Source: Streptomyces sp. DvalAA-14
GTDB lineage: Bacteria > Actinomycetota > Actinomycetes > Streptomycetales > Streptomycetaceae
Reading direction: 5' to 3'
Length of the DNA: 46,741 nt
NCBI RefSeq assembly: GCF_900091855.1
Contig: NZ_FMCH01000629.1
Location: forward strand, 1-46,741
Both the position numbers and the translations under genes were made by a program. Positions 1 to 46,741 of the stretch are shown piece after piece (positions within the stretch are counted from its first letter, which is position 1; each line of letters opens with the position of its first letter). The notes beneath the pieces are model-generated. The model did no database searches. It was given only the letters and a program-made list of their open reading frames with translations, and had not been told where the DNA came from.

Positions 1-35
1 TTTGTCAGACACGGCCTAGGGACCTGGTGGCAGGG

Positions 36-1127
36 TCAGGCCCCGGGCGCGTTGGGGGAGACGGGCTGGACGACGAGCGGGAGTTGGGCGACGAGCAGTC
101 GGCCGTCCATGGTGACGCCGCCGTCCATGGCCACCGCCAGGCTGTCCGCGTAGACCATCGGGCCGCGGACGGCCTGGGCGCGCTCCTCGCCCTCGGCCGG
201 CACGTACTCGCCGCCGACCTCGCCGAGCAGGTACGGGATGGGGCTGTGGCCGTGCACGACCTGGCTGCCTCCGTAGGCGCCGAGGAGTTCGCGGGCGGCC
301 TTGGCGCCCTCGTCGCCGCGGAAGGCGAACCGCTTGGTGAACTTGCGGAACAGCTCCCAGCATTCGTCGGCGTCGCCGCGCTGCAGCACGCCGGTGACCG
401 CGTCGTTCATCTCCTCGATGCTGCCGCCGTACTCCAGATACGCGGTGGTGTCGGAGTGCAGCAGCAGGTGACCGTCGGTCAGGTGGGCGGCGTCCAACCG
501 GGAGATCCAGGTCAGATGCCGGTCCTCCAGCCGCTCCATGTCGGAGGGCTGGCCGCCGTTGAGCCGCCAGGCGGCCAGGAAGGAGGCCGTGCCGCCGGTG
601 GAGTTGACGGGCGCGTCGCCGAAGCGGTGGGCGCCCAGCAGCAGCAGCTCGTGATTGCCCATCAGGGCCCGGCAGTAGCCGCCGGCCGCGGCGGCCTCGG
701 CGGACAGCTGCATGACCAGTTCGATGACGCCGACGCCGTCGGGGCCGCGGTCGGTGAAGTCGCCGAGGAACCACAGCCGCGCGCTGCCCGCCGACCAGTG
801 GCCCTCCTCGTCGACCAGTCCGGTCTGCCGCAGCTCGGCCAGCAACTCGGCCAGATAGCCGTGCACATCGCCGACCACGAAGAGCGGACCGGGCCGGTCA
901 CCGTTCTCGGCTGTCGCCGTGATCACCGGGAGATCCTGTTCGGTCGGCGTGTAGTCCGTCGACACCAGCGGAACCTCCGGCCTGGCGGGGTCGTAGACGG
1001 CCGCAAGCGGCGAGTAGCCGTCCGGCGCCCGCTCGAATTCCGGCGCCGCCCCGTAATCGGGCGCGGGTTCGAAGCCGGGCTCGTACCCGGATCCGGGGTC
1101 GTACCCCTGATCTGCCCCCTGAGTCAT
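36..1127 (-). CDS. Calcineurin-like metallophosphoesterase
   Basis: A 363-residue protein of the metallo-dependent phosphatase superfamily. The metal-binding signatures are all visible: GDVHG near residue 86, GDFTDRGPDG near 122, GNHE near 157 and a C-terminal GHSPIPY-type histidine motif. These residues bind a dinuclear metal centre that hydrolyses phosphomonoesters or diesters; the substrate cannot be read from sequence. The first 60 or so residues are Pro/Gly/Tyr-rich, low in complexity and probably disordered. I chose the ATG at 1127 because GGAGGGG lies about 5 nt upstream; a GTG four codons earlier (1139) is also open but would overlap that ribosome site. No signal peptide or membrane segment is evident, so it is likely cytoplasmic. 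It lies downstream of, and on the same strand as, the lacI-type gene, separated by about 150 nt. Confidence 0.9.
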   Translation of the reverse strand: MTQGADQGYDPGSGYEPGFEPAPDYGAAPEFERAPDGYSPLAAVYDPARPEVPLVSTDYTPTEQDLPVITATAENGDRPGPLFVVGDVHGYLAELLAELRQTGLVDEEGHWSAGSARLWFLGDFTDRGPDGVGVIELVMQLSAEAAAAGGYCRALMGNHELLLLGAHRFGDAPVNSTGGTASFLAAWRLNGGQPSDMERLEDRHLTWISRLDAAHLTDGHLLLHSDTTAYLEYGGSIEEMNDAVTGVLQRGDADECWELFRKFTKRFAFRGDEGAKAARELLGAYGGSQVVHGHSPIPYLLGEVGGEYVPAEGEERAQAVRGPMVYADSLAVAMDGGVTMDGRLLVAQLPLVVQPVSPNAPGA

Positions 1128-1281
1128 CGACCCCTCCACGATCGCGCCGCCATCCGCCCATCATAGGAATGACGCTGGCGCGTTGTGACATACCCAGGCA
1201 CCTGGTTTTCAGAAGGTTCAGACAAACTACCCTTTAGTCCCCGTTCGCCGCCGCTTCGGGGCCTCCTGGCGGACGTCCGGC

Positions 1282-2388
1282 TCACCCCTCCCCGCGGGCG
1301 GGTCCGCGCGGGGGGCTGACGGTGGTGCGGTGCGCCCGGCGCTGCGACGACGCCCGGACGATCAACTCGGTCGGCATCACCTGTTGTACGGGATGGGCCG
1401 GGCCGTTGCCCTCGATGGCGTCGATGAGCAGCTGCACCACCGCGGTGCCGATCCGCCGCGGTTGGAGGGACAAGGTGGTGATCGGCGGGTCGGTGCCGGC
1501 GTAGCCGCCGCTCTCGCTGCAGCAGACCAGCAGCAGGTCGTCGGGGACCCGCAGGCCGTAGCGCCGGGCGGCGGCGAGCAGATCGGTGCCGTTGGGGTCG
1601 AACAGCCCGTAGACGGCGTCCGGTCGGTCCGGGCGCGCGAGTAACCGGTCGGCGGCGACCGCGCCCGCGCAGGGATCGTGGGCGGGATACGCCTCGTAGA
1701 CCGGTTCCTGGCCGACGCGTTCGCACCACTCCAGATACGCGGTGGTGGACAGCCGGGTGTAGGTGTCCGTGCTGGTGCCGGTGAGCAGACCGATCCGGCG
1801 GGCACCGGCCGCGGCGAGGTGGTCGAGGATGCCGAGCACGGCCTCCTCGTGGTCGTTGTCGACCCAGGCGTGCACCGGCAGGCTGCCGGCCGGGCGGCCG
1901 TCGCTGACCACCGGCACGCCCTGCCGGACGAGTTCGGTGACCACCGGGTCCTGGTCGGAGGGGTCGATCACCACGGTGCCGTCCAGCGCCACGTTCCCCC
2001 ACACGTCGTGCCGTGAGGAGGCGGGCAGGATGACCAGGGCGTAGCCGCGGGCGAGTGCCGCCGAGGTGGCGGCCCTGGCCATCTCCGCGAAGTAGGCGAA
2101 CTCGGTGAAGGTGAACGGTTCTTCGCCGTAGGTCGTCACGGTCAGACCGATGAGGCCGGATTTGCCGGTGCGCAGTGTGCGGGCGGCCGCGGACGGCCGG
2201 TAGCCGAGCCGGTCGGCGACCTCCCGGACATGGCGACGGGTGGCGTCGGGCAGTCGGCCCTTGCCGTTGAGCGCGTCGGAGACAGTCGTGATCGAGACTC
2301 CGGCGGCAGCGGCGACGTCCCTGATCCCCGCCCGCTCCAGCCGGCGTCCGACGGGCCGGTTCGCCTGGTGTTTCCCTGCAGCTGTCAT
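1282..2388 (-). CDS. LacI-family transcriptional regulator
   Basis: A 368-residue regulator. Residues 22-67 are a LacI helix-turn-helix plus hinge helix (IRDVAAAAGVSITTVSDALNG is the recognisable core). The rest is a periplasmic-binding-protein-like effector domain with the usual patterns GLTVT, GTVVIDP, GLLTG and a C-terminal ELIVRASS end. Family members bind palindromic operators and release them on binding a sugar or other small ligand; the ligand here is unknown. The start is ATG 2388; the frame stays open upstream but that part has no family similarity. It is divergent from hisC across 348 nt, which holds a possible operator half-palindrome near 2449-2460, so autoregulation is plausible. 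Confidence 0.9.
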   Translation of the reverse strand: MTAAGKHQANRPVGRRLERAGIRDVAAAAGVSITTVSDALNGKGRLPDATRRHVREVADRLGYRPSAAARTLRTGKSGLIGLTVTTYGEEPFTFTEFAYFAEMARAATSAALARGYALVILPASSRHDVWGNVALDGTVVIDPSDQDPVVTELVRQGVPVVSDGRPAGSLPVHAWVDNDHEEAVLGILDHLAAAGARRIGLLTGTSTDTYTRLSTTAYLEWCERVGQEPVYEAYPAHDPCAGAVAADRLLARPDRPDAVYGLFDPNGTDLLAAARRYGLRVPDDLLLVCCSESGGYAGTDPPITTLSLQPRRIGTAVVQLLIDAIEGNGPAHPVQQVMPTELIVRASSQRRAHRTTVSPPRGPARGEG

Positions 2389-2736
2389 GGCGTGCCGATA
2401 GTAGGGCGGTGCTGGTCCATCCGGCTTCCGCCAGCGCAACCCCCAAGAAGAACGGTTTCTGCAAGATCGAAAGCCGTATGCAAAGTGGAATATGCAGGCG
2501 GCAGTGGCCCAGGTCCGGGCGATGCGGTCCCGGGCGCCGGGATCACCCGGCCATTGGTCCGCGACGGCTGGTCCCGGCAACTCACTCCTACGGGGGATGC
2601 GCGCCACCGCGCACGCCACCCGGGCACGTTTTCCGGTCCGTCGGCGCACCCGGCGCGGGTCGCCGGCCGCGCACCCCCTTTCCCGTGACCCGGCGCACCC
2701 CTCCCCAGCCGGTCCCGCCGCTCGTAGGGTGTGGTC
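2389..2736. promoter_or_regulatory. Divergent intergenic region between lacI-type gene and hisC, with LacI-like operator candidate
   Basis: No gene is supported in these 348 nt. At 2449-2460 the sequence AGAACGGTTTCT has AGAA/TTCT arms around a central CG-containing core, resembling LacI-family operators of the GAAACCGGTTTC type but imperfect. It lies about 60-70 nt upstream of the regulator start, a good place for autorepression. Promoters for both genes should be here, but I see no strong -35/-10 pair for hisC. The operator call is inference from position and family preference only. Confidence 0.35.
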
Positions 2737-3813
2737 ATGAGCACCCCCAAGCTGCGCGCGGAACTCGACGGCATCCCGACGTACAAGCCGGGCCGGCCCC
2801 CGACGGCGACCGAGGGCCTACCTGCCTTCAAGCTGTCCTCCAACGAGAACCCGTATCCCCCGCTGCCGGGTGTCATGGAGGCCGTCACCGCCGCCATGAG
2901 CGCCGTCAACCGCTACCCGGATCTGGCCTGCTCGCTGCTGACGGGGGAACTGGCGACGCGCTTCGACGTGCCCGCCGAGCACGTGGCGACCGGCACCGGC
3001 TCGGTCGGTGTGGCGCAGCAACTGGTACAGGCGACCTCGGGGCCGGGCGACGAGGTGGTCTATGCCTGGCGCTCCTTCGAGGCATATCCGATCATCACGC
3101 GGATCAGCGGCGCCCGGGCGGTGCAGGTGCCGCTGGACGCCGCCGAGACGCACGACCTGGACGCGATGGCGGACGCGGTCGGCGAGCGGACCCGGCTGGT
3201 GTTCGTCTGCAATCCCAACAACCCGACCGGGACGGTGGTCCGGCGGGCGGCGCTGGAACGTTTCCTGGACCGGGTGCCGGCCGATGTGCTGGTGGTGCTG
3301 GACGAGGCGTACCGGGAGTTCAACACCGATCCCGAGGTGCCCGACGGCATCGACCTGTACCGGGACCGTCCCAATGTCGCGGTGCTGCGCACCTTCTCCA
3401 AGGCCTACGGCCTGGCCGGGCTGCGGGTCGGCTTCGCGATCGCCCACGAGCCGGTGGCCGCGGCGCTGCGCAAGACGGCGGTCCCCTTCGGTGTGAGCCA
3501 GGTCGGCCAGGACGCGGCGGTGGCCAGCCTGCGCGCCGAACCGGCGCTGCTGGAGCGGGTCGCGGGCCTGGTCGCCGAACGCTCCCGGGTGGTCGAGCAT
3601 CTGGCCGCGCAGGGCTGGACGGTGCCCGAGACCCAGGCCAACTTCGTCTGGCTGCGGCTGGGGGAGCGCACCGTGGACTTCGCCGAGGCGTGCGAGCGGG
3701 CCGGTGCCACGGTCCGGCCGTTCGCCGGCGAAGGAGTCCGGATCACCATCGGCGAGACCGAGGCGAACGATCTGCTGCTGCGGGCGGCGGAGAAGTTCCG
3801 CAAGGAGCTGTAG
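2737..3813 (+). CDS. hisC: Histidinol-phosphate aminotransferase
   Basis: A 358-residue fold-type I PLP aminotransferase that converts imidazole acetol-phosphate and glutamate to histidinol-phosphate and 2-oxoglutarate in histidine synthesis; some members also act on aromatic amino acids. Visible motifs: [10 protein letters not shown] near residue 33, NPNNPTG at 159-165, LDEAYREF at 188-195, and the PLP lysine K222 in [15 protein letters not shown], followed by the arginine-bearing C-terminal ITIG segment. The length is normal for HisC. Start ATG 2737 has AGGG upstream; GTG 2731 is an alternative. The gene is not in a his operon, and Streptomyces carry a second hisC in their his operon, so this may be the HisC2-type paralogue. 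The cyd operon follows 225 nt downstream under its own Rex site. Confidence 0.9.
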
Positions 3814-3979
3814 CCGGGAAGCGCCGCCCGGCTTCCTCGCGGGCCGCGGCGGGAAGCCGCAGTGGGAAACCGCAGTGGGGGCCGCAGCCGGAAAACGCCG
3901 ACGAAACCTCCCCTGATCTGCCCTTTCGCCCCCTGACCACCCCCCGGTGGCAGGGGGCGAACTGCTGTGCGTGATACTG

Positions 3980-4005
3980 CTTGTGAATGAGTTCACGTTC
4001 ACAAG
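3980..4005 (+). promoter_or_regulatory. Rex operator (ROP) upstream of cydA
   Basis: A palindrome CTTGTGAA-N10-TTCACAAG. Nested inside it at 3982-3997 is TGTGAATGAGTTCACG, which matches the Rex operator consensus TGTGAANNNNTTCACA at all but the last base. Rex is the NADH/NAD+-sensing repressor that controls cydABCD in S. coelicolor (established knowledge). The site lies about 35-55 nt upstream of the cydA start, where bound Rex would block transcription when NADH is low. Calling this an operator is inference from a strong consensus match in the expected place. Confidence 0.85.
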
Positions 4006-4037
4006 CGGAGCTCGTATCACCGGAAAGGAGACGTATC

Positions 4038-5555
4038 GTGCAGCTCGCTCTCGGGCCTCTGGACGTCGCCAGGTGGCAGTTCGGTGTCACCACCGTCTAC
4101 CACTTCCTCTTCATACCCCTGACGATCTCGCTGTCCGCGCTGACCGCGGGGATGCAGACCGCGTGGGTGCGCACCGGCAAGGACACCTACCTCAGAGCCA
4201 CCAAATTCTGGGGCAAGCTCTTCCTGATCAACATCGCCATGGGCGTGGTGACGGGCATCGTCCAGGAGTTCCAGTTCGGTATGAACTGGTCGGACTACTC
4301 GCGCTTCGTCGGCGACATCTTCGGCGCCCCGCTCGCCTTCGAGGCGCTGATCGCCTTCTTCTTCGAGTCGACCTTCATCGGTCTGTGGATCTTCGGCTGG
4401 GACAAGCTGCCCCGCCGCATCCACCTCGCCTGCATCTGGATGGTCTCGCTGGGCACCATCTTGTCCGCGTACTTCATCCTGGCCGCCAACTCCTGGATGC
4501 AGCACCCGGTGGGCTACCGCTACAACCCCGTCACCAAGCGGGCCGAACTCACCGACTTCTGGGCGGTGCTCACCCAGAACACCGCGCTCGCCCAGTTCTT
4601 CCACACCATGTCCGCCTCCTTCCTGACCGGCGCGGCCTTCATGATCGGCGTCGCCGCCTACCACCTGGCGCGCAAGCAGCACATCACGGTGATGCGGTCC
4701 TCGCTGCGGCTGGCGCTGGTGGTCGCGGTGCTGGCCGGCGCGCTCACCGCGATCAGCGGCGACACCCTGGGCAAGGTCATGTTCAAGCAGCAGCCGATGA
4801 AGATGGCCGCGGCCGAGGCGCTGTGGGACGGCCAGAAGGGCGCGCCCTTCTCGATCTTCGCGGTCGGCAACGTCAACAAGGGCCACAACGAGGTCGCGAT
4901 CGACCTCCCGAACCTGCTCTCCTTCCTGGCCGACGACTCCTTCACCAGCTATGTGCCGGGCATCAACGATGTGAACAAGGCCGAGCAGGCCACCTACGGC
5001 CCCGGCGACTACCGGCCGAACATCCCCGTCGCCTACTGGGGCTTCCGCTGGATGATCGGCTTCGGAGTGGTGTCCATCGGGGTCGGCGCGGCCGGGCTGT
5101 GGCTCACCCGGCGCAGATTCTGGGTCGCGCCCGAGCACCGGACGGACGACGACGAGGTGCCGCATCTGATGCTCACCCGGAGCGTCCGGATCAGCGACGG
5201 ACTGGCCCGCTGGTACTGGCGGATCGCCCTGTGGACCATGGTCTTCCCGCTGCTCGCCAACTCCTGGGGCTGGATCTTCACCGAGACCGGCCGCCAGCCG
5301 TGGGTGGTCTACGGCCTGCTGCGCACCAGCGACGCGGTCTCCCCCGGGGTCTCGACCGGCGACGTCATCACCTCGCTGACCGTCTTCACCCTGCTCTACG
5401 GCGTACTGGCCGTGGTCGAGGTGCGGCTGCTGGCGAAGTACGCGAAGGCCGGCCCGCCCGAACTCACCGACGACGACCGCCGGTCCCCCACCAGGATCGG
5501 CGGCGACCGGGACGACGACGCGGACGCCGACCGGCCGATGGCCTTTTCCTACTGA
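4038..5555 (+). CDS. cydA: Cytochrome bd quinol oxidase subunit I
   Basis: A 505-residue polytopic membrane protein that carries the haems and the quinol site of the bd-type terminal oxidase, reducing O2 to water with electrons from menaquinol. The N-terminus with ARWQFGVTTVYHFLFIPLTI contains His22, which matches the haem ligand His19 of E. coli CydA. About nine hydrophobic helices follow, with a short quinol loop typical of actinobacteria and then GRQPWVVYGLLRT. I chose GTG 4038 because GGAAAGGAG lies 7 nt upstream and the family N-terminus begins there; an upstream in-frame start would add residues with no family match and run through the operator. First gene of the cydA-cydB-cydDC operon, under Rex control. 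Confidence 0.96.
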   Translation: MQLALGPLDVARWQFGVTTVYHFLFIPLTISLSALTAGMQTAWVRTGKDTYLRATKFWGKLFLINIAMGVVTGIVQEFQFGMNWSDYSRFVGDIFGAPLAFEALIAFFFESTFIGLWIFGWDKLPRRIHLACIWMVSLGTILSAYFILAANSWMQHPVGYRYNPVTKRAELTDFWAVLTQNTALAQFFHTMSASFLTGAAFMIGVAAYHLARKQHITVMRSSLRLALVVAVLAGALTAISGDTLGKVMFKQQPMKMAAAEALWDGQKGAPFSIFAVGNVNKGHNEVAIDLPNLLSFLADDSFTSYVPGINDVNKAEQATYGPGDYRPNIPVAYWGFRWMIGFGVVSIGVGAAGLWLTRRRFWVAPEHRTDDDEVPHLMLTRSVRISDGLARWYWRIALWTMVFPLLANSWGWIFTETGRQPWVVYGLLRTSDAVSPGVSTGDVITSLTVFTLLYGVLAVVEVRLLAKYAKAGPPELTDDDRRSPTRIGGDRDDDADADRPMAFSY

Positions 5556-5573
5556 GGTCCTGAGGAGCGCGAG

Positions 5574-6578
5574 ATGCATCTGCACGACGTCTGGTTCGTC
5601 CTGATAGCCGTCCTGTGGACGGGCTACTTCTTCCTCGAAGGGTTCGACTTCGGGATCGGCGTGCTGACCCGACTGCTGGCCCGCGACCGCACCGAGCGGC
5701 GCGTGCTGATCAACACCATCGGCCCGGTCTGGGACGGCAACGAGGTGTGGCTGCTCAGCGCGGGCGGCGCCACCTTCGCCGCCTTCCCCGACTGGTACGC
5801 CACCCTCTTCTCCGGCTTCTATCTGCCCCTGCTGGTCATCCTGGTGTGTCTGATCGTCCGCGGGGTCGCCTTCGAGTACCGCGCCAAGCGGCCCGACGAA
5901 CGCTGGCAGCGCAACTGGGAGCACGCGATCTTCTGGACCTCGCTGCTGCCCGCCGCGTTGTGGGGCGTGGCCTTCGCCAACATCGTGCGCGGGGTGAAGA
6001 TCGACGCGAACAAGGAGTACGTCGGCGGACTCTTCGATCTGCTGAACGGCTACGCCCTGCTCGGGGGAGCCGTCACCTTGACGCTGTTCACCTTCCACGG
6101 CGCGGTGTTCGCCTCGCTGAAGACGCTCGGGCCGATCAGGGAACGGGCCAGGACGACGGCCACCCGGACGGGCCTGGCGGCGTTCACCCTCGCGACGGTG
6201 TTCCTGATCTGGACGCAGCTCCATACCGGCAACGGCCGCAGCCTGGTGGCGCTGATTGTGGCGCTCGCCGCCCTGGCCGCCGCGCTCGGGGCGAATCTCG
6301 CCGGCCGCGAGGGCTGGTCGTTCGCCTGCTCCGGGGTGACGATCGCGGCCGTCATGGCGATGTTCTTCCTCACCCTCTTCCCCGACGTCATGCCCTCCTC
6401 GCTCGACCCGGCCTGGAGCCTGACCGTCGGCAACGCGTCCGCGACGCCGTACACGCTGCGGATCATGACGTGGTGCGCGGGCATCGCCGCGCCACTGGTG
6501 ATGCTCTACCAGGGCTGGACGTACTGGGTGTTCCGCAAGCGGATCGGCACCCAGCACATAGCGGAAGCGGCGCACTGA
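5574..6578 (+). CDS. cydB: Cytochrome bd quinol oxidase subunit II
   Basis: A 334-residue membrane subunit that pairs with CydA in the bd oxidase. Diagnostic motifs are present: FFLEGFDFGIG near residue 20, GPVWDGNEVWL near 50, and RGVAFEYR near 95, followed by repeated hydrophobic helices and a YQGWTYWVFRKR C-terminal end. The length is normal. ATG 5574 follows the cydA stop by 18 nt with GAGGAG just upstream, so translation is closely linked to cydA. The 64-nt gap to cydDC holds a parS-like palindrome. Confidence 0.96.
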   Translation: MHLHDVWFVLIAVLWTGYFFLEGFDFGIGVLTRLLARDRTERRVLINTIGPVWDGNEVWLLSAGGATFAAFPDWYATLFSGFYLPLLVILVCLIVRGVAFEYRAKRPDERWQRNWEHAIFWTSLLPAALWGVAFANIVRGVKIDANKEYVGGLFDLLNGYALLGGAVTLTLFTFHGAVFASLKTLGPIRERARTTATRTGLAAFTLATVFLIWTQLHTGNGRSLVALIVALAALAAALGANLAGREGWSFACSGVTIAAVMAMFFLTLFPDVMPSSLDPAWSLTVGNASATPYTLRIMTWCAGIAAPLVMLYQGWTYWVFRKRIGTQHIAEAAH

Positions 6579-6598
6579 TGCCCGCGGCGCGGCCGGCG

Positions 6599-6616
6599 AT
6601 GTTCCACGTGGAACAT
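6599..6616. promoter_or_regulatory. parS-like ParB-binding site 1
   Basis: A perfect 18-bp palindrome ATGTTCCACGTGGAACAT in the gap between cydB and cydDC. Its core GTTCCACGTGGAAC differs from the Streptomyces parS consensus GTTTCACGTGAAAC by one symmetric pair of bases. Streptomyces chromosomes carry about twenty such sites clustered around oriC, used for ParB nucleoprotein assembly and segregation (established knowledge). Binding itself is inference. Confidence 0.75.
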
Positions 6617-6642
6617 CTTCCGGGCGAAGCGATCGAAGGGGG

Positions 6643-9600
6643 ATGTTCCACGTGAAACCTGTCGATCCGCGACTGCTGCGGTACGCCCGCACCAGCCGTG
6701 TCTTCCTCGCCGGGTCGGTACTGCTGGGGCTGGTCGGCGCGGTCCTGATCGTCGCCCAAGCCGTCCTCATCGCCGATGTCGTGGTGGGCGGCTTCCAGCA
6801 CGGCGACGGAGCCGGTGCGCTGCGGAGCGACCTGCTGGGGCTGGCCGGCGTGGCGGCGGGGCGGGCGTTGGTCGCCTGGCTCACCGAACTGTGCGCCCAC
6901 CGGGCCGGGGCCGCGGTGAAGTCGCAGCTCAGGCTGCGGCTGCTGGAGCACGCCGGCGCGCTCGGCCCCGGCTGGCTGACCGGGCAGCGCAGCGGCGAGC
7001 TGACCACGCTCGCCACGCGCGGGGTGGACGCGCTGGACGACTACTTCGCCCGTTACCTGCCGCAGTTGGGGCTCGCGGTGGTGGTGCCGGTGGTGGTGCT
7101 GGCCAGAATCGTCACCGCGGACTGGGTGTCGGCGGCGATCATCGTGGTGACGCTGCCGCTGATCCCGCTGTTCATGGTGCTGGTCGGCTGGGCCACCCGG
7201 GAGCGGATGGACCGGCAGTGGGCGCTGCTCGGCCGGCTGTCCGGACACTTCCTCGACGTCGTCGCCGGGCTGCCCACCCTCAAGGTCTTCGGGCGGGCGA
7301 AGGCGCAGGCGGACCGGATCCGGGAGATCACCGGGGACTACCGCCGGGCGACGCTGCGCACCTTGCGTATCGCGTTCCTGTCGTCCTTCGTGCTGGAACT
7401 GCTGGCGACCATCGCGGTGGCCCTGGTGGCGGTCGGCATCGGCATGCGGCTGGTGCACGGCGAACTCGATCTGCGGACCGGGTTGCTGGTGCTGATCCTC
7501 GCGCCGGAAGCTTATCTGCCACTACGGCAGGTGGGGGCCCAGTACCACGCTGCCGCAGAGGGACTGGCCGCCGCCGAGCAGGTCTTCGAGGTGCTGGAGA
7601 CCGCGCCGCGATCGGCGGCCGGCGGTCGGCCCGCGCCCGATCTGCGGACGGCCACCATCCAGGTCGAAGACCTCACGGTGCGGCAGGACGGTCTGCTGGC
7701 CGCGACCACCTTCACGCTGGCCGCCGGAGAGACGCTCGCCGTCACCGGACCCAGCGGCATCGGAAAGTCCACCCTGCTCAGCGCACTGCTCGGCTTCGCA
7801 CCGCCTGCCGCCGGACGGATCCTGGTCGACGGCACCGACCTGGCCGACCTCGACCCGGCGTCCTGGCACCGCCAGATCGCCTGGGTGCCGCAGCGCCCGC
7901 ACCTGTTCGCCGGCACGATCGCGGACAATGTGCGGCTGTCCAGGCCCGGAGCGACCGACGCCGAGGTCGGGGCCGCGCTCGCCGCCGCCGGAGCCGCGGC
8001 CTTCGCCGCCGCCGGGGACCGGATCGGGGAGGACGGCAGTGGGCTGTCCGCGGGCCAGCGGCAACGCCTGGCGCTGGCCCGCGCGTTCCTGGCCGACCGC
8101 CCCCTGCTGCTGCTCGACGAGCCGACCGCCCACCTCGACGGCGTGACGGAGGCGGAGGTCATCGCGGCGCTGAGCAGGCTCGCCGCCAGCCGCACGGTCG
8201 TGGTGACGGCCCACCGCCCGGCCCTCCTGCCGCTGGCCGACCGGGTACTCCCGCTGTCCTCGCCGACTCCTTCCGCCGTGCCCGTCACTCCTGCGGCGGC
8301 GGCCTTCCCGGCCCAGCGCGTCCCGGCGGCCGCGCCCCCGGAACCGGACATCTCGGCGGATGCTTCGGACAGTGCGGTCGCTTCGGTCGCTTCGGTCGCG
8401 TCGAACGCTGTGAACGACGCGGACGAGGGAGCCCCGACGGCTTCCCCTCCCGGCCGGCGCGGCCGCCCGACCGCGGGCCGGGTGGCCGGGCTGATCCGGG
8501 GCGCCGGGTTCTGGCGGCGGTTCGCCGGGGCGGCGGCACTCGGAGTGCTGGCCCTGGGCTGCGCGGTGGGCCTGATGGGCACGTCCGGGTGGCTGATCAG
8601 CCGCGCCTCGCAGCATCCGCCCGTGCTGTATCTGATGGTGGCGGTGACCGCCACCCGGACCTTCGGGATCGGGCGGGCCGTCTTCCGCTACGGGGAGCGG
8701 CTGGTGGGGCACGACGCCGTGCTGCGGGCGCTGGCCGAGGTGCGGGTCGCGGTCTTCCGCCGACTGGAGCGGCTGGCGCCCGCCGGGCTGCGCGAAGTAC
8801 GGCGCGGTGACCTGCTGTCGCGGCTGGTCGCCGACGTGGACGGGGTGCAGGACTACTTCCTGCGCTGGCTGCTGCCGGCCGTGATCGCCGGCACGACAGC
8901 TGCCGCGGCGGCGGCCTTCACCGGGTGGCTGCTGCCGACCGCCGGGGTGATCCTGGCGGCCGGGCTGCTGGCCGCCGGCGCCGCCGTGCCCGCGCTGGCC
9001 GTCGCGGTGGCCCGCCGCACCGAGGGCCGGGTCGCCCCGGCCAGGGGCGAGTTGTCCGCCCAGGTGCTCGGGTTGTTCACCGGCACCGCGGAACTCACCG
9101 TGGCCGGCGCGCTCACCGGCCGCCGCCGTGCCGCCGAGCGCGCCGACCGCACGCTCACGGCGATCACGGCCCGCTCGGCCGCGACCACCGCACTGGGCGC
9201 CGGGCTGACCGCGCTGATCAGCGGCCTCACCGTGACGGCCTGCGCCTGGGCCGGGGTGCGCGCGGTGGCCGGGCACGACCTGCCCGGCGTGACCCTCGCC
9301 GTTGTCGTGCTGCTGCCGCTCGCCGCCTTCGAGGCCGTCAACGGCATGCCGCTCGCCGCCCAGCAGCGGCAGCGCAGTCGCCGGGCCGCCGAACGGGTCC
9401 GGGAAGTACTGGACACACCGCCGCCGGTCACCGAACCGGAAACGCCAACCGAGGCGCCCGCGGCACCGTATCCGCTGGTGATCCGCGGCTTGACGGCCCG
9501 TCACCCCGGACAGGACCGGCCCGCGCTGGCAGGGGTGGACCTGACGCTGACACCCGGCCGCCGGATCGCGGTGGTCGGCCCGTCCGGCGCGGGCAAGACC

Positions 9601-10230
9601 ACCCTGGCGCAGGTCCTGCTGCGGTTCCTGGACGTGGAGGCCGGCTCGTACACGCTGGCCGGGCGGGACGCCGCGGCACTGGCCGGCGACGACGTACGGC
9701 GACTGGTGGGCCTGTGCGCCCAGGACGCCCATGTCTTCGACAGCACGGTTCGGGAGAATCTGCGGCTGGCCCGGCCCGCCGCAGACGACGACGAACTGCG
9801 CGCCGCACTGGCCGCCGCCCGGCTGGACATCGATCTGGACATCGCCGTCGGCGAGCACGGGGCCCGGCTGTCGGGCGGCATGCGGCAGCGGCTCGCCCTG
9901 GCTCGCGCGCTGCTGGCCCGCTTCCCGGTGCTGATCCTGGACGAGCCGGCCGAGCACCTCGACATCGCGACCGCCGACGCCCTGACCGCCGACCTGCTTG
10001 CCGCCACCCGGGGCCGTACCACCCTGATCGTCACCCACCGGCTCGCCGGCCTCGCGGACGGCGCCGTGGACGAGATCCTGGTGCTGGCGGCCGGACGGGT
10101 CGTCCAACGCGGGACCTATGACGAACTGGCCACGGCGGACGGGCCCTTCCGCCGCACGCTGGAGCGGGAGCGGGAAGCCGACGCGCATCCGGCCGTGGCG
10201 GGTGGCCGGACGGCGGGGCTGGCCGCGTGA
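6643..10230 (+). CDS. cydDC: Fused CydD-CydC ABC exporter
   Basis: A 1195-residue fusion of the two halves of the heterodimeric ABC exporter needed to assemble cytochrome bd, known to export glutathione/cysteine (or to bind haem) in bacteria that have it as CydDC. The first half (about 1-540) has six membrane helices and an ATPase with Walker A GPSGIGKST at about 369-377, signature LSAGQRQR near 468 and Walker B LLLLDEPTA. An Ala/Ser/Val-rich linker (about 545-615) follows. The second half has another membrane domain, GPSGAGKTT near 978, LSGGMRQR near 1076 and LILDEPAEHLD. Such fusions are usual in Streptomyces. ATG 6643 has GAAGGGGG upstream and overlaps a parS-like site. Third gene of the Rex-controlled operon. 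Confidence 0.95.
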   Translation: MFHVKPVDPRLLRYARTSRVFLAGSVLLGLVGAVLIVAQAVLIADVVVGGFQHGDGAGALRSDLLGLAGVAAGRALVAWLTELCAHRAGAAVKSQLRLRLLEHAGALGPGWLTGQRSGELTTLATRGVDALDDYFARYLPQLGLAVVVPVVVLARIVTADWVSAAIIVVTLPLIPLFMVLVGWATRERMDRQWALLGRLSGHFLDVVAGLPTLKVFGRAKAQADRIREITGDYRRATLRTLRIAFLSSFVLELLATIAVALVAVGIGMRLVHGELDLRTGLLVLILAPEAYLPLRQVGAQYHAAAEGLAAAEQVFEVLETAPRSAAGGRPAPDLRTATIQVEDLTVRQDGLLAATTFTLAAGETLAVTGPSGIGKSTLLSALLGFAPPAAGRILVDGTDLADLDPASWHRQIAWVPQRPHLFAGTIADNVRLSRPGATDAEVGAALAAAGAAAFAAAGDRIGEDGSGLSAGQRQRLALARAFLADRPLLLLDEPTAHLDGVTEAEVIAALSRLAASRTVVVTAHRPALLPLADRVLPLSSPTPSAVPVTPAAAAFPAQRVPAAAPPEPDISADASDSAVASVASVASNAVNDADEGAPTASPPGRRGRPTAGRVAGLIRGAGFWRRFAGAAALGVLALGCAVGLMGTSGWLISRASQHPPVLYLMVAVTATRTFGIGRAVFRYGERLVGHDAVLRALAEVRVAVFRRLERLAPAGLREVRRGDLLSRLVADVDGVQDYFLRWLLPAVIAGTTAAAAAAFTGWLLPTAGVILAAGLLAAGAAVPALAVAVARRTEGRVAPARGELSAQVLGLFTGTAELTVAGALTGRRRAAERADRTLTAITARSAATTALGAGLTALISGLTVTACAWAGVRAVAGHDLPGVTLAVVVLLPLAAFEAVNGMPLAAQQRQRSRRAAERVREVLDTPPPVTEPETPTEAPAAPYPLVIRGLTARHPGQDRPALAGVDLTLTPGRRIAVVGPSGAGKTTLAQVLLRFLDVEAGSYTLAGRDAAALAGDDVRRLVGLCAQDAHVFDSTVRENLRLARPAADDDELRAALAAARLDIDLDIAVGEHGARLSGGMRQRLALARALLARFPVLILDEPAEHLDIATADALTADLLAATRGRTTLIVTHRLAGLADGAVDEILVLAAGRVVQRGTYDELATADGPFRRTLEREREADAHPAVAGGRTAGLAA
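6645..6658. promoter_or_regulatory. parS-like site 2, overlapping the cydDC start codon
   Basis: GTTCCACGTGAAAC, one base off the consensus GTTTCACGTGAAAC. It begins at the G of the cydDC ATG (6643-6645), so the site is translated as the protein N-terminus MFHVKP. It lies 44 nt from the first parS-like site, giving a close pair. A ParB complex here would sit inside the cyd operon. Confidence 0.8.
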
Positions 10231-10315
10231 CGGCCCGCGTGACCGGCCGCCTGACCGCCCGCCTGACCGCCCGCGGCACGGGAGGTCGGGAAGCCTGACG
10301 GATCCGCGGCTGCTT

Positions 10316-10375
10316 GCGAGCAGTCTTCTTACGGGCAGTCTTCTTGCGAGCGGTCTTCTTACGGGCGGACCTCTT
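10316..10375. repeat. Four tandem 15-nt units between cydDC and the HAD gene
   Basis: Four units of 15 nt, alternating GCGAGCRGTCTTCTT and ACGGGCRGWCYTCTT. On the minus strand they read as KRSAR-KKTAR-KKTAR-KKTAR, a lysine/arginine-rich repeat that begins just past the HAD stop codon but in the +1 frame relative to it. It could be a decayed or frameshifted basic tail, similar in style to the Lys-rich tails of Streptomyces HU-like proteins, or a plain microsatellite. No start codon or ribosome site supports a separate gene. Confidence 0.6.
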
Positions 10376-10379
10376 GCCG

Positions 10380-11267
10380 TCACGTTTCCTGACGGGCCGC
10401 GACGATGCGCTCGATGACGCGGGCCACGCCGTCGTCCTGGTTGCTGTCGGTGTGGAGAATGGTGGCGGCCAGCACTTGGGGGTGGGCGTTGGCGACCGCG
10501 TAGGCGGTGCCGGCCCAGTCCAGCATGGCCAGATCGTTCGGCATGTCCCCGAAGGCCACCACCTCGGCTGCGGTCACCCCGCGTTCGGCGCAGCACTTGG
10601 CGAGCGTGGTGGCCTTGCTGACCCCTGCCCCGCTGACTTCGAGCAGCGCGGACTCACTGGACCGGGTGATCTCGCCGTGCCGGCCCGCGACCGACAAAGC
10701 GGTGGCCAGGAAGTCGTCGGGATCGATCGCGGGATGCTTGGCCAGCAGTTTCAGCAGCGGCTGCGCGGGGTCCACGGCGAGCAACGCCTCCAGGGGCAGC
10801 CTCTCGACGGGCACCACCGAGCCGGGACCCTCCGGTTCGGCGGACCAGTACTCGGGGTCACGCCGGAAACTGCCGGTGCGCTCGACCGCGAAGGCCGTCC
10901 CCGGTACGGCCTCGCGCAGCGCGTACGCCACCGCCAGAGCGTCCTCCTCGGGAAGCGGGAACGCCTCGATGAGCCGGCCGGCCCGGACGTCGTACACCGC
11001 GGCGCCGTTGGCCAGGATCGCCATCCCGTGTCCGGCGAGGTGCGGCGCGACCACCCCCATCCAGCGCGCCGGGCGACCCGTGACGAAGAAGACCTCGATC
11101 CCGGCGTTCTCGGCGGCCTCCAGCGCGGCGACGGTACGGGCAGACACCGTCTTGTCGTCGCGCAGCAGCGTGCCGTCCAAGTCGGTCGCGATCAGCCGGG
11201 GCGCGGGATCGGCGAACGTCTTCTCGTACGGCTGGGGACGGGCGGGGGGCTTGTTTGCTGAGGTCAC
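10380..11267 (-). CDS. HAD-superfamily (Cof-type, IIB) phosphatase
   Basis: A 295-residue cytoplasmic hydrolase. Motif I is [13 protein letters not shown] with the nucleophile and acid aspartates at about D29 and D31; motif II is FFVTGRP near residue 60; the lysine of motif III is in SKATTLAK and motif IV is [14 protein letters not shown]. The long insert between motifs II and III is the type IIB cap. Members dephosphorylate sugar phosphates or flavin/PLP-type phosphates; the substrate is unknown. I prefer GTG 11267 because GGGAGGA lies 7 nt upstream; ATG 11294 is open too. It converges on cydDC. The gene at 40974 is a second Cof-type HAD in this window. Confidence 0.88.
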   Translation of the reverse strand: MTSANKPPARPQPYEKTFADPAPRLIATDLDGTLLRDDKTVSARTVAALEAAENAGIEVFFVTGRPARWMGVVAPHLAGHGMAILANGAAVYDVRAGRLIEAFPLPEEDALAVAYALREAVPGTAFAVERTGSFRRDPEYWSAEPEGPGSVVPVERLPLEALLAVDPAQPLLKLLAKHPAIDPDDFLATALSVAGRHGEITRSSESALLEVSGAGVSKATTLAKCCAERGVTAAEVVAFGDMPNDLAMLDWAGTAYAVANAHPQVLAATILHTDSNQDDGVARVIERIVAARQET

Positions 11268-11982
11268 GACGTCATCCTCCCGCACTGCACCCATGCCCCG
11301 GACGAGGGTGCCGGGCGGTGGTGGGGGCGGGGCGTCGCGACGGGAGTGAGGAAACGTCGCCGGTGACGCCGGTGGAGCGGCCTGGGCGCGGCCGGTGCAA
11401 GGCAGTTGGGAGCGGGCGCGGGACGGTCACGCGCCGGCCACCGCGAGGACGCGGGGCGGGTCCTGCTCCTGGCGCTGCTGTCGTGCGTGGGCACGTACGG
11501 CGGCGCGGCACTGCCGCACTCGGGGCGCGGCCTGATCCGGGAAGCGGCCGGCGGTCCGCGCGTGTCCGTACGCGGGGCTGCGGCGACTGCCGGTGAAGGT
11601 CAGGGTGTTCGGCTGGGCTCTGCGTTGCGTTCTTCGGTGTCAGTGGTGGAGCGGGTCGATCGGTGGGCTTGCCGTGGCTGCCCTGCGATGCCCGACCGTT
11701 GGTGGTCGTCGTTGCCCGTGATCGGTCGTGGTACGCGTTGATCCGTGGTGGCTTGTGCTGATCCGCCGGGCCGGTCGTCGCGCCCTTTCGGCGTGGTGCC
11801 GGCCTGTGGCACTGGATCGGTCTGCCTGTTGATCGGTCCGTCTGGTGATCGGGTCCGTCTGTTGATCGGTCCGTCTGTTGGTCGGTCCGGCTGGTGACCG
11901 GTTCCGTCGTTGTCCGCCGGAGGCTCTGCCCAGCGGGGCAATCGGCCAGGTGCGGCCGGACGTCAGCGGTGAAAAGACGCCG
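11268..11982. other. Noncoding stretch with a 16-nt tandem repeat
   Basis: About 700 nt with no gene I can support: open frames here are low in complexity and lack family similarity or ribosome sites. At 11815-11911 there are six tandem imperfect units of 16-17 nt with consensus GATCGGTCCGTCTGTT. Flanking sequence at 11645-11800 contains looser relatives (TGATCCGTGGTGG, GATCGGTCGTGG), as if a longer repeat array had decayed. Its base composition is lower in GC and richer in T on the plus strand than neighbouring genes. Confidence 0.6.
11815..11911. repeat. Six 16-17-nt tandem repeats
   Basis: Units at about 11815, 11831, 11847, 11864, 11880 and 11896 share GATCGGTCCGTCTGTT with one to four changes each; the last two units are the most diverged. 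No coding role is visible. Confidence 0.75.
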
Positions 11983-12537
11983 TCAGCGGTTGGCGCCGGC
12001 GCCGACCGGGTTCACGCCCGCGGTCATCCCGGCTGTAGCACCCGAGGTCGCGTCCGCGCCCACACCCGCGCCGACACCCGTACCGGCACCTGAGGTCGCG
12101 TCCGCGCCGACACCCGAAGCCGTGCCCGGGTCGGCGGTCTTCCGCGCGGCGGCTTCGGCCAGCGCCACCACCGCACTGATGTCCTCCGCCAGGTCCCCGG
12201 TACGGACGCTGCGGGCGCTGGGCGACGAACCGTGGGCCTCGGCGCGGATCCGCTGCTTCATTGTGGGCGGCAGCGTACGGGTCCGTGCCTGGCGCGTCGG
12301 CTCGTACCCGCGTGGTGCCGGGATCCTGGGTACGGACTGCCCCCCGATCCGGACCGCGTCCGTACGACCCGCGACCTGGGCGGCGCCCTGGCCCTGAGCC
12401 TGCGCCGCACCCGGCGCGTCCACGCGGGCGGCGGCGGCCCGGGAGGCCGGGGTGGCGAACCCCAGCGCGGCGATGCACTTCAGCAGCACGCTGAGCAGCG
12501 CGCTCCAGAACGTCCTGACCTCTACTGCAGCAGCCAT
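11983..12537 (-). CDS. DUF6344-like hypothetical protein
   Basis: A 184-residue protein of unknown function. Residues about 8-33 (VRTFWSALLSVLLKCIAAL then FATPASRAAA) form a hydrophobic segment, either a signal peptide or a membrane anchor. A conserved-looking centre RTLPPTMKQRIRAEAHGSSPS is the part I recognise from Streptomyces proteins annotated DUF6344. The C-terminus is Ala/Gly/Thr-rich and contains two copies of VGADATSGA. ATG 12537 is chosen because GAGAGG lies upstream and the hydrophobic segment starts right after it; an earlier in-frame ATG at 12669 adds a segment with no such features. It stands alone on the minus strand downstream of the GT39-like gene. Confidence 0.65.
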   Translation of the reverse strand: MAAAVEVRTFWSALLSVLLKCIAALGFATPASRAAAARVDAPGAAQAQGQGAAQVAGRTDAVRIGGQSVPRIPAPRGYEPTRQARTRTLPPTMKQRIRAEAHGSSPSARSVRTGDLAEDISAVVALAEAAARKTADPGTASGVGADATSGAGTGVGAGVGADATSGATAGMTAGVNPVGAGANR

Positions 12538-12798
12538 GATCTGACGACCTCTCGCTTTCCCATGATGCGGTGAACCGACAAGTCCGATCATGCGGAAGCC
12601 AGCACAGATTTCACGGCGCCGCACCTCGGATTCGCGGATATACACATCAACGCCACCCGTCTGTACCAATCGGGCTTTCCGGACCGACTGATCAGCTGAG
12701 GCAGGTGGTGGCGCGACTCGTCAGGCGAGCGCCGGCCGGCAGCGGGCGCAGTGCCCCCCGGTGCCCCGCAGTGCTCCCCAGGGCTCTCCGGTGGTTTC

Positions 12799-14466
12799 TC
12801 AGTGCTTCTCGGCGCTCTTGGCTCTCCCGGTGCTCCCGGCGTGCTTGCCGTCCTTGGCGCCCTTGCCGTTCTTGCTGCCCTTGGGGTGTTTGCCAGCCTT
12901 GGCGGCCTTCGGGTCCTGGGTGTAGAGGAGAACCTGCTCGGAGGGTTCGATCACCCAGGTCGCGTTGAGCCGGAAGCCGTCCGAGCGGATCTGGCTGAAG
13001 CCGTCGGTCCGCTCCGCGACCCACTTCAAGCGCCCCCAGAGCACCCAGACGCGCTTGTACCCCTTGAGCCGGGCGGCGAGTTGGGGCAGCGGATACTCCT
13101 CGCCGTAGAGGTCGCCGGCCTGGGCCGGCGTAGTTGCGAGCATCAGATCCCTGGTGTTGCGGAAGTCCGCCGGATATGCCAGCTCGGCGTACCGGCGGTC
13201 GGCGAGGAAGAAGAGCACCCCGTCACCGGGCCGGGAGTTGTCGCGGATCACCCGCGACATCCGCAACAGCGGATCCCCGTGGCCGTCGACGGTCCTGATC
13301 TGCGTCTGGTTGTGCCAGCTCAGCGTGCTGACGATCGCGATCGCGAGGGCGCCGGCGACCAGGCCCGGCGGGCCGTTGACCGCCCCGCCCAGCCGGCCCG
13401 CCAACAGGCCGAGCAGGCGGGCCGCCAGGCTCAGCAGCGCGTCGAGCCCGAGTGCGAACAGCCAGGCGGCACCGATGAGCGAGTAGAGGACGTACCGCAG
13501 CACGAAGGTCGGCGGGCCGATCAGCGAGTACGTGATCAGCAGGGCCGGCGGCAGCACGGTGAGGGGAAGCGCGAGGGCCGCGAGCTGGCGTTCCTCCCTC
13601 CGCAGGAAGGCGTACACGCAGCCGAGGAGGCTGAGCAGTCCGACCGGGACGATCAGGCGCCGGGTGCCGGTCATCGCTCGGGCCAGCCCCATCAGGGTGT
13701 GGCTGTTGGGCCGCGGAATCCAGGAGAGCACCGACGCCTCACCGTGGCTGCGCAAAGCCACGGGGAGGGCCCCCACCAGCACCGCGACGACCATCACCGC
13801 CCCTGCCCGCCGCAGCACGCGGTTGTCGACGGCTCGCTGGGTCCGCCACACCACCAGCGCCACGGCGAAGGCGACCAGACACAGCACGGACAGCAGATTC
13901 AGCGCGCCGGCCAGGGCCGCGGCGACGCCGAAGGCGACCCACTTCTGCCGTATCAGGAAATAGGCCGCCGCCACCACGCACAGAGACACCAGGGAGGTCG
14001 ACCGGCCCTCCTGGAGGTAGCGGCTGACCTGGGGCAGGACTGCCCAGAACAATCCGGCGAACAGGCCCACCCGGGAATTGGCCAGCCGGGCGCCGACAGC
14101 GGCCAGCAGGGCGGCCGTCGCTGCCCCGGCCAGCACCGAGGGCAGCCGAAGGGCCAGCACGCTCGGGCCGAAGACCGCGAAGTCCAGGTGGATCAGCAGG
14201 TAGTAGACGCCGTGCACGGCATCCACCTGCGCGGTCATCTTCCACAGCTGCGCGAGGCTGCGCTGGGCTATGGAGTAACTCGCCGCCTCGTCCCGCCACA
14301 TCCCCGGGGTCGTCAGCCGCCACAGCCCGAAGGCCAGCGCCACGAGACCGGGAAGCGAGGGCACCGTCCAGCGGAATATTCGATTCCCCGTTCTACCGGT
14401 GGAACCGACGGGGCTGGCGGTGTCGTCTCCCCGGTCGGAGACGCTCGAAACATGGGTTGTGGTCAC
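12799..14466 (-). CDS. GT-C family (GT39/PMT-like) membrane glycosyltransferase
   Basis: A 555-residue integral membrane protein. After a short polar N-terminus it has the extracytoplasmic loop motif MWRDEAAS near residue 58, the acidic Asp-Glu typical of polyprenyl-phosphate-sugar-dependent GT-C enzymes, then about ten hydrophobic helices and a soluble C-terminal domain (about 390-510). The tail (about 525-555) is a lysine-rich low-complexity stretch with repeated GKHPKGSK/NGKGAK patterns. It probably transfers a sugar, perhaps mannose, from a polyprenol carrier at the outer membrane face; donor and acceptor are unknown. The start is GTG 14466. There is no clear ribosome site, but CATAAT lies at 14472-14477 on the minus strand just upstream, consistent with a leaderless transcript. 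Confidence 0.8.
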   Translation of the reverse strand: MTTTHVSSVSDRGDDTASPVGSTGRTGNRIFRWTVPSLPGLVALAFGLWRLTTPGMWRDEAASYSIAQRSLAQLWKMTAQVDAVHGVYYLLIHLDFAVFGPSVLALRLPSVLAGAATAALLAAVGARLANSRVGLFAGLFWAVLPQVSRYLQEGRSTSLVSLCVVAAAYFLIRQKWVAFGVAAALAGALNLLSVLCLVAFAVALVVWRTQRAVDNRVLRRAGAVMVVAVLVGALPVALRSHGEASVLSWIPRPNSHTLMGLARAMTGTRRLIVPVGLLSLLGCVYAFLRREERQLAALALPLTVLPPALLITYSLIGPPTFVLRYVLYSLIGAAWLFALGLDALLSLAARLLGLLAGRLGGAVNGPPGLVAGALAIAIVSTLSWHNQTQIRTVDGHGDPLLRMSRVIRDNSRPGDGVLFFLADRRYAELAYPADFRNTRDLMLATTPAQAGDLYGEEYPLPQLAARLKGYKRVWVLWGRLKWVAERTDGFSQIRSDGFRLNATWVIEPSEQVLLYTQDPKAAKAGKHPKGSKNGKGAKDGKHAGSTGRAKSAEKH

Positions 14467-15117
14467 GTGCCATTATGCACAGCCGACCATTAGCAAGCCG
14501 ACACGGGGGGTGTATACGCGCTACCATCCGGCCGGCTTCCCGGGATCGCTGCCGGACCTGCGGAAACGAGCCGTGGCCGCATATGGCCGGCCTCCCTCGG
14601 GGCGGGGGGCGGGCTGTTTTACGCTGCCGTGGGGCGCCCTTGGCGGCGCATTTGCTAAAGGCGGATCTTGGGCCCGCGCGAGAGGGTCGGATTCCGGTTC
14701 CGGAATAGCTGTCCCGCCCCTGGAAAACCCGCTCGTCTTCGGTCCTATCCTATGGGCATCGCCGATGAAGGCAACCAAACGGAACGGGAGCCGGACCGGC
14801 CCGTCGCCTGTACCGCCCACTGCCCGCGCGGTGGATCCGGCCGGAATCGGCTCGGCTGCCTCGGTCACCTCGGTCACCCCGGTCACCCCGGTCACCTCGG
14901 CTGGTCCGGCGGACTCCTCGACGCCTTCCTGCGGCTGTACCCGAACGGTAGGCTCGCCATGGCTCCCGCCACGCCGCCGGACCGGAGGCCAGGACGTATC
15001 CGACCCAGCGAGGCGGCCTCGACATGATCCCGCCCGGAAAGGCGCCCTCCGCGTGATCGCCGTTGTCCTGCCGTTCCGGGTCCCGGAGATCTCCTCACTT
15101 GAAAGGATTCCCCAGCC
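14467..15117. other. Noncoding stretch upstream of the WXG100-like gene
   Basis: About 650 nt with no supported gene. It contains the divergent start regions of the GT39-like gene and the WXG100-like gene. At about 14868-14913 there are short direct repeats of the form CGGTCACCTCGGTCACCCC. A run of lower GC near 14610-14770 (GGCTGTTTTACG, GCATTTGCTAAAG) may hold the promoter for the downstream pair, but I cannot place it. Confidence 0.5.
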
Positions 15118-15513
15118 GTGAGCGACGACCGATTGGCGATTCCTCTTGATCTGCTGGAGGACTTCGCGCAGCGATTGGGGTCGATCGTGCAGCGGCTCGA
15201 CGATACGAAGGCCACGTTCAGCGGGTTCGAGGAAGACATGGGAGACGGGTCCGTGGTGGACGCGCTCGACCACTTCGAGAACAACTGGAAGGACGGCCGG
15301 GGAGATATCCACAAGCAGCTGAGCGGGCTGGAGAAGATGGCGAATACCGTGGTGCGGGAGATACGCAAGGTGGATGCCGACCTGGCACAGCAACTCGCCC
15401 AGTCCATGCAGCCTGCCGCTCAGCCTGGTCAGCCGGGTCAACCTGCTCAGCCCGATCGGCCCGGTGGGCGGACGCAGGCGCCGGCCGCCGGTGCCGACCG
15501 GGGCGCGCAGTGA
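15118..15513 (+). CDS. WXG100-like small helical protein
   Basis: A 131-residue acidic protein predicted to be a helical hairpin: residues 5-45 form one amphipathic helix, a central turn carries NNWKDGRGD, and a second helix runs to about 95. The size and layout fit ESX/WXG100-type targets of type VII secretion, though the turn reads W-K-D-G rather than strict W-x-G. The tail is a Pro/Gln/Gly repeat (QPGQPGQPAQP). GTG 15118 has GAAAGGA about 11 nt upstream. It overlaps the next gene by 4 nt (GTGA), so the two are translationally coupled and likely form a functional pair. No type VII core genes are in the window. Confidence 0.65.
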   Translation: MSDDRLAIPLDLLEDFAQRLGSIVQRLDDTKATFSGFEEDMGDGSVVDALDHFENNWKDGRGDIHKQLSGLEKMANTVVREIRKVDADLAQQLAQSMQPAAQPGQPGQPAQPDRPGGRTQAPAAGADRGAQ

Positions 15514-16235
15514 CCGCGGCACCGCCGCTGGGCGTCTCCGTCTCGGTGCCCGAATCGTGGTGGGAGTTCGACATCCGCCCCGAGGGGCGGGAGGCGACCG
15601 TGCGCCACCTGGTGGACGACCGGGTGCGCGCCGTCCCCGAGCTCGCCCCCTACCGCGGTGACCTGACGACCCTGCTGCGCCGCATGGCCCGGGACGCGTA
15701 CGACTCCGGAGCGCTCTACCTCGGCTGCATGGCCGAGAATTTCGAGGGCGTTCCGCTCACCGCGACGATGACCGTGACCGTTCTGGGCGCCGCCGACGCG
15801 CAGGGGGTGGCACTGTCCACCGATCCGCAGGCCATCGCGGCCGGGCTGAAAACCATCACCCCGCGCCGCGAGGGCGACGCCTGGCGCAAGGTCACCACCG
15901 TCGAGATCGCCGACGTCGGCCTGTGCGCGCGCACCTACGGTGTCGAGGACGTGCGCGTCGAGCAGGCCGACGCCCGCACGGTCCGGATGGTCCTCACCCA
16001 GACCTACATCCCCATCCCGGGCCGTCCGGAGGAAATCGTCCTCATCTCCGGTGCCTCGCCCGTGCTGGACCTCGCCGACGCCTTCCACGACATCTTCGAC
16101 GCGGTCACGTCCACTTTCCGCTTCGTCCCGGCGGGGCCGGGGCCGGGGCCGGTTCCTGGGCCGGGGTCGGGGTCGGGGTCGGGGTCGGGTCCGGTTCCAG
16201 GGGCCGGGCCGGAGCCGGAGGCGGGGCCGGCGTAG
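15510..16235 (+). CDS. Hypothetical protein coupled to the WXG100-like gene
   Basis: A 241-residue protein that I do not assign to a family. Residues 5-200 look like one globular alpha/beta domain (SVPESWWEFDIRPEGREATV near the start, VRMVLTQTYIPIPGRPEEIVL and VLDLADAFHDIFDAV near the end). The last 40 residues are a Pro/Gly/Ser repeat encoded by tandem GGGGTC and GGGGCC units. No signal peptide or membrane helix is seen. It starts inside the stop of the WXG100-like gene (GTGA overlap), which suggests a partner or chaperone role for that protein; this is inference. The gene ends 18 nt from the convergent MptB-like gene. Confidence 0.75.
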   Translation: MTAAPPLGVSVSVPESWWEFDIRPEGREATVRHLVDDRVRAVPELAPYRGDLTTLLRRMARDAYDSGALYLGCMAENFEGVPLTATMTVTVLGAADAQGVALSTDPQAIAAGLKTITPRREGDAWRKVTTVEIADVGLCARTYGVEDVRVEQADARTVRMVLTQTYIPIPGRPEEIVLISGASPVLDLADAFHDIFDAVTSTFRFVPAGPGPGPVPGPGSGSGSGSGPVPGAGPEPEAGPA

Positions 16236-16253
16236 CGAAGGATGTCCGGCCGG

Positions 16254-17807
16254 TCAGAGCCGCAGGCCGGCCGTCCGGCGGGCCATACGCCGTCGCCGGG
16301 GCGGTTCGTCGAGCAGTGAGGGCCACAGATGGTCCGCCTGCCGGTACGTCAGGCCGCTCAACCAGCCGGTGCGCCGGGAGAATCCGGCGGCCGGATCCAT
16401 GTGGTGGAGCATCATCAACGCCAGTGCCGCTCCGAGGTAGCAGCACAGGGTGTAGGCCACGTCGGGATTCTGACCGCACGGGAACGCGAAGTAGAGCAGG
16501 CCGACCGAAGCCGCCGCCAGCTTGGTCTGCACGGCCTGGCCGGCGACTCCGGCGGCGATGGGCAGCAGGCCCCACAGGAAGTACCACGGCTGCACGGCCG
16601 GGGACAGGATCACCACGGTCAGCAGCGCCATGCCGAGCGCGTACTCGGGCCCGAGCCGCGGTGTCCGCCAGAACCAGAACAGGACGCCCCCCAGGGCCGC
16701 CAGCAGACCCGCCGCGCGCACCGCCGAGACAACGGTGTGGGACGCGGCGAGCCCGAGATGACCGCTGAGCGCGCCCAGGACGACGCCGATGTCCGAGCTG
16801 ATCGACAGTTCGCGACCGGATGCGACCGGCGTGCTCAGTGCCGACAGCCAGCCGTAGCCGTAGCCGAGCAGCGCCGTGGTCACGATCACGGTCGTCACCG
16901 AAGCCGCCGCCACCACCGCCGAGCGCCGGACCCATCCGGTGCGGCTGCCCGACCACCCGGGTATCAGGAAGATCAGCGCGAGCCCGACCGGCGCCTTCAC
17001 CAGCATGCCCAGCGTGATGAGGACGGCGGCCCGGGCCAGCCGGCCCCGCCGGGCCAATACCAGGCCGCTGAGCATCAGCCCGAGCATGATCGCGTCGTTG
17101 TGGGCGCCGCTGACCAGGTGCACCAGCACCAGGGGATTGAGCGCGGCCAGCCACAACGCGCCGGCTTCATCGGCACCCGAGGCGACGGCCAGACGCCGCA
17201 CCGACCAGACGATCAGCGCGAAGCCGATCAGCGCCACAACACGCATCCCCATGACCGCGGTGAGAACGTGATCGCCGGTCACCCGCGCCACATGCTCGGC
17301 CAGCCACACGAACACCGGCCCGTACGGCGCGGGGGTGTCGCGCCACAGCGGGTTCACCCCGGCCGCGAACGGCCCGCCCAGCAGCGAAGGACCGGCCGTG
17401 TACACGTCCCATCCCCGTGCGGCCATGGCGCCCTGGGCCGCGTAGCTGTAGACGTCCCGGCTGAACAGGGGGGCGCCCAGGGCCAGCGGCGTCACCCAGT
17501 ACCAGAGGGTGACCATCATCTGGCGGGCGCCGCCGGCCGAGCCGGACCGTATCAGCCGCCCCAGCCGCCACCAGGAAACCGCCAGGACGATCAGGCCGGC
17601 GTAGCCGATCGTCGCGGCCGCGAAGGTTTTCGTGGGCTGCGCGTCGAACCAGAGGGCCTGGGGTTGGTAGACCGGCAGAACTCCCGCCCAGCAGCCGGCC
17701 AGGCTCAGTGCCGCGGAGCCGCCGGCACCCAGCCACCGGTACCGCAGTACGTCGCTCGACACGGCCTCGGACGCCTGAGCCCTGCGAGTCTCCGAAATAT
17801 CACCCAT
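16254..17807 (-). CDS. MptB-like polyprenol-phosphomannose-dependent alpha-1,6-mannosyltransferase
   Basis: A 517-residue polytopic membrane protein of the GT-C fold with about 12 hydrophobic helices. Features of the MptB/MptA family are visible: an early loop TKTFAAATIGYAGLIVLAVSWWRLGRL, the extracytoplasmic SRDVYSYAAQGAMAARGWDVYTAGP motif with the Arg-Asp pair and GGPFAAGVNPLWRDTPAPYGP, and later LVHLVSGAHNDA. Family members elongate lipomannan-type glycolipids with mannose from polyprenol phosphate; in Streptomyces the acceptor is uncertain. ATG 17807 is chosen as the only start giving a family-like N-terminus. A second GT-C enzyme lies at 12799-14466, so this neighbourhood concerns cell-envelope glycosylation. 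Confidence 0.85.
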   Translation of the reverse strand: MGDISETRRAQASEAVSSDVLRYRWLGAGGSAALSLAGCWAGVLPVYQPQALWFDAQPTKTFAAATIGYAGLIVLAVSWWRLGRLIRSGSAGGARQMMVTLWYWVTPLALGAPLFSRDVYSYAAQGAMAARGWDVYTAGPSLLGGPFAAGVNPLWRDTPAPYGPVFVWLAEHVARVTGDHVLTAVMGMRVVALIGFALIVWSVRRLAVASGADEAGALWLAALNPLVLVHLVSGAHNDAIMLGLMLSGLVLARRGRLARAAVLITLGMLVKAPVGLALIFLIPGWSGSRTGWVRRSAVVAAASVTTVIVTTALLGYGYGWLSALSTPVASGRELSISSDIGVVLGALSGHLGLAASHTVVSAVRAAGLLAALGGVLFWFWRTPRLGPEYALGMALLTVVILSPAVQPWYFLWGLLPIAAGVAGQAVQTKLAAASVGLLYFAFPCGQNPDVAYTLCCYLGAALALMMLHHMDPAAGFSRRTGWLSGLTYRQADHLWPSLLDEPPRRRRMARRTAGLRL

Positions 17808-18184
17808 CGGCGCTCTTCACTCGAACGGCGAGGTGTGTCCTCCACCGGGCCCGGCCCCAAAAGTGCCGCAACCTCAGCACTTCAGCCAGGTGCGTCTGGC
17901 GTCTCCAGAGCACACCGGTTCGAGATGTCACTCGGGCGAACGGCGGGCGTTGCTCCGGCCAATCGGAGGACAACTCCCTTATCCCGCAGGTGAGTCGGCG
18001 CCACGATCAGCGGGCGAGTGGCCCGCGGGGTCACGCCGGTCACGCCGGTCCCCCTAGCTCCCTGGCCCTCCGGCCCCCTGGCCCCCCGGCCGGTTCCGCC
18101 CTGACGCTGCGTCAGGGTGCGAGTGGGGGCCGCTCGGGGTCTTTCCCGATGGGCCGGGTCCGGCCGGCGGCCAGGATCAAGGGT
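17808..18184. promoter_or_regulatory. Divergent intergenic region with a 19-bp palindrome
   Basis: No gene is supported. At 18099-18117 lies CCCTGACGCTGCGTCAGGG, a perfect inverted repeat with 9-nt arms around one central T, 67 nt upstream of the secreted-protein start. It could be an operator for a dimeric regulator or a short hairpin. Around 18030-18095 the sequence is C/G-rich low complexity (repeated GGTCACGCC and CTGGCCCYCCGG). Confidence 0.45.
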
Positions 18185-18997
18185 ATGGACAAGAAGATCA
18201 CGAACGGACGCCGCGGTCATCGCAGTCGTCGCACTGCCGCCGCGGCCGCCGTCACAGCAGCCCTCGCTCTGGTGACCGCCGCGGCCCAGGCGCCGGCCTT
18301 CGCCCAGGGTGCCGCCGCCGACACCCCTCCTCCCGCAGGCGCGTTCTCGGCCGGTTTCGGAGACTGCCCGCGCGTACTCCCGGCCGGCGTCGACCGGGCT
18401 CAGTGGCGCTGCGAGGTGATGATCGCCGCCGGGAGCGTCCGGCTCGGCGGAATCGACCTTCCCGAGATCAAGCCGATCACCCTCGTACACGCCGAGGGCC
18501 CCCTGCCGGACGGCACGACCGGCCAGGTCTTCGGTTCCCTACGGGCCGAGGCGACGCCGGTGCCGGGCGGACTGTTCGGCAAGGGGACGCGGTCCGACCG
18601 CCTGCCGACTCCGAGGCTGTCCCTCCTGCCCGAGTACGGGGGATACGCCGACTTCCTGGGCACCGGCGAGGACAGGGGCGCGCTGGACATGAAATTCCGG
18701 CTGGTGTCGCCGGCTCTCGCACCGGCATGCACCATGGGCACGGACCAGCAGCCCGTGAGCCTCCACCTCAAGCCGGCGGGCCCGAGCACCTGGCTCTCGG
18801 AAGACCCGCCCCTCATCGAGTTCACCACGTACGACAACACCGTCTCGGCGCCCGCGGCCACCCACTGCGGCCCCCTCGGCCTCCTCCTCAACCGCCGCTT
18901 CGCCCTGCCCTCCGGCGCGGGCGACAACCTCGCATCCTTCACGGCCTACTACACCTTCAAGAGCTACGACCAACTCCCGGCGTCCTCAGAGCATTGA
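18185..18997 (+). CDS. Secreted hypothetical protein
   Basis: A 270-residue protein with a Sec signal peptide: a basic start (KKITNGRRGHRSRR), an Ala-rich hydrophobic core and a likely cleavage site after AFA near residue 40. The mature part is rich in beta-strand-like segments and has four well spaced cysteines (in GDCPRV, WRCEV, PACTMG and THCGPLG), suggesting two disulfide bonds outside the cell. I recognise no domain. ATG 18185 is preceded by AAGGG close upstream. It is monocistronic and divergent from the MptB-like gene. It marks the last core-like gene before the LLM/toxin island. Confidence 0.75.
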   Translation: MDKKITNGRRGHRSRRTAAAAAVTAALALVTAAAQAPAFAQGAAADTPPPAGAFSAGFGDCPRVLPAGVDRAQWRCEVMIAAGSVRLGGIDLPEIKPITLVHAEGPLPDGTTGQVFGSLRAEATPVPGGLFGKGTRSDRLPTPRLSLLPEYGGYADFLGTGEDRGALDMKFRLVSPALAPACTMGTDQQPVSLHLKPAGPSTWLSEDPPLIEFTTYDNTVSAPAATHCGPLGLLLNRRFALPSGAGDNLASFTAYYTFKSYDQLPASSEH

Positions 18998-19037
18998 CCG
19001 CCGCCGGCCCCAGGGGACGGATCGCGTGGCGGCGGCG

Positions 19038-19943
19038 TCAGCCGAGTTGGGCGGGAGCTTCGGTGGCGATCTGCTCGAAGACGGCGGGGTCGTGGCCGAA
19101 GATCGTGTCGGGTACCGGCCAGTGCAGCACGATCTCGTCGATGCCGGCCTCTGCGTGGCGGCCGGCGAAGTCCACGAAGGCGTCGACCGAGGTGAAGGGC
19201 TCGGCGTAGTCGGGGGTGAAGCCGGTGAGGAAGATCTTCGGCACACCGGCCGGGTCGCGGCCCTCGCCGGTGAGGGCTGCGGAGACGCGTTCGACCTGGC
19301 CGCGGATGGCGGCGAGGGACTGCTCCGGGGTGCCCTCCTCGAACACGCTCGGGTCCCCGGTGGTCACCCACGCCTGCCCGTACTTGGCGGCGAGCCGCAT
19401 GCCGCGCGGGCCGGTGGCGGCCACGGCGAACGGCAGGCGGGGGCTCTGCACGCACCCGGGGATGTTGCGGGCCTCCACAGCGGAGTAGAAGGTGCCGTCG
19501 AAACTGCTGTCGCCCTGGGTGAGCAGGCGGTCGAGGAGCTCCACGAACTCGGCGAACCGGTCGGCGCGCTCCTTCGGCGACCAGGGCTGCTGCCCGAGCA
19601 CCTCCGCGTCGAACCCGGTCCCGCCCGCCCCGATCCCCAGCGTCAACCGCCCGTCGCTGACGTCGTCCAGCGTCATCAGCTCCTTCGCGAACGGCACCGG
19701 ATGCCGGAAATTAGGGGAGGTTACAAGGGTGCCCAACCGCATCGTCGAGGTCACCCCCGCCGCCGCGGTCAGCGTGGGAACTGCCCCGAACCACGGCCCG
19801 TCCCGGAACGGCACCCGCCACGAAAGATGGTCGTAGGTGTAGGCGGCATGGAACCCGAGCCCCTCGGCCCGCTGCCACACCTCCCGGCCCTGCTCGTGCC
19901 AGCGGTAGATCGGCAGGATCACAGTGCTCAGACGCATGCTCAT
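19038..19943 (-). CDS. LLM-class F420/flavin-dependent oxidoreductase
   Basis: A 301-residue TIM-barrel oxidoreductase of the luciferase-like monooxygenase class. Typical motifs are present: FHAAYTYDHLSW near residue 32, MRLGTLVTSPNFRHPVPFAKELMTLDDVSDGRLTLGIGAGG in the middle, and RGMRLAAKYGQAWVTTG near 190. Members use reduced FMN or F420; the substrate is unknown. Start is ATG 19943 (ATG 19937 also possible). This is the only intact copy; fragments of near-identical genes occur at 22460-23156 and 24871-25282, and its 3' part is repeated in inverted orientation at 22634-23056. It lies downstream of the toxin-1 immunity gene, on the same strand. Confidence 0.87.
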   Translation of the reverse strand: MSMRLSTVILPIYRWHEQGREVWQRAEGLGFHAAYTYDHLSWRVPFRDGPWFGAVPTLTAAAGVTSTMRLGTLVTSPNFRHPVPFAKELMTLDDVSDGRLTLGIGAGGTGFDAEVLGQQPWSPKERADRFAEFVELLDRLLTQGDSSFDGTFYSAVEARNIPGCVQSPRLPFAVAATGPRGMRLAAKYGQAWVTTGDPSVFEEGTPEQSLAAIRGQVERVSAALTGEGRDPAGVPKIFLTGFTPDYAEPFTSVDAFVDFAGRHAEAGIDEIVLHWPVPDTIFGHDPAVFEQIATEAPAQLG

Positions 19944-20188
19944 GGAGCCGAGCGTACGTCGGCCCGGCAGGTCGCGGCCGGGACGAAGCGCCAGGTGGCA
20001 GCGTCCGCTTCGCAGAGGGGGCGAAGCCTGAGTGTGCGTCTGTCCGATGCGGCGGCGGCTTGACCTTGCGGCCGGCGGCAGTCCGCCGAAGCCGACAGTC
20101 CCGCACCAGGAATCCGGCGCGACCACCGGCATATCCATGGATGGCGCGGCCAACCCGCGATCGATGCCCGTCCGTCAAAGCTTCCTTA

Positions 20189-20554
20189 CTAATCGCCGAA
20201 GGTACGCTCCTCGACCAATTCGCCGTCCTCCGACCATCGCCTTAAAGCGACGACGCCTCCCTGCCGGCCACCAAATTCCTTCTCCTCGGCAAGTCGGCCA
20301 TTCCTGTGCCATGAACGCCAGACGCCCTTGGGAAGTCCCCGCTCGACGGTACCCTCGAATTCGATCTCCCCGTCCGGATACCAGCCACGGGTGGGACCGT
20401 CCTCCAGGCCGTCGCGATAAGTCGTCTCGGCGACGACGACTCTCGTGCGGGGATTCTCCTCATACGTTTCACCGGTGAACAGGCGACCTTGGTAGGTGAC
20501 TGACTGGTCGAGTTCGGCATCCAGTTCGGGATCATCGACGTTGACGCGGGTCAT
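20189..20554 (-). CDS. YwqK-family immunity/antitoxin protein (MORN-like repeats)
   Basis: A 121-residue protein made of MORN-like beta-hairpin repeats: YRDGLEDGPTRGWYPDGEIEFEG, GLPKGVWRSWHRNGRLAEEKEF and LRRWSEDGELVEERTF. This is the layout of the YwqK family, annotated as the antitoxin partner of YwqJ-type deaminase toxins. Its ATG overlaps the stop of the upstream toxin gene (ATGA at 20551-20554), so both are made from one transcript, as expected for a toxin and its immunity protein. It should act in the cytoplasm by binding and neutralising the deaminase domain. The assignment rests on repeat pattern and partner; direct neutralisation is inference. Confidence 0.85.
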   Translation of the reverse strand: MTRVNVDDPELDAELDQSVTYQGRLFTGETYEENPRTRVVVAETTYRDGLEDGPTRGWYPDGEIEFEGTVERGLPKGVWRSWHRNGRLAEEKEFGGRQGGVVALRRWSEDGELVEERTFGD

Positions 20555-22302
20555 GACGTGTCTCCAGGGATGAGTATGTCGTCACTGGGCGGCCATCCGG
20601 GGAAACGGCCCGCGACACTCGTGACGTCACCCAAGACTTGGTGGCAGTTGGCACAGAAAGGTGCCGGCATCCCGCCGCGAGTGTATACGAAGTGGGTGTT
20701 CATGGTGATCTCGGGCAAGGCTGAGGCCCCGTCCGCAAGACCGGCCGCCGCGCGGTCGTGCAAGGCCATGTTGGTCGCCTTGACCTCGGCGTGACGCAAA
20801 GGAAGGTCAGGATGAGGGTAGTCGAAGGTTGGATTTCCTTCGCGGTCCGGGAAAGGGCCGGCATCATGCAGCCGGTCCACGCGGTCCTGGATCGTGGGGT
20901 GGACCTCGCTGGGATCCAACACGTCTCCCTTGCGCCCATTGATGCCTTCGTACACGTGCCCCGTCCTTCGGTCCACTCCGATTCCGATGCAATCACCCAA
21001 GTCCTTCTTGCGGAAGACACCGCCTTCGGCAATCAAGTCCTTGTAGGATTGCACCCTCATGTCGGTGACATGTTTCAGGTAGGTGGAAACCGGCCTGCCG
21101 TCGATCTTCGTGATCAGGCCGTCCTTCCGAGTGATTCTTGACTCGTCCAGGACTTCGAGAAGTTTGGCTCCCGAGCCGGCAGGAGGCAGCGGCAGGGTTT
21201 TGAATTCCTTACCCGCGCGCCAGGCATCACGGAACAGAATGGTCAATTGCTTCAGGCCGGATCCGGCCGACCGAATCAACCCGGCCAGGTTCTTGAGCCC
21301 GGTGATCGCGCCTTTGACGCCTTCGGCGCCGATGCGGAGGAGGCCGCCGGCTTTGTAGAGTTCGGCGAGTTTGCCGAGGGAGGTCAGGCCCTTGGTCATG
21401 GGGATGCAGTCCAGGGCTGCGAACAGGACGTCCCATAAGGTGGCCTTGCCCTGGATGTACTTGCTGATCGTGTCGGCGAGGACGAGCAGGGCTGCGGCGA
21501 CGACGAGCCAGGCCAGCGGCCCGCCGATGATCATCACGACGATGCCGAGGATGGCCACGATCCACTTGCAGACGGTGACGATGTCGTCCCAGTGGTCGGC
21601 GACCCAGTGGACCGCTTTCTCCCACCAGTGCCGATTCTTGATACCGGCGTCGGAGGCTTCGTGGAGCTTGGTGACGGTGCGGCGGGCGGCGTCCTCGCGC
21701 AGTCCGCGGGCTTGCTCGGCAAGGCGTTTGGCCGCGTCCAGTGCCGACTGCGCCGACGTCACCGCCTGCTGGGCGTGGGCCTGCTGGGCCTTGGCGGCGG
21801 CCAGGTCGCGGGTGGCCTGCCGGACCTGGTCCGAATCCGGCGGGGGAACCGTCTTCCCCGGATTCTTCGCCGGGTCGTAGGTGCCGGCGGTGGCAGCTGC
21901 GGTATGGACCCAGTTCTGCGCACCGTTCAGGCCGCCTTGTGCGGCGGTGAGTTGGGCGTGGGCGGTGCGGCCGTCCGCCAGCGCCCGGTCGGCCTGGGAC
22001 TGGGCGTGCTCCAAGTCCGGCCAGTACGCCTCCAGGGCGTCGGCCGCCAACCGGTACGAGGTGTGCAGCTTGTCCAGGTTCTTCGGCGCCGACCCGAACT
22101 CGTCCCGGAACGCGTCCGCCGACAGCCCCGCCCACGACAGGATCGCGTCCTCCGACTGCATCCCCCGCACCAGCCGCAACGCCGACTCCACATCGTCGGC
22201 GAAGTCGTGCAACTGCAGCGACAACGCCTTCACCCGCGACGGATCACCCGGCGTCGGGTCGCGGTCCAAATCGAGTATGTGCCAGTCACCAGGCCGCCCC
22301 AT
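20551..22302 (-). CDS. Polymorphic toxin 1: WXG-type N-terminus, YwqJ-like deaminase C-terminus
   Basis: A 583-residue modular toxin. Residues about 15-110 are a WXG100-type helical hairpin with W-A-G in ILSWAGLSADAFRDEFG, suggesting type VII-like export. Residues about 110-200 are a coiled coil rich in Ala/Gln. About 225-265 is a hydrophobic hairpin that may insert into membranes. The first 337 residues are nearly identical to those of toxin 2 (28977-30617). The unique C-terminal part carries H504-A-E506 and C550-A-N-C553, the zinc-binding and catalytic motifs of the cytidine-deaminase fold as in YwqJ-like toxins, so it probably deaminates a nucleic acid base or nucleotide. ATG 22302 is chosen for GGGGAG just upstream. 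The overlapping YwqK-like gene follows. Confidence 0.88.
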   Translation of the reverse strand: MGRPGDWHILDLDRDPTPGDPSRVKALSLQLHDFADDVESALRLVRGMQSEDAILSWAGLSADAFRDEFGSAPKNLDKLHTSYRLAADALEAYWPDLEHAQSQADRALADGRTAHAQLTAAQGGLNGAQNWVHTAAATAGTYDPAKNPGKTVPPPDSDQVRQATRDLAAAKAQQAHAQQAVTSAQSALDAAKRLAEQARGLREDAARRTVTKLHEASDAGIKNRHWWEKAVHWVADHWDDIVTVCKWIVAILGIVVMIIGGPLAWLVVAAALLVLADTISKYIQGKATLWDVLFAALDCIPMTKGLTSLGKLAELYKAGGLLRIGAEGVKGAITGLKNLAGLIRSAGSGLKQLTILFRDAWRAGKEFKTLPLPPAGSGAKLLEVLDESRITRKDGLITKIDGRPVSTYLKHVTDMRVQSYKDLIAEGGVFRKKDLGDCIGIGVDRRTGHVYEGINGRKGDVLDPSEVHPTIQDRVDRLHDAGPFPDREGNPTFDYPHPDLPLRHAEVKATNMALHDRAAAGLADGASALPEITMNTHFVYTRGGMPAPFCANCHQVLGDVTSVAGRFPGWPPSDDILIPGDTS

Positions 22303-22395
22303 CCGCCCCGCTCCCCCCGGAGTTCCCCAGTCACAACGCCTATGACGCATCGCTCAGCCTAGGCAGTTTCCCCTCAGCTCGACAGAGCACTCGTC
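21292..22395. repeat. Long direct repeat, copy A (toxin N-terminal module)
   Basis: About 1.1 kb nearly identical to 29607-30710, covering codons 1-337 of toxin 1, the ribosome site and about 90 nt of upstream sequence. In the encoded shared part I count two residue differences (R/K in LVRGMQ versus LVKGMQ, and G/D in ATAGTYD versus ATADTYD). Identity stops abruptly at the lysine codon of GAITGLK, exactly where the variable toxin domains begin. Confidence 0.9.
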
Positions 22396-22459
22396 CCGGC
22401 CGAAACCGCCGATGCGGAAGCAGGCGTCCGGCTCGGCCAGGACACCGCACGCCCACAGG

Positions 22460-22640
22460 TCAGCCCGCGATGCGTGAACGAGGCTTGACCGAGATGACGA
22501 GGGGTCCCAACCGCATGCGTTCCGTCACGCCGGCTGCGGCGGTCAGCGTCGGCACCGCCCCGCACCAGGTCCGGTCCCGGAACGGCACCCGCCACGACAG
22601 GTGGTCGTAGGTGTAGGCGGCATGGAACCCGAGCCCGGGT
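22460..22640 (-). pseudogene. LLM oxidoreductase N-terminal fragment
   Basis: On the minus strand this encodes GLGFHAAYTYDHLSWRVPFRD, then a stretch matching residues up to MRLGTLVTS of the intact LLM enzyme, then an unrelated tail VKPRSRIAG and a stop. There is no start codon region, so it cannot give a functional barrel. It lies immediately upstream of toxin 1, in direct orientation to the intact gene at 19038, and meets an inverted C-terminal piece head to head at 22634-22640 with CCC microhomology at the junction. Confidence 0.85.
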
Positions 22641-23056
22641 GCGTGCAGAGCCCCCGCCTGCCGTTCGCCGTGGCCGCCACCGGCCCGCGCGGCATGCGGC
22701 TCGCCGCGAAGTACGGGCAGGCGTGGGTGACCACCGGGGACCCGAGCGTGTTCGAGGAGGGCACCCCGGAGCAGTCCGTCGCCGCCATCCGCGGCCAGGT
22801 CGAACGCGTCTCCGCAGCCCTTGCCGGCGAGGGCCGCGACCCGGCCGATGTGCCGAAGATCTTCCTCACCGGCTTCACCCCCGACTACGCCGAGCCCTTC
22901 ACCTCGCTCGACGCCTTCGTGGACTTCGCCGGCCGCCACGCAGAGGCCGGCATCGACGAGATCGTGCTGCACTGGCCGGTACCCGACACGATCTTCGGCC
23001 ACGATCCCGCCGTCTTCGAGCAGATCGCCACCGAAGCTCCCGCCCAACTCAGCTGA
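22634..23056 (+). pseudogene. LLM oxidoreductase C-terminal fragment, inverted
   Basis: The plus strand encodes the last ~140 residues of the LLM enzyme (from GCVQSPRLPFAVAATGPRG to the stop after IATEAPAQLS). It differs from the intact gene at only about five residues. It lacks the N-terminal half and its own start. Together with 19038-19456 it forms a ~0.4-kb inverted repeat that brackets the toxin-1/immunity module. Confidence 0.88.
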
Positions 23057-23105
23057 CCCGTCTCGCCGTTGTCACCGGCTCCGAAGCACGGCCCGACCCG
23101 TCCCC

Positions 23106-23156
23106 AAAGGTCCGCCACCACAGGTGGTCGTAGGCGTAAGCGGTGTGGAACCCCCT
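23106..23156 (-). pseudogene. Short LLM N-terminal remnant
   Basis: A ~50-nt remnant whose minus strand reads GFHTAYAYDHLWW, matching GFHAAYTYDHLSW of the intact LLM protein. It lies just downstream of the inverted C-terminal piece. Too short to code for anything functional; reported as a scar of repeated rearrangement. Confidence 0.6.
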
Positions 23157-23275
23157 ACCTCGGCTCCCGCACTCAACCAAGTGCGGGCTCCCGGCACTCG
23201 GAGCCGGCGGCCATCGTTCGGGGAACCGGACGACGGAACCCGCCCCCGCTCGCTACCGTGGCGAAGGTGAGCACA

Positions 23276-23581
23276 ATGAGCACCGCCGAACTGGACGCGC
23301 TGATCGAGGAAGCGACGGTTGACACGTATGACGCAATCGAGGCGGTCAACGGTTTCCTGGCGGTCATCGACGAACACCTGGCGGTCCCGTTCTCCACGAC
23401 CGTCCTGGGCGTCGAGGTGACGGTGGTCAGGGTCGATCTCACGAACGACTTCCGTCTAGTCGCTCGTTGCGTCCGGGAGGGGTACCAGCTGGACGTCGGC
23501 TTGCTGGAACTTCCCCTGCCGGTACCGCCTCCGGAAGGAGCGCATTGGGTCGAGGCGTACCGGCGCTGGTCCGGCTGCTGA
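23276..23581 (+). CDS. Small CcbP-like (putative calcium-binding) protein
   Basis: A 101-residue acidic cytoplasmic protein. The pattern EEATVDTYDAIEAVNGFLAVIDEHLAVPF, then a beta-rich middle (TTVLGVEVTVVRVDL), then LLELPLPVPPPEGAHWVEAYRRW, resembles the CcbP calcium-binding family (PF11535) as found in Streptomyces; in Anabaena CcbP buffers calcium. I chose ATG 23276 because GAAGG lies 8 nt upstream; GTG 23267 or 23258 are possible. The next gene starts 43 nt downstream on the same strand, so they may be co-transcribed. Family assignment is from memory of the pattern and should be treated as tentative. Confidence 0.65.
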   Translation: MSTAELDALIEEATVDTYDAIEAVNGFLAVIDEHLAVPFSTTVLGVEVTVVRVDLTNDFRLVARCVREGYQLDVGLLELPLPVPPPEGAHWVEAYRRWSGC

Positions 23582-23624
23582 GGAAGTGGACCAGGACGAA
23601 AGCCGCAGCGAATCGGAGTGCGAC

Positions 23625-24842
23625 ATGAACACCGTCCCAGATCTCGCACATGCCCTGCGGCGCAGCGCCGAACTGAAGGAAGAGCTCGTCGCGTTCGGGG
23701 AGAGCCGCGCCTTCGACCGATTTCTCACGCCCCTCCTGTCGGAGGCCGGCGGCCCTGACGGCATGGTGGACGAAGCGACCGCGATCAGCGTCATCGACCA
23801 CTTCCTGCTGCAGTACCGCCTGCCGGACGGCAACACGGTCGCCGACCGCTTCGTCGCCCGGCGAACGGCCCTGACCGATGCCGACCGGGAGACGGTCCTG
23901 GCGTGGCGCGACCCGGTAGAGGGACTCTTCGAGGTGCGGGGCAAGGACGGCGGCTCCTTGCTCCTGCTCAACCTGCTGGACGACCTGGAGTACCGGACGT
24001 ACTCCAACGCGGGGCGGTCGGTCTTCCGCGCGGTGACGAAGGGAAGCTTCCTCGGCGCCCGACTGGTCGCCCTGGCGGCGGTACCCGGCGCGTGGCTCGT
24101 TTCCGGTGTGATGTCCGCCTACCCTCGGTCCAGCGCGCGGGACATCGCCGGTGCGGCGCTCGAACTGGCCACCAGCCGACCCGAACTGGTCTTCCGCAAC
24201 CCCGCGAAGGTCGAGCAGGGCTGGCAGCGGATGCGGGAGGACCGGGCCGCGTTCGCCGAGTTCTGCGGCAGCGACGAACTGGTTCTTCCACCTGCCGAGG
24301 CCGAGGACCTCATCAACGCCTACTACCGCCACCGGCAGGCGACCATCGTCACGGGACAGCCCAGCCCTCCCCGGGGCAAGCGTCGCCGTAGTCCGGACCT
24401 GCCCGCCTTCGAGCTGCCGCCGGAACTCGCGGACTCGGACACCATCGGCGTCATCTACGACGAGGTCGACGGGCTCAATTTCTACGCCGACTACGGGACG
24501 CTGCTGGACCTCTTCGCGAAGCCGACCCTCGCCGGCCACAAACGGCACCAGGACCTGCTCCGCACGTACCTCCGCGAGGAGTCGATCACGCCACTGCCGA
24601 TCCGCCGGCTGGCCGCCGCACACCCAGAGACCGTCGACGCGGTGTTCCGGAGACTTCTGAGGAAGCCCGGCTTCACCTGGAGCGAGCACGGTGATGCGCT
24701 GCTGCGCCGCCGCAAGCCCTGGTACTACTTGAACGAGCCCCGCCCCGGGGTATCCGTGATCGGCGACCGGCTCAGTGAGCTGCTCCGCGTCGCGCCAGGT
24801 GAGCGCGTGCGCCAGAGCGTTGATGGACACCAGCGCACATAG
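23625..24842 (+). CDS. Hypothetical protein of the island
   Basis: A 405-residue soluble protein, mostly helical. I recognise no domain. Notable segments: ISVIDHFLLQYRLPDGNTVADRFVA near residue 50, a region around 125-160 that is moderately hydrophobic, a basic linker PPRGKRRRSPD near 245, and VIYDEVDGLNFYADYGTLLDLFAKP near 275 with a block of charged helices to the end. No signal peptide. ATG 23625 has GGAG 6 nt upstream. It follows the CcbP-like gene by 43 nt. Given the island context it could be a cargo or orphan immunity gene, but nothing in the sequence shows that. Confidence 0.75.
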   Translation: MNTVPDLAHALRRSAELKEELVAFGESRAFDRFLTPLLSEAGGPDGMVDEATAISVIDHFLLQYRLPDGNTVADRFVARRTALTDADRETVLAWRDPVEGLFEVRGKDGGSLLLLNLLDDLEYRTYSNAGRSVFRAVTKGSFLGARLVALAAVPGAWLVSGVMSAYPRSSARDIAGAALELATSRPELVFRNPAKVEQGWQRMREDRAAFAEFCGSDELVLPPAEAEDLINAYYRHRQATIVTGQPSPPRGKRRRSPDLPAFELPPELADSDTIGVIYDEVDGLNFYADYGTLLDLFAKPTLAGHKRHQDLLRTYLREESITPLPIRRLAAAHPETVDAVFRRLLRKPGFTWSEHGDALLRRRKPWYYLNEPRPGVSVIGDRLSELLRVAPGERVRQSVDGHQRT

Positions 24843-24870
24843 GGCGCCCCCTTGTGCCCGTCCTACCAAG

Positions 24871-25098
24871 TCAGCCCGTGACGCATGAACGAGGCTTGAC
24901 CGACGTCACCAGCGTCCCGAGCCGCATCCGCTCCGTGACCCCCGCGGCAGCCGTCAGCGTCGGCACCGCCTCGAACCAGGTCCGGTCCCGGAATGGCACC
25001 CGCCACGACAGGTGGTCGTAGGTGTAGGCGGCGTGCAGCCTCAACTGCTCGGCCCGCTGCCACACCTCCCGCCTCTGCTCGGGCCAGCCCTAGATCGA
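24871..25098 (-). pseudogene. LLM oxidoreductase N-terminal fragment with internal stop
   Basis: The minus strand matches LLM residues from about IYRWHEQGREVWQRAE to LVTS, but the IYRW tyrosine codon is TAG. It reads EQRREVWQRAEQLRLHAAYTYDHL and so on, then leaves the LLM sequence after LVTS for the tail VKPRSCVTG and a stop. It has the same breakpoint and tail as the fragment at 22460. Non-functional. Confidence 0.85.
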
Positions 25099-25109
25099 CC
25101 GCTTCCCCC

Positions 25110-25169
25110 ACCGTCCGGCTCGTGCCCAGACTGGTCTCAGTCAAGGGGCGTTCACGCATCACGGGCTGA
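25110..25169 (+). pseudogene. Degenerate LLM tail fragment (plus strand, copy 1)
   Basis: Reads VRLVPRLVSVKGRSRITG then TGA, aligning with MRLGTLVTSVKPRSRIAG of the fragment at 22460 but in the opposite orientation. The stop is followed by CCTGCGGGAATG, which is also found after copy 2. Confidence 0.6.
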
Positions 25170-25212
25170 CCTGCGGGAATGACGGTCAGAGGCTGATGAG
25201 CCTGACGTGCTG

Positions 25213-25282
25213 GCCGACCGAACGGATCAGGATCGGGACCCTGGTGACGTCGATCAAGCCAGGTCCGTGCATCACGAGCTGA
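25213..25282 (+). pseudogene. Degenerate LLM tail fragment (plus strand, copy 2)
   Basis: Reads TERIRIGTLVTSIKPGPCITS then TGA, aligning with TERMRLGTLVTSVKPRSCVTG of the fragment at 24871. It lies 44 nt downstream of copy 1. The whole stretch 25099-25451 otherwise holds no gene I can support. Confidence 0.65.
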
Positions 25283-25451
25283 CCTGCGGGAATGTGCCGC
25301 GCGCACCTTCGCCGCGCCTGCGGATGTCCGATCGGCTCCATCGGGTACGTGGAAGGTGCAGCCGACGCAACCCGTCCTCCCATGGCGTCGGGTGATCGCT
25401 CTCGGGTACCGTCCGTGGACTTGTTGCTGGCGAAGACCCTGGGAGCATTCG

Positions 25452-25892
25452 GTGGCCGGAATATTGGCGGTATTGGCGGAAGCTCCGCCGCTCCGCAGGG
25501 CGGGGAATCTCAGTGTCGTTGTGGACGGGCACAAGGTCGGTCCGGTCCGGCAGGGGGAGGTAGCGGAATTTACTGTTGAGCCCGGTCCGCACAGCGTGCG
25601 GGTCACTGCCGGCGGCAACAGGTCGAACGCGGTGGCCGTCACGGTGACCGATGGTGAGAGGTGCCGGATCGTCAGTTCCAGCACAGGGCTCGGTCTGGTG
25701 GCGATCGTGCCTCTGCTGGGGCTCATCCTGATGTTGATCCCCGGGTCGATCTTCCGCCTGCGCCCTCACGTTCAACGTCGGGCACCCGCACCGGCGGGCC
25801 AAGGGAGCAGCGGCCACGAGGGCGGATCGACGGGTCTGTGGTGGGAGTCCGACCCCGTCCTGGCCAAGCGTTACCGCAAAGGCCAGGGGTGA
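25452..25892 (+). CDS. Small membrane protein with PEGA-like domain
   Basis: A 146-residue protein. Residues about 15-60 (NLSVVVDGHKVGPVRQGEVAEF, then TVEPGPHSVRV) look like a short beta-sandwich of the PEGA/carboxypeptidase-regulatory type that often sits next to a membrane. Residues about 75-100 form one strongly hydrophobic helix (GLGLVAIVPLLGLILMLIPG). The tail is basic and polar. GTG 25452 is chosen for GGGAG 6 nt upstream. Function unknown; similar small membrane proteins are common in Streptomyces. It stands alone between LLM fragments and the convergent TetR-type gene. Confidence 0.6.
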   Translation: MAGILAVLAEAPPLRRAGNLSVVVDGHKVGPVRQGEVAEFTVEPGPHSVRVTAGGNRSNAVAVTVTDGERCRIVSSSTGLGLVAIVPLLGLILMLIPGSIFRLRPHVQRRAPAPAGQGSSGHEGGSTGLWWESDPVLAKRYRKGQG

Positions 25893-26162
25893 CCGGCTCG
25901 GCCGTTGTCTTGGCGCGGGAGTCCGGCTTCGGCTCGGGCTGGGACGGCTCAGTGGTCGGCGCTGGAAGTCCTTCGGGGTTGACTTGAAGCACTCGTCCTG
26001 TGGAGTCCAGGTAGCGGAGCGGACGTGCCAGTTGTGTCGTTGCGCGTGACGCCAGCGTGACCAGTCGGTAGACAGCTGGGAGATCCGGATCCGGACCCGG
26101 TCTGTGGCGGCGGATGTGCCCGGTTTCCGTCAGCGGTTTCCAGGCTGGTTGGCCGCTGCGGG

Positions 26163-26771
26163 TCAGCCGCGCACCGCAGCCAGGCACTCGTCGTACAGGT
26201 CCATGATTTCGCCCTTGCCGTCGTTGGCGACCCACGTGATCGATGCGGCATCCAGGCACGCGAACGCCGTCGCGATCACCGCGCGGGCCTTCGCGCCCTC
26301 GGTGCCGGTAGCTGCGTCCATACGGGTCTCGATGAGCGGCAGGAGATCGTCCTGGAATCGCAGTCGCTTTTCGAGCCAACCGGCACGCAACGAGGCGGTG
26401 TTGTGCAGGAGACGGAACCGCTCCAGGGCCTGTTCGCGGCTGTCGTGCAGGGTCAGTACGGCAGCAACCCCTGCGCGCAGGGCCTCCCAGACGCCGACGT
26501 CGGCCGGCAGTTCGCCGATCGTGTCTGTCAGGACCTGCCCGAAGCGGTCCTGGCTGCCGCCGAGAAGATCCTCCTTGGTGCCGAAGTAGCGGAAGAGGGT
26601 GCGCTGGGAAACGCCGGCCTCTCGGGCGATCTGGGCGATGGTCGTCTCGTCGTAGCCCTGCTCGGTGAACAGGCGCAAGGCCGTCTCGAGGATCTCTCGG
26701 GAGGCCATCTGTCGTGTCCGGTCCCACAGCGTGGTCGGAGTCTTCGTCGCTGCCTTGGCGTCCTGCTGCAT
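26163..26771 (-). CDS. TetR-family transcriptional regulator
   Basis: A 202-residue regulator. The N-terminal HTH spans about residues 25-70 (ILETALRLFTEQGYDETTIAQIAREAGVSQRTLFRYFGTKEDLL), and the rest is a helical ligand-binding domain with the look of the AcrR/TetR_C type. ATG 26771 begins a basic extension before the HTH. It is divergent from the SDR gene at 26928, and the 156-nt gap holds a perfect TCTGGCA-N5-TGCCAGA palindrome. TetR regulators commonly repress a divergent neighbour, so it likely controls itself and the SDR gene; the ligand is unknown. Confidence 0.9.
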   Translation of the reverse strand: MQQDAKAATKTPTTLWDRTRQMASREILETALRLFTEQGYDETTIAQIAREAGVSQRTLFRYFGTKEDLLGGSQDRFGQVLTDTIGELPADVGVWEALRAGVAAVLTLHDSREQALERFRLLHNTASLRAGWLEKRLRFQDDLLPLIETRMDAATGTEGAKARAVIATAFACLDAASITWVANDGKGEIMDLYDECLAAVRG

Positions 26772-26833
26772 AGCACCAGATTACCCAGCGCTGCCAAGGC
26801 GGCATGCGCATCCCGTGTGACAGTCACCGCCAA

Positions 26834-26852
26834 TCTGGCATACACTGCCAGA
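26834..26852. promoter_or_regulatory. Probable TetR operator
   Basis: TCTGGCATACACTGCCAGA, a perfect inverted repeat with 7-nt arms and a 5-nt spacer, lying between the divergent TetR and SDR starts (63 nt from one, 76 nt from the other). Size and symmetry fit a TetR dimer site. Inference from context. Confidence 0.7.
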
Positions 26853-26927
26853 ATGAGCGGCACCGCCCGCTGCCCCACGGACAGGAGCCGCTCACGCCCC
26901 GCCCAGAAGCACGCAAAGGAGCGCATC

Positions 26928-27641
26928 ATGCCTGCACCCACAGCTCTGATCACCGGTGGAACCAGTGGCATCGGCAAGGCGACCGCCGAACTGCTCCACT
27001 CCCGCGGCTACCGCGTCATGGTCACCGGCCTCGGCAATGTCGCCAACGCCGGACTTCCCGAAGACGTCACGGCTGTCCGGGCCGACGCACGGTCCCTGCC
27101 GGACATCGACCAGGCGATGGACCAAGCGCGCCGGCAACTCGGCTCCCTCGACCTGCTCTTCCTCAACGCGGGCATCTCCCGCCCCGGCCCGATCGAATCA
27201 ACCGACGAAGACGCCTTCGACGCCCTGTTCGACACCAACGTCAAGGGAAGCTTCTTCACCCTGCAAAAGGCGCTGCCGCTCCTCAACGAGGGCGCCTCGG
27301 TCGTGTTCACCGTGGGCGCCGCCGAAGGGCTCGGGGCCGCGATGACAGCCGCCAAGGGCGCGCTGCTGCCCCTCATGCGGTCCCTGGCACTCGAACTCGC
27401 ACCCCGTCGCATACGTGTCAACGCCGTCAGCCCGGGATTGATCAACACCCCTGCCTACAGCAAGATGGGTGTCTCCCAGGAAATGATCGACTCCTGGGCC
27501 CGGGACGTCCCGCTCGGCCGCGTCGGCGCTCCCGCCGACATCGCCGAAGCCGTGGCCTTCCTCGCCTCGGACGCCGCCGGCTACATCACCGGCGACAACC
27601 TCACCGTCTCCGGCGGCATCGGTGTCCACTCCAACGCCTGA
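26928..27641 (+). CDS. Short-chain dehydrogenase/reductase with altered catalytic residues
   Basis: A 237-residue Rossmann-fold protein of the classical SDR size. The cofactor motif TGGTSGIG is at residues 9-16, FLNAG follows near 84, and NAVSPGLINTPAY and the C-terminal ITGDNLTVSGG are canonical. The active site is not: where SDRs have YxxxK the sequence reads M139-T-A-A-K143, so the catalytic tyrosine is methionine, and the usual Ser-Ser segment reads TVGAAEG. It may have lost dehydrogenase activity or use another chemistry. ATG 26928 follows AAAGGAG. It is divergent from the TetR gene and probably controlled by it. Confidence 0.88.
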   Translation: MPAPTALITGGTSGIGKATAELLHSRGYRVMVTGLGNVANAGLPEDVTAVRADARSLPDIDQAMDQARRQLGSLDLLFLNAGISRPGPIESTDEDAFDALFDTNVKGSFFTLQKALPLLNEGASVVFTVGAAEGLGAAMTAAKGALLPLMRSLALELAPRRIRVNAVSPGLINTPAYSKMGVSQEMIDSWARDVPLGRVGAPADIAEAVAFLASDAAGYITGDNLTVSGGIGVHSNA

Positions 27642-27778
27642 CGAGTAATTTGGGTCTGCCCGGAAGGTCCACCGGGCCCGAAGCCCAGTCTGTGGCCCGG
27701 GCGAGCCGATGGCCCGTGCGGGAAGCCAGCCCCCGCAACTTCGTTCTCCACCACGGATAGACGGGCCGCCCTCCTTCC

Positions 27779-28020
27779 ATGCCCGTGTGCTCCGCCGTGC
27801 CCTTGGAACCGACCGCTGCCGAGCGCCACTGGCTCAAGAAGATGGCCTACGGCCACAAGACCCCCTACCGGGCAGGCCAGCGGGCGACGATCGTGCTTAT
27901 GGCAGCACGAGGCCGCGGCAACGCCCGGATCGCCGCCGAAATCCACCTGGGCTGCCGGTTACCGGCCGAGACCGGAGTTCCGCTGTCGCGCTGGTCGTGC
28001 CGGGAACTGGCAGCCAAGCT
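27779..28020 (+). pseudogene. IS630-type transposase remnant with internal deletion
   Basis: The plus strand reads LEPTAAERHWLKKMAYGHKT and ARGRGNARIAAEIHLG, the N-terminal helix-turn-helix region of IS630-family transposases, and then jumps in frame to CRLPAETGVPLSRWSCRELAAK, which normally lies about 60 residues further on. The DDE catalytic domain is missing. No terminal inverted repeats are evident. The surrounding 27642-28101 holds no other gene. A dead mobile-element scar directly beside the toxin-2 immunity gene. Confidence 0.75.
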
Positions 28021-28101
28021 GAGGGCGTGTCCTCAGGTCGGTGGCGCCGCGTCGCACATGGCCACCGGCGGGCACGGCGGCCGGGGTGGGCGGTGTTTTG
28101 C

Positions 28102-28980
28102 TTATGAGGCGTCCCATGGTGCGGGGTCGGGGTGACGGTGCCAGTACCAGGGGCGGGAGGCGAGGGCTTCGGCGGGCTGGCCGAGTGCCGTGGCGAGCAG
28201 GGTGCCGCCGTCGTCGACCGTGCGGGAGCGGTAGGTCGCGTCCAGTACGCCGAGCACGGAGCGGGCCGCGGCACGCTGATCGGCGGACAGGCCCTCCAGG
28301 GCTGTATCGAGCCGAGTACGGGTCAGCAGATCGTCTTCGTAGAGGGCGGCGGAATACCACCTGGAGGGCGGCCAGCCCTCGGCCATGCGTACGGTGAGCC
28401 GTTCCCAGGCGGACAGGAGGTCGCGTGCGGCCTGTGCCGGAGCGGACTCCCCGGATGTCGGCGCGAATCCGCTCGCGGTCACCGGCGTCGGAGCCCGCCA
28501 CGCGCGGACCACGGACTCCAGGGGACCTACGGCCGCACCGGGGAAGTCCGCCAGCGGCTCCTCCGCCGCGCGTACATACCACGGGCCGTCCTCGTCGTCC
28601 GGCTCCTCCACCACGACGTGCACCAGCCGGCCGTCGGGCGCCGCCGCGAGCCGCACGTCGGGGCTGATCCTCACGGTGGGAATCAGCGCGGCACAGTCCA
28701 GGAGCCGCGCGAGCCGCAGCGCCAACTCCCGCTCGGACGGCTGAGGGCCGGCCGCCTCGACTGTGTACAAGACCAGCGACCAAGCCAACTCACCGTTCAG
28801 TGCCCCGTATTCGCAGGTGGCGAGCGCCCGCGGGTCCCGATCCTCCCAATCGTCCATCGGATGCACCCCGACTCGCGCGGTCGGAACCCCGAACGCCTCG
28901 CCCACTGCTTCGGCCAGATCCTTCGGGTCCACCGGGCGCGGAATGAGCACGGAGTAGAGCAACTGCGGGTCGAAAGTCAT
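28102..28980 (-). CDS. Candidate immunity protein for polymorphic toxin 2
   Basis: A 292-residue soluble acidic protein that I cannot assign to a named family. It starts MTFDPQLLYSVLIPRPVDPKDLAEAVGEAFG and has a tryptophan-rich second half with GWPPSRWYSAALYEDDLL and a C-terminal WYWHRHPDPAPW. There is no signal peptide or membrane helix, as expected for a cytoplasmic immunity protein. Its ATG overlaps the stop of toxin 2 (ATGA at 28977-28980), the same arrangement as the YwqJ/YwqK-like pair at 20551. That position is the only basis for the immunity call. Confidence 0.75.
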   Translation of the reverse strand: MTFDPQLLYSVLIPRPVDPKDLAEAVGEAFGVPTARVGVHPMDDWEDRDPRALATCEYGALNGELAWSLVLYTVEAAGPQPSERELALRLARLLDCAALIPTVRISPDVRLAAAPDGRLVHVVVEEPDDEDGPWYVRAAEEPLADFPGAAVGPLESVVRAWRAPTPVTASGFAPTSGESAPAQAARDLLSAWERLTVRMAEGWPPSRWYSAALYEDDLLTRTRLDTALEGLSADQRAAARSVLGVLDATYRSRTVDDGGTLLATALGQPAEALASRPWYWHRHPDPAPWDAS

Positions 28981-30617
28981 CTGGTGTACGTCCTGTAGAG
29001 GTCGAGCGCGGTCTGGACCGCTTGGGGGTTGTTCACGAACTTGGGGTCGTTGGCGAAGGCCCTCTCGACCTTGCTCATATCGCCTCCGGCCTTCTTGATC
29101 ATGGCGAGTGCCGAGTACTCGACACGGCCGATCTTCACGATGCCCGGTCCCGAGTCGGGAAAGACCGTCCCAGTGTCTTCGACACCGTACGAGCGTCCAT
29201 TGACCTCGTAGCGACCCGTCTCCGCGTTGAAGCGGGCCTGACCCGCGGCTATGGCTTCGATGTCGCCGTCGACGGCCTGCCGTGCCTCCGGCAGGACGAG
29301 GCTGTTCTCGGCCTGGACGTTCTTGAGGTTGATACCGCTGAAGGTGTGCCGCGGGTGAGGCGCACGCAGGGTCTTGCCGCGCGCGGGGCCCGCGACATCC
29401 TCCCCGACCTGCCATGTTCTCCGTCCACCGCCGCCAGCCTGCGACGCCGCGGTCATCAGTGCCTTGACTCCGCCGAAGTCCGCGACCGGAATCGCGATTC
29501 CCTCCGGAGTCACCGCGACTTTGACGATGTCGCGCAGCGCGTCGGGCAGGCCCTTGACGATGATCCGCGCTCCGTTGCCGAGGCCGCGGATGGCGGCAGC
29601 CATGTCCTTGAGCCCGGTGATCGCTCCTTTGACGCCTTCGGCGCCGATGCGGAGGAGGCCGCCGGCTTTGTAGAGTTCGGCGAGTTTGCCGAGGGAGGTC
29701 AGGCCCTTGGTCATGGGGATGCAGTCCAGGGCTGCGAACAGGACGTCCCATAACGTGGCCTTGCCCTGGATGTACTTGCTGATCGTGTCGGCGAGGACGA
29801 GCAGGGCTGCGGCGACGACGAGCCAGGCCAGCGGTCCGCCGATGATCATGACGACGATGCCGAGGATGGCCACGATCCATTTGCAGACGGTGACGATGTC
29901 GTCCCAGTGGTCGGCGACCCAGTGGACCGCTTTCTCCCACCAGTGCCGATTCTTGATACCGGCGTCGGAGGCTTCGTGGAGCTTGGTGACGGTGCGGCGG
30001 GCGGCGTCCTCGCGCAGTCCGCGGGCTTGCTCGGCAAGGCGTTTGGCCGCGTCCAGTGCCGACTGCGCCGACGTCACCGCCTGCTGGGCGTGGGCCTGCT
30101 GGGCCTTGGCGGCGGCCAGGTCGCGGGTGGCCTGGCGGACCTGGTCCGAATCCGGCGGGGGAACCGTCTTCCCCGGATTCTTCGCCGGGTCGTAGGTGTC
30201 GGCGGTGGCAGCCGCGGTATGCACCCAGTTCTGCGCACCGTTCAGGCCGCCTTGTGCGGCGGTGAGTTGGGCGTGGGCGGTGCGGCCGTCCGCCAGCGCC
30301 CGGTCGGCCTGGGACTGGGCGTGCTCCAAGTCCGGCCAGTACGCCTCCAGGGCGTCGGCCGCCAACCGGTACGAGGTGTGCAGCTTGTCCAGGTTCTTCG
30401 GCGCCGACCCGAACTCGTCCCGGAACGCATCCGCCGACAGCCCCGCCCACGACAGGATCGCGTCCTCCGACTGCATCCCCTTCACCAGACGCAGCGCCGA
30501 CTCCACATCGTCGGCGAAGTCGTGCAACTGCAGCGACAACGCCTTCACCCGCGACGGATCACCCGGCGTCGGGTCACGGTCCAAATCGAGTATGTGCCAG
30601 TCCCCAGGCCGCCCCAT
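28977..30617 (-). CDS. Polymorphic toxin 2: shared WXG-type N-terminus, unrecognised C-terminal domain
   Basis: A 546-residue modular toxin. Residues 1-337 are almost identical to toxin 1: WXG hairpin, coiled coil and hydrophobic hairpin at about 225-265. From 338 the sequence is unrelated to toxin 1. A linker (338-415) with a Gly-rich AGGGGRRTW leads into a C-terminal domain of about 125 residues with H424-TFSG, GRYEVNGRSYGVE at 468-480, SGPGIVKIGRVEYSAL at 489-504 and a helical end NNPQAVQTALDLYRTY. I do not recognise this domain; it is too small and polar to be a membrane pore and is more likely an enzyme. ATG 30617 has GGGGAG upstream. The candidate immunity gene overlaps its stop. Confidence 0.85.
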   Translation of the reverse strand: MGRPGDWHILDLDRDPTPGDPSRVKALSLQLHDFADDVESALRLVKGMQSEDAILSWAGLSADAFRDEFGSAPKNLDKLHTSYRLAADALEAYWPDLEHAQSQADRALADGRTAHAQLTAAQGGLNGAQNWVHTAAATADTYDPAKNPGKTVPPPDSDQVRQATRDLAAAKAQQAHAQQAVTSAQSALDAAKRLAEQARGLREDAARRTVTKLHEASDAGIKNRHWWEKAVHWVADHWDDIVTVCKWIVAILGIVVMIIGGPLAWLVVAAALLVLADTISKYIQGKATLWDVLFAALDCIPMTKGLTSLGKLAELYKAGGLLRIGAEGVKGAITGLKDMAAAIRGLGNGARIIVKGLPDALRDIVKVAVTPEGIAIPVADFGGVKALMTAASQAGGGGRRTWQVGEDVAGPARGKTLRAPHPRHTFSGINLKNVQAENSLVLPEARQAVDGDIEAIAAGQARFNAETGRYEVNGRSYGVEDTGTVFPDSGPGIVKIGRVEYSALAMIKKAGGDMSKVERAFANDPKFVNNPQAVQTALDLYRTYTR

Positions 30618-30710
30618 CCGCCCCGCTCCCCCCGGAGTTCCCCAGTCACAACACCAATGACGCATCGCTCAGCCTAGGCAGTTCCCCCCGAGCCCGACAG
30701 ACCACTCCAC
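29607..30710. repeat. Long direct repeat, copy B (toxin N-terminal module)
   Basis: Near-identical to 21292-22395, in the same orientation, offset by 8315 nt. Identity runs from about 90 nt upstream of the start codon to codon 337 and then ends sharply. Confidence 0.9.
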
Positions 30711-30748
30711 CCGGCCCGTAGCCGCCCCGGCAGGAACCCCAGCTCACC

Positions 30749-31063
30749 TCACCAGCGGTCGCCGCGCGACCAGCGATCGAAGGGGGCCAACCGCGCGATC
30801 GCCGGGGCGACGGCGGAGAGGGCTTCCGCGAAACCCTGGGCCAGCCGCACGCACATGGCCAGCAACTCGTCGGCGGCGATCAGCTCGACGTCCGGCCGCG
30901 GCACCCAGGACGTGTGCGAGACACACGAGATGCGCGCCTGGTCTCCCTCCGGGCGGAACGTCAGCGTTCGCTCCACGCCCTGCGGGTAGAGATCGAGCTC
31001 GATCTCCCGGCCCGAGCGCAAAGCCTCGATCAGGCCGGGCAACTCCTCGACGAAGGCCGACAT
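30749..31063 (-). CDS. Small hypothetical protein, possibly N-terminally truncated
   Basis: A 104-residue acidic protein: MSAFVEELPGLIEALRSGRE, then a beta-rich stretch ERTLTFRPEGDQARISCVS, then a helix ELLAMCVRLAQGFAEAL and a C-terminal FDRWSRGDRW. Upstream of the ATG the frame continues as RDDWAFDISYD, which looks like genuine protein sequence, but is cut by a TGA eleven codons before the ATG. No clear ribosome site precedes ATG 31063. It may be the surviving 3' part of a longer gene. It lies just upstream of toxin 2 and could be a decayed orphan immunity gene; function unknown. Confidence 0.55.
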   Translation of the reverse strand: MSAFVEELPGLIEALRSGREIELDLYPQGVERTLTFRPEGDQARISCVSHTSWVPRPDVELIAADELLAMCVRLAQGFAEALSAVAPAIARLAPFDRWSRGDRW

Positions 31064-31171
31064 GTCGTAGCTGATGTCGAACGCCCAGTCGTCCCGCGTT
31101 CAACGGTGGCCCGCGAAGGCCCGGGGCGCGCCTGTCGGCCTGCCGATTGCTCCGCTGCCCAAGCTGCCGGC

Positions 31172-32233
31172 TCAGCGGTTGATGGTCTGGACTTCGCGGA
31201 CGGTGATGTCTTGCGGTTGTCCGAAGGCTCCTTGGGGGAGGGGCTTCGGCTCCGGTTGGCCGGTGCCGGTCCAGCTGATGTGCCAGGTGACGGTCGCGGT
31301 GAGCTGGTACGGGCCGGCGTTCTGGGTGGAGCGGAGGTAGGTGACTCCGCAGGGGGGCGGGTCTGCGGCGCCGGGGGTGTACGGGGTGCCGATCCGGTCG
31401 GCGTTGAGCGGGCAGGTGCCGGTGGCTGGGTAGAGCTGGGCGTCGGGGGTGCCCGGGTCGATGCGCATGCTGACCGGGGTGGCGGTCGTGGTCGCCGAGA
31501 TGCCGTAGTCGGGCAGGTAGGCGGTGACCGACACGGGGCGGAAGGTGGCGGCGTCCAGCCAGACCCAGGTGGGGACGTTCACGGTCTGCGGGCTCGGAGG
31601 GTTGATGTTCGCCGTTCCCTGCGGGATGAGGATCTGCTCGTAGGCCAGCTCGGCGAGGATTTCGGGGGTGACCGCGTTGCGGTGCCCGGGCGGTGCGGGC
31701 TGGCCCTTGTCGACCCAGAAGGGTTCGTCGGTGCAGGAACTCGCCCCCGGCTCGTCGTAGTTGGCGGGGGGCGTGTAGCCGGACCAGAAGTATCCCTGGC
31801 CGGCCTTGTCCAGGTTGAAGTTGGTGTACGGCTTGCCGTTGACGAAATAGTCCCGCTCGCCGTTCTTGAACTCCTGGCTGGGCGAGTCCTCGGCCCACAC
31901 GGTCTCGGCGGAGGCTTTCATCTGCGCGGGCGTGTAGGTCGGCTGGTACCAGCAAGCGGGCGGGCTCCAGTTGCCGACGGGGGTGAGGGGGCCGACACGG
32001 CCACCGCGGCCGGGGGTGCCGTTCTTCGACGTGTCGTACTGGACACCGGCGCTGGCCGAGATCGACCCCCTGCCGGGGTCGCTTGCTCCGGTCGGCGTGC
32101 CTGTGGGTGGCGTGTTGCCGACGTTGCCGTTTCCGCCGCGATCATCTGCGAGAGCCGGACCGGCGAGGAGCGCCAGACCACTTGCCGAAGCCACGGCTAT
32201 GCTGACGAGTTTTGACCGTCTCAGGGCTGGCAC
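31172..32233 (-). CDS. Secreted hypothetical protein
   Basis: A 353-residue protein with a Sec signal peptide (SKLVSIAVASASGLALLAG, likely cleaved after ALA near residue 29). A Gly/Thr/Pro-rich linker follows (about 32-60), then a globular part with NWSPPACWYQPTYTPAQM, a FVNGKPYTNFNLDKAGQGYFW segment, four cysteines, and a beta-rich C-terminal half ending PQDITVREVQTINR. No enzyme family recognised. Its start lies inside the 3' end of the upstream lipoprotein gene (13-nt overlap), so the two are co-translated and likely work together at the cell surface. Confidence 0.8.
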   Translation of the reverse strand: MPALRRSKLVSIAVASASGLALLAGPALADDRGGNGNVGNTPPTGTPTGASDPGRGSISASAGVQYDTSKNGTPGRGGRVGPLTPVGNWSPPACWYQPTYTPAQMKASAETVWAEDSPSQEFKNGERDYFVNGKPYTNFNLDKAGQGYFWSGYTPPANYDEPGASSCTDEPFWVDKGQPAPPGHRNAVTPEILAELAYEQILIPQGTANINPPSPQTVNVPTWVWLDAATFRPVSVTAYLPDYGISATTTATPVSMRIDPGTPDAQLYPATGTCPLNADRIGTPYTPGAADPPPCGVTYLRSTQNAGPYQLTATVTWHISWTGTGQPEPKPLPQGAFGQPQDITVREVQTINR

Positions 32234-32880
32234 TGCTTGGACCCCCTGTCCGACAACACGCTGTCGGTCTGCCAGACGCCTTGGGCGTTCTTCTTCAGAT
32301 GCGTGTTGTACAGGACGTAGCTGTTGGCAGACGTCGGCGTGTGTTTCGTCGGCTTCTTCGGATGCGTGATGTACGACTTGCTCTCGTCCGAGCAGTAGAT
32401 CACCGAGGCCGTGTCAGCACCGAGAAGCGTGACCTTCCGCGCGAAGAAGCGCGTGATGCCGGCCCACTTGTCGCCCTTGGCGATGTAACCGTGGACATAG
32501 GTGAGGGCTGCCTCCATCCCCCTTCCGGTGCTGTAGAACGCCAGCGGTTCGGTGTTCGGGGATCCTTGGAAGATCGCGTCGTCCATCGAGTCGACCCACT
32601 GCTCGTTGTCGGCGAGGACCGAGTCCTTGGTGGGGTCACCGGTGTGCTGGTCCTCGAAAACATTCTTGGCGTAGGACGGGAAGGTGATGGTCGGCCGGCC
32701 CGGCGTGGCAGAGGCCGTGGGCGAAGCAGTTGCCGAGGCGGAGGCTGAGGTCGACGGCGTGACCGCAGCCGACGTCGGGGTCTTGTCCGAGGTGGTCGCG
32801 TCACCTCCGCCGCAGGCGGCCAGCAGCAGCGCGGCAGAAGCCGTCACCGCGGTGGTGGCAAGCGTGATCGGTACCCGCAT
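32221..32880 (-). CDS. Lipoprotein of unknown function
   Basis: A 219-residue lipoprotein: signal peptide MRVPITLATTAVTASAALLL followed by the lipobox LAAC, so Cys near residue 23 would be lipidated. A Ser/Thr/Ala-rich spacer (about 30-60) leads to a globular domain with SYAKNVFEDQHTGD and a C-terminal half rich in polar beta segments (ASVIYCSDESKSYITHPKKPTK, SYVLYNTHLKK). ATG 32880 is used because it begins the signal peptide; GGGGAG lies about 11 nt upstream. It overlaps the following secreted-protein gene by 13 nt. No family recognised; the domain has the look of NTF2-like or Mce-associated proteins, but this is a guess. Confidence 0.8.
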   Translation of the reverse strand: MRVPITLATTAVTASAALLLAACGGGDATTSDKTPTSAAVTPSTSASASATASPTASATPGRPTITFPSYAKNVFEDQHTGDPTKDSVLADNEQWVDSMDDAIFQGSPNTEPLAFYSTGRGMEAALTYVHGYIAKGDKWAGITRFFARKVTLLGADTASVIYCSDESKSYITHPKKPTKHTPTSANSYVLYNTHLKKNAQGVWQTDSVLSDRGSKQCQP

Positions 32881-33043
32881 GGTCAATGAACTCCCCGTTC
32901 GGTCGGCGGGACACCGTCGAACCGGACTCACCGACGTATCCCTCATACGTCCCGCCCACGGCCCCCTGGCACTTGGCCATCGACAGTACCGAAGTTCCGC
33001 CGCCGGGATGAGGGAAGCGCACGGGCTGATGCCGTTGCGCCCG

Positions 33044-33991
33044 TCAGGGGGCGTCCGGCTCGGTGAGGGCGTCCATCCGGCGGGTGGCGACCTCGCGGTC
33101 GGTGGCGGCGGCCACGAACGCGGACACCTGATCGGGGCCGACCAGGGCGCGGACGGCGGCCACGGTGGTCGGGGGGAGGGGGACCGGCACGGGTTGGTCG
33201 TTCACGGGCGGCCGGGCCGGCTGCGGCGCGGGGTCGGTGGGCGGGCCGGCGTCGCCGAGGTGACGGCGGATGTGCTCGGTGGCGCGCGTCCGCATCGCCC
33301 GGGCGAGTTCCGCGTCGACGGTCTGCTGGGCCAGCGGACGCAGCCGTCGGATCAGGTCGGCCGCTTCCGCTGCCTCGGCGTCGGTCGGCGGGTGCTGGAG
33401 GAACCGCTGGAAGACGTACTCGGTGGTGAACTCCAAGAACCGCTCCGAGATGTGCTCCACCTGCGTGCGCAGCTCGCCCAGGTGGCCGGTGATCGCGGGC
33501 AGGGGCACCCCGGCGGCGTGCAGTTCGACGGCGACCGCCAACTCCTGGGGGCTCGGCACCAGGAACTCGTCGTCACTGCCCGGCGCCGGCTCCAGCACGC
33601 CGAGCCGCAGGGCTTCCCGCACGGCCACGAGGTCGGTGACCCCGCCGAATCTCTCGACGAGCTCGGCCAGGCTGATCCTGGCCGGCTGCTCGTCCGACCA
33701 GGGCCGGTCGACCTCCCCCACCAGGCCGAGCACCCCGCCGAGTCCGGTGCCGGCGTCCCAGGCGGCCAGCAATTCCTTGATGCTGGCCAGCGTGTACCCG
33801 CGTTCGAGCAGGTCGGCGATCTGTCGCAGCCGGGCCAGGTGCGTGTCGCCGTAGACGTTGGACCGGCCGCGGCGCTCCGGCTTCGGCAGCAGCCCGCGGT
33901 CGATGTACGCACGGATGGTGCGGACCGTCGTCCCGCTCTCACGGGACAGGTCCTCGATCCGGTACGTGCGCTGCTCGGCGGCGGTGCTCAC
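33044..33991 (-). CDS. MerR-family transcriptional regulator
   Basis: A 315-residue regulator. The MerR winged helix spans about residues 9-75: YRIEDLSRESGTTVRTIRAYIDRGLLP, then NVYGDTHLARLRQIADLLERGYTL. The remaining 240 residues are helical, contain no obvious metal-binding cysteine cluster, and probably sense an organic ligand. It is the last gene of a minus-strand group: alpha/beta hydrolase, metal-dependent hydrolase (33 nt upstream) and this regulator, which suggests it controls that group. Confidence 0.88.
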   Translation of the reverse strand: MSTAAEQRTYRIEDLSRESGTTVRTIRAYIDRGLLPKPERRGRSNVYGDTHLARLRQIADLLERGYTLASIKELLAAWDAGTGLGGVLGLVGEVDRPWSDEQPARISLAELVERFGGVTDLVAVREALRLGVLEPAPGSDDEFLVPSPQELAVAVELHAAGVPLPAITGHLGELRTQVEHISERFLEFTTEYVFQRFLQHPPTDAEAAEAADLIRRLRPLAQQTVDAELARAMRTRATEHIRRHLGDAGPPTDPAPQPARPPVNDQPVPVPLPPTTVAAVRALVGPDQVSAFVAAATDREVATRRMDALTEPDAP

Positions 33992-34024
33992 GCCTTGACT
34001 CCTCGGTCGCCCGGCTCCAGATGG

Positions 34025-34921
34025 TCAGGAGGAAGCGGCGCTGCCCGTCGGCTTGGCGGTGGCGGCGCGGGCCGCCGGGGATATCGCCAGGTACTCGACG
34101 GCCTTGCGCAACGAACCCTCCTGCGAGGGATGGTACGACCGGCGCAGGTAGCGGGGCATCGCGCGGTTGAGCGAAGCCCACGACGGCAGCAGTCCGCGGC
34201 GGGCCGCGGCCCGGTGTGCCCTGAAGCGGTACGCCCCGTGGTCCAATTGCGGGTCGTGCCGCATGGTGTAGCGGGCACCGGTGACCCAGAGGTAGAACAG
34301 GGTCGGCCAGGCCAGCGCCATCCCCTCGGCCCGGCGCAGGTAGCGGGCCGCGCCCCTGCCGCCGGTGTGCTGGTACATGTCGAAGGCGACCGCCCGGTGC
34401 TCGACCTCCTCGGCGCCGTGCCAGCGCAGCAGGTCCAGCATCACTTCGTCGGCGCCGACCCGGTCCAGGGCGTCGGCGGCCAGGATCCAGTCGCCGAGCA
34501 CCGCGGTGAAGTGCTCGATCGCGGCTATCAGCGACAGCCGGAAGCGCAGCCACTCGCGGTCCGGCACCGGCAGGCCCCAGGGGGGCCGCTCGCCGAGCAG
34601 CACGTCGAACATCCACTCCACCCGCCTGGTATAGGCGTCGGTGTCCAGCCGCTGTTCGGCCAAGTGGTCGAGCACGTAGGCGTGCTGGACGCTGTGCGTG
34701 GACTCCTGGCCCATGAATCCCTTGACGTCCTTGAGCAGCTGTTCGTCGGTGACCAGGGGCAGGGCCTCCTTGAAGACTTTGACGAACCACCGCTCGCCGG
34801 CGGGCAGCAGCAGATGCAGCACATTGATGACATGCGTGGCCGTCGGCTCGTCGGGAATCCAGTGCAGCGGGGTCCGCGTCCAGTCGAACGACACGCGGCG
34901 CGGTGTGATGGCGTCGCTCAC
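34025..34921 (-). CDS. Metal-dependent hydrolase (PF10118-type)
   Basis: A 298-residue protein of the family annotated as predicted metal-dependent hydrolases (COG3687/PF10118). Helices carry a set of conserved acidic and histidine residues: FMGQESTHSVQH, AIEHFTAVLGDW and WHGAEEVEHRAVAFDMY, a pattern like a ferritin-type four-helix metal site. The true substrate of the family is not well known. GTG 34921 is chosen because GGAGG lies 8 nt upstream; the longer frame upstream has no family match. It sits between an epoxide-hydrolase-like gene and a MerR regulator, likely one operon. Confidence 0.85.
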   Translation of the reverse strand: MSDAITPRRVSFDWTRTPLHWIPDEPTATHVINVLHLLLPAGERWFVKVFKEALPLVTDEQLLKDVKGFMGQESTHSVQHAYVLDHLAEQRLDTDAYTRRVEWMFDVLLGERPPWGLPVPDREWLRFRLSLIAAIEHFTAVLGDWILAADALDRVGADEVMLDLLRWHGAEEVEHRAVAFDMYQHTGGRGAARYLRRAEGMALAWPTLFYLWVTGARYTMRHDPQLDHGAYRFRAHRAAARRGLLPSWASLNRAMPRYLRRSYHPSQEGSLRKAVEYLAISPAARAATAKPTGSAASS

Positions 34922-34979
34922 GAGGTGGGCCTCCTTGCCCGGGCGGTGCTTCGGATGCGTGCACGATGCGGATCGCTTG

Positions 34980-36083
34980 TCAGGGGCACGGAACTGTCGG
35001 ACCTGCCCCCGCGGAGCTGCCGCGAACGGCCCCGGCGCCGTCCCGCTCGCCGGTGACGAAATCACCGATCCAGCGGGCCAGTTGCTCCGGGCGTGAGCGC
35101 GGCAGCCAGTGCCGGGCCGGCAGAGTGCGCCGGGTCAGGTCCGGCACCCACGCGTCGAGGTCGTCGTAGAGCCGCTCGGACAGGTACGCGTCTGCCGTCG
35201 GTGTGATGAGCTGCACCGGCACCCGGGCGTAGGCGTCGAGGCGCGGACTGCCCATCCGTCGCCGGATGTTGTCCCGGTACAGCCAGGCACCGTGCGCCGC
35301 GTCCTCCGGCAGCGAGGCCGTCGGGTAGCCGTCGGAGGGCAGCTTCTCGGCGCGGGCCAATATCCGGGGCCACCGCCTGCCGAGCGGTCCCCGCCAGGCG
35401 AGTTCCGGCAGCAGCGGGGTGTGCAGCGCGTACACGTACCAGGACTTCAGGCCCTGGCGGAGGACTTGGGCGGCATTGCGCGGGGTGGGGTGTCGCACCC
35501 GGCGGCTGATCCAGAGGCCGAAGTGGTCCAGGCTGGGGCCGGAGATCGAGGTGAAGGAGGCGAGCCGTCCGTCGGTGGCGGGGACGGTGGCGAACTCCCA
35601 GCCCTGGACCGAACCCCAGTCGTGCCCGACCAGGTGCACCGGCCGGTCCGGGCTGACCGCGTCGGCGACCGCCACGAAGTCCTCGGTCAGCTTCTCCAGG
35701 GTGAAGCCGCCCCTGAGCGGCTCCGGCGCTCCCGACCGGCCATGCCCGCGTACGTCGTAGAGCACCACGTGGAAGCGGTCGGCGAGCAGGCCGGCCACCT
35801 CCGACCAGACTTCCTTGCTGTCCGGGTAGCCGTGCAGCAGCACGACCGTCGTCGGCCGGACGCTCCCGCCCGAACCGGCCCCGGACTCCGCCTCACCTCC
35901 CGCGCCGCTCCCCGCCCGCCCCGTACCGACCAGGCCGCCACCGCGCCCCGTCGCGGCGTCGTCGACGACCCCGAACTCCGCCACGCACAACCGCACCCCG
36001 TCCGCGCCCGTCACGAAGCGCTCCCGGGCCCGCCCGGTCCCGCCGCTCCGGGTCCCGCCGCCCCCGTTGCCGTCGCCGCTCAT
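34980..36083 (-). CDS. Alpha/beta hydrolase, epoxide-hydrolase/dehalogenase-like
   Basis: A 367-residue alpha/beta-fold hydrolase. The oxyanion-hole loop is VVLLHGYPDSKEVW, and the nucleophile elbow is GHDWGS with Asp at about residue 155, so the nucleophile is aspartate as in epoxide hydrolases and haloalkane dehalogenases rather than serine. A likely catalytic histidine is in ARHWLPRSRPEQL near the C-terminus. The first 80 residues include Gly/Ala-rich low complexity that splits the N-terminal strand region (after FVTGADGVRLCVAEFG). ATG 36083 is preferred over the more distal in-frame start at 36158. First gene of the hydrolase-MerR group; the metal-dependent hydrolase starts 58 nt downstream. 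Confidence 0.87.
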   Translation of the reverse strand: MSGDGNGGGGTRSGGTGRARERFVTGADGVRLCVAEFGVVDDAATGRGGGLVGTGRAGSGAGGEAESGAGSGGSVRPTTVVLLHGYPDSKEVWSEVAGLLADRFHVVLYDVRGHGRSGAPEPLRGGFTLEKLTEDFVAVADAVSPDRPVHLVGHDWGSVQGWEFATVPATDGRLASFTSISGPSLDHFGLWISRRVRHPTPRNAAQVLRQGLKSWYVYALHTPLLPELAWRGPLGRRWPRILARAEKLPSDGYPTASLPEDAAHGAWLYRDNIRRRMGSPRLDAYARVPVQLITPTADAYLSERLYDDLDAWVPDLTRRTLPARHWLPRSRPEQLARWIGDFVTGERDGAGAVRGSSAGAGPTVPCP

Positions 36084-36395
36084 GCCGCCCACCCGGCCCT
36101 TCCCCCGTATCGCGCGGTACTGATCCCGCCACCGCGTGCGGCCACTGCACGCCGCCACAACATGCCCTCACAACGAACCGCGTCAACCGCGACATCAGCG
36201 ATGAGCTCAACCCCGACCTCAACCCCGACCTCAACCCTGACATCAATCAATGTGACAGCGTCCACTGACATGGTCAAGACCCCCATGACCGCCTGTGGAC
36301 AACCCGCACGACCCCTACGGGGACGTCAGCCGCGAGTACTACCCGGATCCGGGCCTCCGGGCTGACGACCTGCTCTTGCGCCGCCCACTACGGTC
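36084..36395. promoter_or_regulatory. Divergent intergenic region with 12-nt repeats and a possible MerR-type promoter
   Basis: No gene is supported. Three direct repeats CTCAACCCYGAC lie at 36206-36241. At 36251-36277 the minus strand reads TTGACC, a 19-nt spacer, then CATTGA; the spacer contains two TGTCA direct repeats. A 19-nt spacer is the hallmark of MerR-controlled promoters, and a MerR gene ends the operon that would start here. The -10 match is weak, so this is a hypothesis. Confidence 0.3.
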
Positions 36396-37454
36396 ATGCA
36401 CGTGACAGTGATCGCTACCGAAAGCCTGAGCAAGCGGTACCCGAGGGTGACCGCACTCGACCGGCTGACCGTCGACATCACGCCGGGAGTGACCGGCTTG
36501 GTGGGCGCGAACGGCGCCGGGAAGTCGACCCTGATCAAAATCCTGCTGGGGTTGTCCCCGGCCACCGAGGGTCGTGCCGCCGTGCTCGGGCTCGACGTGG
36601 CCACCGAGGGAGCGGAGATCCGCGCCCTGGTCGGCTACATGCCCGAGCACGACTGCCTGCCGCCCGATGTCTCGGCGACCGAATTCGTCGTGCACATGGC
36701 CAGGATGTCCGGACTGCCGCCGACCGCCGCCCGCGAGCGCACCGCCGACACACTGCGCCACGTCGGCCTCTACGAGGAGCGGTACCGCCCGATGGGCGGC
36801 TACTCCACCGGTATGAAGCAACGCGTCAAACTCGCCCAGGCGCTCGTCCACGACCCGCGGCTCGTGCTGCTCGACGAGCCCACCAACGGCCTGGACCCGG
36901 CCGGCCGCGAGGAGATGCTGGGCCTGATCCGCCGAGTGCACACCGACTTCGGCATCTCGGTACTGGTCACCTCCCACCTGCTCGGGGAGTTGGAGCGCAC
37001 CAGCGACCACATCGTGGTGATCGACGGGGGCCAGCTGCTGCGCGCCTCCTCGACCAGCGACTTCACCCAGGCCACCGGCTCCCTCGCGGTCGAGGTCACC
37101 GACCGCGAACAGGAGTTGCTCGGCCTGCTGACCGCCGGCGGCCTGACCGCCAAGGCCGGCGGCCACCTGCTGATGGTCGACATCGCGGACGAGGAGACGT
37201 ACGACCAGGTGCGCGACGCGGTCGCCGGACTCGGCGTCGGCCTGGTCCGGATGGAACAGCGCCGCCACCGCATCGCCGAGCTCTTCACGGACGACCCGAC
37301 CGAGACACCGACCGAGACACCGGCCAAGACACCGGCCAAGACACCGGCCAAGACACCGACCGAGACACCGACCGGGGCCCCGCCGGACGCCCCGGCCGGC
37401 ACCCCCGGCGACGACATCACGGAAAAGGAAGGAGAAGGCCGTGACGCAGCCTGA
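36396..37454 (+). CDS. ABC transporter ATP-binding protein with repetitive C-terminal tail
   Basis: A 352-residue ABC ATPase of the multidrug/ABC-2 class. Walker A is GANGAGKST, the signature region is YSTGMKQRVKLAQAL and Walker B is LVLLDEPTNGLDP, all in the first 190 residues; a DUF4162-like accessory part follows. The tail (about 300-352) is a Thr/Pro/Lys repeat (TPTE/TPAK units) encoded by about six 12-nt tandem units at 37303-37375 and absent from normal ABC ATPases. ATG 36396 and GTG 36402 are both possible starts. It overlaps the downstream permease gene by 14 nt. First of two ATPase-permease pairs in one operon. Confidence 0.92.
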   Translation: MHVTVIATESLSKRYPRVTALDRLTVDITPGVTGLVGANGAGKSTLIKILLGLSPATEGRAAVLGLDVATEGAEIRALVGYMPEHDCLPPDVSATEFVVHMARMSGLPPTAARERTADTLRHVGLYEERYRPMGGYSTGMKQRVKLAQALVHDPRLVLLDEPTNGLDPAGREEMLGLIRRVHTDFGISVLVTSHLLGELERTSDHIVVIDGGQLLRASSTSDFTQATGSLAVEVTDREQELLGLLTAGGLTAKAGGHLLMVDIADEETYDQVRDAVAGLGVGLVRMEQRRHRIAELFTDDPTETPTETPAKTPAKTPAKTPTETPTGAPPDAPAGTPGDDITEKEGEGRDAA

Positions 37455-38370
37455 CCTGGCCACCACGCCGCCCCCGGGCGCCTCGCCCACCCCCGCCGAC
37501 GTCATCCACAACATCGGCTACCGGAAGTACGACGGCCCCCGGCTCGGCCGCGCCTACGCCCGCCGTTCGCTGTACAGCCAGAGTCTGCGCGGCGCCTACG
37601 GCCTCGGGCGCAGCGCCAAGTCCAAGGTGCTGCCCATGATCCTGCTGGGCGTGATGTGCCTGCCGGCGCTGATCATGGTGGCTGTGGCGGTCTTCACCGA
37701 CATGAGCAAGCTGCCGGTCGAGTACACCCGTTACGCCGTCATCATGCAGGCACTCATCACGCTCTTCGTCGCCTCGCAGGCCCCGCAGTCCGTCTCCCGC
37801 GACCTGCGTTTCAAAACCACTCCGCTGTACTTCTCCCGGCCCATCGAGCGCATCGACTACGTGGCCGCCAAGTACGCCGCGCTGACCACCGCGCTGTTCG
37901 TGCTGACCGCGGTCCCCCTCCTCATCCTTTACGTCGGCGCGCTGCTGGCGAAGCTCGGCTTCGCCACCCAGACCGCCGGGTTCGCGAAGGGGTTGCTCTC
38001 CGTGCTCCTGCTGTCTCTGCTGTTCGCGGGCATCGGCCTGGTGATCGCCGCTGTCACGCCCCGCCGCGGCTTCGGTGTCGCGGCGATCATCGCTGTCTTC
38101 GTGATCACCTACGGCGCGGTCTCCGCCGTCCAGGGCGTCGCCGCCTCCCAGGAGGACCTGCACGTGATCGGCTGGCTCGGGGTCTTCTCGCCGATCACGC
38201 TGATCGACGGCTTCTCCACCTGGTTCCTGGGCGCGACCTCCGCCTTCCCCGATTCCGCCGGGCCGCCCGACGCACTGGCCGGGGCGGTCTACCTGCTGGT
38301 CGTCGCCGGCCTCGTCGCCGGCTGCTTCGGACTGCTGATGCGCCGCTACCGGAAGGTGGGCCTGTCGTGA
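37441..38370 (+). CDS. ABC-2 type transporter permease
   Basis: A 309-residue membrane protein. After a polar N-terminus with NIGYRKYDGPRLGR it has about six hydrophobic helices (MILLGVMCLPALIMVAVAVF, then TTALFVLTAVPLLILYVG, then LLSLLFAGIGLVIAAVTP, among others) separated by short loops; KTTPLYFSRPIERIDYVAAK is typical of permeases encoded with this ATPase class. GTG 37441 follows GGAAGGAGAAGGCC and overlaps the ATPase gene by 14 nt; its stop overlaps the next ATPase start (GTGA). It should form the membrane channel with one or both ATPases. Substrate unknown. Confidence 0.9.
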   Translation: MTQPDLATTPPPGASPTPADVIHNIGYRKYDGPRLGRAYARRSLYSQSLRGAYGLGRSAKSKVLPMILLGVMCLPALIMVAVAVFTDMSKLPVEYTRYAVIMQALITLFVASQAPQSVSRDLRFKTTPLYFSRPIERIDYVAAKYAALTTALFVLTAVPLLILYVGALLAKLGFATQTAGFAKGLLSVLLLSLLFAGIGLVIAAVTPRRGFGVAAIIAVFVITYGAVSAVQGVAASQEDLHVIGWLGVFSPITLIDGFSTWFLGATSAFPDSAGPPDALAGAVYLLVVAGLVAGCFGLLMRRYRKVGLS

Positions 38371-39284
38371 CGACGATCGGCATCGACAAGGTCTCCCGCT
38401 GGTTCGGCAATGTGGTGGCCGTCAACGACATCACCATGACCATCGGCCCCGGGGTGACCGGGCTGCTCGGCCCCAACGGCGCCGGCAAGTCCACCCTGAT
38501 CAACATGATGGCGGGCTTCCTGGCCCCCTCCACCGGTTCGGTCGCCCTCGACGGCGTGACCATCTGGCGCAACGAGCAGGCGTACCGCGAGATCGGCATC
38601 GTCCCGGAGCGGGAGTCGATGTACGACTTCCTGACCGCGCGGGAGTTCGTCGTCGCCAACGCCGAGCTGCACGGACTGCCCGACCCGGGTGCCGCCGCCC
38701 AGCGGGCGCTGGCCACCGTGGAGATGGAGTACGCCCAGGACCGGCGGATCGAGACGTACAGCAAGGGCATGCGGCAACGCGCCAAGATGGCGTCCGCGCT
38801 CGTCCACGAGCCGTCGGTGCTGCTGCTCGACGAGCCGTTCAACGGCATGGACCCCCGGCAGCGGCTGCAGTTGATGGAGTTGCTGCGCCGGATGGGCGCC
38901 GACGGCCGGACCGTGCTGTTCTCCTCGCACATCCTGGAGGAGGTCGAGCAACTCGCGCACCACATCGAGGTCGTGGTGGCGGGCCGGCACGCGGCGTCCG
39001 GCGACTTCCGCAAGATCCGCCGACTGATGACCGACCGCCCGCACCGCTACCTCGTCCGCTCCAGCGACGACCGCGCTCTTGCCTCCGCGCTGATCGCGCA
39101 CGCGTCCACCGCAGCCATCGAGCTGGACCGTACGGAGAATGCGCTGCTCATCCAGGCCGTCGACTTCGCGGGCTTCACCGAGTTCCTGCCCCGGATCGCC
39201 CGCGACCACGGCATCCGGCTCTTCACCGTCTCGCCGTCCGACGAGTCCTTGGAGAGCGTCTTCTCCTACCTGGTCACGGCATAA
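38367..39284 (+). CDS. ABC transporter ATP-binding protein
   Basis: A 305-residue ABC ATPase. Walker A GPNGAGKST is near residue 35, the signature region reads YSKGMRQRAKMASAL, Walker B LLLLDEPFNGMDP and the switch histidine follows in SSHILEEVEQ. The C-terminal 100 residues form the accessory domain usual for ABC-2 exporters. GTG 38367 overlaps the stop of the permease by 4 nt; the frame is open far upstream but there runs through the permease gene. Second ATPase of the four-gene operon. Confidence 0.92.
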   Translation: MTTIGIDKVSRWFGNVVAVNDITMTIGPGVTGLLGPNGAGKSTLINMMAGFLAPSTGSVALDGVTIWRNEQAYREIGIVPERESMYDFLTAREFVVANAELHGLPDPGAAAQRALATVEMEYAQDRRIETYSKGMRQRAKMASALVHEPSVLLLDEPFNGMDPRQRLQLMELLRRMGADGRTVLFSSHILEEVEQLAHHIEVVVAGRHAASGDFRKIRRLMTDRPHRYLVRSSDDRALASALIAHASTAAIELDRTENALLIQAVDFAGFTEFLPRIARDHGIRLFTVSPSDESLESVFSYLVTA

Positions 39285-39297
39285 GGAGCCGACACAG

Positions 39298-40164
39298 ATG
39301 CCCGCCAACACCGCCGGCGCCGCGGACCCGACCGCCGTCCCAGGCCCGACCCTCTCCCCCTCCTCCCCTTCTTACCCTTCCGCTTCCACCACCCGTCCGT
39401 ACGCCCCGCTGGGCCCCCGACCGCCGCTGCGCACCGGTCCCGCCTTCTTCCACCCCACCGTGGCCCGGCTGACCTACCGCGGCCTGCTCGGCCGCCGGCG
39501 CGCCCTGCTGCTGTTCGCGCTGCCGATGCTGCTGCTGATCATCGTGGCCGCGGTCCGTGCCCTGACCGGCGCGGACGACGGCACGGCGGCCGGCCTCCTG
39601 CAGGGCTTCGCGCTCAGCGCGATGGTGCCGCTGGTCGGCGTGATCGCCGGCACGGGCGCGATCGGGCCGGAGATCGACGACGGCGCGATCGTGTACCTGC
39701 TGGCCAAGCCGGTCAAACGCGGCACCATCATCGCCACCAAGCTGCTGGTGGCCATCGGTGTCACCGTCGGATTCTGCGCCGTACCGACACTGCTGGCCGG
39801 CTACATCCTCGACGGCTCCAGCCAGCACCTCGCCGTCGCCTTTGCGGTCGCCGCGGCGGTGGCGTCCGTCGCCTACTCCGCGATCTTCCTGATGCTCGGG
39901 GTCATCACCCGGCACGCGGTGGTGGTCGGCCTGGTCTACGCGCTGCTGTGGGAGTCGGTGATCGGTAACTACGTGCCGGGCGCGCGCACCCTCAGCGTCC
40001 AGCAGTGGTCGCTGGCCATCGCGCAGAAGATCGCCGACGGCGGGCAGGTCAGCTCCGATGTGGGGCTGACGACCTCGGTGGTCCTGCTGCTGGTGGTCAC
40101 CGGCGCGGCCACCTGGTTCGCGGGCCACAAGCTGCGGTCACTGAAGCTGGCCGGCGACGAATAA
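39298..40164 (+). CDS. ABC-2 type transporter permease
   Basis: A 288-residue membrane protein with a Pro/Ser/Thr-rich disordered N-terminus (about 1-45) and then about six hydrophobic helices (LLLFALPMLLLIIVAAVRAL first). The segment TGAIGPEIDDGAIVYLLAKPVKRG is the conserved cytoplasmic loop of ABC-2 permeases. ATG 39298 has AAGGAG upstream and lies 13 nt after the ATPase stop. Last gene of the ABC operon; a strong hairpin follows at 40241. Confidence 0.9.
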   Translation: MPANTAGAADPTAVPGPTLSPSSPSYPSASTTRPYAPLGPRPPLRTGPAFFHPTVARLTYRGLLGRRRALLLFALPMLLLIIVAAVRALTGADDGTAAGLLQGFALSAMVPLVGVIAGTGAIGPEIDDGAIVYLLAKPVKRGTIIATKLLVAIGVTVGFCAVPTLLAGYILDGSSQHLAVAFAVAAAVASVAYSAIFLMLGVITRHAVVVGLVYALLWESVIGNYVPGARTLSVQQWSLAIAQKIADGGQVSSDVGLTTSVVLLLVVTGAATWFAGHKLRSLKLAGDE

Positions 40165-40240
40165 GAAAAAGACGAATCGAGTGACGTAAGGGGAGTGACG
40201 TAAGAGGCGCCCACCCTGGAGACCGGTCCTTACCGGCGCC

Positions 40241-40271
40241 CTGTGAGCCCGCTCGCCCGGCGGGCTCACAG
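40241..40271 (+). terminator. Hairpin terminator after the ABC operon
   Basis: CTGTGAGCCCGC and GCGGGCTCACAG form a perfect 12-bp stem around a 7-nt loop. There is no T-run, which is common for Streptomyces terminators. It lies 77 nt after the permease stop and 24 nt before the next gene. Confidence 0.75.
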
Positions 40272-40294
40272 ATCATCGGATAAGACTGGGAGGG

Positions 40295-41041
40295 ATGGCC
40301 CCGAAGATACCGGAGGTCCAGGCGACCTCCCCGCCCCCGCAGGGCCGCGCGTTTCCCCCGGCCGCCAGGCGCCGCCGGTTCACCCCCGGTGACGTGCGGC
40401 GGTTCCTCGCGGGCTGGGTGCCCTCCTCGCCGGGCACCCACCTGTGGCTGGCCGTGCTGGCCGTCACCACCTGTGTGGCCGCCGGACTGTCTCCGGACCT
40501 GCGGTCGTATCTCCTGCACAGCGTCAGTACCAACCTGGACGAGTTGGCCCATCACCCGATCAGAGTCCTGGTCGCCAGCGCGCTGTGGATCGAGGCCCCG
40601 TCCAGCTTCGTCTTCTACGCCGTGCTGTTCGAACTGCTGCACGCCACCGCCGAACGCTGGCTCGGCACCGCACGCTGGCTGTTGGTCGCCGCGCTGGCGC
40701 ATGTGGGCGCCACCCTCGTCAGCCAGCGAGCGGTCTTCTTCGGCATCCGCGACGACAAGCTGCCGCACTCACTGGCCCACACCATCGACATAGGAGTCAG
40801 TTATGGGCTGGCCGGCGTGGTCGGCGTCCTGGCCTACCGGGTGCCCTGGCCCTGGCGCGGCGGATATCTGGCCGGCGTGCTGGCTTTCTTCGCGTACCCG
40901 GTGATCAGCCAGGGGACGTTCACCGATCTGGGCCATCTGACGGCCGTCCTGATCGGGCTCTGCTGCTACGCGCTCACACCTCAAGGGCGAAGAGCCGGCG
41001 CAGCACCAGCGCGATCCCGTCGTCGTCGTTGGACGCGGTGA
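40295..41041 (+). CDS. Rhomboid-like integral membrane protein
   Basis: A 248-residue membrane protein with a basic, Pro-rich N-terminus and about six hydrophobic helices. It resembles rhomboid-like proteins: FYAVLFELLHATAERWLGT, then DIGVSYGLAG with Ser169 in a GVSYG setting, then LGHLTAVLIGL with His214, which could be the Ser-His dyad of a rhomboid protease. The match to the strict GxSG motif is imperfect, so activity is uncertain. The C-terminus is basic ([10 protein letters not shown]). Its 3' end overlaps the convergent HAD gene by 68 nt. Confidence 0.75.
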   Translation: MAPKIPEVQATSPPPQGRAFPPAARRRRFTPGDVRRFLAGWVPSSPGTHLWLAVLAVTTCVAAGLSPDLRSYLLHSVSTNLDELAHHPIRVLVASALWIEAPSSFVFYAVLFELLHATAERWLGTARWLLVAALAHVGATLVSQRAVFFGIRDDKLPHSLAHTIDIGVSYGLAGVVGVLAYRVPWPWRGGYLAGVLAFFAYPVISQGTFTDLGHLTAVLIGLCCYALTPQGRRAGAAPARSRRRRWTR

Positions 41042-41810
41042 TCTCGTCGGCGACGGCCTTCAGGTCTTCGTGGGCGTTGCCCATCGCCACGCCGTGTCCC
41101 GCCCACGCGAACATCGGTATGTCGTTGGGCATGTCGCCGAAGGCGACGGTGGCGGCGGCCGGTACCCGCAGGCGCCGCGCCGCCAGCGACAGGCCGGTGG
41201 CCTTGGTCAGTCCCAACGGCAGCAGCTCCACGATGCCGGCCCCCGCCATCGTCACCCCCACCAGATCACCGGCCGCCGCAACGGCGGCCTCGGCCAGAGC
41301 GTCGTCGGACAGGCCGCCCGCGTGCTGGATGTAGATCTTGTTGATCGGCTCGGCCCACAGCTCGCCGGGATCGGCCATCAAGGTGACGGGCAGCTCCGGG
41401 TGGTAGAGGTAGCCCGCGCCGACCAGGACCTCGCCCGCCAGGCCGTCACGGCTGGCGGCCACCGCGAGCGGACCGGCCTCCGCCTCGATCTTCTCCAGTG
41501 CCAGCGCGGCCAGCTGCCGGTCCAGCGTCACCGAGGTCAGCAGCCGGCGCGCGCCCGCGTCGTAGAGCTGCCCGCCCTGGCCGCAGACGGCCAGACCGCG
41601 GTAATCGAGGTCGTCCAGGACGTGCCGGGTCCAGGACACCGAGCGGCCGGTGACGACGATGTGCGCCGCGCCCGCCGCGGTGACGGCGGCGAGCGTGGCA
41701 CGCGAGGCCGGCGAGACGGTCCCGTCGTCGCGCAGCAGCGTCCCGTCCAGATCGGTGGCGACCAGCCGGTACGGCAGGGGGCCCGGCTCCTGGGCGCTGC
41801 CCGCGGTCAC
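40974..41810 (-). CDS. HAD-superfamily (Cof-type, IIB) phosphatase
   Basis: A 278-residue cytoplasmic hydrolase. Motif I is [13 protein letters not shown] with D20/D22, motif II is [11 protein letters not shown], the motif III lysine is in LGLTKATGL and motif IV is [14 protein letters not shown] type IIB cap lies between. GTG 41810 overlaps the serS stop (GTGA), so it is translated with serS; an association with serS is often conserved in Streptomyces. Substrate unknown. Its 3' end overlaps the rhomboid-like gene on the other strand. Confidence 0.88.
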
Positions 41811-43165
41811 TTGACGGCGGCGGAGATACCGGCGGACGTACCGGCGGCCGGGTCCGCCGACGGGCCGGCGGGGCCGCCGGTGGCCGGCCGGACCGGCTTC
41901 AGGAACTCCCGGCCGCCGAGATACGGCCGCAGCACCTCGGGTACGCGCACCGATCCGTCGGCGAGCTGGTGGTTCTCCAGGATCGCCACGATCGTCCGCG
42001 GCACCGCGCACAGCGTGCCGTTGAGAGTGGCCAGCGGCCGGGTGCCGTCGGCGTCGCGCAGCCGGATGTTGAGCCGGCGGGACTGGAACTCAGTGGTGTT
42101 GGACGTCGAGGTCAGCTCGCGGTACTTGCCCTGCGTCGGGACCCACGCCTCGCAGTCGAATTTCCGCGACGCCGAGGAGCCGAGGTCGCCGGAGGCCAGC
42201 TCGATCACCTGGAACGGCAGCTCCAGCGCGGACAGCCACTGCTTCTCCCAGGCCAGCAGCCGCTGGTGCTCGGCTTCGGCGTCCTCCGGGCGGGTACAGA
42301 CGAACATCTCCACCTTTTCGAACTGGTGGACGCGGATGATGCCGCGGGTGTCCTTGCCGTACGAGCCGGCCTCGCGCCGGTAGCACGGCGAGTAGCCGGC
42401 GTAGCGCAGCGGCAGCCGGGACGCGTCGATGATCTCGTCCATGTGGTATGCGGCGAGCGGGACCTCGGAGGTGCCGACCAGGTAGAGGTCGTCCTTCGCC
42501 AGGTGGTAGACGTCGTCCTCGACCTGGCCGAGGTAGCCGGTGCCGGCCATGGCCGCGGGCTTGACCAGGTTGGGGGTGATCATCGGAGTGAAGCCGGCTT
42601 CGATGGCCTGCGCGATCGCCGCGTTGACCAGGGCCAGCTCCAGCAGCGCGCCCACGCCGGTCAGATAGTAGAAGCGCGAGCCGGACACCTTCGCGCCGCG
42701 GTCCATGTCGATGGCGCCGAGCCGCTCGCCCAGCTCCAGATGGTCGCGGGGGGTGAAGCCCTCGGCGGCGAAGTCGCGGGGGACGCCGTGCTGCTCGAGG
42801 ACGACGAAGTCCTCCTCGCCGCCGATCGGCGTTTCCGGGTGGACCAGGTTGCCGAGCTTGAGCAGCAGTTGCTGGGCCTGCTCGGCCGCTTCGTGCTGCT
42901 CGGCGTCGGCGGCCTTCACCGCTTCGGCCAGCTCCTTGGTGCGCCTGAGCAGCTCGGCCTTCTCCTCGCCCTGCGCCTTGGGGATCAGCTTGCCCAGCTG
43001 CCGCTGCTCGGAGCGCAGCTGGTCGAAGCGGGTACTGGACGACCTGCGCCGCTCGTCGGCGGAGAGCAGGGAGTCGACGAGTGCGACATCCTCTCCACGG
43101 GCGCGCTGGGAGGCGCGCACACGGTCGGGGTCCTCACGAAGCAGGCGAAGGTCAATCACGGTCAC
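41807..43165 (-). CDS. serS: Seryl-tRNA synthetase
   Basis: A 452-residue class II aminoacyl-tRNA synthetase that charges tRNA-Ser (and tRNA-Sec where present). The N-terminal ~110 residues form the antiparallel coiled-coil arm that grips the long variable arm of tRNA-Ser. Motif 2 reads [32 protein letters not shown], and motif 3 is [10 protein letters not shown] onward to [17 protein letters not shown]-terminal extension of about 28 residues is Ala/Gly/Pro-rich and makes it longer than the usual ~425. GTG 43165 or GTG 43159 is the start. The Cof-type HAD gene overlaps its stop. Confidence 0.96.
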
Positions 43166-43267
43166 AGGTTACCGGGGAGCGGGTCGGCGGCGCGACGCGT
43201 TAGCGGCGTAATATGCGTTATGTCCACTTCGCCGGAAAAGCTCAATAGGTCAGTGAAACGACCGAAA

Positions 43268-43300
43268 AAGGATCACGTCAACGCTATTGACCTGATCCTT
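43268..43300 (-). terminator. Intrinsic terminator on the minus strand
   Basis: On the minus strand AAGGATCA-G-GTCAA pairs with TTGAC-G-TGATCCTT around a 5-nt loop (13 pairs with one mismatch) and is followed by TTTTT (the stem end reads TGATCCTTTTTCGG). This is a classic rho-independent terminator, about 400 nt beyond the pheA stop and about 100 nt before the serS start, so it should stop read-through from pheA into serS. Confidence 0.75.
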
Positions 43301-43318
43301 CCTTCGAGTCAGCGGGCT

Positions 43319-43688
43319 TGTGGAGAACCGGAGTTGACAGGCCCTCGGAGGGCCGCCGGCGACCCTTTGCTGTGTGAGTTATCCACAGCCTCGGTGGGAT
43401 TTCCACGTCTTGTCCACAGGGTGTGGGGAAGATCTGTGGAGAAGGGTCAAGATCATTTTCCGGGGTCGATGTTCGGCTATGGATTCCCCGTTGAAACCGG
43501 ACTCACACTCTCTTTGGAGTGAGAAGTGTTCCCCCGGGAGGATTCATTGGGCGAATTGGGGTGACGTGCGTGAGCTGCGTCACTCTCACCCCGCTTGGTG
43601 TCTGTGTACCCATTTGTCGACTTGGTCGGCTTACTGTGTCGACTTGTCCGCAAGTTACCCACAGGCGGTGCGCGCGGCCTGTGGATAA
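43319..43688. other. Cluster of DnaA-box-like nonamers
   Basis: Exact matches to TTRTCCACA: TTATCCACA at 43379-43387, TTGTCCACA at 43410-43418, and on the other strand TGTGGATAA at 43680-43688. One-mismatch forms: TGTGGAGAA at 43319-43327 and 43435-43443, TTGTCCGCA at 43644-43652, TTACCCACA at 43655-43663; TGTGGGGAA at 43422-43430 is weaker. Eight candidate boxes in 370 nt on both strands is far above chance. oriC itself lies next to dnaA/dnaN, neither of which is here, so this is a separate DnaA-titration or regulatory locus; that role is inference. Confidence 0.75.
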
Positions 43689-43701
43689 CTCGGTGGAAAA
43701 C

Positions 43702-44631
43702 TCAGCCGCGGCCGTCCAGCGTGCGGTTCAGCCAGTCCGCCGCCTCGCTGAACTCGATGTCGGTGGTCCCCGGCGTGACCTGAACCCCCACCTCGTCCGC
43801 CCGCGGATAGGACCCGAGGAACCGCACATTCAGACAGCGCCGCCGCAGACCCATCAGCGCCTCGCCGACCCGGCGGTCGGTCAGATGGCCTTCGGCGTCG
43901 ACGGAGAAGCAGTAGCGCCCCAGGCCCTCACCGGTCGGCCGGGACTCGATCCGGCTCAGGTTCACCCCGCGGATCGCGAACTCCTGCAGCAGTTCGAGCA
44001 GCGCGCCCGGATGGTCGTCGCGCAGCCAGAACACCGCCGAGGTCTTGTCCGCGCCGGTCGGGGACGCCAACCGGGCCGGCCGCCCGACCAGCACGAACCG
44101 GGTGGTGGCGTTCTTCGCGTCGCGGATGTCGGTGGCGAGCGGCTCCAGCCCGTACATCGGCGCCGCGAACTCGCCGGCGAACGCCCCGTCGTAGCGGCCC
44201 TCCTGCACCAGCCGGGCGCCGTCCGCGTTGGACAGCGCCGACTCCCACTGGGCCTGCGGCAGGTTCTCCGCCAGCCAGTTGCGCACCTGGGACTGCGCGG
44301 CCTGGTGCCCGGTGACGGTCTTGACGTCGGCCAGCTCCGTGCCGGGCCTGACCAGCAGGGCGAAGGCGATCGGCAGCAGCACCTCGCGGTAGATCATCAG
44401 CGGCTCGCCGAACGCCAACTGGTCCAAGGTGGCGGTGATGCCGCCCTCCACCGAGTTCTCGATGGGGACGAGCGCGCCGCCCGCCTCCCCCTTGCGCACC
44501 GCGTCCATCGCGGCGGGCACGGACACCATGGGTGTCAGCTCGCGGGTGGCGGACTCGGGCAGGGTACGCAGGGCCGCCTCGGTGAAGGTGCCTGCTGGTC
44601 CCAGATACGTATAGCGGCTCGCCGGCGACAT
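43702..44631 (-). CDS. pheA: Prephenate dehydratase
   Basis: A 309-residue enzyme that converts prephenate to phenylpyruvate in phenylalanine synthesis. The catalytic domain (about 1-190) begins YTYLGPAGTFTEAAL and ends with the active-site TRF motif in NATTRFVLVGR. A C-terminal ACT domain (about 205-285) has DHPGALLELLQEFAIRGVNL and the ESRP motif, which bind phenylalanine for feedback inhibition. There is no fused chorismate mutase. Start is ATG 44631. The terminator at 43268 and the DnaA-box cluster lie beyond its 3' end; a parS-like site is just upstream. Confidence 0.95.
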   Translation of the reverse strand: MSPASRYTYLGPAGTFTEAALRTLPESATRELTPMVSVPAAMDAVRKGEAGGALVPIENSVEGGITATLDQLAFGEPLMIYREVLLPIAFALLVRPGTELADVKTVTGHQAAQSQVRNWLAENLPQAQWESALSNADGARLVQEGRYDGAFAGEFAAPMYGLEPLATDIRDAKNATTRFVLVGRPARLASPTGADKTSAVFWLRDDHPGALLELLQEFAIRGVNLSRIESRPTGEGLGRYCFSVDAEGHLTDRRVGEALMGLRRRCLNVRFLGSYPRADEVGVQVTPGTTDIEFSEAADWLNRTLDGRG

Positions 44632-44670
44632 GGCGTCAGCCTAATGGCCGCTCGTGAGCGCCCGGCCGCT

Positions 44671-44684
44671 GTTCCACGTGAAAC
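44671..44684. promoter_or_regulatory. parS-like ParB-binding site 3
   Basis: GTTCCACGTGAAAC, identical to the site at 6645 and one base from the consensus GTTTCACGTGAAAC, in the gap between pheA and the DyP gene. Four tandem TGCCCGCC octamers follow at 44691-44722. Confidence 0.8.
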
Positions 44685-44792
44685 ATCGCCTGCCCGCCTG
44701 CCCGCCTGCCCGCCTGCCCGCCTCCCTGCCTCCCCCGCTACGGGCGGACCGCCCGCAGACCGCTGTCGGACAGCTCCCGGACCGCCGCCGGT

Positions 44793-46109
44793 TCATCCCT
44801 CCAGCAGCCGCTGCCCGACGTACTCGCCCGGTCCCGCGCCGCCCGGCACCGCGAACAGCCCGCTCGCCTCGTGCCGCAGGAAGCGGGACAGCCCGTCCGA
44901 GCCGTCCAGCTTGCGCTGCACCGGTACGAAGCCCCGCATCGGATCGGCCTGCCAGGCCACGAACAGCAGCCCGGCGTCCGGACTGCCGTCGCTGCCGATC
45001 CCGTCGTGGTACGAGAACCCGCGCCGCAGCATCGCCGCGCCACCGTTGGAGGCGGCGGCCGCCACCCTGATGTGCGCGTCGCCCGCGATGGCGAGCGAAT
45101 TGTCGGCGTCGAAGGCGGCCAGATTCACCGGGGTCGTCGCCGTGCCGCCGGACAGTGGCGCTCCGTCGGACTTGCGGCGCCCGATCACCTTCTCCTGCCG
45201 CGCCACCGACAAGTGGTCCCAGGAGTCCAGCAGCATCCGGATCCGCCGCACCACCGCGTACGAGCCGCCGGCCATCCAGGCCGGTGAGGAGCCGGCGCTG
45301 CCGCCCGCGGGCACGAAGACCTTCTGGTCGAAGCCGGGATCGGTCGGCTTGGGGTTGTTGGTGCCGTCGATCTGCCCCATCAGATTGCGGACGGTCATCG
45401 GCCGGGCCGTGGCCCCGGGGGTGCGGTTGAAGCCGTTCATCTGCCAGCGCACGGAAGCCGTTCCGTGGGCGGCCTTCTGCAGCACCCGCAGCGCGTGGAA
45501 GGCGACCAGTGCGTCGTCCGCGCCGATCTGCACCCACAGGTCGCCGTTGCTGCGCCGGGCGTCGAGCGCGTCGGCGGGGAAGTCCGGCAGCGGGGCGAGG
45601 GCCTGCGGGCGCTGCCCGGTCAGCCCGGTGCGGGCGAAGAAGCTGCGGCCGAAGCCGAAGGTGACCGTCAGCGAGGAAGGTCCGGCGTCATCGGCCACCT
45701 GGTCGTCGTAGGCAGCCGGGGTGGTCGGACGGCCCTCCCGGGTCATCTCCCGCGCGGCGTCCGACCAGCGGCGCAGCAGTCCGGCCGCGGCCCGCCGGTC
45801 GGCCCCCGGCGCCAGGTCGAAGGCGACCAGATGCGCGCGGGCCTGGGCGGGCTCCACGATCCCGGCCTGCCGGGCACCCTCGAACGGGATGTGCCCGGTG
45901 CCCACGCTGCTCAGCGCGGTCGGTTCGGTCCGGGCGGCGGCTGCCGTCGCGGCCCCCGCCCCGCCGCCCACCAGGAGTCCGGCGGCCCCGGCGGCGCCCG
46001 CGGTGCCGAGCAGGCGGCGCCGGGTCACGGGAGCGGTGGGGGCACCGGTCGTCGGGGCGGCCGGGGCGCCGCTCTTCGGGGCTGTTGTGTCGTCGTTCAC
46101 CGTACTCAC
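44793..46109 (-). CDS. Tat-exported DyP-type haem peroxidase
   Basis: A 438-residue dye-decolourising peroxidase. The N-terminus carries a Tat signal: TRRRLLG followed by a hydrophobic Ala/Gly segment and AAA cleavage region near residue 58. The family signature GxxDG is GQIDGTNN near residue 247, the proximal haem histidine is in GDAHIRVA, and the distal arginine is in MLRRGFSYHDG. It oxidises phenolic or dye substrates or haem with H2O2 outside the cell. It is not next to EfeO/EfeU iron-uptake genes here; instead it starts 4 nt inside the upstream copper-resistance-like gene, suggesting a metal/redox role. Confidence 0.92.
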   Translation of the reverse strand: MSTVNDDTTAPKSGAPAAPTTGAPTAPVTRRRLLGTAGAAGAAGLLVGGGAGAATAAAARTEPTALSSVGTGHIPFEGARQAGIVEPAQARAHLVAFDLAPGADRRAAAGLLRRWSDAAREMTREGRPTTPAAYDDQVADDAGPSSLTVTFGFGRSFFARTGLTGQRPQALAPLPDFPADALDARRSNGDLWVQIGADDALVAFHALRVLQKAAHGTASVRWQMNGFNRTPGATARPMTVRNLMGQIDGTNNPKPTDPGFDQKVFVPAGGSAGSSPAWMAGGSYAVVRRIRMLLDSWDHLSVARQEKVIGRRKSDGAPLSGGTATTPVNLAAFDADNSLAIAGDAHIRVAAAASNGGAAMLRRGFSYHDGIGSDGSPDAGLLFVAWQADPMRGFVPVQRKLDGSDGLSRFLRHEASGLFAVPGGAGPGEYVGQRLLEG

Positions 46110-46741
46110 GGGCTGACCTGCACGTTCCTGGTCTGGGTGATTTCGTCGATGTCGGAGGTGCGGACGGTCACCTGGAGCTGCCAGGTTCCCGCCAGCGGGA
46201 GTTGGACGGCGGCCGCGGTCCAGTCACCGGTGCCGGTGTGTTTCAGCGGCACCTGGATGGGGCCGAGGTGCTGGGCGGGAAGCGTGAAGGCGACCCGGAC
46301 CTCGGGGACGTCGACCGGGGCGCCGCCCGGGCCGGTCAGCCGCAGACCGATCTGGTTGGCGCCGCCCGCACGGGCCGGGGACAGCGTGAAGGCCGCCGTG
46401 CCCCGCCCCTTCGGGCCACCGGTGTCGTAGGGGATGGTCAGCGCGATCCGGCCGGACGCCCCCGGCGCCGAGGAGGGCCCGGCGGGCGCGGTGGACGAGG
46501 ACGCGGCCGGCGCGTCCGCCAGTCCCTTCTGCTCCTCGGCGGCCCGGCCGGGCTGGGAGCCGGTGAGCAGCGTGGTCACGGTCAACAGCGCCGCGGCCAC
46601 CACCACTTCGGCCAGCACCGAACGGCGCAGCGCGCTGCGGGCCGGGTCCGCGTCCCGGACCTTGCGGGCCCGGGCGGCGCTGCGGGCGGCCTGCTGCCGG
46701 CGGAGCTGAGCGGCCCGCTCGGTGCCGGTGCCTGTGTCGCT
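46106..46741 (-). CDS. C-terminal part of a CopC/CopD (YcnJ)-like copper-resistance protein, truncated by window end
   Basis: The minus-strand frame is open to the window edge, so only the last ~211 residues are visible. They comprise a basic Ala/Arg-rich cytoplasmic loop (QLRRQQAARSAARARKVRD), one last hydrophobic helix (VLAEVVVAAALLTVTTLLTG), a low-complexity Ala/Ser/Pro spacer, and an extracytoplasmic beta-rich domain ending with GTWQLQVTVRTSDIDEITQTRNVQV. This is the layout of the end of YcnJ/CopD-type proteins with a C-terminal FixH/YtkA-like domain. It overlaps the DyP gene by 4 nt. The N-terminal CopC and membrane parts lie outside the window. Confidence 0.8.
   Translation of the reverse strand, partial: SDTGTGTERAAQLRRQQAARSAARARKVRDADPARSALRRSVLAEVVVAAALLTVTTLLTGSQPGRAAEEQKGLADAPAASSSTAPAGPSSAPGASGRIALTIPYDTGGPKGRGTAAFTLSPARAGGANQIGLRLTGPGGAPVDVPEVRVAFTLPAQHLGPIQVPLKHTGTGDWTAAAVQLPLAGTWQLQVTVRTSDIDEITQTRNVQVSP

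Follow-up and report, generated by a model that had tools for sequence, protein, structure and literature searches.

A conserved DnaA-box element between pheA and serS of Streptomycetaceae whose commonest form changes in length by whole helical turns

The gap between pheA and serS in Streptomyces sp. DvalAA-14 carries a cluster of DnaA boxes that is conserved across the Streptomycetaceae and whose commonest form keeps its parts in helical phase. We think it likely (probability of roughly 0.7) that this element is the origin-proximal DnaA-box cluster of the family and serves as a scaffold of about 320 bp for one stereospecific DnaA complex by which DnaA is withdrawn from use. It is probably the counterpart of the cluster that represses initiation in S. 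coelicolor; what is new here is the architecture of the element and its helical spacing.

Results

The element lies in a 536-nt gap between two genes on the minus strand (Table 1). The initial annotation of the window (the whole 46,741-nt stretch of DNA that was analysed) had described three exact and at least four one-mismatch matches to TTRTCCACA within 370 nt of noncoding DNA between serS and pheA, away from dnaA and dnaN. Recounting gave exactly three perfect and four one-mismatch boxes, both flanking genes were matched by profiles, and dnaA was found on another contig, C261. Read along the strand of pheA and serS, the boxes occur in the order A(+), B(-), B2(-), C'(+), C(-), D(-), E(+), with A and C 270 nt apart, and the G+C content of the element is 57%, compared to 70% for the window. 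(Note that a lone perfect box, TTGTCCACA, is present elsewhere in the window at 36294-36302, and that an inverted repeat, GGATCACGTCAA-CGCTA-TTGACCTGATCC, was spotted by eye in the 5' region of serS at 43269-43297.)

Table 1. Positions of the element, its boxes and motifs, and the flanking genes in the window
Feature	Position	Strand	Description
Whole DnaA-box element	43319..43688	.	within pheA-serS gap
Box A	43680..43688	-	TTATCCACA, perfect
Box B	43655..43663	+	TTACCCACA, 1 mismatch; inverted partner of A, 25 nt start-to-start
Box B2	43644..43652	+	TTGTCCGCA, 1 mismatch
Motif G1	43637..43645	-	AAGTCGACA, conserved
Motif G2	43612..43621	-	GTCGACAAAT, conserved
Block CAATTC	43553..43558	-	conserved
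Inverted repeat	43481..43523	-	CTCACTCCAAAGAGAGTGTGAG; includes conserved blocks GGTTT and GGAATCC
Block	43451..43461	-	GGAAAATGATC; consensus GGAATGATC
Box C'	43435..43443	-	TTCTCCACA, 1 mismatch
Box C	43410..43418	+	TTGTCCACA, perfect; inverted partner of C', 25 nt start-to-start
Box D	43379..43387	+	TTATCCACA, perfect
Box E	43319..43327	-	TTCTCCACA, 1 mismatch; present in some S-type loci only
pheA, prephenate dehydratase	43702..44631	-	NF008865; stop at 43702; flanks gap
serS, serine--tRNA ligase	41807..43165	-	TIGR00414; start at 43165; flanks gap

Chance clustering of boxes was ruled out by shuffles and by genome-wide density. The window as a whole holds 16 box matches at one mismatch or fewer, seven of them in the element, against 5.75 expected and a maximum of 14 in 100 shuffles. 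When the 536-nt gap was dinucleotide-shuffled 2000 times, the mean was 0.0075 perfect and 0.18 one-mismatch boxes, and none of the shuffles reached three perfect or seven total boxes. The genome-wide count of TTRTCCACA that had been proposed as a check gave 74 perfect boxes in 7.94 Mb (669 contigs), compared to 23 for the reversed control, so that 370 nt would be expected to hold 0.0034 perfect boxes; the Poisson probability of at least three is 7e-9, or about 1.5e-4 across all 370-nt tiles. (In the same genome, TTATCCACA and TTGTCCACA occur 18 nt apart on one strand at C3:1403, C13:39016, C24:11625 and C481:85905; these four pairs are perhaps one repeated element.) Overlap with a coding sequence was likewise rejected: a 104-aa open reading frame at 43374-43688 is mechanical, and length changes of 10-11 nt among relatives argue against a conserved frame. 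The element had no match to a known RNA in Rfam at gathering scores, and RNAalifold found no consensus fold in the spacer alignment.

We compared the orthologous gaps from three sources: a named genome scan (69 loci, S. coelicolor not among them), 31 genomes searched with serS, and 394 family genomes, 391 of which had a pheA match and from whose listed matches 30 loci and 116 further regions were taken. Collapsing gaps with identical first 400 nt left 196 loci, and 185 of these, the window included, form the Streptomycetaceae-type set, with pheA at least 70% identical to that of the window. (Note that this set contains L030, titled Mucilaginibacter and presumably a mis-binned contig, and L192, where serS is absent from the stretch examined.) The comparison had been chosen beforehand as a point at which the initial annotation could fail, and it left the proposal standing: within the first 800 nt of each gap, at least two perfect boxes are present in 185/185 Streptomycetaceae-type gaps, at least three in 146/185, and at least four boxes at one mismatch or fewer in 182/185. 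The remaining 11 of the 196 loci, from Propionibacteriaceae and their kin, carry a pheA that is 49-56% identical and lack perfect boxes, except for one locus with a single one; in four of these 11, serS was not found and the 1000 nt after pheA were scanned instead. Eleven loci from other families of the same order, with pheA absent beside serS in the stretch examined, hold no perfect and altogether two one-mismatch boxes. The named loci nearest to that of the window are mostly from Actinacidiphila.

Conservation extends to the order of the boxes. When A was taken as a perfect box and C as a box with at most one mismatch 195-320 nt away, 180/185 loci had such a pair, and the five loci without one by this rule are L041, L069, L108, L206 and L256. 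Of these pairs, 128 are S-type (the commonest form, with D), 38 are K-type (Kitasatospora-like, without B or D and with forward boxes after C) and 14 are others. Among the 128 S-type loci A and B are 25 nt apart in 103 and 23-26 nt apart in 123, and C and D are 30-32 nt apart in 124. The 128-locus consensus reveals a partner box for C in inverted orientation, C' (TCCACAGatct), and thus A/B and C'/C form two inverted pairs, each with box starts 25 nt apart. Between the pairs the consensus holds two GTCGACA motifs, CAATTC, GATCAAC, an inverted repeat, GGTTT, GGGAATC and GGAATGATC; the window's own element is without the GATCAAC block. The element is a series of ordered modules that together span about 320 bp: two inverted box pairs, box D and conserved non-box motifs.

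In the S-type the distance between the pairs varies in steps of one helical turn. In the 128 S-type loci the A-C distance peaks at 259-260, 270, 280 and 290 nt, with one locus at 301, giving a Rayleigh R of 0.79 at 10.4 nt, a phase statistic that, like the others reported here, corrects only in part for the kinship of the genomes. The C-E distances cluster at 69-70, 80-81, 91-92, 101-102 and 112-113 nt, and the boxes are in phase with the non-box blocks (R of 0.95 for A-B and 0.83 for A-C). The flanks of the element gave, at 10.5 nt, R of 0.30 from the pheA stop to A and 0.25 from D to serS, with best values at other periods of 0.42 and 0.41, respectively. Note that when all types were pooled (177 loci) the 10.4-nt peak was absent, the best R being 0.58 at 11.7, and that 29 of the 38 K-type loci measure 243-246 nt, about 14-15 nt shorter than the S-type and out of phase with it, with rarer lengths (201-202, 229-230, 241 and 251 nt) that are not all whole turns away. 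We therefore state the phase rule for S-type loci only.

The steps are distributed over the element. We measured the intervals between modules in 123 loci, these being the 128 minus L229, L232 and L260 (in which an upstream box had been taken as A) and minus two that failed the anchor score, and found that the intervals shift by about 10 or 20 nt at differing places, A-B among them. From B to G1 the interval goes from 9 to 19-20 nt; from G1 to G2, from 24 to 34-37 and 45-48 nt; from G2 to CAATTC, from 62-65 to 74-75, 83-85 and 94 nt; from GATC to the repeat, from 31 to 41-42 nt; and from GGGAATC to GGAATGATC, from 28-32 to 39-42 and 58-59 nt. The C'-C interval and two others are constant in all 123 loci. 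When interval changes were reconstructed by Fitch parsimony on a FastTree of pheA, 36 of the 37 S-type changes of at least 4 nt were whole-turn (the exception being 29 nt), at a tolerance of 1.7 nt that 34% of all sizes between 5 and 36 nt would satisfy; a further 81 changes were of 1-3 nt. These changes of at least 4 nt are spread over seven intervals, which rules out a single expanding tandem repeat.

A general bias in indel size was ruled out by two controls. Among neighbouring non-coding-like indels (length not a multiple of three) of at least 5 nt in the 40 kb adjoining the element in 11 genomes, 10/49 were whole-turn, compared to 29/30 element events under the same filter; the Fisher P of 4.6e-12 is only indicative, since samples and methods differ between element and control. 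Similarly, 7/35 changes of 4-75 nt in the efeB-pheA gap were whole-turn. (Note that the count on the tree was 23/29 as long as some upstream boxes were still taken for A, an error that had produced false steps of 12-14 nt, and that with a looser tolerance 38/68 changes from D to serS and 45/89 from the pheA stop to A were whole-turn, which is not far below the uncorrected 23/29.)

As a further test we searched the 394 family genomes with an alignment-free gapped pattern that runs from A to C' and allows every length from 243 to 273. It matched 138/394 genomes, of which 127, among the matches listed, were used. In the 89 of these that had not been fetched previously, the A-C' length was 245-250 in 72, 257-260 in 14 and 269 in three, with nothing between, although these are not 89 independent events because the genomes are mutually related and some may be of the same species as loci in the named scan. 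(For the seven rows in which the pattern had picked up the upstream box, 13 nt were taken off the length; five of these rows belong to the 89. Where one genome matched twice the longer match was discarded, as were an unrelated second match in G123 and G324, for which only the upstream-box row was listed.)

The position of the element relative to the origin can be read from relatives. In the 29 of 33 for which both positions were listed, pheA lies 75-251 kb from dnaA, and it is through these 29 that the element is seen to be close to oriC. The two genes are co-oriented in 21/29 genomes and opposite in 8/29, which suggests inversion around oriC. (The eight include Kitasatospora-like and Streptacidiphilus-like genomes.) The genome's own dnaA-dnaN gap (contig C261; L009:3226-4129) holds 14 one-mismatch boxes and no perfect one. 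This difference in box quality, with perfect boxes at pheA-serS and none among the 14 of oriC, fits the view that the element retains DnaA. The initial annotation had called the position near parS sites consistent; when 16-mers of the window were scored against a parS consensus, parS-like sites appeared at 44670 (one mismatch), about 1 kb from the element, and at 6600 and 6644 (two mismatches each).

Inverted box pairs also occur elsewhere. The pattern TCCACAG-N(8-28)-CTGTGGA is found at three places in the genome (reversed control, 0): between pheA and serS (N14), in the gap between crgA and a rhomboid gene (N20) and upstream of dnaB (N24), where the names crgA, rhomboid and dnaB come from NCBIfam and Pfam. 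Across 61 family genomes, this one included, the pattern is present at least once in all and three to five times in 49, the control giving 0-3. The crgA-rhomboid cluster (contig C526, L010:2446-2665) has four perfect boxes and one with a mismatch, and in the 14 matching genomes of 121 its lengths are 194-195, 204-206 and 214-216, that is, steps of about 10.3 nt. The cluster upstream of dnaB (contig C155, L290:2637-2725) is rigid at 88-89 nt in the 48 matching genomes of 121; note that the search pattern itself fixes its second spacer.

Discussion

Spacers that change by whole turns suggest that protein and DNA form a complex of precise shape and not a loose sponge, and such phasing indicates selection on the geometry of the element, beyond the number of its boxes. 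We propose that DnaA would most likely fill A/B, C'/C and D, and that the box pairs may be brought together by bending or looping of the DNA, probably with a DNA-bending partner, a pairing that would work only if the pairs keep their face of the helix. The resulting complex could withdraw DnaA soon after the origin region has been duplicated and so hold down initiation. The conserved non-box motifs provide named targets in the search for a partner protein.

The initial annotation had likened the locus to a cluster that titrates DnaA and limits initiation in S. coelicolor. The part of this comparison that concerns an initiation-limiting cluster near the origin fits synteny, the retention of boxes in every Streptomycetaceae-type gap, the distance to dnaA in relatives and the quality of the boxes relative to oriC. 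Plain titration leaves the phase of the spacers unexplained and can thus be no more than one part of the mechanism. For the same reason we think it unlikely that the element is a passive sponge, in which boxes count only by their number and affinity and their spacing is irrelevant. Such a sponge would account for boxes that are perfect or nearly so and better than those of the genome's own oriC, and papers that cite the S. coelicolor work do describe it as repression by a DnaA-box cluster; a sponge, however, needs no helical phase, yet nearly every spacer change is whole-turn, and the non-box blocks are conserved as well. Conservation of these blocks, GTCGACA among them, together with the parS-like site at 44670, could instead mean that DnaA is only one tenant and that the phase is chiefly due to a different protein (one of the nucleoid, or the segregation machinery acting at nearby parS). 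We regard this as quite improbable, given that the boxes keep phase with the blocks and that the DnaA-box cluster between crgA and the rhomboid gene is phased too.

Two further roles would have DnaA act at the locus in other ways. That DnaA serves here as a transcription factor for serS would suit an element upstream of the serS start, but the distance from D to serS lies anywhere between 120 and 384 nt with little sign of phasing, and the conserved part sits at the end of the element far from serS, which makes this account very improbable. We give hardly any credence to a cryptic second replication origin: several boxes and a lowered G+C content are what one might expect of an origin, but a dnaA-dnaN gap with 14 boxes is located on contig C261.

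The stereospecific DnaA scaffold that we favour could also be extended. Tentatively, and with more doubt than belief, we raise the idea that the element is an active DnaA-switching machine, an IHF-less functional counterpart of datA in which phase-locked DnaA on both pairs would loop the DNA and alter the state of DnaA (nucleotide or oligomer), and that the clusters at pheA-serS, crgA-rhomboid and upstream of dnaB would be one set.

Among known systems, the origin-proximal clusters of S. coelicolor are the closest in kind: like the element, they comprise several DnaA boxes in a noncoding gap outside oriC and near it. According to the available passages of three papers, a cluster near oriC represses untimely initiation in S. 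coelicolor and is analogous to datA (PMC4585315, PMC5742627, PMC10950094), an analogy that those passages draw without giving a mechanism. Text searches of the open-licence literature turned up no title or abstract that dealt with helical phasing in a Streptomyces cluster of this sort. The 2006 study of Smulczyk-Krawczyszyn et al. (J Bacteriol 188:6184) reportedly named the S. coelicolor clusters H69, H24 and D78, one of which is said to have a higher affinity for DnaA, and the three inverted-pair loci of the genome studied here equal that count of three.

The element resembles datA of E. coli in being a box cluster near oriC with long spacing between boxes and a geometry that matters. The arrangements differ, that of datA being +(162)+(12)- and that of the element +(25)- ... 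+(25)-(30-32)-. Moreover, datA requires IHF, whereas a search of the genome for IHF alpha (TIGR00987) gave none over the cut-off and two HU-like proteins below it. The cores of DARS1 and DARS2 in E. coli share the order +,-,- with C', C and D, but are spaced +(14)-(12)-, compared to 25 and 30-32 nt here, and DARS promotes initiation, unlike the role proposed for the element. The activity of DARS2 falls to differing degrees when its IHF and Fis sites are shifted by 5 or 10 bp (PMC4245941). With oriC the element shares many DnaA boxes but not location, the genome's own oriC lying between dnaA and dnaN on C261 and the element between pheA and serS. The two are also alike in that helical phase matters: oriC tolerates spacing changes of one turn between its boxes but is harmed by those of part of a turn (PMC4285127).
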